A DNA stretch of 36,862 nucleotides. It comes from Desulfomonilaceae bacterium (lineage in GTDB: Bacteria; Desulfobacterota; Desulfomonilia; Desulfomonilales; Desulfomonilaceae). The stretch's first letter is position 1; every line of letters starts with the position of its first letter. A program made the position numbers and the translations under genes. The notes beneath the pieces are model-generated. The model had not been told where the DNA came from. It was given only the letters and a program-made list of their open reading frames with translations, and searched no databases. The stretch covers positions 1 through 36,862 of the forward strand of contig JAVHLK010000048.1 of NCBI GenBank assembly GCA_031082285.1. The letters are read 5' to 3'. Below are positions 1 to 36,862 of this stretch, piece by piece.

Positions 1-585
1 CTCGATCAACGCAAGAAGTCGGCGTTCAAGGTGCGAGTAGTCGGAATCTCTTATGTCGAGACAGAGGTCGAGAAACCTCGCAAGTTCTTGGGCCTTGAAC
101 TCCAGCCCCCGGTCCCCGGGCTGCCGTACGTAGACCAACTTTCGATAATGCTTGAAGAACTCCTGCCTCATTTCTTCGTCGTGGAGTTCCAGCGGTTGCG
201 CGCAGCAGCGTTCAAAGTCCGTTATCAGTTCCTGTTCGAGGAAATACGTGCCTGCCGTCTCGTCGATCAGTCGGTGGAACAGATCCCTCCCGAGAAGCAT
301 CTGATAACAGTTGCATCCCGGCACCCGGCGCGCGCCGTGTTCGGCACAGAAATCGTCGATCCCCGGAAAACACTCTCCATATAAGCAGGTTATTCGTTCG
401 TTTCTCCTCTTGGCCGCTCGTATCTCCTTGAGCACTCTGCGTTGGAGGATAAACGGGTTGATATGGAGATTCGACGGCAGGAAGCGAAGGCGCAACCGAG
501 GGAACCTCTCCGTAATCTTCATGTGCCGCATGCATGGTCTGAAGACTCCACATGCGATGACGATTTCCTCTTTGCGTGTACGCAT
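1..585 (-). CDS. DUF1638 family protein (3' end outside window)
   Basis: An open minus-strand frame runs from an ATG at 585 to the window edge (195 codons, no stop), so the C-terminus is missing. The product starts MRTRKEEIVIACGVF and carries features I associate with DUF1638: an early Cys, a PSNLHINP motif near residue 45, a C-x3-C-like element ITCLYGEC, a RVPGCNCYQMLLG segment and an ETAGTYFLEQE segment. A GGAG motif precedes the ATG. It lies 101 bp downstream of an MttB-family gene in the same direction. DUF1638 proteins often occur in corrinoid methyltransferase clusters; their biochemical role is unknown to me. The conserved Cys residues suggest a metal-binding protein, which is inference. 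Confidence 0.75.
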   Translation of the reverse strand, partial: MRTRKEEIVIACGVFRPCMRHMKITERFPRLRLRFLPSNLHINPFILQRRVLKEIRAAKRRNERITCLYGECFPGIDDFCAEHGARRVPGCNCYQMLLGRDLFHRLIDETAGTYFLEQELITDFERCCAQPLELHDEEMRQEFFKHYRKLVYVRQPGDRGLEFKAQELARFLDLCLDIRDSDYSHLERRLLALIE

Positions 586-686
586 CCGAGACTCCCGTGG
601 ATTGTTGCCTTGACGGAGTCCTGTCGTGTTACCCGAGCCGATTTCACGGGCCTTCTCACCCGTTGTTGCTCAGACAAAGCCTCAAA

Positions 687-2123
687 TCAACCGTTGCGTA
701 AGCCGGGAAAAGCCTCCGTGATCGCTGCAATGACTGTCCGATCCAAGAGGCCGTCCGAGTTCTCTTCGAGTATGCGTTCCACCATGTCGTGTGCCCGCGT
801 CAACATGTCGGGCCTTCCCCTGCCCTCCCAGATGTCGAAATTGGACCGCACGGCCAGGACGGGGTAGAAGTACTCGTCCATCATGTGTTCTATCGTATGG
901 TCCTCTATGACGTAGTTTCCGCCCGGCCCCACTTTGTTGACGACATCGAATGCGAGGGTCTCTTCGTTCACTTCTATGCCCGCCAACACACGGTGAATCA
1001 TCCCAATCACTTCATTGTCGATGACGTACTGCTCGTACGAGATGGAGTTGCACGAGTCCAGCATCCCCGCGGCCAGGTGGATGCAATCTCCTCCGGCCAT
1101 GGCCACGAGCAGACTTGAAAACATCTTTTCCACACCCGATTGAATGTCCGGCCGTTTGGATTCCGTGGTACCTCCGGATGCATAGATAGGCAGGTCGTAC
1201 AGTTTGGCCAGGTGAACCGCGAACGCGTTCATCAACGCGGTTTCAACGGATCCCATGGTGAAGGACATGGTCCTCAGGTCCATTGCGGAGGGAACCGCTC
1301 CGTAAAGTACTTTGGCCCCCGGTTGGAACACCTGGGTGAGCGCCACGCCGGCGAGCGCTTCCGCGTGCATCTGAGCCAACGTTCCGGCCAAAGTGGCCGG
1401 AGCCGTGGCACCGGCAATGGGCGCCGGCGCACACGTTACGGGAATGCCGTGAGTGCTGCAAAACCTCAGGATGCTCAATGTGGTGCTTTCAATAGTCAGA
1501 GGGCTGATGGGATTGGTGATTACCGAGGCAAACGGCCTCTCCCTGAATTTCTCTTCTCCGCCCGCAACGATCGAGGCCAGTTTCCACATCTGTTCCGCGC
1601 CGTGAACGTGGTCGCATCCACCCATGACATGTTTCGTCGTGTGGTTGAACGAGTTGTAGAAGTCGTTCAGGTGGTAGTTCTCGGCATCGATGTCGTGAGC
1701 CTGACACGCAATGATGTAGAATCGAATGTTGTCCAGGCGATCCACCAGCGCGGCAGTACGGGCCACGTCCCTGAGCATGGTTCGCCGAGAGCCCCCGGTG
1801 GCCATATTGAGGATCTGAAAGACCCGTCCCCCGTTGGTGAAGTGTACCTTGCCTTCTCCGAGATGCACGTCGTTCCTGCCGTCTCGCGAATAGAGGACAA
1901 ATCGACGCGGGGCCGTCTGCAAAATATCGTCCAGCCAGTCTCCGGGGAAACGCACCCGCTCTGAATCGTAGTCCACGGCCGCGCCCGCGCGGCGCAGCTC
2001 GTCCAGGCAGGAGCGATCGGTTATCCTTATCCCCGACTCACCGAGTATGCGCCGGCCCGTCAGGTCTACCGCCTTAATGTGTTCCGCCGTTGGAGGCCGG
2101 TAAAACTGAGATGTTATTCCCAT
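687..2123 (-). CDS. MttB-family (trimethylamine methyltransferase-like) corrinoid methyltransferase, copy 1
   Basis: This 478-residue protein matches the full length of the MttB superfamily, TIM-barrel enzymes that move a methyl group from a quaternary amine or related substrate to a corrinoid protein. Recognisable family segments are LGESGIRITDRSCLDELRR at the N-terminus, VHFTNGGRVFQILNM, a mid-barrel ITNPISPLTIE and APAPIAGATAPATLAG, and a C-terminal NEETLAFDVVNKVGPGG then EDHTIEHM. There is no in-frame UAG, so it is not the pyrrolysine-containing trimethylamine enzyme; characterised non-pyrrolysine relatives include glycine betaine methyltransferase (MtgB) and others. The substrate cannot be read from sequence. 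It follows the second MttB gene by 24 bp and is the fourth gene of the corrinoid operon. Confidence 0.9.
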   Translation of the reverse strand: MGITSQFYRPPTAEHIKAVDLTGRRILGESGIRITDRSCLDELRRAGAAVDYDSERVRFPGDWLDDILQTAPRRFVLYSRDGRNDVHLGEGKVHFTNGGRVFQILNMATGGSRRTMLRDVARTAALVDRLDNIRFYIIACQAHDIDAENYHLNDFYNSFNHTTKHVMGGCDHVHGAEQMWKLASIVAGGEEKFRERPFASVITNPISPLTIESTTLSILRFCSTHGIPVTCAPAPIAGATAPATLAGTLAQMHAEALAGVALTQVFQPGAKVLYGAVPSAMDLRTMSFTMGSVETALMNAFAVHLAKLYDLPIYASGGTTESKRPDIQSGVEKMFSSLLVAMAGGDCIHLAAGMLDSCNSISYEQYVIDNEVIGMIHRVLAGIEVNEETLAFDVVNKVGPGGNYVIEDHTIEHMMDEYFYPVLAVRSNFDIWEGRGRPDMLTRAHDMVERILEENSDGLLDRTVIAAITEAFPGLRNG

Positions 2124-2147
2124 ATCCGAACCTTGTGAAAGTGTCTC

Positions 2148-3593
2148 TCAGCCAAGTACCGCGGCGACCTCCTTCAGTACGTCGTCGGGCTTCGGCTCAA
2201 CATGGTGCTCCGCAAGAATTCTCTTGGCCTCCGCGTTACATCGTTTGTAGAGATCCCGCGCGCCCGAGGACAACCACGCGTCGTACCGGGTCCGGTCAAG
2301 GAGCACCGGCAGAAACTGGGCCTGCATGAAGTGCTCGAACGTATGGTCGTCCATCAGGAACATGGAACCGGCCTCACCCTTTGCCACACGTTCTATCGCG
2401 TCCAAGGCAAGAGTCTCCTCGTTGACCGGGATTCCGTTGACGAAGAACCGACTCATGGCCACCAGTTCGTTTGCCATGGTAACCATCTCAAGGGACGAAG
2501 TGCTGCCGTATTCCAAGTATCCGACGTCGTGAATGAGGTTGGCTCGACACAGCATGCTCGTCACGATGGAAAACATGGCCTCCGCGCCCGCCTGAGCGTC
2601 CATGACCTTGGAGTCGGACGCGCCGGCGAAGGACCAGATGGGAAGTCCGTAGATTTCGTCCCGCATGTCCGCGAGCGCGGCCTGCGTCAGACTCCATTCA
2701 GGACACCCATACGACACCACCGTTGACTTCATGTCCAGCGTGCTGACGTTGGGACCGAACAGGAACGGGGAACCCCTACCGGACAACTGGTGCACAACCA
2801 ATCCCACGAGATTTTCCGCGATTCCCATTGCCATGGCGCCGGCAAGCGTGACGGGCGCTCCACCTCCGCAGTTGGATCCTGACGGCAGGCAGATGGGAAT
2901 CTTCTTCCGCGCACAGAAGATCAGCTTTTCCACTACATAGTCCGGGAACCTCAGCGGGCTGATGGCCTCGGAATAGTTGAGCAGGAACGGTTTTTCCGCC
3001 AGTGCGGCTTCTCCGCCGGCCACTGCGGAGGCTATCCGGTGAATCTTCACGATGTCCCGTCCGCTGTCCGCAATGAACACGATCGGCTTGTTCGCGTTCC
3101 GGATCATTTCCGCGAAGGCATAGACATAGATGTCCTCGGTCACGGGAACATCCTCGGGATTGCCCATTGACATGACGAATGACAGATTGTCCAGGCCGTC
3201 CACAAGCCGCGCGAAGTTTGCCGTGTCCTGGAGAACGCACCTTCGGCGCTCACCGGTTTCCAGGTCGAGGGTGAACGTGGTGTCCGAACCGGTTCCGTAG
3301 AAGCTGTTGCCGTTGGTCAACGACATGGCCTTCCTGCCCAATTGGTCGTAGAGGATGATTTGCCGAGGGGCCGATTTGAGCGCATCCTCAACCAGATATG
3401 ACGGCATCTTGAGCCAATAGTCTCCCGCGGACCGACAACCGGCATCCAGGAGCATTCGGTGGGCGTACCCGTGCTCCATCTTGAAACCGATCCTGTCGAG
3501 AATCTCCAGTGCCGCATTGTGGATCGCCCATGCCTGATCGCTGCTCAAGACCTTGAGTCGGGGTTGAAACGTGAGAATATCTGAAAACGCCAT
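2148..3593 (-). CDS. MttB-family corrinoid methyltransferase, copy 2
   Basis: This 481-residue MttB-superfamily protein is clearly related to the next gene downstream but well diverged. Shared landmarks are the start near LSSDQAWAIHNAALEILDR, YGTGSDTTFTLD, a YSEAISPLRFPD segment equivalent to the NPISPL segment of the other copy, SGSNCGGGAPVTLAGAMA, and NEETLALDAIERVAKG followed by DDHTFEHFM. There is no in-frame UAG. The start is supported by AAAGGAG seven bases before the ATG. The order corrinoid protein, MttB, MttB argues that both enzymes load the same corrinoid protein, either from two substrates or as a hetero-complex; that is inference. The substrate is unknown, with quaternary amines such as betaines the usual family substrates. 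Confidence 0.9.
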   Translation of the reverse strand: MAFSDILTFQPRLKVLSSDQAWAIHNAALEILDRIGFKMEHGYAHRMLLDAGCRSAGDYWLKMPSYLVEDALKSAPRQIILYDQLGRKAMSLTNGNSFYGTGSDTTFTLDLETGERRRCVLQDTANFARLVDGLDNLSFVMSMGNPEDVPVTEDIYVYAFAEMIRNANKPIVFIADSGRDIVKIHRIASAVAGGEAALAEKPFLLNYSEAISPLRFPDYVVEKLIFCARKKIPICLPSGSNCGGGAPVTLAGAMAMGIAENLVGLVVHQLSGRGSPFLFGPNVSTLDMKSTVVSYGCPEWSLTQAALADMRDEIYGLPIWSFAGASDSKVMDAQAGAEAMFSIVTSMLCRANLIHDVGYLEYGSTSSLEMVTMANELVAMSRFFVNGIPVNEETLALDAIERVAKGEAGSMFLMDDHTFEHFMQAQFLPVLLDRTRYDAWLSSGARDLYKRCNAEAKRILAEHHVEPKPDDVLKEVAAVLG

Positions 3594-3621
3594 TTTCCAC
3601 TCCTTTGGTCGCGCGGACCGC

Positions 3622-4260
3622 TCAGGAGATGCCGAGAAGTTTCTTCACTTCCACCACCGCAGTTGCGGCATCGGGGGCGTAGCCGTCGGCATCGATCTCG
3701 TTGGCATATTTCTCGGTCACCGGTGCTCCTCCCACAATCACCTTCACCTTTTCCTTCAGTCCCGAAGCCGTGAGCGCCTCAATTGTCGCCGGCATGCCCG
3801 GCATCGTGATGGAAAGGAGCGCGGACATGCCCACCACATCCGCACCCACTTCCTGAGCCTTTTGCACGAACTTATCGGGAGGGACGTCCACGCCGAGATC
3901 CGTAATGGCAAAGCCGGCTCCTTCCAGCATCATGGAGACCAGGTTCTTGCCGATGTCGTGGAGATCGCCTTTTACAGTCCCGATCACCACCGTACCCTTG
4001 GTGGTGACGTCGCCCTCTTGAAACAGCGGCTTTATGATGTTCATGCACTCCTGCATGGTCTTGGCCGATCGCAGCATCTGGGGAACGAATATCCGACCTG
4101 TGGAAAAGTTCTCGCCCACCGTGTCCATGGCTGCGATGAGCCCCTTGTCCAGAATACTCTGCACATCGGCTCCGGCATCCACGTACTTCCGGGTTTCGCT
4201 CACGGCTAGTTGGATGTCTCCCTTGATCACCGCCTGGGTCAACGACTCGTACTCATTCAT
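3622..4260 (-). CDS. Corrinoid (B12-binding) protein of a methyltransferase system
   Basis: A 212-residue protein with the two-part layout of MtaC/MttC/MtgC corrinoid shuttles: a helical cap of about 85 residues (MNEYESLTQAVIKGD onward) and a Rossmann-like cobalamin domain. The base-on/His-on signature is present as D99-x-H101-x-x-G104 in GDLHDIGKN, and the later SALLSITMPGM and VIVGGAPVT segments match the cofactor tail-binding strands. It would carry the methyl group between the MttB-type proteins and the methyltetrahydrofolate enzyme encoded upstream. I chose the ATG at 4260, with GGGGA seven bases upstream; an in-frame TTG two codons earlier is less likely. It is 28 bp upstream of the second MttB gene. 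Confidence 0.93.
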   Translation of the reverse strand: MNEYESLTQAVIKGDIQLAVSETRKYVDAGADVQSILDKGLIAAMDTVGENFSTGRIFVPQMLRSAKTMQECMNIIKPLFQEGDVTTKGTVVIGTVKGDLHDIGKNLVSMMLEGAGFAITDLGVDVPPDKFVQKAQEVGADVVGMSALLSITMPGMPATIEALTASGLKEKVKVIVGGAPVTEKYANEIDADGYAPDAATAVVEVKKLLGIS

Positions 4261-4434
4261 TCTCAAATCCCCTTTGCTCGATTACGTACGTTTGAAAACC
4301 TCGCCGCCTGCTCCGCTCCGCTCATGCTCCTTGCTCCGCACGGCACACATTGGTGAACGTCGGCGCACCCTGCAGGTCGTTGTCGGGACTACCCCGTGCA
4401 GAGACAGAGACGACCCGACCGATGCAACGGAGCG

Positions 4435-5235
4435 CTACGCTTCGACGATGCGCCCCTCCTGATAAGCCTCGATGAATTTCTCACAATATTCGTCTCGGCC
4501 CAGCAGCATGTCGACCGCCAGGAGCGTGCCCATGAGCCGTCTGTCCATCGGATCCAGGATGGCAGCGGACAACCCGTACGACATTGCCAGGGCCAGAAAA
4601 CTCCTGTTGATCAGCCGCCGTTCCGGCAAACCGTAGGATACATTTGAAAGCCCGCAGATCGTCTTGACGCCCGGGAATGCCTTCATAATCTCACGTATGG
4701 CCCCCAGTGCGGCAATTCCCATCTGCACATCAACCGAAACAGGCTGAATGAGAGGATCCACGTAGATCCGTTCCGCAGATATCCCCGCCTCCATGAGTTT
4801 CGCGACCAACTCTTTCCCCACCTCCACCCTGTCCTCAACCGTGGTCGGCATGGACGCTCTCCCCATGCATAACGCCACGACTTCGCAGGGCTGCGAGGCG
4901 ACAATGGGGAGTACGGCTTTGAAACGGTCCTCTTCCAACGAAATGGAGTTGATCATGGGTGCGCCGTTGTGGCGTTTCATGCCTTCGGACAGCGCCTCGG
5001 GATTCGGGCTGTCGAGGCACAGAGGAAGATCCAGTTCGCTTTGGACCGTTTCAACGAGCCAACAGAGGTGAACCGCCTCGTCCTTGGGAAACGTTCCCGC
5101 ATTGACATCAATGTAGTCCGCGCCCGCCTGAGCCTGGTCGAGTGCGGTCCTGACGATCAGAGCCCTATTCCGTTGCTCCACGGCCTCTCCCATGCCCGGC
5201 CTGCTGGTATTGATCTTCTCTCCCACAATAATCAT
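4435..5235 (-). CDS. Methyltetrahydrofolate:corrinoid methyltransferase (MtgA/AcsE/MtvA-like)
   Basis: This 266-residue protein has the dihydropteroate-synthase-like TIM-barrel of AcsE, MtvA and MtgA. Visible motifs are MIIVGEKINTSRPG at the start, ADYIDVNAGTFP, LPLCLDSPNPEALSEG, PMINSISLEE, IYVDPLIQPVS and TICGLSNVSYGLPERRLIN. These are the pterin-binding and methyl-transfer segments of the family. It probably moves the methyl group from the corrinoid protein encoded 174 bp downstream to tetrahydrofolate, feeding a methyl-oxidising or acetogenic branch. As the first gene of the group (methyltransferase, corrinoid protein, MttB, MttB, DUF1638) it gives a complete corrinoid methyl-transfer system except for a reductive activator, which is not in this window. 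The direction of methyl flow cannot be read from sequence. Confidence 0.9.
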   Translation of the reverse strand: MIIVGEKINTSRPGMGEAVEQRNRALIVRTALDQAQAGADYIDVNAGTFPKDEAVHLCWLVETVQSELDLPLCLDSPNPEALSEGMKRHNGAPMINSISLEEDRFKAVLPIVASQPCEVVALCMGRASMPTTVEDRVEVGKELVAKLMEAGISAERIYVDPLIQPVSVDVQMGIAALGAIREIMKAFPGVKTICGLSNVSYGLPERRLINRSFLALAMSYGLSAAILDPMDRRLMGTLLAVDMLLGRDEYCEKFIEAYQEGRIVEA

Positions 5236-5630
5236 GATTGAAATCCTCGCGAGAAATCACAAGGCATCGCCGCGCAGGCGATGACCGCGGATGCCCTCTT
5301 CCCAGAGTCAATGGACTTGAAGTTATTGGATTATTGCCGCATATGACGCCCTGAATGTGTACATATTTTAACATACTGTCCCGGGTCTCGCAACTCCGCA
5401 TCAGAATTGGGTTTTCAAGGATACTGATGCTCATGTCATTGCACATGATTAGATCCACTTGTCCACAATGCACTTGAACCGCGGTTTCCTTCTCGACTTC
5501 GCGGTGGACCGGCATGAGGATTTCTTCTATACTGACCGTGGGGGAGAGACCGGATAATTGATGCCTATTTGTGCGAAATTCAGCTTGCGCGAAACGAAGA
5601 CCGGTCTACCCATATTCCCGGGAGGGAGCA
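5236..5630. other. Intergenic region between divergent units, with a small hairpin
   Basis: This 395-bp region separates the corrinoid operon (minus) from the exported-protein gene (plus). The only structure I can support is a perfect 7-bp inverted repeat, CATCGCC (5265-5271) and GGCGATG (5277-5283) with a 5-base loop, 30 bp upstream of the methyltransferase start; it would lie in that operon's 5' leader. I found no convincing promoter hexamers for either side, no riboswitch consensus and no coding frame with family resemblance. Confidence 0.4.
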
Positions 5631-6383
5631 ATGACTGCTCAGTATGTGACCTATCTTGCCGCCGTGTTGCTCGTACTGCCGACTCTTTCATCGGCCATGT
5701 CCCCGACCGATCTTCCAACCAATCCCTACGCGAAGCCATGGGTTCGACCGACCTCCGAGGGACTCACCGTTGAACGGGCGACCGATGGGAATGAGCGTGT
5801 GGTTCGGGTACGATCGTCGGAAGGTTCCACCGCGATCAAACTTGCCCGGGAACAGGTCGAAGGACCAGGCGACGCGAAACTGCAGGAAGACGGATCGCTG
5901 CAGGAACGGGAAAGTACCCGCGAAAATGACCCGATCCTTGAACTCAAGAAGAACATTATCGAATTGCAGAACAAGGAAAAGCTGCGATTCAGGAAGGTGG
6001 TTCTCTGCAGCAAGGTCGAGGGATTCGGCGTCTATTCGCCGCTCCCAAAAGGAAAGCTGACCCCGCAATTCGTTCTCTACTTTGAACCCGCCAACGTGAG
6101 CACTTTGGTGTCCGGAGATCGATACGTCATCGACTGCACCGTACAGATCGCGATTCTCGATGCGGCCGGCACCCCGGCCGCAGGCAAGATCAAGACGCTC
6201 AAGCTGCACAAAGTTGCCCGATCGCCCCTGCTCGACCTCTTCTTCATGCTGCCCGTCAACTTCAACAAGCCGCCCCAAGACGTGTTCTCACTGAGGGTGG
6301 TATTGAGCGACAACATCAAGAACGAGAGCGCGGGAATCACGTTTCGGATCGATCCCAAGAAGAAGTTGCAGGGTCCCGTGTAG
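5631..6383 (+). CDS. Exported protein of unknown function
   Basis: The 250-residue product begins with a good signal peptide (MTAQYVTYLAAVLLVLPTLSSA), so it is exported. The ATG at 5631 is preceded by GGGAGGGAGCA, which favours it over the upstream in-frame ATG at 5571. After a charged, Glu- and Lys-rich linker of roughly residues 70-120 (predicted helical), the C-terminal half of about 125 residues reads like a beta-sandwich: LCSKVEGFGVYSPLPKG, PQFVLYFEPANVS, RYVIDCTVQIAILDAAG and FFMLPVNFNKPPQDVFSLRV. Only two Cys remain in the mature part. I do not recognise the family with certainty; the sandwich half resembles domains seen in exported planctomycete proteins, which is a weak impression. 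It stands alone between divergent and convergent neighbours. Confidence 0.7.
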   Translation: MTAQYVTYLAAVLLVLPTLSSAMSPTDLPTNPYAKPWVRPTSEGLTVERATDGNERVVRVRSSEGSTAIKLAREQVEGPGDAKLQEDGSLQERESTRENDPILELKKNIIELQNKEKLRFRKVVLCSKVEGFGVYSPLPKGKLTPQFVLYFEPANVSTLVSGDRYVIDCTVQIAILDAAGTPAAGKIKTLKLHKVARSPLLDLFFMLPVNFNKPPQDVFSLRVVLSDNIKNESAGITFRIDPKKKLQGPV

Positions 6384-6561
6384 AGCATTGTACCCTCGGG
6401 GAGGCGTGACCATGGCCTTTCCTCGGCAAGACGTGCATCTTCACGGCAGGGAAAACGCCCAAGTATGCCTCTTCCGCCGACCTTGAGAGCCGACGCACAT
6501 CTGCGAAGGCCCGGGGACTTCCGAGAGATCGGCCTGCCCGGTCGTTGTCCGGGCCGCGGAA

Positions 6562-7755
6562 TCACTCGACGGCCCGGATTGTCACCACGAGCATGCAGAT
6601 AGCGATGAAGGCTCCCGTCCAGAACACCGCGTCCATGCCGAATGATGCGAGTATTGCTCCCATCAGAACCGGAGCCACGGTCTGGCTGAATCGCTGAACC
6701 ATTCCATTGGCGGCCATCACCGCGGCCCTCTGGTTCGCGGGAGCCAGCCCCGTCAGAAGCGTAACCCGGCTGGGACCTCCCAGTCCCATTGCCGCGCCGA
6801 AGATCCCCAGGGGAACGAGAAAGCTCCAGAGCCCGGGCACAAAAGGTATCAGTACCATGGATGTCAGGAAAAGGAAGAACGATGCCCGCAGGATCGACAC
6901 ATCCCGGTACATCGAGGCCAACCTTCCCAACTGAGACGAAGCCAGCCCCGTGAACAGGGACGACACCGAGACGATAAGCCCGACCATGACCGAGGACAGG
7001 CCGAACTTTTTCTGGAGAAGCAATGGAATATAGGTCACATACGGCCCGTACAGGAGCAAGAAGGTAAGGAACGTCAGGGAAAACAGGCCGATCGCCCTCT
7101 TGGTCAGGATCACGGACAACGCTCCCCTGAGATAATCCTTGAACGCGTGGGTGGTGTGAGGTTCGGGATTCTTCAACGAAAACATCACCAGCAGCGCCAG
7201 AGGGACGGCAATCACCGGAAGCATGAACGGATAGTTCCATCCCAGCAGCGCCAGTGCCCCGCCCACTGCCGGCAACAAGGCGGTCCCGATGCTGAGCACG
7301 GTTCCCACGTACCCCATTGCCGTAATGCGTTCCGTGCCCTCATACAGATCGCCGATCAGCGTCGCGTTGAGAACCCCGATGGGGGCCATGCCCACCCCCT
7401 GCAGCAGTCTGAGCACGAGAAGCGTCTCAAAATCGGGGGCAAAACCACAGGCGGTGCCGAACAGCCCGAAGATCAGCAACGCGGCAACCAGCACCTTCTT
7501 CCGACCTATTCTGTCCGCCAGAATTCCGGCCACGGGAGCAAGCACCACTCCGGGTAGTGCGAACAAGGACACGACCAGCCCGATTGAGCGTTCCGGCACG
7601 CCGAGTTCCACCGTGAGTTCGGGGAGTACCGGCATCACGCTCAGCACCCCCAGAAGCACCATGAGGGTAACCCCAAACATGATCTGGAGATTCGGGTCCA
7701 GGTACAGCTTCGGCGGCGCCCCGGCTCGGATCGACTTCCCATTACCCTCTGTCAT
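6562..7755 (-). CDS. MFS transporter (12-TM drug/metabolite efflux type)
   Basis: A 397-residue integral membrane protein of the major facilitator superfamily. The family loop motif between TM2 and TM3 is present as GILADRIGRKK (G-x-x-x-D-R-x-G-R-R/K), and LVLRLLQGVGMAPIGV matches the TM4 motif with its Arg. Hydrophobic segments account for about twelve helices with a central polar loop near KNPEPHTTHAFKDYL. I chose the ATG at 7755 (MTEGNGKS), which overlaps the end of nhaA by 14 bp and suggests translational coupling; a longer reading to 7980 would lie inside nhaA and has no membrane character. The substrate cannot be predicted. It resembles the Bcr/EmrD-like and arabinose-efflux-like branches. 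Confidence 0.85.
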   Translation of the reverse strand: MTEGNGKSIRAGAPPKLYLDPNLQIMFGVTLMVLLGVLSVMPVLPELTVELGVPERSIGLVVSLFALPGVVLAPVAGILADRIGRKKVLVAALLIFGLFGTACGFAPDFETLLVLRLLQGVGMAPIGVLNATLIGDLYEGTERITAMGYVGTVLSIGTALLPAVGGALALLGWNYPFMLPVIAVPLALLVMFSLKNPEPHTTHAFKDYLRGALSVILTKRAIGLFSLTFLTFLLLYGPYVTYIPLLLQKKFGLSSVMVGLIVSVSSLFTGLASSQLGRLASMYRDVSILRASFFLFLTSMVLIPFVPGLWSFLVPLGIFGAAMGLGGPSRVTLLTGLAPANQRAAVMAANGMVQRFSQTVAPVLMGAILASFGMDAVFWTGAFIAICMLVVTIRAVE

Positions 7756-9124
7756 ACGATCGTGTCTCGCCCACGGTGCGTTCGGGAGCCCAATACAGTA
7801 TCGCCATGCCGACCACGGCGCTGCACAGGGATCCCAGAAAGATCGACATCTTGGATTCATCGAATACCGGCGCACCGTGAAAGGCCAGATGAGCGATGAG
7901 CAGGGACATGGTGAAGCCGATGCCGCAGAGCGTGGCCCCGCCGTAAATCTGCCGCCACGTGGTGCCGGTGGGAAACGCACCGAAACCCGTCTTCACAGCC
8001 AACCAGACCGCGGCGAACACTCCCACCGGCTTGCCCACGAACAGACCGATTATGATGCCCAATGACAACGGACTCGTAAAGGTCTTTCCCAACGCCGCCC
8101 ATTCTATGTGCACCCCTGCGTTCGCGATGCCGAACAGGGGAACGATGAGAAACACCACCCACGGATGGAGCGCGGATTCTATGCGCAGCAACGGAGGGAG
8201 GACTCCGTGACACGCACCCTCCAGGGTCTGGATCGCCGCCTGATGGTTCTCATTGGTGTACACACTGTATCCGCAGGACCCCGCACACTCGAATTCATTG
8301 AGAACGCTCCTGGATCGGACCAGAAACGTGTCCGTATCGTATGCGGACCTGGCCGGCGTGGTCATGGCAAGCAGGACCCCCGCGATGGTCGTGTGCACTC
8401 CCGACAGGTAGATCGTTACCCAGAGCAGGATGCCAAGAATCATGTACGGGATGGGACTTCGGAACCCCAATACGTTTGCCGCCGCGAGCGACACCACGAT
8501 CAGCCCGCTCAGCTGCAGGTAATAGATCGAGATGTCCGCGGTGTAGAAAACCGCAATCACCACCACCGCGCCCAGGTCGTCCACAATTGCCAACGCCGCG
8601 ACGAAGACCACCAAGGAGTGCGACACCCGTGATCTGAGCAGGGTCAAGGCGCCGAGGGTCAGCGCGATGTCGGTGGCCATGGGGATGGCCCAGCCCCTCT
8701 GCAGCGGGCTTCCCCAGTTGAATACCGAATAGATCAGTGCCGGAACCAGCATTCCCCCCAGCGCCGCGACTATGGGAAGCGCTGCCTTCCGAAAGGAGGC
8801 CAACTCGCCCACCAAGATCTCACGCTTGATCACCAACCCCACCACAAAAAAGAAGACCGTCATCAGGCCGTCCGTCACCCAGAAGTGAAGCGTTTTCTCG
8901 AACGACCAGTCCCCGATCCCAAGCTTGAGAACACTCTCCCACAATAGTTCATACGAGTGGTTGAAGGGTGAGTTTACCCACACGACTGCCAGTCCCGAGG
9001 CAAGGAGAATCAGCACTCCACTGGAAGCCTGTCTGGAAGCGAAAGCATGAAAAGGCCTTACAAGCAGCTCTCCAAGCGCCTCTCCTTTACGAAAGAGTCC
9101 ATTCTCAATGAACGGCGGTTTCAT
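7742..9124 (-). CDS. nhaA: Na+/H+ antiporter NhaA
   Basis: A 460-residue NhaA-family sodium/proton antiporter of the cytoplasmic membrane. It shows the diagnostic paired aspartates in LAIVDDLGAVVVI (the D163-D164 pair of the E. coli enzyme), the TM4 segment GWAIPMATDIALTLGALTLL, GVHTTIAGVLLA, and the C-terminal GATLCGIGFTMSLLIAHLAF. It is longer than the E. coli protein because of an insert of roughly 60 residues after TM8 (around FLVRSRSVLNEFECAGSCG), a form common in environmental bacteria. The ATG at 9124 has GGGGAT eight bases upstream; a GTG at 9166 is an alternative. It is followed by the overlapping MFS gene, so the two are probably co-transcribed. Confidence 0.95.
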   Translation of the reverse strand: MKPPFIENGLFRKGEALGELLVRPFHAFASRQASSGVLILLASGLAVVWVNSPFNHSYELLWESVLKLGIGDWSFEKTLHFWVTDGLMTVFFFVVGLVIKREILVGELASFRKAALPIVAALGGMLVPALIYSVFNWGSPLQRGWAIPMATDIALTLGALTLLRSRVSHSLVVFVAALAIVDDLGAVVVIAVFYTADISIYYLQLSGLIVVSLAAANVLGFRSPIPYMILGILLWVTIYLSGVHTTIAGVLLAMTTPARSAYDTDTFLVRSRSVLNEFECAGSCGYSVYTNENHQAAIQTLEGACHGVLPPLLRIESALHPWVVFLIVPLFGIANAGVHIEWAALGKTFTSPLSLGIIIGLFVGKPVGVFAAVWLAVKTGFGAFPTGTTWRQIYGGATLCGIGFTMSLLIAHLAFHGAPVFDESKMSIFLGSLCSAVVGMAILYWAPERTVGETRSYDRG

Positions 9125-9375
9125 CAATTCATCCCCACGGTCCTGCTCGGGAGATTCTGTCTTCACGTCGCGTCCGTCATGATGGACAGCGCGGGAAGCA
9201 TGAGGATTCTACCCCATTTCGAAGGTGAACGCCAAGGCCGGGTTCGCATGGGACCGTCGGGAGACCTCATGTGTATTCAGTTATCATTATGGGATGTTAC
9301 CTTCCATCCCTCGGCATACATCAGCCGATTTCTCGTCTTTCCTATTAATATTTTGAAATATATGAGACTTTTTTC

Positions 9376-9404
9376 TTGACATTAGATGATGCGGTAAGTA
9401 TTGG
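9376..9404 (+). promoter_or_regulatory. Putative promoter-like element, first copy
   Basis: TTGACA (9376-9381), a 17-base spacer, then TATTGG (9399-9404). Twenty-three bases later comes GGAGGAAGGG and an ATG at 9439 that encodes only a 17-codon peptide. The -35 match is perfect and the -10 is weak. The layout has exactly the spacing of the element at 9893, so it may be a duplicated or degenerate leader. Confidence 0.35.
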
Positions 9405-9768
9405 AATGAAATTAGAGAGTTTGGCACGGAGGAAGGGTATGTTGAGAAGTAATACCCCTATCACACCGTTTCATCTCAAATTTCCATACTGAACACAGGC
9501 CGCGACCGTCGGGAGTCACGGGGGATTTCGGTTCCCCGCCGCAGTAATCCGGTTCCTCCCGTCAGGAGTGCGGCTCAAGGCCGACAGCGGTCGTACGTGC
9601 GCCCGAAGTGAGCGCAGACACATGACCGGCCGGTAGTGACGTTCACCAGGGGGGGAGGGAATGCGATCGGCAGAGATCCCACGGGTGAGGTCTTGTCCCC
9701 CAGCTCGACATCCCACGTGTGCCGCCGCATTCTTACGTGTGATACTTCAGTAATTCATAGGTACTATA

Positions 9769-9796
9769 TCGTGAATTTAAATCATAATATTCACGA
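9769..9796. repeat. Inverted repeat, possible operator
   Basis: TCGTGAAT (9769-9776) and ATTCACGA (9789-9796) form perfect 8-base arms separated by 12 AT-rich bases. The arm centres are 20 bp apart, about two helical turns, which suits a dimeric regulator. It lies 97 bp upstream of the TTGACA at 9893. No regulator gene is adjacent, so the assignment is inference. Confidence 0.4.
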
Positions 9797-9892
9797 AACG
9801 AATTAGTGCGTCTGAAATACTTGTGATACACCGCGAATTAATCCTCTATCTAGATAAAAGAGCAAACTAGCAGTAATTGTACTCGTTTTTTC

Positions 9893-9921
9893 TTGACATC
9901 GGATACGCTTATCAGATTTAA
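9893..9921 (+). promoter_or_regulatory. Putative promoter-like element for the cysteine-rich exported protein
   Basis: TTGACA (9893-9898), a 17-base spacer, then ATTTAA (9916-9921). Twenty-three bases further is GGAGGAAGGG, which serves the ATG at 9959. The -35 is perfect and preceded by a run of six T; the -10 is poor, so an activator may be needed. Confidence 0.4.
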
Positions 9922-9958
9922 GCAATACCAGTATGTTCGAGCTGGGAGGAAGGGTCAG

Positions 9959-10999
9959 ATGAGAAGAAGACCTCGTACCGTACTGGTATGTCTAGTATTT
10001 CTGTACATTGCGTTTCCACTTATTGCCGTTTCCGCGGATCGCGACGCTCTCCACGTCATTGTGAATCCAACACCTCAACACGCTGCAACCGCGCCACCGA
10101 TCGTCGCACGACAGGGACTGTTCGACACGACGCGGGACGAGGCGATGTTCCAAACCGCGGCCTATGCACCGCCGCTCCATTCACGCGGCACGTCCTTTTA
10201 TCCCAACAAACCCGTCACCAAATGCAAGACCGCGATGTGTCCGGTCGTACCGGTCCCTACGGGACCGTCGTGCACACTGCCGCAACGTCGGTGGCGGCAA
10301 TGGGAACTGAGTGCTCAGACCTTTTACGCTCGGGTGCGTGGAAAACTCTCCTGGGTGGATCCCTGGTCCGGGTTCGTGCATCCCGACTTGGACTTCAACG
10401 ACGGCATGGGGCTGCCCGGTCACGAGTGGCTCATGGAATATTCGGCCCGCTATCAATTTCGTCCCCACTGGTCGTGCTTCTATTCGATCATGCCCTTTGA
10501 AATGAATGAACGCTTCCAGAATCCCAATTTCCCCGGGATCGTGTTCCATACCAAATGGGAGCATGTGTACCAGCGAGTCGGCATCATGTATCAGCCCATC
10601 GTTACGTGCAACGCGTCCGTCTCGATCTACAATACGTGGCTGTTCATGGATCAGAAGTTCAGTCTCAACTCGGGTTCCCATTGTGCGCGGAACAGTACGA
10701 TCAGAGTGGATCGCACGAGGCACATGATCATGTCCGGCATCGAGCTCCAGAAGTGCGTACGAACCTTATGCAACGGCGGCACCTTGTCGTGCGACGCAAG
10801 GGTGGGCCTCGGCTACCTGGACGACACCTTCGGCCTGGACGTGCAGGCGGGTTTTCGATTCAGCGTGCCGATGAACTGCGGCCGATGGGGATACGCGCGA
10901 GGTGGGTATCGACTGGTCGAGTTCAAGGAAGACCGCAACGACCTTCGTATGGATCACTCGTTGGAAGGCTGGTTCGCGGAACTGGGCCTTATATTCTAA
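9959..10999 (+). CDS. Cysteine-rich exported protein, probable outer-membrane beta-barrel
   Basis: A 346-residue protein with a signal peptide (MRRRPRTVLVCLVFLYIAFP then LIAVSA). The second half alternates aromatic and polar residues in short strands (LMEYSARYQFRPHWSCFYSI, GIMYQPIVTCNASVSIYNTW, GYARGGYRLVEF) and ends in the phenylalanine terminus LGLIF typical of barrels inserted in the outer membrane. Ten Cys occur in the mature part, an even number that could pair as disulfides; this is unusual for a porin-like barrel. GGAGGAAGGG precedes the chosen ATG. I do not recognise the family. It is transcribed alone, downstream of an AT-rich region with promoter-like and operator-like elements. Confidence 0.7.
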   Translation: MRRRPRTVLVCLVFLYIAFPLIAVSADRDALHVIVNPTPQHAATAPPIVARQGLFDTTRDEAMFQTAAYAPPLHSRGTSFYPNKPVTKCKTAMCPVVPVPTGPSCTLPQRRWRQWELSAQTFYARVRGKLSWVDPWSGFVHPDLDFNDGMGLPGHEWLMEYSARYQFRPHWSCFYSIMPFEMNERFQNPNFPGIVFHTKWEHVYQRVGIMYQPIVTCNASVSIYNTWLFMDQKFSLNSGSHCARNSTIRVDRTRHMIMSGIELQKCVRTLCNGGTLSCDARVGLGYLDDTFGLDVQAGFRFSVPMNCGRWGYARGGYRLVEFKEDRNDLRMDHSLEGWFAELGLIF

Positions 11000-11155
11000 G
11001 TACGCAACTCCGGGAACCCGTCGACAAGACATGCGTGGCGTCCCGCCGGCCAAGGAGCTCTTGTCACAACCGTTGAGACGCCTGCCTTTTTCTCATGAGG
11101 ATGCCGGCATCTCTATTGAATCTACGGTCCAACAGTGATTGAGTGCAGTGAGGTA

Positions 11156-11164
11156 TGGTATACT
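11156..11164 (+). promoter_or_regulatory. Extended -10 promoter candidate for the MNT-HEPN pair
   Basis: TGG followed by TATACT (11159-11164) forms an extended -10 element 43 bases before the ATG at 11208. No good -35 is visible, as is normal for extended -10 promoters. Confidence 0.35.
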
Positions 11165-11207
11165 TGGAATAACCGGTCGTTTCGGTGCGAGGAAAGGAGC
11201 CCGAGGC

Positions 11208-11501
11208 ATGACGAGAGAAGAAGCCGTAACACGCCTAGTCGCGCACCAACAGGAATTGCAGGCTCGAGGCGTTAAATCGTTGGCCCTGTTCGGGTCTGTG
11301 GCGCGCGGTGACGCGGACCGCTCCAGCGACGTGGACGTGGTGGTTGAGTTGGATCGACCCGTCAGCCTCTTTGGTTTGAGCGACATCAAGCACATGATTC
11401 AGACAATACTCGCTGCCGAGAAAGTGGATCTCATAACTCGTGACGGCATACATCCCGCGCTGAAGGACATTATTTTCCTCGAGGCCGTCGATGTCATCTA
11501 G
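11208..11501 (+). CDS. mntA: MNT-type nucleotidyltransferase antitoxin (MntA-like)
   Basis: A 97-residue minimal nucleotidyltransferase. It carries the active-site signature LFGSVARGDADRSSDVDVVV (G-S, ten residues, then D-x-D), which in characterised MntA proteins transfers AMP to the partner HEPN toxin and neutralises it. GGAAAGGAG and GAGG lie upstream of the ATG at 11208. It overlaps the downstream HEPN gene by 11 bp, the usual arrangement of this two-gene module. All catalytic residues I can identify are present, so the antitoxin should be active although its partner appears broken. Confidence 0.88.
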   Translation: MTREEAVTRLVAHQQELQARGVKSLALFGSVARGDADRSSDVDVVVELDRPVSLFGLSDIKHMIQTILAAEKVDLITRDGIHPALKDIIFLEAVDVI

Positions 11502-11837
11502 ACGGTGGAAATTCTTTCTCGAGGATATACTCAACGCCATCGAACGTGTCCAGGCCTACGTGGCGAACACGTCGTTCGAGGAATTCTCTCGGAACGATCT
11601 TCTGTCGGCCGCGGTCGAGAGAAAATTCATTGTGATTGGAGAAGCCGTGAGGCATATTCCTGACGAAATCAAGAGTTCGTACCCCGCGGTTCCCTGGCGT
11701 CAAATGGCCGACATGCGCAACCTCGTTGCACATGCTAGTGGGGTATTAATCCGCGCACTCTGTGGGACACCATCCATCAGGACTTGCCGCCTGTAATTCC
11801 CTTGCTCAAGGAGATCGTCGCAGAGTCGCCCGACTGA
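11491..11837 (+). pseudogene. HEPN (DUF86) toxin, frameshifted near its C-terminus
   Basis: The frame from 11491 encodes a clear HEPN/DUF86 start (RRWKFFLEDILNAIERVQAY), an internal IGEAVRHIPDEIKSSYPAVPW and the catalytic R-x4-H motif in RNLVAHA. After the codon near 11739 the frame changes to an unrelated tail and stops at 11796. In the frame one base away the family's normal C-terminus continues from 11739 (WGINPRTLWDTIHQDLPPVI then PLLKEIVAESPD) to a stop at 11835-11837. One base is therefore missing at about 11736-11740. The RNase motif is still encoded, but the last 33 residues are lost. Either the toxin is inactivated, or there is a sequencing error or programmed frameshift. Confidence 0.8.
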
Positions 11838-11904
11838 ATCTGTCACCTACCGGGCAGTTCGGGGGACTCGCCGCCGCTCCTGTCTACAGGGCAGCTATTC
11901 TCTC

Positions 11905-11984
11905 ATGGCATGGCTCAGTGAATTTCGGCGTCGAACTGGACCTCACTCGCGATCCAAGTCCGGTCCGGAAAGTTTTTCTCCATG
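11905..11984 (+). pseudogene. Relic of a Phd/YefM-type antitoxin C-terminus
   Basis: The frame just upstream of the VapC relic reads FGVELDLTRDPSPVRKVFL, which looks like the end of Phd/YefM antitoxins that pair with VapC toxins (an acidic Leu-rich stretch, then R-D-x-S-P-x-R-x-V). No N-terminal DNA-binding part is readable upstream in any one frame. The position directly before a VapC start fits an antitoxin-toxin pair. This is a family impression from a short stretch. Confidence 0.4.
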
Positions 11985-12209
11985 AGATACCTTCTCGGTA
12001 CGAACGTTATATCCGAACTCGTCTCAAAGCGACCAGACGCGGGCGTAATCCATTGGGTTGACGATGTGCCCCCTGAGCAGATTCATCTCGGTGTCAGTAC
12101 GATCGGGGGCTTTCCAAAGGTATTGCAAGACTCCAGCCGGCCCCCCTTCCTGATCCTCTTTGCAGCGCTTTACCCAACTTGGCAAATGAATTATCATATA
12201 CATGGTTGA
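11982..12209 (+). pseudogene. VapC-type PIN toxin relic, truncated and catalytically altered
   Basis: The first 43 or so residues (MRYLLGTNVISELVSKRPDA then GVIHWVDDVPPEQIHL) are a typical VapC start, where the family has LLDTNVISE. The first PIN-domain metal-binding Asp is replaced by Gly at residue 6. After about residue 43 the similarity stops and the frame runs into unrelated sequence ending at 12209, so the three other acidic residues of the PIN site are absent. It is non-functional on both counts. It sits between the broken HEPN gene and an intact VapBC pair. Confidence 0.7.
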
Positions 12210-12242
12210 GTAATTCGTTGGAGATGCGTGGAGCGCCGAAAC

Positions 12243-12467
12243 ATGAGAAGCACTATTACCGAGCGAGGACAGACGGTCATACCTGCTGAAATACGCCGCC
12301 GATTCCGCTTGGGCCCGGCCGACCGACTCGAGTGGGTGGTAGAGCCTGAGGGAATCCGGGTTGTGCCGGTACGGGCTAATCCCATCGAGGCATTCCGTGG
12401 CCGAGGCAAAGGTGGCGGGACGCAGCGGTTGCTTGCTGAGCGCCGGGAAGAGCTGGCCAAGGAATGA
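12243..12467 (+). CDS. vapB: AbrB/MazE-type antitoxin (VapB)
   Basis: A 74-residue swapped-hairpin AbrB-fold antitoxin. The N-terminal DNA-binding part STITERGQTVIPAEIRRRFR is the classic SpoVT/AbrB motif, followed by GPADRLEWVVEPEGIRVVPV. The C-terminal tail (RGKGGGTQRLLAERREELAK) is the toxin-binding region. It overlaps the next gene by four bases (ATGA), so the pair is translationally coupled. It should bind and neutralise the VapC encoded downstream and repress its own promoter. Confidence 0.9.
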   Translation: MRSTITERGQTVIPAEIRRRFRLGPADRLEWVVEPEGIRVVPVRANPIEAFRGRGKGGGTQRLLAERREELAKE

Positions 12468-12865
12468 AAACCTATCTCCTCGATACATCCGCACTCCTGA
12501 CATTGCGTGACGACGAGCCGGGGGCCGACCGGGTGGCCGAGATGCTCGAGCACGCGCAGGAGGGAGCCGTACGATGTATTGGATGTTTCATTACGCTCAT
12601 GGAGGTGATGTACCGAGTATGGCGGGACGAGGGAGAGGCTGCCGGTCGGTTGGCGCATGAGCAGTGCTTGGCTTTGCCTATTACATGGATACATGAATCG
12701 CCGGATTTGCTCAAACGATCTGCCGAGATCAAGGCATGTCATGCGCTATCCGTGGCGGATGCCTGGATTGCCGCCTGCGCATTGGAGGAAGACGCCCTCT
12801 TGATCCACAAGGATCCGGAATTTCAGGCGGTGGCAGTCGAGCAGGAAGCACTTCCGCTGAAATAG
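12464..12865 (+). CDS. vapC: VapC-family PIN-domain toxin ribonuclease
   Basis: A 133-residue PIN domain of normal length. The conserved acidic residues are visible: D7 in YLLDTSALL, the Glu in ITLMEVMYR, the Asp in SVADAWIAA and a late acidic residue in LIHKDPEF. These bind the divalent metal of the RNase site. Unlike the VapC relic 250 bp upstream, this gene looks intact. The start overlaps the antitoxin stop by four bases. Confidence 0.92.
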   Translation: MKTYLLDTSALLTLRDDEPGADRVAEMLEHAQEGAVRCIGCFITLMEVMYRVWRDEGEAAGRLAHEQCLALPITWIHESPDLLKRSAEIKACHALSVADAWIAACALEEDALLIHKDPEFQAVAVEQEALPLK

Positions 12866-13033
12866 AATTCCCCGAGATACAGGAGAGAATCGCTGCCTCT
12901 TGCCTTCGCCCCTTGCCGGCTGTCTATGGGGTCAGGCCTGACATATTCGCATTTCTACCCGCAAAGAATCGAAACGGATCCGGAGCCGGGACCATGATCG
13001 GTCTCTTGGTGTGACACGAAGAGCACCCGTCAT

Positions 13034-13222
13034 TTACCCAACTCGGCAAGCAATTGGGCCGTAATCTTCGGCGAGTTCAGCCGCTTTTGATTGCAAAATC
13101 AATCCGATCTCGTACCATTTCACGGCTGCAGCCGGACGCATTTCCTTGACGAATTCTTCCGGACTCCTTCTGAGCACCGAGAATGCCCCTTCGGGCAGCT
13201 CGATGATTACCTGTTTCGGCAT
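13034..13222 (-). CDS. UPF0175-family antitoxin, probably truncated at the C-terminus
   Basis: The 62-residue frame begins MPKQVIIELPEGAFSVLRRS and continues SPEEFVKEMRPAAAVKWYEI then GLILQSKAAELAE, matching UPF0175 proteins, which are antitoxins often paired with a PIN-domain toxin. In intact members the SKAAELAG helix is followed by a second helix such as LSRAEFLDAL; here the frame ends in an unrelated tail (DYGPIACRVG) and a stop. A different reading frame there continues for about a dozen residues (ITAQLLAELGK), so a frameshift or junction is possible. No toxin gene follows on the minus strand. An ATG at 13234 is an alternative start. Confidence 0.6.
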   Translation of the reverse strand: MPKQVIIELPEGAFSVLRRSPEEFVKEMRPAAAVKWYEIGLILQSKAAELAEDYGPIACRVG

Positions 13223-13688
13223 GGCGGACCTCACGTTTCACGGCATATCTCTGCTTCAAACATAACCTCTTGCAGGATTCGAAACCATCGCGACTCCGAT
13301 CCTCAGCCGGACAAGCATCGCCGAGCAGTGAGATATCCGGCTTAAGAGAGGGAGTTCCGAATTCGGGTGACACTACACTGCTCTTGTCAACAAGAGAGCC
13401 ATTCTCCATTCTCTCATAGCATGGCTTGGCCCGTCCGTCGCGCATCGTGGTCCCCGACTGTCCGCACGAAGTCGCGCGGCGTGATGTTCGTTCGATGGAC
13501 GTGTTTCATTCGGCATGGGGTGCGACCCGCAGGCCACGGAGGCTTTGTCGCGACGGTTGAGAGTCCGGCCGGGACCTGAGCTGGGCACGAACAGTGAAGC
13601 CCCGAAAGCGATCGCTGCGAAAAAGGTGTCATGTCCCCGGAATTCCCAACGGGCAGCCTCCTGCAAATTGCCGTTGCGCGGTACGCCG
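13223..13688. other. Intergenic stretch without recognisable genes
   Basis: In 466 bases I see several overlapping open frames on both strands, but none has family resemblance, a good ribosome binding site or a compositional signature of coding sequence. No hairpin terminator, promoter or repeat stood out. It separates the toxin-antitoxin patch from the DUF486 gene and may contain decayed coding DNA. Confidence 0.4.
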
Positions 13689-14039
13689 TCAGGCAAACTT
13701 GCCCCGGAAGATGAAAAAGACCGCTGCGACAAGACAAAGACCGGCCCACAGGTAATCTCGTTCCAACGGTTCTCCCAAATAGAACAGCGAAAACGGAATG
13801 AAGACGCTCAGCGTTATGACTTCTTGAATTATCTTCAGTTGCCCTACGGACAAGACGGTATACCCGATGCGATTGGCCGGAACTTGAAGCAAGTATTCGA
13901 ATAATGCGATTCCCCAACTGACCAGCGCTGCAATAACCCATATCTTGTTATTGAGCTCCTTGAGGTGCGCATACCATGCAAAAGTCATAAAGACGTTGCT
14001 GCAAATCAAAAGGATTATGGTTAATGCTACCGGACGCAA
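13689..14039 (-). CDS. DUF486 family small membrane protein (DMT superfamily-like)
   Basis: A 116-residue protein with four predicted membrane helices and the DUF486 signatures: LLICSNVFMTFAWYAHLK in the first helix, ALVSWGIALFEYLLQVPANR, IGYTVLSVGQLKIIQEVITL, and a final FIPFSLFYLGEPL followed by AAVFFIFRGKF. The length is normal for the family. DUF486 proteins resemble half-size drug/metabolite transporters; the substrate is unknown. The gene stands alone and points away from the repeat-bounded bza module. I see no clear promoter. Confidence 0.9.
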   Translation of the reverse strand: MRPVALTIILLICSNVFMTFAWYAHLKELNNKIWVIAALVSWGIALFEYLLQVPANRIGYTVLSVGQLKIIQEVITLSVFIPFSLFYLGEPLERDYLWAGLCLVAAVFFIFRGKFA

Positions 14040-14410
14040 CTATTAAGCCCTTTCTTGCAACGGACGTGTGTTCCGGTTCAGCGGGAGCCGGCCGGGAATC
14101 CCCTCAGCGGATGCTTCCCAGCAAAGCGTATATCGTATCGGAGACACTGCGGTCAAGTATCGGCGCACGTGTTTTCTTAACCCAACGAGGACATATCGGA
14201 GGACCTTTATCGGGCTCTTGTCGCGGTCGGGTTTTCCCTTCTCCCCAGCCGAATTGGTGACATGGGCTCGGTTCAGCGGTAGGTTCAGACTATGAAAGAG
14301 AGAAATCAATGGAAATCAATTGCCTATATCGAGAGGAAGAAGGAAGGAACAAACGAATAGGTGAGAATGAGCAATTCAATTGGTCATGTTCTCGTGTGGC
14401 ATGGCTCCAC
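14040..14410. other. Intergenic stretch upstream of the left direct repeat
   Basis: This 371-base region holds no recognisable gene. It ends exactly where similarity to the right repeat begins (14411), and its own sequence shows no similarity to the 200 bp preceding the right copy. It therefore marks the left outer junction of the repeat-bounded module. Confidence 0.45.
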
Positions 14411-14729
14411 TCAGAGACTGGTGCGGCTCTCCACATGAACTCGTAGCGGCCCAGGACCGTGTCGGAGCTACCGAAAGGAAGAACATCCCCGTTTCACTGC
14501 ATGGTAACCCAACCGCGTCACGTGCTCTTGCAATTGACCTGCATGACTGCTAATGCTCTTAACTCACCGGCAACGGCACATTGTCGCGTTACAATCCTCT
14601 CGGCCCCTTCGCAGCATGCGTGCGGCTCGGAGACCAAGATGAACGGCGGACTCTTTCTCGGCTTGGATTGCGGCTCGGTGAGCCTCAACATTGTCACCCT
14701 CGATGAGAAATCGGGCATGCCTGTCTCGC
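14411..14729 (+). repeat. 319-bp direct repeat, left copy
   Basis: It aligns without gaps to 24116-24434, with 7 mismatches in 319 bases (about 97.8% identity), at a constant offset of 9,705 bp. It contains the upstream region and first 30 or so codons of the activase gene. Homology ends three bases before the cobS stop codon at 14733. The two copies enclose the entire bza-cob operon and its riboswitch. Confidence 0.95.
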
Positions 14730-14755
14730 CGCCTAAACCGAAGCACCCGCGGTAA
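14639..14755 (+). pseudogene. 5' fragment of the acyl-CoA dehydratase activase gene
   Basis: The ATG at 14639 corresponds to the activase start at 24344, with the same GGAG ribosome binding site. It encodes MNGGLFLGLDCGSVSLNIV and the following residues up to PVS, nearly identical to the N-terminus of the 1443-residue protein, including the ASKHA phosphate-1 loop. Homology ends after about 30 codons and the frame stops at 14755 inside the antisense end of cobS. A 38-residue product could be made but would not fold as an ATPase. Confidence 0.85.
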
Positions 14756-15461
14756 CCAGTAGGAAGAGCATGGATTCCGTGACCTCGGTCATGGCCCCGA
14801 GCATATCGCCTGTCATGCATCCCATCCGTCTTTGAAAGTACCAGAGAATCCCCGCAGTCAATGCGACAAAGACCAGAATAAGCAAGATGCCTGGCCAACC
14901 CAACCAGAAGGACAGGACCACGGGGATAAGCAATCCCCAGAAGTCGGCCGGCTTCAAGCTATTTCCGAAGAGCGCATGGCCGGTGCCGCCATCCGGTCTC
15001 CCGTACTCGAGAAAATGTATGCCGAGCACCTGTCCTGCCCGAGCATAGGCGGGGATGACGATCAACAACAGATGCCGGTGACCGTCCAAGCCCGTGATTC
15101 CTCCCCATTTCATGAGCAGCCCGCAAACAACGGCAATGAGCCCCATGGCCCCGATCCGGCTGTCTTTCATAATTGCAAGGGCTTGCGCCCTCGACCGGTG
15201 TCCCAGCAGACCGTCCGCGGTGTCTCCCAGCCCGTCCAGATGAAAGGCTCCGGTGACCACGACGAGGAAGACCACGTCGAGGAGAGATGCAATGTTCTGC
15301 GGCCACAGTCGCAGCATGCACCAATCAAAGGCCGCGAGCAACACACCCACAATGATGCCCACCAGCGGAAAGAACGGCACCATCCGCTGAGGATCGTAAG
15401 TATTGGCCTTCCCGATAGGGAGAAGCGTGAGGAACCGTATGGCGGAAATGAGACCGATCAT
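14733..15461 (-). CDS. cobS: Adenosylcobinamide-GDP ribazoletransferase (cobalamin synthase) CobS
   Basis: A 242-residue integral membrane enzyme of the CobS/CobV family. It joins alpha-ribazole (or its 5'-phosphate) to adenosylcobinamide-GDP, the last assembly step of adenosylcobalamin. The family signature GAFHLDGLGDTADGLLG is complete, with KDSRIGAMGLIA following it and an N-terminal AIRFLTLLPIG. Several hydrophobic helices are evident. It is the last gene of the bza-cob unit, 512 bp downstream of bzaE across a repeat-rich spacer, and its stop codon abuts the left direct repeat. Confidence 0.95.
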   Translation of the reverse strand: MIGLISAIRFLTLLPIGKANTYDPQRMVPFFPLVGIIVGVLLAAFDWCMLRLWPQNIASLLDVVFLVVVTGAFHLDGLGDTADGLLGHRSRAQALAIMKDSRIGAMGLIAVVCGLLMKWGGITGLDGHRHLLLIVIPAYARAGQVLGIHFLEYGRPDGGTGHALFGNSLKPADFWGLLIPVVLSFWLGWPGILLILVFVALTAGILWYFQRRMGCMTGDMLGAMTEVTESMLFLLVTAGASV

Positions 15462-15973
15462 GCGTGCACTCTTGTCATCACAGGGTTAGTCGTTTCACGT
15501 GAAGAAGAAAGTGCGAACCACAAAGACATCAAAAAGAAAGAGATCTCGCGCGGAGACACAGAGAACGCGGAGAAGACAAAGAATCAGAAAGATTGAACCA
15601 TCAAGACACAAAGACACCCGGAAGAGGAGAAAATCTTAATTGGGGACAGTACGACCGGTAGCGTCACTGCCTGCCCCTCACCGCCCTGCCGGGCGTGGGA
15701 AGAAAGAGTATCCCGCGAAACGCGGGAAGGCCGGCGCTACCAAGAGACCGCTGCATCGCGCGGGGACAGTACGATATTCTCGTTCCCAGGCTCTGCGTGG
15801 TTCCCAACAGACCGCCGGCAAGGGAAACGGCGGGCGCAGCCCACCCCTGCTGTTGTTTTGCATTCCTTCATCCGGGCAACTCCTTGTCATCTCTGGATAT
15901 GTTCCTTCTCTTTCTTCTCTTCTTGGTGTCTTCGTGTCTTGGTGGTCGATTTCTTGTCCTCTTCCGTGAACAG
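15462..15973. repeat. Spacer made of interspersed repeat-like sequence
   Basis: No gene is convincing in 512 bases. Near 15513-15590 is a purine-rich element (ACCACAAAGACATCAAAAAG, then GGAGACACAGAGAACGCGG), and near 15905-15950 a related element lies in the opposite polarity (its complement reads CCACCAAGACACGAAGACAC). Between them are short inverted pieces (GGTAGCG and CGCTACC, at 15658 and 15734) and TCGTTCCCAGGCTCTGCGTGG-like sequence. These resemble interspersed elements I associate with intergenic DNA of deltaproteobacteria; that identification is from memory, not a search. Confidence 0.5.
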
Positions 15974-17482
15974 TTACATTTTCGCGTCCGCTGCAGCCCG
16001 CGAAATCATCTCCCGGAGTTCATTCTTGATATCGGCCTTCAGGTCATCGACCCGCGGCAGACGCGTCGTCTCCCGTGCGGTCTTCAGCAACTGTTGGAAC
16101 AGTTTGACCAAGTAATCGTTTACGGTCTCGGACACAGGACCGGCGACTGATTTGCGCCAATATATGGAGGATTCGGACCGGGACATATCCTGGAGCACGT
16201 ACAGACACGCGTGGACGACGAGTTCCGACATCCACTTCACTCGGGCATCTCTGTATGAAACTTCACCCTCAAAACCAAACATGCCGGTCTCCATGAGCCT
16301 GCCCTGTTCTTTGAACACCCGGTAGCCCGAGGTGCCCATCAGCACGATCTCACAATGGCACAGGAGATTGGCCGTCCTGTCCAACCTGTCGAGGAGGTTG
16401 TTGCGCTGCAGGAACTCCAGATTCTGCTCGAGATCGTCAATGGTGCTGTCCGGCACGAACATGAGAAATCCTACTTCCGGCTCGATTGCCACGGACCGGC
16501 ACAGGCTCAAGGCCCGTTCACCGGCATCCTGCGAACAAGACTTGTGGAGATTTCCGAGCACCCACGGGGATCCGCTCTCAATGCCCAGCAGCAGACTTTT
16601 CAGCCCCGCCGAGGTGAGGTGCTCCAAGATCTCGGCATCCAGATCGTTGGAGCGCGTCTCCATGCCGAACGTGATTCCCATAGGACGGATCAGTTCGGCG
16701 AGATCCAGGACACGAGACTTGCCTCGTTTGCCAGGCCCGACAAAATTCGGGTCCACAAAGTAGAAATCCCGAAATCCCAGGTTCGTGAGCCGAGTCATCT
16801 CTTCCGCCACATTCCCGGGGGACCGGCCTCGCCACACCGCTCCGTCATGGTAGAAGACCGGCACAGGACAGAAACTGCAGTGATTGTAACACCCTCTGGA
16901 GGCCAGCACGCTCGCGGTCGTGGCGCCTCCCCGATCCCGGAACGGGAATGGAAACGTGTCAGGACACGGGTCCGGTATTCGCGGTGAAGCCATGCCGACG
17001 CCTCGAGAGGTCCGGTAAGCCAGCCCCGGAACGTCTGTCCATTCTCTCCGTTTGCTGAGCCTCGCAGCCAGCTCCGTGAGGGTGTGTTCGCACTCCCCCA
17101 CTGCAATGGTGTCCACGGCCGGTGCTTCTCTGAGAATTGCCTGGTAGGCCAGTGTCGGAAAGAAACCGAACAGGTTGACATGCCCCTCGAAGCCGGCAGA
17201 CCTCAACTCGGAGATCGAATCAAACAGCTTGGGAGTGTGTTCCCAGAAATAGACGGCATTGATACAGAGGAGCGCGGGAGAGACTCCCAAGATATGGGAT
17301 TGCGTACGGTCAAAATCCCAGTCATTCTTCGTGGTGTCGAGAAAATGCACGTCGTGACCGGCCCGTTCCAGGCAGGCTGCCGCATAGCCTCCTATCAAAC
17401 AGGACCAGAGCGGGGTATTGGCGATATCATTAAAACGCTTTTCCGAACGGATCCGCGGGTGTTCCAGAACAAGCGCGATCAT
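15974..17482 (-). CDS. bzaE: B12-binding-domain radical SAM methyltransferase, BzaE-like
   Basis: A 502-residue radical SAM protein. Residues 1-150 form a cobalamin-binding-like Rossmann domain (VLEHPRIRSEKRFNDIANTP, then FFPTLAYQAIL and AVGECEHTLTELA). The radical SAM cluster motif is C198-x3-C202-x2-C205 in SRGCYNHCSFC, with GMETRSNDLDAEILEHL and LLLGIESGSPWVL downstream. In the Eubacterium limosum pathway BzaE converts 5-methoxy-6-methylbenzimidazole to 5,6-dimethylbenzimidazole. The name rests on family type and on gene order cobT-bzaC-bzaD-bzaE, which is kept here. The ATG at 17482 overlaps the bzaD stop by four bases (ATGA), so the pair is coupled. BzaD and BzaE roles could be swapped, because both are the same class. 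Confidence 0.8.
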   Translation of the reverse strand: MIALVLEHPRIRSEKRFNDIANTPLWSCLIGGYAAACLERAGHDVHFLDTTKNDWDFDRTQSHILGVSPALLCINAVYFWEHTPKLFDSISELRSAGFEGHVNLFGFFPTLAYQAILREAPAVDTIAVGECEHTLTELAARLSKRREWTDVPGLAYRTSRGVGMASPRIPDPCPDTFPFPFRDRGGATTASVLASRGCYNHCSFCPVPVFYHDGAVWRGRSPGNVAEEMTRLTNLGFRDFYFVDPNFVGPGKRGKSRVLDLAELIRPMGITFGMETRSNDLDAEILEHLTSAGLKSLLLGIESGSPWVLGNLHKSCSQDAGERALSLCRSVAIEPEVGFLMFVPDSTIDDLEQNLEFLQRNNLLDRLDRTANLLCHCEIVLMGTSGYRVFKEQGRLMETGMFGFEGEVSYRDARVKWMSELVVHACLYVLQDMSRSESSIYWRKSVAGPVSETVNDYLVKLFQQLLKTARETTRLPRVDDLKADIKNELREMISRAAADAKM

Positions 17483-18819
17483 GACTTGTAGTCCTCCATC
17501 CTCGTAGTGAGTCCCAGGCGTGAAAAGACACCTGCGACGTGGCAAAGAGCCTCCAACTCGTGCAACACGTGGGCAGACCCGATGGGATTGTGGTACACCG
17601 GGTAGAGCAGATCGACCCGAGGATCGAGTAGTCCTGCATTGAGGAGTTTACTCGTGAGCAACGCGTCTGGATACAATCGGACGTTGTTGAATATGACCGC
17701 ACCCAGATTCCCCACCGGGTGATGGACATCCAGGATACTGTGCAGCATGTCCCTCGCTTCCGCGACGTGAGCGCGAGTTTCCCCGGGTAGATTGATGAGA
17801 AAATGGCACATGGTGAGCACACCAATGGCCGCGGTTATGCGCGCGGCGCGGAGGACGTCCTTTTTGGACATGCGTTTATTGAGAACTTTCAGACCGTGCT
17901 CCGTGAGCGCGTCCGCGGAGAAGTAGACCGCGCACAACCCTGCCCTGACAGCCAAATCCGTCAACTGTTCGGTCAGCGTGTCCTCTCGAAAGAAGCCCGT
18001 CCAGTCGATCGGCAGTTTCCTTCGCAGAATCTCCCGGCAGACCGCTTCAAAATGATCAGCGGGGCGGTTCACCACCGAATCGGTGAAATGAAACAGACTG
18101 AGCCCGTGTTCCTTATTGAGGCACTCCATCTCGTCGACGATCTTCACGGGACTTCGGAGCCTCATCTTCCTCCCGCCCAACGAAGGGTACACGCAGTACG
18201 CGCAGTGCAGATCGCATCCACGTTTGCCTTCAATGCCCACGGCTGCCACGTATTTGTTCCCTCGTGTGTAGTCTGCCGGGCGAAAGAGATCGACATCCAT
18301 TTCAGGTAATGCATCCATGTTGATGTGATCCCCGCGGGGATTATCGTCGAGACCGTAGCTGCTTCTCCAGATCAATCCGGGCACGGATTCAAGAGAGGAC
18401 GACCCGAGCAACTGTGGGAAGGCTCCCTCCCCTTCACCGATCAGGCCGCAATCGATCTCCGGGCATTCGTGCATGAGACGCTTTCCGAACAGGGAAAATG
18501 CAGGACCGCCGGCCAATATCCTGGCTGCCGGCACCAGCAAACGGACCATACGGGCTGAGGTTTTCAACGAAGACAAATAGGAGGTCTGGTGACCGGCAAG
18601 TGGATCCATGTTCCTCATGGAAAGGGCAACCACGTCTGGATTGAAATCGAGCAGAGCTTGCTTGAGTGCCGGCCATGGATCTGATTGCAGATTCATGTCA
18701 AGGGCCTGCTTTTCGAACCGGTCGGGTATCAGCCGGGACAGCCTGGAAAGCCCCAGCGGATACACCCGTTCTCCGGCGCCCAAATGGGAAGTTGGAATTT
18801 GTACGAGCAGAATGCGCAT
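17479..18819 (-). CDS. bzaD: B12-binding-domain radical SAM methyltransferase, BzaD-like
   Basis: A 446-residue protein with an N-terminal cobalamin-binding-type domain (MRILLVQIPTSHLGAGERVY, PDVVALSMRN, ARILAGGPAFSLFG and LIGEGEGAFPQLL) and a radical SAM core with C202-x3-C206-x2-C209 in KRGCDLHCAYC. Later landmarks are VYFSADALTEHGLKVLNKR and HFLINLPGET. In the known anaerobic route BzaD adds the C6 methyl to 5-methoxybenzimidazole. I chose the ATG at 18819, with GGAGACAC before it; the frame is open much further upstream, but that part is repeat-like spacer sequence. It is 322 bp downstream of bzaC and overlaps bzaE by four bases. Confidence 0.8.
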   Translation of the reverse strand: MRILLVQIPTSHLGAGERVYPLGLSRLSRLIPDRFEKQALDMNLQSDPWPALKQALLDFNPDVVALSMRNMDPLAGHQTSYLSSLKTSARMVRLLVPAARILAGGPAFSLFGKRLMHECPEIDCGLIGEGEGAFPQLLGSSSLESVPGLIWRSSYGLDDNPRGDHINMDALPEMDVDLFRPADYTRGNKYVAAVGIEGKRGCDLHCAYCVYPSLGGRKMRLRSPVKIVDEMECLNKEHGLSLFHFTDSVVNRPADHFEAVCREILRRKLPIDWTGFFREDTLTEQLTDLAVRAGLCAVYFSADALTEHGLKVLNKRMSKKDVLRAARITAAIGVLTMCHFLINLPGETRAHVAEARDMLHSILDVHHPVGNLGAVIFNNVRLYPDALLTSKLLNAGLLDPRVDLLYPVYHNPIGSAHVLHELEALCHVAGVFSRLGLTTRMEDYKS

Positions 18820-19141
18820 GTGTCTCCGGTCGGTGAATGTCTTCAGTATGACCGGCATCTTGCCGGTCATAGTACTCCGCGGAGAAGATACGGAGCTGTA
18901 TTCTGTTCCCGCTACCGAATCGGAGTCCTGGAACCAGAGCTTACCGGGCACGGAGGCCCGGGCTACGGCAGATTCCACGATGCTTTGCACGGCTTCCGTG
19001 GGACGGGCGTCCCTGCCCGTCATTTTCAGGCACCTTCCCGGCTGAGATGCGGAACCAATCTTTCTCTGGAGCCCGGCCGCCGGCGGGAAGCCGGATGGGC
19101 CTCCGTGCCGGCATGCGTAGTACCACACGGCGTCCCATGGT
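18820..19141. repeat. Repeat-like spacer inside the bza operon
   Basis: This 322-bp gap between bzaC and bzaD is built of short inverted elements. The clearest is a 9-bp hairpin, ATGACCGGC (18848-18856) and GCCGGTCAT (18862-18870) with a 5-base loop. Others include GGGACGGGCGTCCCTGCCCG near 19000 and a CCGGCCGCCGGCGG run near 19077. The bzaD frame stays open through it, but the translation is low-complexity and lacks family features. I read it as inserted intergenic repeats that preserved the frame by chance. Confidence 0.5.
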
Positions 19142-20692
19142 TCACTCCAAGAGCAGCAGCCCAATGTACTTCACATACTGATCCTTTTCCGTCACTGGTT
19201 CCAGGGGGATGCCCGCGGTCCGCGCGGTAGTGTACACGTCGATTCCCGACCCCTCCATGGAAGGCCGGGCCTGATCCGGCCGGCGGCACGTGCCGTCTTC
19301 AGGACATGACTTGCATACGGGACAAGGACCGGCTCCAAATGCAAGTGCCTTGTGGAAGCCGGCCAGGAATGCTTTCCGTTCAAGTTGCAGGAGCCCGGCA
19401 TGGAACTCTCGCCCCGGCGGACTTCCTTCCAAGAGTAGACTCCACGTATAGGATTCCAGCATCTGCTTTGTGGACGTGCTCTCCATGCCGTGCGGAGGGC
19501 ATTGGAGGTTACGTCCGTACACGGCACATCCGCACTTGCACTTCACACGTACCCAGGCAGCGGTCACGATCTCTTGCACCGGCAGGAGAACCGCACGGCG
19601 AAATCCAACGGATCGGGCCTCGTATACCCAGTGATCCAGGTCCGTCTCTTCATGGTCCGGATTCCCTGTCGATGCCAGTAGGACCGAGGAATCAGTGGTC
19701 AGGTCCCGTATCCGAACGCGGCCCATGCCCGCGGATCTCAGCCATTTCACTACTTCCGCACTGTCATGACACGCGCCATCATAGGTGTTGAGCATCATGT
19801 TCAGATCGTACAGCGCACCCTTCTGAGGCGATCGGCCCCATCGGTCGGGAAAGTAGTCGTGAATGAGCACGAGACCATTCGGTTCGAGCAGTACCAGTGC
19901 CTTCTCAAGCAATTCCGGTGCTTCAACCGCGCCGTACGCATGCAGGAAATTGCTCAACACGATGAGGCCGAAGCGGTCTTGCGGGTCGAACTCAAAGGTT
20001 CGGAAGTCTCCTTCGATGATTCTGAACCTGTCCCACGCTTCCTCCTCCGGATAGAGCGTTTGTGCCGCCTGAATCACCTCCGGCAATTCAAACAGCGTTA
20101 CGTGGCCGTGGTCTTTGTTCCTTATGAGCGCCCTGCTCAGGGTGCCGGCTCCTCCACCCACATCAAGTACGGGAGGTTCCCATGTCTCCGACGATAGTAG
20201 CCGTGAGATTTCTTCGGCCTTGCCGCGTACCAGCTGATCCATGGCCCGGACGTAGTGGAATGTTCGTGTCGCGTAGTCCTGTTGAGCTAAGCAACCGTCA
20301 TTCGGTTTCCGTTCCACTCCTGATACCCTTTGGCCAAGCTCCTGCCACTTCGGTCGCATGTGTCGCCGGTAAAGGAAGAAATCGCCCATATAGGTTGGGC
20401 CGGCCGGCACCAGATAGAGCCGGGCAACCTGGCTGTTGAACCAAAACCCATTCGCTGAATGAACGAGATTAAGGGATTCCAACACCCTAAGGAGACGAAG
20501 GAGCTCAGCCTGGTGACAGCCCGCTGCTCGAGCGAGAGCATCAAGCCGGCAGCAGTGTCGCTCGAGCAATGCGAACAGCTTCAGATCCAACGCGGCAAAA
20601 AGGGTTTCCGAGTACCAGTAGGCCGTGGACAGATCCTCCAGGTACTGGAAATCCCTGTGAGCCGGGTCCGCGTCTTGAAAGGGAAATCGCAT
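19142..20692 (-). CDS. bzaC: O-methyltransferase BzaC-like, fused to a C-terminal DUF2284 domain
   Basis: A 516-residue two-domain protein. Residues 1-340 are a class I SAM O-methyltransferase of the plant-type/hydroxyneurosporene family: a winged-helix dimerisation part to about residue 100, SAM motif PVLDVGGGAGTLSRAL (174-189), then LSNFLHAYGAVEAPELL and a PNGLVLIHDYF strand. This fits BzaC, which methylates 5-hydroxybenzimidazole to 5-methoxybenzimidazole. Residues about 355-516 look like a DUF2284 domain with eight Cys in two groups (385, 387, 389, 398 and 457, 460, 463, 469), including NLQCPPHG and GPCPVCKSC, and so probably bind metal. The domain's role here is unknown. The gene lies between cobT and bzaD, the same place as bzaC in the Eubacterium limosum cluster. 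Confidence 0.82.
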   Translation of the reverse strand: MRFPFQDADPAHRDFQYLEDLSTAYWYSETLFAALDLKLFALLERHCCRLDALARAAGCHQAELLRLLRVLESLNLVHSANGFWFNSQVARLYLVPAGPTYMGDFFLYRRHMRPKWQELGQRVSGVERKPNDGCLAQQDYATRTFHYVRAMDQLVRGKAEEISRLLSSETWEPPVLDVGGGAGTLSRALIRNKDHGHVTLFELPEVIQAAQTLYPEEEAWDRFRIIEGDFRTFEFDPQDRFGLIVLSNFLHAYGAVEAPELLEKALVLLEPNGLVLIHDYFPDRWGRSPQKGALYDLNMMLNTYDGACHDSAEVVKWLRSAGMGRVRIRDLTTDSSVLLASTGNPDHEETDLDHWVYEARSVGFRRAVLLPVQEIVTAAWVRVKCKCGCAVYGRNLQCPPHGMESTSTKQMLESYTWSLLLEGSPPGREFHAGLLQLERKAFLAGFHKALAFGAGPCPVCKSCPEDGTCRRPDQARPSMEGSGIDVYTTARTAGIPLEPVTEKDQYVKYIGLLLLE

Positions 20693-21074
20693 GATTGTGA
20701 TTCCTAACTATAGTGTCGGCCCTTGAATACTGCGGACACCTTCACGTTTGTCATTGCCGTAGGGGTAGGTCCCCGTGCCTACCCTGGGCGGCCACAGGGG
20801 GCCGCCCCTACAGGAGGGCGTGGCAATCTCAGCCTTTCATGAATCATTGAGATTGCTTTCCCGCGGGACGCGGGACTGCGCTCCTCGCAATGACAGGAGC
20901 GATAGGTTGGAGCGTTGAGGAAATGGGTTAAGATCACCGCGAAATTCAAAGCGCGTCACTATAGTCGATTTCGTAAGTACGATCACGTCATTTGGTCCGC
21001 ACTCTCGACGAGTACCGATCAGGATCCGTCTCAAGTACTGGGGCCGGCGAACAGCGGCAATCCACTAGGGCGGG
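20693..21074. repeat. Repeat-like spacer between cobT and bzaC
   Basis: This 382-bp spacer contains two tandem hairpins, GGGTAGG/CCTACCC (20763-20769 and 20778-20784) and GGGCGGCC/GGCCGCCC (20786-20793 and 20799-20806). They are followed by a segment near 20845-20898 (GAGATTGCTTTCCCGCGGGA ending in CTCGCAATGACAGG) of a type common in intergenic DNA. No gene is supported. The hairpins could affect mRNA stability between cobT and bzaC, which is inference. Confidence 0.5.
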
Positions 21075-22193
21075 CTATGCCCGCCGGCTCAGTGGGACGT
21101 CTCGCTGGACCCTACGATCCTGGGACTCTGGTGACGACACGGCCGCTTGGTCGAATGTCAGCATCTCACAGGCAACGCGAGACGATGCGACCAAGATGGA
21201 CAACCCGAAAGCCGCGCCGGTCCCTTCACCGAGCCTCATACCCAGATCCACGAGTGGATCGAGCGCCAGTTCATCGAGCATCAACTTGTGGCCGGCCACC
21301 GCGGAAAGATGGCCCGCGAACAGATAGTTGCGTGCTTCAGGATGAAAACGCGAAGCGAGCAACGCGGCCGCGGTGGAAATGAACCCGTCTACGACCACCG
21401 GCGTCCGGCTCGCACACGCGGCTAGGATCATTCCTGCAATACCGCCTATCTCGAAACCGCCTACCTTGGCAAGCACGTCCAGCGGGTCGTCCGGATCGGG
21501 CCGGTTAAGAGCCAAGGACCGTTTCACCACCTCAATCTTGTGTTTCAAAGCGTTCCCGTCGATGCCCGTGCCTCGATTCACCGTCTCCGCCGGGTCCTGT
21601 TTCAGGAAGGCCGCAGCGATGGCCGCGGACGGGGTCGTGTTTCCTATTCCCATATCACCGGTCCCAAGCGCGTGGAGGCCCCGTGCCTTCTCTTCTTCAA
21701 ACACGCTGATTCCGGCCTCGAGCGATCGTCGCGCCTCATCTCGCGACATTGCCGGGCCCTGAGACATGTCCGCGGTTCCATCGGCAATTCTCCTGTGCAA
21801 CAGCCTCAAGTCCGGGAATTGCGGCTCTGCAAGCTCCGATAGCGGGCCGGACACGCCCATGTCCACGACCGTCAGCCGGGCGCCAACATGACGCGCGAGC
21901 ACATTGATGGCCGCGCCGCCCTTTGCGAAGTTGGCGACCATCTCCCGGGTGACTTCCTGGGGGAAAAGGCTGACTCCCCGGGCGACCACACCATGATCTC
22001 CGGCCATGACGACCACCGCGAGATCACGGATCTCAGGGCGAGGACTCCCCGTGATTCCTGCCAGTTGCACACACACTTCATGCAGGCGGCCCAAACTTCC
22101 CAGGGGGATGGCCAAAATGTCCTGGTGATGTTGAGCCGCCTCCATGGCGGCCTCATCGAGGCCGTCGATACGTGAGATGGTTTCCTCGATCAT
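21075..22193 (-). CDS. cobT: Nicotinate-nucleotide:dimethylbenzimidazole phosphoribosyltransferase CobT
   Basis: A 372-residue CobT. It transfers phosphoribose from nicotinate mononucleotide to a benzimidazole, giving alpha-ribazole 5'-phosphate. Family motifs in order are LGSLGRLHEVCVQLAGI, VVMAGDHGVVARGVS, PQEVTREMVANFAKGGAAIN, GTGDMGIGNTTPSAAI, GFEIGGIAGMILAA, VVVDGFISTAAALLA, and the C-terminal LGMRLGEGTGAA containing the catalytic Glu. It starts 14 bp after bzaF, so both share the riboswitch transcript. The C-terminal dozen residues (RRVQRDVPLSRRA) run beyond the usual end. Confidence 0.96.
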   Translation of the reverse strand: MIEETISRIDGLDEAAMEAAQHHQDILAIPLGSLGRLHEVCVQLAGITGSPRPEIRDLAVVVMAGDHGVVARGVSLFPQEVTREMVANFAKGGAAINVLARHVGARLTVVDMGVSGPLSELAEPQFPDLRLLHRRIADGTADMSQGPAMSRDEARRSLEAGISVFEEEKARGLHALGTGDMGIGNTTPSAAIAAAFLKQDPAETVNRGTGIDGNALKHKIEVVKRSLALNRPDPDDPLDVLAKVGGFEIGGIAGMILAACASRTPVVVDGFISTAAALLASRFHPEARNYLFAGHLSAVAGHKLMLDELALDPLVDLGMRLGEGTGAAFGLSILVASSRVACEMLTFDQAAVSSPESQDRRVQRDVPLSRRA

Positions 22194-22207
22194 GCCGGCC
22201 TCTTTCG

Positions 22208-23521
22208 TTACGCCTTGACGCTGTTCCTGAGCGTCTCTTCAAAGATATGCGCGGACGCCCTGTTCGCGCAGAATTCTCCACACATGGTGCAGACTTTGGA
22301 ATCTGAAGGTGAGCGTTCGCTCCGAATTCTCTCGGCGTCTTCAGGAAACAGGGCGTGCGTAAACTGTCCTTCCCAATTGGAATCGCGGCGTGCCTTACTC
22401 ATGGCGATGTCTCTCGGCAACGTCTTTTCAGGAAGCTTGCTCAGGTCACCGATATGGGCAGCCAGTTTGGCCACTTTGACGCCCTCGATGACGTCTGCTT
22501 CGGTGGGCAGCGCCAAATGCTCGGCCGGCGTGATGTAACAGATCAGATCCGCGCCGTACCGCGCGGATTGAGCCGCCCCGATAGCCGCCACGACGTGGTC
22601 GTACGCTGCGCCGATGTCAGTGGGAAGCGGTCCAAGCATGTAGTATGGAGCGTGATTGCTCATACGTTTCTGAAGGATGATATTGGCCTCGATCTCGTCC
22701 AAAGGCACGTGCCCGGGACCCTCCACCATCATCTGACATCCCATCCGCCGGCCTTCTTCAGCCAGTTCGCAATTTATCAACAGTTCCTGAATCATGGCAC
22801 GGTCGAAGGAGTCGGCAATCGCACCGGCTCGGAGTCCATTCCCCAAAGAGAGGACCACGTCGTATTTCTTCAAGATACTGACGACACGGTCGAATTTCTC
22901 ATACAGGGGATTCTCCTTCTTGTTGGACTTCATCCAGTCGACCATGAACGTGCCGCCTTTGCTCACCAACCCTCCGTAACGGTATCCTTGTTTTTCCAGA
23001 CGCTCGATGGTGTACAGATTGATTCCGCAGTGGATGGCCATGAAGGTGATTCCGTCGGCGCATTGCTGCTCGATAAGGTCGAACAGCAATGCGTCATCCA
23101 AGCGATTAGGATGGCCGTACTTGCGGTTGGCTTCACAAAAGGCCTGATACAACGGCACGTTACCCACGGGAAGATCCACCGCGGCGATGACCTCCCTTCG
23201 GATCTTGTCCAGGTTTCCGCCAACGGACAATTCCATCAGGGTATCGGCCCCCGCGTTCTGAGCCGCGACGGCCTTGCGGACCTCCGCGTCGATGTCTACG
23301 ATATCGGTGGACGTGCCGATAGAGGCATTGATCTTGGTGGTGAGACCGTTGCCAATAGCCACCACGTTGCACTTCCTATTCTTGTTCGATGGTATGACGA
23401 TCTGTCCGTTCGCGATACGTTCGCGTACCAGGTCAACGGACAATCCTTCCACCGACGCGGTGTGCTCCATTTCCGGGGTGGTGATGCCCTCGACAGCGAG
23501 TTCCACTTGGGTGCGGTCCAT
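22208..23521 (-). CDS. bzaF: 5-hydroxybenzimidazole synthase BzaF (ThiC paralogue)
   Basis: A 437-residue radical SAM enzyme of the ThiC superfamily. Motifs include IPSNKNRKCNVVAIG, TKINASIGTS, GADTLMELSVGG, PVGNVPLYQAF, TFMAIHCGIN and MVEGPGHVPLDEIE. The C-terminal cluster motif is C411-x2-C414-x3-C418 (CTMCGEFC). The superfamily also includes thiamin ThiC, but three context facts favour BzaF, which converts aminoimidazole ribotide to 5-hydroxybenzimidazole: a cobalamin riboswitch controls it instead of a TPP riboswitch, cobT follows by 14 bp, and bzaC/D/E-like genes lie downstream. AAGGAG precedes the ATG. This is the committed step of lower-ligand synthesis without oxygen. Confidence 0.9.
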   Translation of the reverse strand: MDRTQVELAVEGITTPEMEHTASVEGLSVDLVRERIANGQIVIPSNKNRKCNVVAIGNGLTTKINASIGTSTDIVDIDAEVRKAVAAQNAGADTLMELSVGGNLDKIRREVIAAVDLPVGNVPLYQAFCEANRKYGHPNRLDDALLFDLIEQQCADGITFMAIHCGINLYTIERLEKQGYRYGGLVSKGGTFMVDWMKSNKKENPLYEKFDRVVSILKKYDVVLSLGNGLRAGAIADSFDRAMIQELLINCELAEEGRRMGCQMMVEGPGHVPLDEIEANIILQKRMSNHAPYYMLGPLPTDIGAAYDHVVAAIGAAQSARYGADLICYITPAEHLALPTEADVIEGVKVAKLAAHIGDLSKLPEKTLPRDIAMSKARRDSNWEGQFTHALFPEDAERIRSERSPSDSKVCTMCGEFCANRASAHIFEETLRNSVKA

Positions 23522-23549
23522 GATCTTCTCCTTTCACTGTTCTTCGGCC

Positions 23550-23586
23550 AAAAAAAAATCCTCAAGCGTTAAACGCTTGAGGATTT
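23550..23586 (-). terminator. Rho-independent terminator of the cobalamin riboswitch
   Basis: A near-perfect inverted repeat (arms 23557-23570 and 23572-23585, core TCCTCAAGCG/CGCTTGAGGA) is followed on the minus strand by an uninterrupted T run. It lies between the aptamer and bzaF, 29 bases before the start codon. This makes it the expression platform: the leader terminates when cofactor is bound. Confidence 0.92.
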
Positions 23587-23609
23587 GCCTTCTCCGCAAA
23601 CGGATCCTT

Positions 23610-23893
23610 CACGACGGCAGGTCTTCTGACTCTCGGATCAACCTCCTCCCGCGCCTTCCCACCGGCACTCGACTCTCATGCTGCATCCGAAAAGTCGTGC
23701 TTACAGTGGAGACATCCGCTCCACCGGAAGATATGCAGTCAAGACAGAGAGCCGCGTACTCGGCAGTGGCTTTATCCCGATCGGCAGCCTCCCTATGAGG
23801 CTGACAACCAGGCTGCGGGATTCGTCCCCGATTACAGCGGCGGGTCCGTACCGGAATTTCACCGGTTTCCCTATTATGCTCTTACAGCCACCA
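23610..23893 (-). promoter_or_regulatory. Cobalamin riboswitch aptamer
   Basis: The minus strand carries the cobalamin riboswitch landmarks in order: GGGAAACCGGTGAAATTCCG and ACGGACCCGCCGCTGTAA (about 23884-23838), AAAGCCACTG (about 23776-23765), GGTGGGAAGGCGC (about 23665-23653) and the 3' element AGTCAGAAGACCTGCCG (about 23632-23614). The internal region between the ACTG box and the GGGAAGG element is long, suggesting extended peripheral stems. Combined with the terminator just downstream, high cobalamin should shut down bzaF and the genes behind it. Confidence 0.95.
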
Positions 23894-23920
23894 TCGAGAA
23901 GATAGTCTTATGTGTCACCA

Positions 23921-23949
23921 TGATTAAGGGCCGGTACCAGCCTTGTCAA
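23921..23949 (-). promoter_or_regulatory. Sigma-70-type promoter of the bza-cob operon
   Basis: On the minus strand TTGACA (23949-23944), a 17-base spacer and TAATCA (23926-23921) form a good vegetative promoter. Transcription would start near 23914, about 20 bases before the first riboswitch element. Confidence 0.7.
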
Positions 23950-24115
23950 GTATTTTTTGACGGGAGTTGCGGGTACGCCATGGAGCATGAGTCCGACAGG
24001 CCAAGATACGCTTTGGGTATACGGCACGAATGGCGGCTCTTGGCTCATCCTCACCATGGTGTGAGCTCCGATAGATGTCGGGGCCGTCACGCATTGAAAA
24101 GAGTCGAGGGGCTCA

Positions 24116-24434
24116 TCAGAGACTCGTGCGGCTCTCCGCATGAACTCGTAGCGGCCCAGGATCGTGTCGGAGCTACCGAAAGGAAGAACATCCCCGTTTC
24201 ACGCCATGGTAACCCAACCGCGTCACGTGCTCTTGCAATTGACCTGCATGACTGCTAATGCTCTTAACTCACCGGCAACGGCACATTGTCGCGTTACAAT
24301 CCTCTCGGCCCCTTCGCAGCATGCGTGCGGCTCGGAGACCAAGATGAACGGCGGACTCTTTCTCGGCTTGGATTGCGGCTCGGTGAGCCTCAACATTGTC
24401 ATCCTCGATGAGAAATCGGGCATGCCGGTCTCGC
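24116..24434 (+). repeat. 319-bp direct repeat, right copy (functional activase 5' end)
   Basis: Partner of 14411-14729 with 7 mismatches and no gaps. It covers 228 bp upstream of the activase start and its first 30 codons. This copy continues into the full gene and is therefore the original or restored junction. The 5' boundary lies about 165 bp beyond the bza promoter. Confidence 0.95.
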
Positions 24435-27400
24435 GGTACCTCAGAACCGGCGGCCGTCCTCGGGAAACGCTCGTTTCCGCGCTGCAAGACCTTTCCGCAC
24501 GATACGGAGACTCAATGCCGTTGTCGGGAGCGTGCGTCACGGGGAGCGGCAGGGCGCTGCTCTCGGAATGCCTGGGAATTCCCGCGATCAACGAGATTTC
24601 CGCTCATGCGGTCGGGGCATTTCACGTGAACCCCGCGATTCGGACCATCATTGAAATCGGCGGTCAGGATTCGAAGTTCATTCGCATCGCGCCCCCTGAG
24701 ACAGGCGCCGTGCCCCGTATCGTTGCGTTTCGCATGAACGAAATCTGCGCCGCGGGAACGGGATCGTTTCTGGATGAACAGGCCGACCGGTTGGGAATCC
24801 CTGTTGAGTCGTTCCACGATGTTGCATCCCGAGCCAACGAGCCGGCAGCCATCGCGGGTCGATGCGCGGTATTCGCCAAGACCGACATGATCCACCAGGC
24901 TCAGGAAGGAGTCGCTCTGCCGGAGATTCTCCTCGGCGCGGCTTACGCCCTTGCACGGAACTACATCGCAACGCTCATCCGCGGGGACTCCCCGGTACCG
25001 CTGGTTTCACTTCAGGGCGGGGTCATGGCCAACGCCTCGGTGGTCAATGCATTTCGGGATCTCCTTGGACTGAGTGCGCACGAGATCGTCATACCTCCTC
25101 ATTTCACCGTCCTCGGGGCCTTGGGATGCGCGGTGACGGCTCGGCGGGACCCGAGCGCTGAGACGATCGCTCTGGCGGAACTTCGCAGGAGGGCGTCGAA
25201 ACCGACTCGATCCTTGCCGACCGTCAATCGCCGGCGGCTTGAAAAACCGACCGTCCAAACCACCGTTCCCGAAAGGGCGGTTACCGTGCACGAGCCGCCG
25301 TACGTCATGGGCTTGGACGTGGGCTCGGTGAGCGTCAAAGGGGTAGTAATCGACACCCGCGGCTCAATCCTGGCTGCCGACTACCGACTCTCTTCAGGCA
25401 GACCTTTGGAAGCGCTACAGGCGGTCATCGACGCACTCTCGCTTCACGGGCCCCATGCCTCGGTCCGAGCGGTTACCGGCAGCGGGAGGATACTTGCCGG
25501 TAGACTCATCCGAGCCGACCTGACGGTCAATGAGATTTCCGCTCAGGCCCGAGCAGCGGTGAGCCATGATCCGGACGTGGATACCATCGTGGAGATCGGC
25601 GGGCAGGACTCGAAGTGGATATCCCTGGAGGGCGGGACGCTGAAAGACTTTGAGATGAATCGAGTCTGCGCGGCAGGGACGGGAAGCTTTCTCATGGAGC
25701 AGGCCGATCGCCTGGGGTTGCACATGGGAGAGGAGTTTTCCGAGGCCGCCTTCTCATCCGACCGTCCATCGGACCTGGGGACCCGCTGCACGGTGTTCAT
25801 GGAGTCGGATCTGATCCATCATCAGAACAATGGTTCGTCCCGAGGCGATCTTGCTGCCGGCGTGTGCCTCAGCGTTGTGCGAAACTATATGGAACGCGTG
25901 GCCAATCATAAAGCCTTCGGCCGACGAATCCTGTTCCTGGGCGGCGTGGCTGCAAACGACGCAGTGCGTTCGGCTTTTCAACAAGAAACGGGCCGGGTGT
26001 TTCATTCTCCTCCGTTTCACAAGGTGTCAGGCGCGCTGGGAGCTGCTCTCAAAGCCGTCGACGGCATCAGGACCGGCGACATCCTCCCGCACGATCCACC
26101 TCGCACACGATTTGACGTGAAACTATTCACAAGAGAACAATTCTCTTGTTCCGGCTGCCCAAATGAGTGCCGGATCGACCGATACTCGCTCGGCGACGGA
26201 ATCGTGTTCCACGGCGGTCGGTGTGACCGCTGGGAGGCTGAGGCGGGGCACCGGGAATCGGACCGTAGCCTGGACCTTCTCCGAGAACGAGTGCGTCTGC
26301 TCGAAGGGTACGCACCACTCGAAGACGGCGCGGATCGACCCGCGGTCGCGGGAGAAGACCGGAATCGGTTACCAAGTCACACCATCGGAATGATCCGTTC
26401 GCCACATTTCTATGAGTGGTTCCCTTTCTGGGACGCATTCTGGCGTCATCTGGGTTTTGCCCTCACAACGGCTCCGCCTCCGGACCGCAGGCAGTTTGAA
26501 CAGGGGACCCGGTTCCTTCGCGTCGAAACCTGCCTGCCCATGAAGCTCATGGCCGGTCAGGTCCGCGTGCTCGCAGACCGCGGCGTCAGGACGATCTTTC
26601 ATCCCGCGATTCTCAGCGAAAGGCCCTTGGCCGAAGCAGGCAAACCTGCCGAGCATTGCCCGTACATCCAGGCATCGTCACAGTTCGTCAAGGGCTCCTT
26701 CGATGTGACGTGGCTTGAGCCTCTGGTCAACTTCGAGCACGATGCCGACTCGTTCCGCAACGAGCATGTTCGGCTTGCCCAACGTCTCGGCGCGACGCCC
26801 CGCGGTGCCGTTGAGGCGTACGAGGCCGGAATGGCCGCTCAAGCGGCCTTTGAGTCACGAATTGAGAGCATGGGTCGTGGATTTCTGAGCAGTCTCGGAC
26901 CCGATGAGCAGGCGCTGCTCATTTTGGGCAAGCCCTATCACACCGCGGAGCCCTTTCTCAACATGAACCTCGGCAGTCTTGTGCGTCGTCTCGGGATAAA
27001 GGCCCTCCCCGCAGACATGTTTCCCCTGGAATCTTATCCTGCCCGCAATCCCATCGCATGGAAACACCAGCTTCGCATGATCGCCGTGGCTCGGGCCATT
27101 GCCCGAGATCCCCGGCTTTTTCCGGTGATGCTCACGTTCTTCGGCTGCGGTCCGGATCCGTTCACCGTGAAACACATTAAGGAAAGCCTGAAGGGCAAGC
27201 CCCTTCTCATCCTGGAAATGGACGAACACTCGTCCCGCGCGGGACTCATGACACGGCTGGAGGCGTTTCTCGATCACATCAAGGCTTATCGGGCGGCAAC
27301 TGAAGCGGCAGACTCCGTACACGACCCGGTTCGGACCGACATGGTTTCGTCGGCATCCGACAGTCACCGAAGCGACGAAACACGGTCCGATGACTCTCCG

Positions 27401-28675
27401 ATGACGGGAGACGGAAAATTGTTGTCGGGCGCACGTGCACGGCCGGCCGTGCAAGGTACGGCCGGCGGCCGGTCCTCCCGCCGAATTGACGTGGTCTATC
27501 TCCCGTACTTCGGCGATCACTCCTTCGCGTTCGCCGCGGCCGCACGATCCGTGGGGATTGAAGCCGTGGTGCTTGCTCCGCCGGATGAAGAATCCCAGCG
27601 GCTGGGAAGACCTCACCTCATGGGCGGTGAATGCCACCCGTATGCGCTCATCCTTGGCGATTATCTAAAGCCGGCCGCACGACTCGCGCCCGACGAGGCG
27701 AGACGAAGCGTTTTTTGCGTTCCGGGATACAGTGCGTGCCGCTTGCGGCAGTACCCGGTGTACATCGACAAGATCCGTAAAGAATGCGGCTACTCCATGA
27801 GAGTCATCGCGGATCTCAGTCAGGCCTTGACCGCGTTCGGCCTCTCCAAAAGTTACCGAGATCCGGTGGCGCTTCGAACCTGGGAAGGCCTCAACGCATA
27901 TGACGTGCTCCTCCAGGCGTACCTCGCGATTCGTCCCATTGCGCGAGACCCGACCGCCGTGGAAGACACGTACCTGCAGGCCCGAGACCACGTGTTTCAG
28001 GAACTGTCGAGGGGTTCTGTCGTACAGGCCTTGGAAGATGCGTTGCACCTGTTCGCGTCGACGCCGGTAAGAGAATGTGTCGACAGACCATTGATTGCGG
28101 TGACCGGAGATTACTATACCCGAATCGTTCCCTTTGCAAACAATGAGGTTTTCCGGGATATCGAGGCTCTCGGGGGCACGATTCGGAGCCCCCCGACTTT
28201 TTCCGACGGGCTCAAGTTGTACTATCTGCAGGAAGTGCTCGGTGAATCGGCGGACGTGGGTTCACGGGATTTTGAAGCCATGAGTCGGTTCTACGCATCG
28301 ATGATCCTGACGGAACTCGGAATCAAAGGATCGCGGTCGGCCCGCAGGATCATGGGAGGAACGGTCGATCCTTTCGGGCGCCGTATGCGAAAGGCGCTGG
28401 CGGCTCACATGGATCCCGGATACCCGCCGGGCATGGCGGCTCCCCCGGCTACGGTGCTGAGCCAGGTGGCCGGAGGCGCGGATGGAGTTCTCAATCTCAT
28501 CACATTGAACTGTTCGTACGGCACCGTGGCGACGGCAACCTTGGGGAGGGTTCTCAAGGAGCGTGGGGGAGTTCCCATGCTCACCCTCGTCTACGACGGA
28601 CTCAAGAAAACCAATGAACGAACCCGGTTGGAGGCCTTCATGGACCAGGTTCACGACCGTTTCGGCAGAAGGTGA
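24344..28675 (+). CDS. Giant acyl-CoA dehydratase activase: two BadF/HgdC-type ATPase domains plus dehydratase-like domains
   Basis: A 1443-residue fusion of the 2-hydroxyacyl-CoA dehydratase/benzoyl-CoA reductase activator family. ASKHA ATPase domain 1 spans about residues 5-270 (LFLGLDCGSVSLNIV; cluster Cys in NEICAAGTGSFLDEQ and GRCAVFAK). Domain 2 spans about 320-585 (YVMGLDVGSVSVKGV; Cys in NRVCAAGTGSFLMEQ and TRCTVFME). Both keep the two Cys that bridge a [4Fe-4S] cluster. A Cys cluster SCSGCPNEC follows near 600, then a DUF2229-type domain (about 680-1000), and a C-terminal COG3581-like domain (about 1045-1440; GGECHPYALI, CVPGYSACRLRQ, LNCSYG). GGAG precedes the ATG. Members couple ATP hydrolysis to low-potential electron transfer; the partner is unknown. 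Confidence 0.9.
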   Translation: MNGGLFLGLDCGSVSLNIVILDEKSGMPVSRYLRTGGRPRETLVSALQDLSARYGDSMPLSGACVTGSGRALLSECLGIPAINEISAHAVGAFHVNPAIRTIIEIGGQDSKFIRIAPPETGAVPRIVAFRMNEICAAGTGSFLDEQADRLGIPVESFHDVASRANEPAAIAGRCAVFAKTDMIHQAQEGVALPEILLGAAYALARNYIATLIRGDSPVPLVSLQGGVMANASVVNAFRDLLGLSAHEIVIPPHFTVLGALGCAVTARRDPSAETIALAELRRRASKPTRSLPTVNRRRLEKPTVQTTVPERAVTVHEPPYVMGLDVGSVSVKGVVIDTRGSILAADYRLSSGRPLEALQAVIDALSLHGPHASVRAVTGSGRILAGRLIRADLTVNEISAQARAAVSHDPDVDTIVEIGGQDSKWISLEGGTLKDFEMNRVCAAGTGSFLMEQADRLGLHMGEEFSEAAFSSDRPSDLGTRCTVFMESDLIHHQNNGSSRGDLAAGVCLSVVRNYMERVANHKAFGRRILFLGGVAANDAVRSAFQQETGRVFHSPPFHKVSGALGAALKAVDGIRTGDILPHDPPRTRFDVKLFTREQFSCSGCPNECRIDRYSLGDGIVFHGGRCDRWEAEAGHRESDRSLDLLRERVRLLEGYAPLEDGADRPAVAGEDRNRLPSHTIGMIRSPHFYEWFPFWDAFWRHLGFALTTAPPPDRRQFEQGTRFLRVETCLPMKLMAGQVRVLADRGVRTIFHPAILSERPLAEAGKPAEHCPYIQASSQFVKGSFDVTWLEPLVNFEHDADSFRNEHVRLAQRLGATPRGAVEAYEAGMAAQAAFESRIESMGRGFLSSLGPDEQALLILGKPYHTAEPFLNMNLGSLVRRLGIKALPADMFPLESYPARNPIAWKHQLRMIAVARAIARDPRLFPVMLTFFGCGPDPFTVKHIKESLKGKPLLILEMDEHSSRAGLMTRLEAFLDHIKAYRAATEAADSVHDPVRTDMVSSASDSHRSDETRSDDSPMTGDGKLLSGARARPAVQGTAGGRSSRRIDVVYLPYFGDHSFAFAAAARSVGIEAVVLAPPDEESQRLGRPHLMGGECHPYALILGDYLKPAARLAPDEARRSVFCVPGYSACRLRQYPVYIDKIRKECGYSMRVIADLSQALTAFGLSKSYRDPVALRTWEGLNAYDVLLQAYLAIRPIARDPTAVEDTYLQARDHVFQELSRGSVVQALEDALHLFASTPVRECVDRPLIAVTGDYYTRIVPFANNEVFRDIEALGGTIRSPPTFSDGLKLYYLQEVLGESADVGSRDFEAMSRFYASMILTELGIKGSRSARRIMGGTVDPFGRRMRKALAAHMDPGYPPGMAAPPATVLSQVAGGADGVLNLITLNCSYGTVATATLGRVLKERGGVPMLTLVYDGLKKTNERTRLEAFMDQVHDRFGRR

Positions 28676-28696
28676 GGCCGATGCCGGCCTCACCTT
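28669..28696. terminator. Hairpin between convergent genes, possible bidirectional terminator
   Basis: AAGGTGAGGCCG pairs with CGGCCTCACCTT across a 4-base loop, a 12-bp stem that includes the activase stop codon. It separates the convergent activase and hydratase genes. The T tract is weak on both strands, so termination efficiency is uncertain. Confidence 0.55.
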
Positions 28697-28752
28697 GCAG
28701 CGAAATCCCTCGGCCGTGAACACGATACCGAACGTGTGCGGGCCGTCGTCGA

Positions 28753-29532
28753 CTATTCGTTTTTCCATGCCGGCTTGCGTTTTTCGAGGAACGCGTTGAT
28801 CCCTTCGTTCGCGTCGTGCGACTCCATGAGTTCCTTGAGGTACAGAGCCTCCATTTTCGGCAGATCGCTCAGTATGCCTTCGAAGAAGTGAGTGCGAGCC
28901 GCCTTATTGGCTGTCTTGAGGCAGGCCGCGCTCTTGGGAAGGATGTGGGTCTCGATCCATTTCTTGGCCGCTTCCCACGCGTCTCCTTCCTCTACGAGAA
29001 GAGTGAGCAGTCCGATGCGGTACGCCTCGGCCGCGTCCAGGGAGCGTCCCGTCAATGCGATGTCGTCGGTGTAGGTTTGCCCGACTTTTCGGGGCAACAT
29101 GACCGATGCCGGCGGAGGGAACACGCCGAGAACAATCTCAGGTTGACCGAATTTTGCTGTACTGTCCGCTACGATGAAATTGCAAAAGAGGGCCAATTCC
29201 ATTCCCCCGCCGAGGCACTGGCCTCTGACCACCGCCATGGTGGGAACGGCCATTGCGGTCAGCTGATAGAAGACCCCGTGAAAGGCCTTGAGCATCATGG
29301 CCGCCTTGTCCTTGGTGTGTTCCGGGACGCTGGCGCCGAAAGAAAAGTGTTTGCCTTCGCCTTCGAAGACGATGAGCTTGACGTCCTTGTCTTTGGCGAG
29401 CCCTTCCAGGGCGCAACTTATCTCTCCCAGCATTGCCGCCTCGAGCACGTTCGCTTTGGGAGCGTTCAAGATGATTCGTGCCACATCCCCGGCATATGCC
29501 TTTTCACATCTGATCAATCGGTATTCTTCCAT
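28753..29532 (-). CDS. bamR: Cyclohexa-1,5-diene-1-carbonyl-CoA hydratase (crotonase family)
   Basis: A 259-residue enoyl-CoA hydratase/isomerase-family enzyme. In the benzoyl-CoA pathway it hydrates the dienoyl-CoA made by benzoyl-CoA reductase to 6-hydroxycyclohex-1-ene-1-carbonyl-CoA. Visible motifs are RIILNAPKANVLEAAMLGEI, KHFSFGASVPEH and RGQCLGGGMELALFCNFIVA (the two oxyanion-hole regions), then FGQPEIVLGVFPPPASVMLP. The ASVPEH form and adjacency to bamA point to the dienoyl-CoA hydratase (Dch/BamR) and away from a generic crotonase. The ATG at 29532 has a near-perfect AAAGGAGGTTGAT upstream. A terminator and promoter between it and bamA suggest separate expression. Confidence 0.82.
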   Translation of the reverse strand: MEEYRLIRCEKAYAGDVARIILNAPKANVLEAAMLGEISCALEGLAKDKDVKLIVFEGEGKHFSFGASVPEHTKDKAAMMLKAFHGVFYQLTAMAVPTMAVVRGQCLGGGMELALFCNFIVADSTAKFGQPEIVLGVFPPPASVMLPRKVGQTYTDDIALTGRSLDAAEAYRIGLLTLLVEEGDAWEAAKKWIETHILPKSAACLKTANKAARTHFFEGILSDLPKMEALYLKELMESHDANEGINAFLEKRKPAWKNE

Positions 29533-29619
29533 GGGATCAACCTCCTTTGAGTTCATATACATACATTGGGGGGGTCGGTAGCGTCCCCGCGTCCCTGCCG
29601 CGCGAACGGTGAATCCACC

Positions 29620-29648
29620 CACATACGTGGGACGGTCACCGGCGTCAA
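29620..29648 (-). promoter_or_regulatory. Putative promoter of the hydratase gene
   Basis: TTGACG (29648-29643), a 17-base spacer and TATGTG (29625-29620) on the minus strand, directly downstream of the bamA terminator and about 90 bases upstream of the hydratase start. The -10 lies in a small palindrome, CCCAC/GTGGG. Confidence 0.4.
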
Positions 29649-29651
29649 AAC

Positions 29652-29685
29652 AAAGAGCCCTCACGTTTCAACGGGAGGGCTCTTT
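29652..29685 (-). terminator. Rho-independent terminator after bamA
   Basis: Perfect 11-bp arms AAAGAGCCCTC (29652-29662) and GAGGGCTCTTT (29675-29685) with a 12-base loop are followed on the minus strand by TGTTTTG. It sits 70 bp past the bamA stop and 120 bp before the hydratase start. Confidence 0.75.
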
Positions 29686-29754
29686 GCCGGGTTCCGGTCG
29701 GCTTTTCAAACCGGGGACTCGATCGGAACGAGTTTCAGGACTTGGCGCACCAGG

Positions 29755-30885
29755 TTATTCCTGAGGCTTGCCCAGAACCTGAGCGAACGTTTCGGGTGTC
29801 GCAGGAGCGCCCTCGGCGATAAGCTGACGCCATTTGATGAAGTCGATGACGTCCTGACCGGTGATCTTCTTTGTGTTGAAGGCATTGAAGCCCAGGTATG
29901 CTTCGTACCCCATGTTGGCCATCAGCCAGTGTCTGTTGGCAAGTTTGGCCTGATCCCAGAAGAACTTCTTTTTGGCTCGAATCCCGTCGATGGCCTTGAT
30001 CAGGCATCCCGGGAACAGGGTGGCGAAGGTCCAGATGCTCTTGTTGACTTCTTTGTCGAGCAACTCGAAATCCGTGGGAAGATCCTTGAGCATGGCCTTG
30101 GCTTCCTTGGCTTGCTCGCCGGTCTTGAACTCACCGTACACGATTTCGCCGTCTTTGACGTAGCTGTCGGTGATCACGAGCGGGTTCCTGATGAACTTGT
30201 CCCCTTGCTTGAGAACAGGCACTACCTTGGAGATAAGGGTCTTGGCCTTCATCTTGTAAGCCGACCACATCTCGCAGCTGATGCAGTTCCACATCGCGTC
30301 TTCCATGCTTAGGAACCAGGGGAGAAAGTCGGTTGAACCGCCGTCCGGGCTGGATCCGTGCCGCGCGCCGGCCTGCCCGAAAATGGCCAGGTCGCTGGAG
30401 ATCGCGATGTCGCAGGCCATCCCGATTTCCTGACCGCCGGCTACCCGCATTCCATTGACACGGCAGATGACCGGTTTCTTGCAGTTGAGGATGGCATCCA
30501 CCATGCCGTTGAACAGGTCCATATACTCCCCATACTCATGCGGACGCATGGAGTAGTATTCCGCGTATTCCTTGGTGTTGCCGCCGGTGCAGAAGGCTTT
30601 GTCGCCGGTGCCGGTGAACACCGCGGCAACCACGGAACGGTCCTGGCTCGCGGCGGAAAACCCCGCGATTACGCCCTTGACCATCTCGGTGGTATAGGAG
30701 TTGTACTGTTTGGGATTGTTCAATCGAATCCACGCGACATACAGCCCTGCGATTTCATTGCCTTTCGGGTCCGTCAACGGCTTCTTCTCGTACACGGTGC
30801 AGGGAACTTCCTCTCCCCAGTGCTCCGACCCGATAAGAATATGATCTCTATAGTCGTTGTCTCTTGGTAGCCACTCCAGTGACAT
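29755..30885 (-). CDS. bamA: 6-oxocyclohex-1-ene-1-carbonyl-CoA hydrolase (ring-opening) BamA
   Basis: A 376-residue crotonase-superfamily hydrolase of the length typical of BamA/Oah. It hydrates and cleaves 6-oxocyclohex-1-ene-1-carbonyl-CoA to 3-hydroxypimelyl-CoA and is the marker enzyme of anaerobic aromatic degradation. Recognised segments are WLPRDNDYRDHILIGSEHWG, IRLNNPKQYNSYTTEMVKG, GTGDKAFCTGGNTKEYAEYY, CRVNGMRVAGGQEIGMACD and FGQAGARHGSSPDGGSTDF, all characteristic of this enzyme. AGGAGGG precedes the ATG. It follows the thiolase/DUF35 pair by 131 bp. The 6-hydroxy dehydrogenase and benzoyl-CoA reductase that should act before it are not in this window. Confidence 0.95.
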   Translation of the reverse strand: MSLEWLPRDNDYRDHILIGSEHWGEEVPCTVYEKKPLTDPKGNEIAGLYVAWIRLNNPKQYNSYTTEMVKGVIAGFSAASQDRSVVAAVFTGTGDKAFCTGGNTKEYAEYYSMRPHEYGEYMDLFNGMVDAILNCKKPVICRVNGMRVAGGQEIGMACDIAISSDLAIFGQAGARHGSSPDGGSTDFLPWFLSMEDAMWNCISCEMWSAYKMKAKTLISKVVPVLKQGDKFIRNPLVITDSYVKDGEIVYGEFKTGEQAKEAKAMLKDLPTDFELLDKEVNKSIWTFATLFPGCLIKAIDGIRAKKKFFWDQAKLANRHWLMANMGYEAYLGFNAFNTKKITGQDVIDFIKWRQLIAEGAPATPETFAQVLGKPQE

Positions 30886-31016
30886 TGTGCCCTCCTGTAA
30901 GAATCAATATGGTTCTCGTTCCTTCGGATTGCCCGCCATGGCAGCCGCAGAATCCTCAGGTCGATCCGAACTGTCCGTTCGGTTGGTGTATCCGTGCGAT
31001 AGAATCGCGGATCATG

Positions 31017-31505
31017 CTACTTCGCTGGTTCAAATGCATAGAAGACTCGAGGCATCTCAACCACCTCTCGCCCCTGTTCCTGGGGAACGGGGTCGATGTC
31101 GAACACGGCAAGTTTCACCGTGTCGCCGGACTTCAGTTCTCCCTGTTGGCAATTGATGATGCGCACAAAAAAGGTCCGCTTGCCTTGGAGGTCGATCAGC
31201 GCGTGGATCAGCGGGGGTTTGCCGAAACCAAGGGGGACTCCGACGACTTCTTCGGTTACGTCGATCACCGTCCCGGTCGTGGGCCAGTCGATCCACTCCA
31301 TGTTGGTTGCGTAACATTCCGGGCACAGCAGTCGCGGAGGAAACGGTTCCGCACCGCAGTCCTTGCACCGAGTGGTCGTAAAACGTCCCTCTTTGAGATA
31401 GTCAAAAAAGGGATACATCTGATTGAACTCTTTGGACTCCTGCGGAAACAGGTCCATGGTGACCATGTATTTTCCCTGGAGAATGGAAATTCCCGGCGTC
31501 GTCAT
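31017..31505 (-). CDS. Zinc-ribbon/OB-fold (DUF35) protein, thiolase partner
   Basis: A 162-residue protein with a rubredoxin-like zinc ribbon (C47-x2-C50 and C61-x2-C64 in CKDCG and CPECY) followed by an OB fold (GTVIDVTEEVVGVPLGFGKP, IHALIDLQG, VRIINCQQGELKSGDTV). DUF35 proteins form complexes with thiolase-fold enzymes; a described example is BbsA, the obligate partner of the benzoylsuccinyl-CoA thiolase BbsB. Its start overlaps the upstream thiolase stop by four bases (ATGA), which argues for a stoichiometric complex. All four Cys ligands are present. The substrate channelled by the pair cannot be decided from sequence. Confidence 0.88.
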   Translation of the reverse strand: MTTPGISILQGKYMVTMDLFPQESKEFNQMYPFFDYLKEGRFTTTRCKDCGAEPFPPRLLCPECYATNMEWIDWPTTGTVIDVTEEVVGVPLGFGKPPLIHALIDLQGKRTFFVRIINCQQGELKSGDTVKLAVFDIDPVPQEQGREVVEMPRVFYAFEPAK

Positions 31506-32677
31506 GCGACCTCCCTTCCGTAAACGAGCACTGTGTGAGCTGCGATGAATCCGCTGAGATTATGCGTCAGCCCGATCGTCGCATTGGGAACCTGCTGAAC
31601 CGCGTCGCCCCTCAGTTGCTTCATAACTTCTATGGCCTGGCGAATCCCGGTACCGCCGAACGGATGTCCGCAGCCGAGCAGACCGCCGTCTGTGTTGGTG
31701 GGAATCTTGCCTCCCAAGTCGTTGCCGCCGTCTCCGACAAACGGACCGCCCTCACCCTTTTCGCAGAACCCGAGATCTTCCATCTCGATGATCTCCGAAA
31801 TGGTGAAACAGTCGTGGGTCATGGCGACGTCGATGTCCTTGGGTTCAACCTTGGATTTCTTGTACGCCTGAGCCGCGGCGATCTTCAGCGCCTCCCATGT
31901 CGTCCAATCGGGCATGTTCGCGGACATGTTGTTCACCGACGCCTGACCTGTGCCGCGCAGGTACACGAGCGGCTTGTCCGTGAGATCCTTGGCCTTTTCC
32001 TCCGCGGCCAGGATTACGGCGGCGGCTCCGTCGGTAATGGGGCAGCAGTCGTACAGCGTCAGCGGCTCAACGATCATGCGACCGCTCATCACCTCTTCCA
32101 TGGTCACCGGAGTCTGGAACTGAGCTTTTGGGTTCTTGGCCGAGTTCCTGCGGTTCTTCACCGAGATTGTTCCCAAGTGTTCCTTCTTGGTGCCGAACTG
32201 TTTCATATGCTGTTTGGCAACCATTGCAAAGACGGGAGGTGGAAGTCCCAGTCCCTGGGTGCCGTCCCAGTCGTGGTCCACGGACGCGAGTTCGCTGTAG
32301 AACACTTCCCATTTCTGGGGCGTGTAGAGCTTTTCGCCTCCGGCGACCATCACTATGTCTGCCTGCCCTGATTTGATCAGGGCAAACGCGAGAATAATCG
32401 CCGAACTGCCGCTTGCACAGAGAAGTTCCACGCGGGCACAGATGTTCTTCGGCCTTATCCCGACGTACTCGGCCACCAGCGGAGCCAGGTGGGTCTGGTA
32501 AGAAGTACGCTCGGTGTACGCGGATGCGACCAGAAGACCGTCTATGTCTTTGGGGTTTAGTTGAGGATTGTCCTCATAGCAGGCCTTGGCGGCTTCCTGG
32601 AAGAAGTCGCGCTGGCTGCCGTCCCTGACCCCCCATTTGGACATTCCTCCGGCGATTATACACACATTGCGATCCAT
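31502..32677 (-). CDS. Thiolase-fold acyl-CoA acyltransferase (DUF35-dependent type)
   Basis: A 391-residue thiolase-superfamily protein of the SCP2/lipid-transfer-like branch. The nucleophile Cys is C87 in ELLCASGSSAI; downstream are VAMTHDCFTISEIIEMEDLG and GGLLGCGHPFGGTGIRQ, which hold the His and Cys of the active site. GGAGG precedes the ATG. Its overlap with a DUF35 gene is the arrangement of BbsAB-type thiolases. Upstream of bamA it could cleave a beta-oxoacyl-CoA formed after ring opening (for example 3-oxopimelyl-CoA) or a benzoylsuccinyl-CoA-like intermediate; both are inference. Confidence 0.88.
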   Translation of the reverse strand: MDRNVCIIAGGMSKWGVRDGSQRDFFQEAAKACYEDNPQLNPKDIDGLLVASAYTERTSYQTHLAPLVAEYVGIRPKNICARVELLCASGSSAIILAFALIKSGQADIVMVAGGEKLYTPQKWEVFYSELASVDHDWDGTQGLGLPPPVFAMVAKQHMKQFGTKKEHLGTISVKNRRNSAKNPKAQFQTPVTMEEVMSGRMIVEPLTLYDCCPITDGAAAVILAAEEKAKDLTDKPLVYLRGTGQASVNNMSANMPDWTTWEALKIAAAQAYKKSKVEPKDIDVAMTHDCFTISEIIEMEDLGFCEKGEGGPFVGDGGNDLGGKIPTNTDGGLLGCGHPFGGTGIRQAIEVMKQLRGDAVQQVPNATIGLTHNLSGFIAAHTVLVYGREVA

Positions 32678-33191
32678 TCGTGTCTACCTCCGGCTTGTGA
32701 TTCGGGTATGATGTTTCAATAGCCGTGCATGTCCGGGCGGCTATTGAATCGACCGAGGCCCCGTACCATTCGTTCAAGCTCAGGCAGCCCGCGTACTCAC
32801 GGGTGCACGGAAGATCCCGACCAGATACTCCAATTCGTTCACTATGAGTTTCCGGGATCCCTACGCTGAACTTGCGGCGCCCGCACGATTCGACCGCCTC
32901 CCCGGCGATTCGGAAAAGTGTTCGATATCAAGGGCGCCCCGGGTCTCGCTGCATTTACCTGGAGCTGACCCGGCCGGCTGACCGTTCACGCCATTTCCCG
33001 GCCGGTTCTCACGAACCCATTTTTCAGTTTACAGTATTTTGCCCCATCACTGCAACACCTTTTTCGCCAAAGGTCGTTCGATTATCCGAAAAGGTCCGTC
33101 CTACCATATCCTGCATTTGAAGCCGCTTAGCGTCGCGACTTCACGGGTATGCCCTCTCGGACGCCGGACAACTCTCATCCGATTCCATGTT
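32678..33191. other. Intergenic region upstream of the thiolase operon
   Basis: These 514 bases hold no supported gene. A short hairpin (ACCTTT at 33057-33062, AAAGGT at 33069-33074) lies about 120 bp past the glycosyltransferase stop, without a T tract. A weak minus-strand promoter candidate, TTGCAG with TGTAAA 16 bases on, lies near 33055-33028. The start of the aromatic operon's transcript should be here, but I cannot place it firmly. Confidence 0.35.
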
Positions 33192-34448
33192 TCACAGGAA
33201 TGAACTCTTGTCCCTCCCTTGAAGCAGATCCTCGTACAGCACTCGGTACGACTCCACGATCTGCCGCCAATCTCTATGCGCCTCCACCCATTGTCTCGCC
33301 CGCCGCCCCAAGTCTATGCGAAGGGCCGGGTCCCGCACCAGTGCAACGATCTTGGTTTTCAGATCCTCCAGGTCTTCCGCCCTGAAGAGGATTCCGTTCA
33401 TGCCGTCCTCAACGATCTCGCGGTGGCCTCCGATGTCGCTTGCCACCAGGGGTCTCCCCGCGGCCATAATCTCCAGGGGCTTCAAAGGAGTCACCAGACG
33501 GGTCTCTCTCGCATCACGCCTGGGCAACACCATAATGTCGCACAGCCGGTAGTAATCGATCACACGGCTGTGGGGCAGGCGGCCGGCGAAGACCGTCCGG
33601 TCGTCAATTCCGACTCGGGAAGCCATCTGCTTCAACTCCGAGGCCGTCTCGCCGTCACCAACGAGCAAGAGGCCGAGTTCCGGTAACGCGCCGGCAAGTT
33701 CAGAGATCGCCTTGAGCAGCAATTCAAGGCCTTCGTATCGAAAAAAGGAACCGATGTATCCGACCACCAGCCGGTCGTGCAAACCCAGTACATTACGGAG
33801 TTCCCGATCCGGCTCCCCCGGGGGGAATGCGGCAATATCAACGCCGTTGGGGACGACAAGGACCTTGTCTTCGGGGATGCCGCGGGAAACGACCTCGGAT
33901 TTCAGCAGATCGCATATCACGCAGCAGGCCCGAGCTCCCTTGAGAGCCAACGTCTCCAGAAACCTGACTCCCCGATACCGGAGCGACTTATCGCTGAGAC
34001 CGTACCTGACGGTATGCGAATCTTCCCATATTCCCCGCATCTCGTACACGCTGGGAACATTCTTGATTCGACCCACGAGATCTGCAACGATTCCGCATGT
34101 GAAGGGCGAGTGGCCGTGGACGATGTCGGGTTTGTACGTGCTCGCCACCCGCATCGCAGCGGTAAACAGTCGTGCGTTCTGCAGCACCCGCAAGGAGGAC
34201 CTGAGGGGGCTCTTGTCATGCACCTCCATGGTGGGATCGAGGAGGGTGCCGCATGCGCGAAAATAGCGGATCCCGTCAATATACTCGCTCCCCTCCGCAT
34301 CCAGCCTGCCCAGGGGGGCCTGAGACGGAGACGTGACCACTATCGGTTCCATCCCCATGTCACGCTGTTTGGTGACGATTTCCCGGCTCCGTATTGCATA
34401 CCCGTGAGTGCCTGGGACTGACCTGTGGAGCAGATGGAGTACACGCAT
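33192..34448 (-). CDS. Family 4 glycosyltransferase (Daro_2409/exosortase-associated type)
   Basis: A 418-residue GT-B glycosyltransferase. The N-terminal domain opens MRVLHLLHRSVPGTHGYAIR, resembling the Daro_2409 family of PEP-CTERM/exosortase-associated glycosyltransferases, and contains DIVHGHSPFTCGIVADLVG. The C-terminal GT4 domain shows VVPNGVDIAAFPPGEPDREL, VVGYIGSFFRYEGLELLLKA, LGLLLVGDGETASELK and the nucleotide-sugar site PLKPLEIMAAGRPLVASDIG with GHREIV. I chose the ATG at 34448; a GTG four codons earlier has AAGGAG too close. It begins 18 bp after the heparinase-family gene, with which it is probably co-transcribed. It likely adds a sugar to an exopolysaccharide repeat unit. Confidence 0.88.
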   Translation of the reverse strand: MRVLHLLHRSVPGTHGYAIRSREIVTKQRDMGMEPIVVTSPSQAPLGRLDAEGSEYIDGIRYFRACGTLLDPTMEVHDKSPLRSSLRVLQNARLFTAAMRVASTYKPDIVHGHSPFTCGIVADLVGRIKNVPSVYEMRGIWEDSHTVRYGLSDKSLRYRGVRFLETLALKGARACCVICDLLKSEVVSRGIPEDKVLVVPNGVDIAAFPPGEPDRELRNVLGLHDRLVVGYIGSFFRYEGLELLLKAISELAGALPELGLLLVGDGETASELKQMASRVGIDDRTVFAGRLPHSRVIDYYRLCDIMVLPRRDARETRLVTPLKPLEIMAAGRPLVASDIGGHREIVEDGMNGILFRAEDLEDLKTKIVALVRDPALRIDLGRRARQWVEAHRDWRQIVESYRVLYEDLLQGRDKSSFL

Positions 34449-34466
34449 GGGAGTTCTCACTTCTCC

Positions 34467-36647
34467 TTAATGTCCTGCAAGAAACGCGGCAAGTCGGTGC
34501 GAATCGATGAGATCGAGACAACCTTGGGCCGGCAGATCTCGGGGCACTTCCGCGGGGAGCCCCGCGCTGAGGCCGGGTACTTTGAACACGGTGATGAAGG
34601 ACGCGGGGAGATCGGTCGTGACGGTCATCCTCACCATTACCGAGGGTTCGATCAAACCGTAATACCGCGAATGCCACCCCCCCATGGGCCGGGTCGATCC
34701 TTCCAGGATCGCGACATCGCTTCCCGCGGCATCGAGGACAATTGCGTCCAGATCCCCGCCGGCGCATCGCACGCTCAACGTCGGACCGCTTTGTCCCGTG
34801 ACGCGGCATCCCGGTGCAAGGTTGAACGACAGGTCGAGTCGGTGGGTTCCCGATCCTTCCACCGAATCCAGCACCATGACTCCGGAATTGATGAGATGCA
34901 GGATATGGCGGCGATGAAGGAGTCCGCCCCATCGTACGCTTCCTCGAAGGAGCACCCAGTCCTTGCCTTCGAGCTCCGGTTCCCGGGAGATCTTGAGCGG
35001 TCTCGACCAGCGAAACGTGTCGAGCATAGACGACTGATCGCCCCGGTCCACCGCAATGGTGTTGTGTGCCGTCGTGGAACGGAAATAGGTGCGCCATTGG
35101 GGCGGGCCGTTGTACAAGCCCGTCCCGGGATCGACCACCACCGGCGCCCCATCGTACGAGATGAGAAACGAGAGCCCGTCCGCGTGGCCGTGTCCAAAAC
35201 CCGGTGCGATCCCCAACGAGCCGCAATCGAACACTATGCCGAATCGGTCGTCCCGGGTGACGACGTACCCTCCGACGGGAAACACGGAGAGACCGCGGCC
35301 CTTGGTGCGGCGGACGGATCCGTTAGTCTTCCCCGCCATGGCACAAAAGGACTTGCGGCCTTCCGGTCCCAGCATGAGAAAGGACTCCGCGGGAAAATCA
35401 TCGACATCCCGGCACAGCGACGGGCGATCGAAAAGTACTGCTCCCGCGGCCGACAGCGGCCTGAAATCCCAGTAGTCGGAGATCTGCCACCCGATGGCGA
35501 GACCCGTGTCCGAATCGCCGATATGGGGCACGTCTCGGGGGCCGGGCGGCAACGATCCAATGAACTCGAGCCCTGCCGCCACGCGGTCGGAGACGGACTC
35601 GGACACATTGATGCCTTGACCGCGCGCGAGGTGAATCAAAGGCAAGAGGAACTCGCAGACGAATCGGAAGTACCCCGTGGACTGCTCCGCATACACCCCG
35701 TCGGAAAGGATCAGTCGCGGCACCAGGCGATTGAGGATCTTGAGTGCTCGTCCGCGGCGTCGATCGCTTTCGCTGAACAAGGGATACAGCGCGGCCGCCT
35801 GGAACAGGGCCGCGGCTTCGCCGAGCAGATGATTTCCTTCCGTGTGATGAACCGTAAGTTCTCTTTCGAGATGATCCGCGTGGAGATACACCCATTGAAT
35901 GAACCGACAGGTGAAGTCCTTGTCCCACGCACCGCTCCCCATACAGAGTATATGACAGCGAATCCATGAGAGAAGCCGCAGTCCGACTTCCAAATTACTC
36001 GCCCATTGCACACCGGCCTTGTACGGCACCCGGTCCATCCAGCTCTCCAGGTGAACCCGCGCAGTGTGAGGGAACCGTTCATCCCCGGTGATTCTCCATG
36101 CCGCGCCGAGCACGAGCAGGTGTTGAAACCGGTTCACTTCCCAGCACCATTTCACGTCGCGTTCCGGCGCCGCCGGGTCATGAAGGAACTCGATCGTGGA
36201 GTGATGGCCGCCCGGCCACCGAAGACCTTCACCCGAAGGCTCAAAGGTTTCGGACCATGACGCGGTGTGGGGCACATTCAATTCCTTCCAGTGGAATACT
36301 TTCACGCATCCCGCAACAACCGCCTCCCCCCTGTCCGTCAGATCCTTGGCCGCGACCGGATAAAGCTTCTCAAAGGTCTCCCAAAAGGAGTTCGCGTGCC
36401 ACCAGCCTCCGGGAAGGCGTTCCGTCAAGGCTCGTTCCACCGCGGCCACTGGATCTCCGCCCCCCCGCCGGAGTATCCGATTCAGGCCATGGGCTTCCCA
36501 TTGCGCTTCGACCCTTTGCGGGGTGTTCGCGTCAAGACGTCTGTTCTCCAACCAATGGCGCACCTTCGAGGCCGCGCGATAATAGGGCTCCGAAGGCTTC
36601 AGGCCTTGCACACGGCGGAAGAGATAGCGCGCCTTATCAATGTTCAT
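34467..36647 (-). CDS. Heparinase II/III-family protein
   Basis: A 726-residue protein with an N-terminal alpha/alpha toroid (about residues 60-370; VKWCWEVNRFQHLLVLGAAW, WLNP-type helices, LTVHHTEGNHLLGEAAALFQ) and a C-terminal beta-sandwich with the family signature FGHGHADGLSFLISYDG, VVVDPGTGLYNG and RSTTAHNTIAVDRGDQ. The His and Tyr residues used for lyase chemistry in the family (HTEGNH, HADG) are present. No signal peptide is visible, so it may act in the cytoplasm or its start may be misplaced. Such proteins are common in exopolysaccharide clusters. The ATG at 36647 lacks a good ribosome binding site; a GTG at 36695 is the alternative. Confidence 0.88.
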   Translation of the reverse strand: MNIDKARYLFRRVQGLKPSEPYYRAASKVRHWLENRRLDANTPQRVEAQWEAHGLNRILRRGGGDPVAAVERALTERLPGGWWHANSFWETFEKLYPVAAKDLTDRGEAVVAGCVKVFHWKELNVPHTASWSETFEPSGEGLRWPGGHHSTIEFLHDPAAPERDVKWCWEVNRFQHLLVLGAAWRITGDERFPHTARVHLESWMDRVPYKAGVQWASNLEVGLRLLSWIRCHILCMGSGAWDKDFTCRFIQWVYLHADHLERELTVHHTEGNHLLGEAAALFQAAALYPLFSESDRRRGRALKILNRLVPRLILSDGVYAEQSTGYFRFVCEFLLPLIHLARGQGINVSESVSDRVAAGLEFIGSLPPGPRDVPHIGDSDTGLAIGWQISDYWDFRPLSAAGAVLFDRPSLCRDVDDFPAESFLMLGPEGRKSFCAMAGKTNGSVRRTKGRGLSVFPVGGYVVTRDDRFGIVFDCGSLGIAPGFGHGHADGLSFLISYDGAPVVVDPGTGLYNGPPQWRTYFRSTTAHNTIAVDRGDQSSMLDTFRWSRPLKISREPELEGKDWVLLRGSVRWGGLLHRRHILHLINSGVMVLDSVEGSGTHRLDLSFNLAPGCRVTGQSGPTLSVRCAGGDLDAIVLDAAGSDVAILEGSTRPMGGWHSRYYGLIEPSVMVRMTVTTDLPASFITVFKVPGLSAGLPAEVPRDLPAQGCLDLIDSHRLAAFLAGH

Positions 36648-36711
36648 TGCCGCACTGGAGAGAGACAAACGGACGCCTGCACCGGGACGAATCACCCATA
36701 ACCCGTAATCC

Positions 36712-36862
36712 TTAGATGCGCTTGTACAACCATTGCGGAATATGAAACTCTCGCTTATTCAAGACGATTCCCGATATGTCCGAACCGGCCGCTTTGATGG
36801 TCTCAATGGCCCGGTTCACGACCTCCGAATTCGTCTTGCCCGACTCCACCACCAGAACCACG
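36712..36862 (-). CDS. C-terminal end of a polysaccharide tyrosine autokinase (CpsD/Wzc-type), partial
   Basis: The frame entering from the right edge encodes 49 residues: VVLVVESGKTNSEVVNRAIE, then IKAAGSDISGIVLNKREFHI and PQWLYKRI before a TAA at 36714-36712. This matches the end of CpsD/CapB-like autokinases, where the VVLVVE strand, the GIVLNK strand and a basic Tyr-containing tail close the P-loop domain. Such kinases control exopolysaccharide chain length and export. The gene lies 64 bp upstream of the heparinase-family gene and supports an exopolysaccharide operon continuing beyond the window. Confidence 0.78.
   Translation of the reverse strand, partial: VVLVVESGKTNSEVVNRAIETIKAAGSDISGIVLNKREFHIPQWLYKRI

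Follow-up and report, generated by a model that had tools for sequence, protein, structure and literature searches.

How did a pair of long direct repeats come to bracket a set of genes for the lower ligand of vitamin B12 in a contig of a Desulfomonilaceae bacterium, and are these repeats a means of movement or the trace of a past recombination? The window, meaning the whole stretch of 36,862 bp that was analysed, contains two 319-bp copies of one sequence (Table 1), which align without gaps, show seven differences (98% identical) and are spaced 9,705 bp apart from repeat to repeat. The coordinates, length, differences and spacing given in an earlier note on this DNA were all exact on re-alignment. 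The match is far above chance (BLAST E ~2e-155), the pair is the sole long repeat in the window, and only these two copies are present in the 5.6-Mb genome.

Both copies correspond to the beginning of a gene for a BadF/BadG-type activase; about 228 of the 319 bp precede the activase ATG and are non-coding, and 91 bp are coding. In the left copy, a frame of 38 aa runs from the ATG at 14639 to a stop, with unrelated sequence after codon 30. The last base of the copy is 14729, and the cobS stop codon (14733-14735, minus strand) follows after three further bases; the earlier description of this copy as a truncated activase 5' end touching that stop is fairly worded. Of the two, it is the left copy that seems to be decaying, as a dead copy would: codon 20 reads Thr there, against Ile in the right copy and Leu in the family activases that were compared. 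The differing positions (14420, 14433, 14457, 14498-14499, 14697, and 14722) lie toward the edges and leave a core of 197 bp without a mismatch (14500-14696); under even spacing of differences, a stretch of that length has p of ~0.01-0.02. Gene conversion, a crossover between two strains that differ slightly, or averaging during assembly could each account for this edge bias. The 2% difference had previously been read as a sign that the event is not brand new or that gene conversion is incomplete; conversion is compatible with the data, but the reading as age is not compelled, since the difference may be an allelic one between donor and recipient and need not measure time.

The repeat was also considered as a structured RNA or as hairpin DNA, and both were rejected, since it has no Rfam match and folds no better than its shuffles. 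Should the activase promoter lie within the upstream part of the left copy, transcription from it would run antisense into the end of cobS (14639-14755).

Table 1. Features of the bracketed module and the adjoining activase gene, in window coordinates.
Feature	Position	Strand	Evidence or content
Left repeat copy	14411..14729	+	228 bp upstream sequence and first 30 activase codons, then homology ends
cobS, second copy	14733..15461	-	PF02654 2.6e-49
Gap with host dispersed repeats, 512 bp	15462..15973		repeats at 15684-15743, 15852-15962
bzaE-like B12-binding radical SAM protein	15974..17545	-	CYNHCSFC motif; homologs beside bzaF in L106, L107, others
bzaD radical SAM protein	17479..18822	-	TIGR04385 5.4e-123, 411.5 bits (cut-off 450 bits)
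bzaC-like O-methyltransferase fused to DUF2284	19142..20692	-	full-length matches in L106, L107, L113
Dispersed 260-bp element	20706..20966		inverted ends, dozens of genome copies
cobT, second copy	21075..22193	-	TIGR03160 2.1e-128
bzaF-type ThiC paralog	22208..23521	-	PF01964 5e-175
Terminator-like hairpin, between riboswitch and bzaF	23556..23586	-	14-bp stem and T run
Cobalamin riboswitch of bza operon	23599..23910	-	RF00174, 98.8 bits
Promoter-like site TTGACA-18-AATCAT of bza operon	23920..23949	-	consensus match only
Right repeat copy	24116..24434	+	intact activase start with upstream region
BadF/BadG-type activase with DUF2229, 1443 aa	24344..28675	+	PF01869, PF09989

Between the two copies, the minus strand carries, from right to left, the promoter-like site, the riboswitch, the hairpin, bzaF, cobT, bzaC, bzaD, bzaE, and cobS. 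As in a bza operon, a ThiC paralog of the BzaF/BzaA/BzaB type stands beside bzaC, bzaD, bzaE, and cobT, although the scores of the module fall below the cut-offs of TIGR04385 (BzaD) and TIGR04386 (BzaB). The genes are preceded by a cobalamin riboswitch, which is also found 5' of bza genes in six related loci. The bzaF gene is 73-77% identical to riboswitch-linked bzaF-type genes and 45% identical to the native thiC of this genome (on C35), and the bzaD open reading frame continues upstream as far as 19164. The assignment of bzaC and bzaE is based on neighbourhood and on weak family matches. The BzaC-like form fused to DUF2284, a metal-binding domain, occurs at full length in three other loci (L106, L107, and L113), and a shorter BzaC-like protein is found in other clusters. 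In three further loci (L062, L063, and L064), bzaF-type genes that are 73% identical have a cobalamin riboswitch just upstream and no other bza genes or cobT nearby.

The set of bzaF, bzaC, bzaD, and bzaE is presumably able to reach 5,6-dimethylbenzimidazole. Since no protein of this genome reaches the cut-off for BluB, the module may be its only source of a benzimidazole. In the published scheme, differing combinations of bza genes lead to differing benzimidazoles (PMC6461909). The operons described there (bzaABCDEF) are alike in having bzaF, cobT, and bzaC-, bzaD-, and bzaE-like genes under a cobalamin riboswitch, whereas the module has cobS across a repeat-rich gap, a DUF2284-fused BzaC-like protein, a dispersed element inside, and a bracketing repeat.

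No ortholog of this kind of bzaF or cobS was found in the 17 other Desulfomonilaceae genomes checked (Desulfomonile and relatives, judged from titles), in which the best matches are ordinary thiC and a cobS only ~30% identical. Among 395 genomes sampled in the phylum, just 8 others contain bzaE (E<=1e-60), and one or more bza genes were present in 96 of ~10,600 genomes in one survey (PMC6461909). This genome also possesses native counterparts, namely the second thiC on C35, a cobS (G000:C251), and a cobT (G000:C99). Since the module is absent from the 17 family genomes, rare in the phylum, and redundant with the native cobT and cobS, it was probably acquired. Homologous sets, for example bzaF-bzaC-bzaD-bzaE, were found in distant families of the phylum, and several of them have a cobalamin riboswitch; this gene order is common to the module and one locus (L107), and other clusters include cobT. 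A search of plasmids with bzaE gave weak general radical SAM matches only, and no bzaF was found in viral contigs.

The module cannot be regarded as an untouched cassette of foreign DNA. The 260-bp element that sits between bzaC and cobT has a short inverted sequence at either end (CTATAGTG...; CTATAGTGtCG / CTATAGTGaCG). Complete or partial copies of it (e.g. L119, L120, L121, and L124) are spread across the genome by the dozen, with parts that are up to 98% identical, and several contigs start or stop within it. It matched loci of this genome only (0.96 Mb of loci compared) and looks like a non-autonomous miniature element. Dispersed genome repeats are likewise present within the gap that separates bzaE and cobS, and other short intergenic ones lie to the left of the module (13406-13515 and 14236-14347). 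The repeat copies had been said to enclose exactly the operon, its riboswitch, and its promoter; all three are enclosed, but "exactly" overstates the case in view of the gap before cobS and the element between bzaC and cobT. Since repeats of this genome lie inside it, the module has probably been resident for some time in this genome or in a genome that shares those repeats, and cobS may have been added separately.

The activase itself is divergent among the long activases of the family, being 53-57% identical to all of them. A scan of genome contigs returned family activases only, and a further long activase of this genome is found at C110. To the right of the gene, a thiolase-DUF35-ECH2-ECH1 block is kept across the family, where it has other neighbours (83-90% identity for ECH2), and the family relatives are without an activase at this place. 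On the left flank, a DMT_6 (DUF486) gene at 13689-14039 has a 95% identical relative in another genome of the family (G005), also in another context. Since both flanks stand in other contexts in the family, the original neighbour of the activase is not readable from either of them. The 95% identity of the DMT_6 gene is unusually close for this family, and a recent transfer is possible. Further to the left, translations suggest two candidate toxin-antitoxin pairs, at 12228-12865 and 11139-11796 (AbrB-like with PIN-like, and nucleotidyltransferase-like with HEPN-like proteins).

A mobile element bounded by the repeat was considered and rejected, since no recombinase gene lies inside, the copies are two only, and the repeat has no match on plasmids, phages, or viral contigs. 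As had been noticed earlier for transposases and integrases, no transposase, integrase, or relaxase is encoded between the repeats, where the six gene-sized ORFs are all cobamide-ligand genes. A single repeat, an empty site, a donor, or a module without repeats was not found in the genomes searched, which included none of the same genus; the family genomes compared do not share the site, and the neighbours differ at both flanks. In-silico removal of one repeat period leaves the 1443-codon activase frame intact, in agreement with the earlier note. Because the frame is kept whole, the loss of 9.7 kb by one crossover is possible on paper, as it is for any direct repeat.

The reading favoured here, to which a probability of about 0.5 is given, is that an acquired module was placed at the activase 5' region by circularisation of a fragment, or by an illegitimate join at one end, together with a single crossover. 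A B12-repressed anaerobic benzimidazole operon would have arrived directly upstream of the activase, with the 5' region of that gene as the only homology. A strain in which the module already stood beside the activase gene would have supplied the fragment, made up of the module and the 5' end of that gene; the ends of the fragment would have been joined into a circle, or an illegitimate join would have been made at one end only, and one crossover would have integrated it into the resident activase 5' region. The 319-bp homology would then be present twice, as a truncated copy at the cobS-end join and a complete copy at the gene, and the repeat would be a passive scar, through whose copies RecA could delete or amplify 9.7 kb. 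The order of events, the donor, and the circular intermediate are those that we infer. Since dispersed genome repeats lie inside the module, a conspecific donor would fit better than a distant one. Gain of the module as a circle by single crossover, as the earlier note proposed, is a plausible event in the history of this locus.

This history is favoured because it requires one event and explains why the similarity ends in unrelated sequence on both sides. An exact partial duplication of a gene start brackets foreign-looking genes, which speaks for it, and the insert lies within a direct repeat of target homology of which one copy is truncated, as in the product of a single crossover. Against it speak the absence of a donor, an empty site or a single-repeat relative among the genomes searched, and the fact that a tandem duplication with a subsequent deletion would produce the same two junctions. 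In that course, the module would already have stood upstream of the activase; its duplication within the lineage would have joined codon 30 of the activase to the cobS end, and the first module copy would then have been deleted except for the left 319 bp. Both junctions would then result from ordinary events, with no second strain needed, and the identical core would suggest a recent duplication; yet two events are required rather than one, and the second module copy leaves no other remnant in the window, in which no trace of a tandem duplication was found to the left of 14411. Overall, this course appears somewhat unlikely.

The 197-bp identical core also raises the possibility of misassembly, and the genome consists of 314 contigs with 4% contamination, some of which end in another repeat elsewhere. 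The true form behind an unresolved repeat could be a module-free chromosome with a circle, a module located elsewhere, or a mixture of strains; since 197 identical bases exceed the usual k-mers, short reads may fail to tell the integrated form apart from a deleted chromosome with a circle. An assembly effect is nevertheless distinctly improbable: the junction between repeat and cobS and the copy-specific edge differences should exist in the reads under any version, and a 9.7-kb circle on its own, having no replication genes, would be lost. More doubtful still is a reversible cassette, in which part of the population would lose and regain the module, or carry it amplified, through RecA acting on the repeats. 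Although the geometry permits it, the deletion product keeps the activase frame, and the native cobT and cobS remain after deletion, no recombinase lies between the repeats and no relative in the deleted state was found, such geometry belongs to any direct-repeat pair, and a circle that does not replicate would seldom re-enter. It is just as hard to credit that a population-level switch gives cells with different cobamides, with the module spreading between strains as an activase-targeting circle.

The locus is most likely an instance of an already known kind, in which recombination has left a scar next to a metabolic operon that was acquired. In work on E. coli with linearised non-replicating DNA, 56 of the 60 recombinants analysed gave a product diagnostic for partial target duplication, and the duplications, which measured 109-950 bp in the 14 sequenced, were explained by circularisation and a single crossover (PMC3240628). 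The module resembles this Campbell-type integration (pJA2/lacZ) in that non-homologous DNA is bracketed by a partial target duplication, with 319 bp falling within the range of 109-950 bp; it differs in that the end product alone is seen here, with the parents and the circle unobserved, and in that the copies are 2% different. Homology-facilitated illegitimate recombination, which is known from Acinetobacter, Streptococcus pneumoniae, and Pseudomonas stutzeri and has been proposed for Vibrio T6SS modules (PMC5361080), is alike in its one homologous anchor, its one illegitimate join, and the gene remnant beside the insert; however, it usually causes a deletion in the target, whereas the module locus has a direct repeat instead.

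Anaerobic benzimidazole operons are rare and patchy, and a visible insertion scar offers a concrete route by which the synthesis of a lower ligand may be gained or lost. Gain or loss of the module could thereby change the kind of B12 made by a strain. Should strains that have the module and strains that lack it be found, both its gain and its loss would be datable and directly testable.
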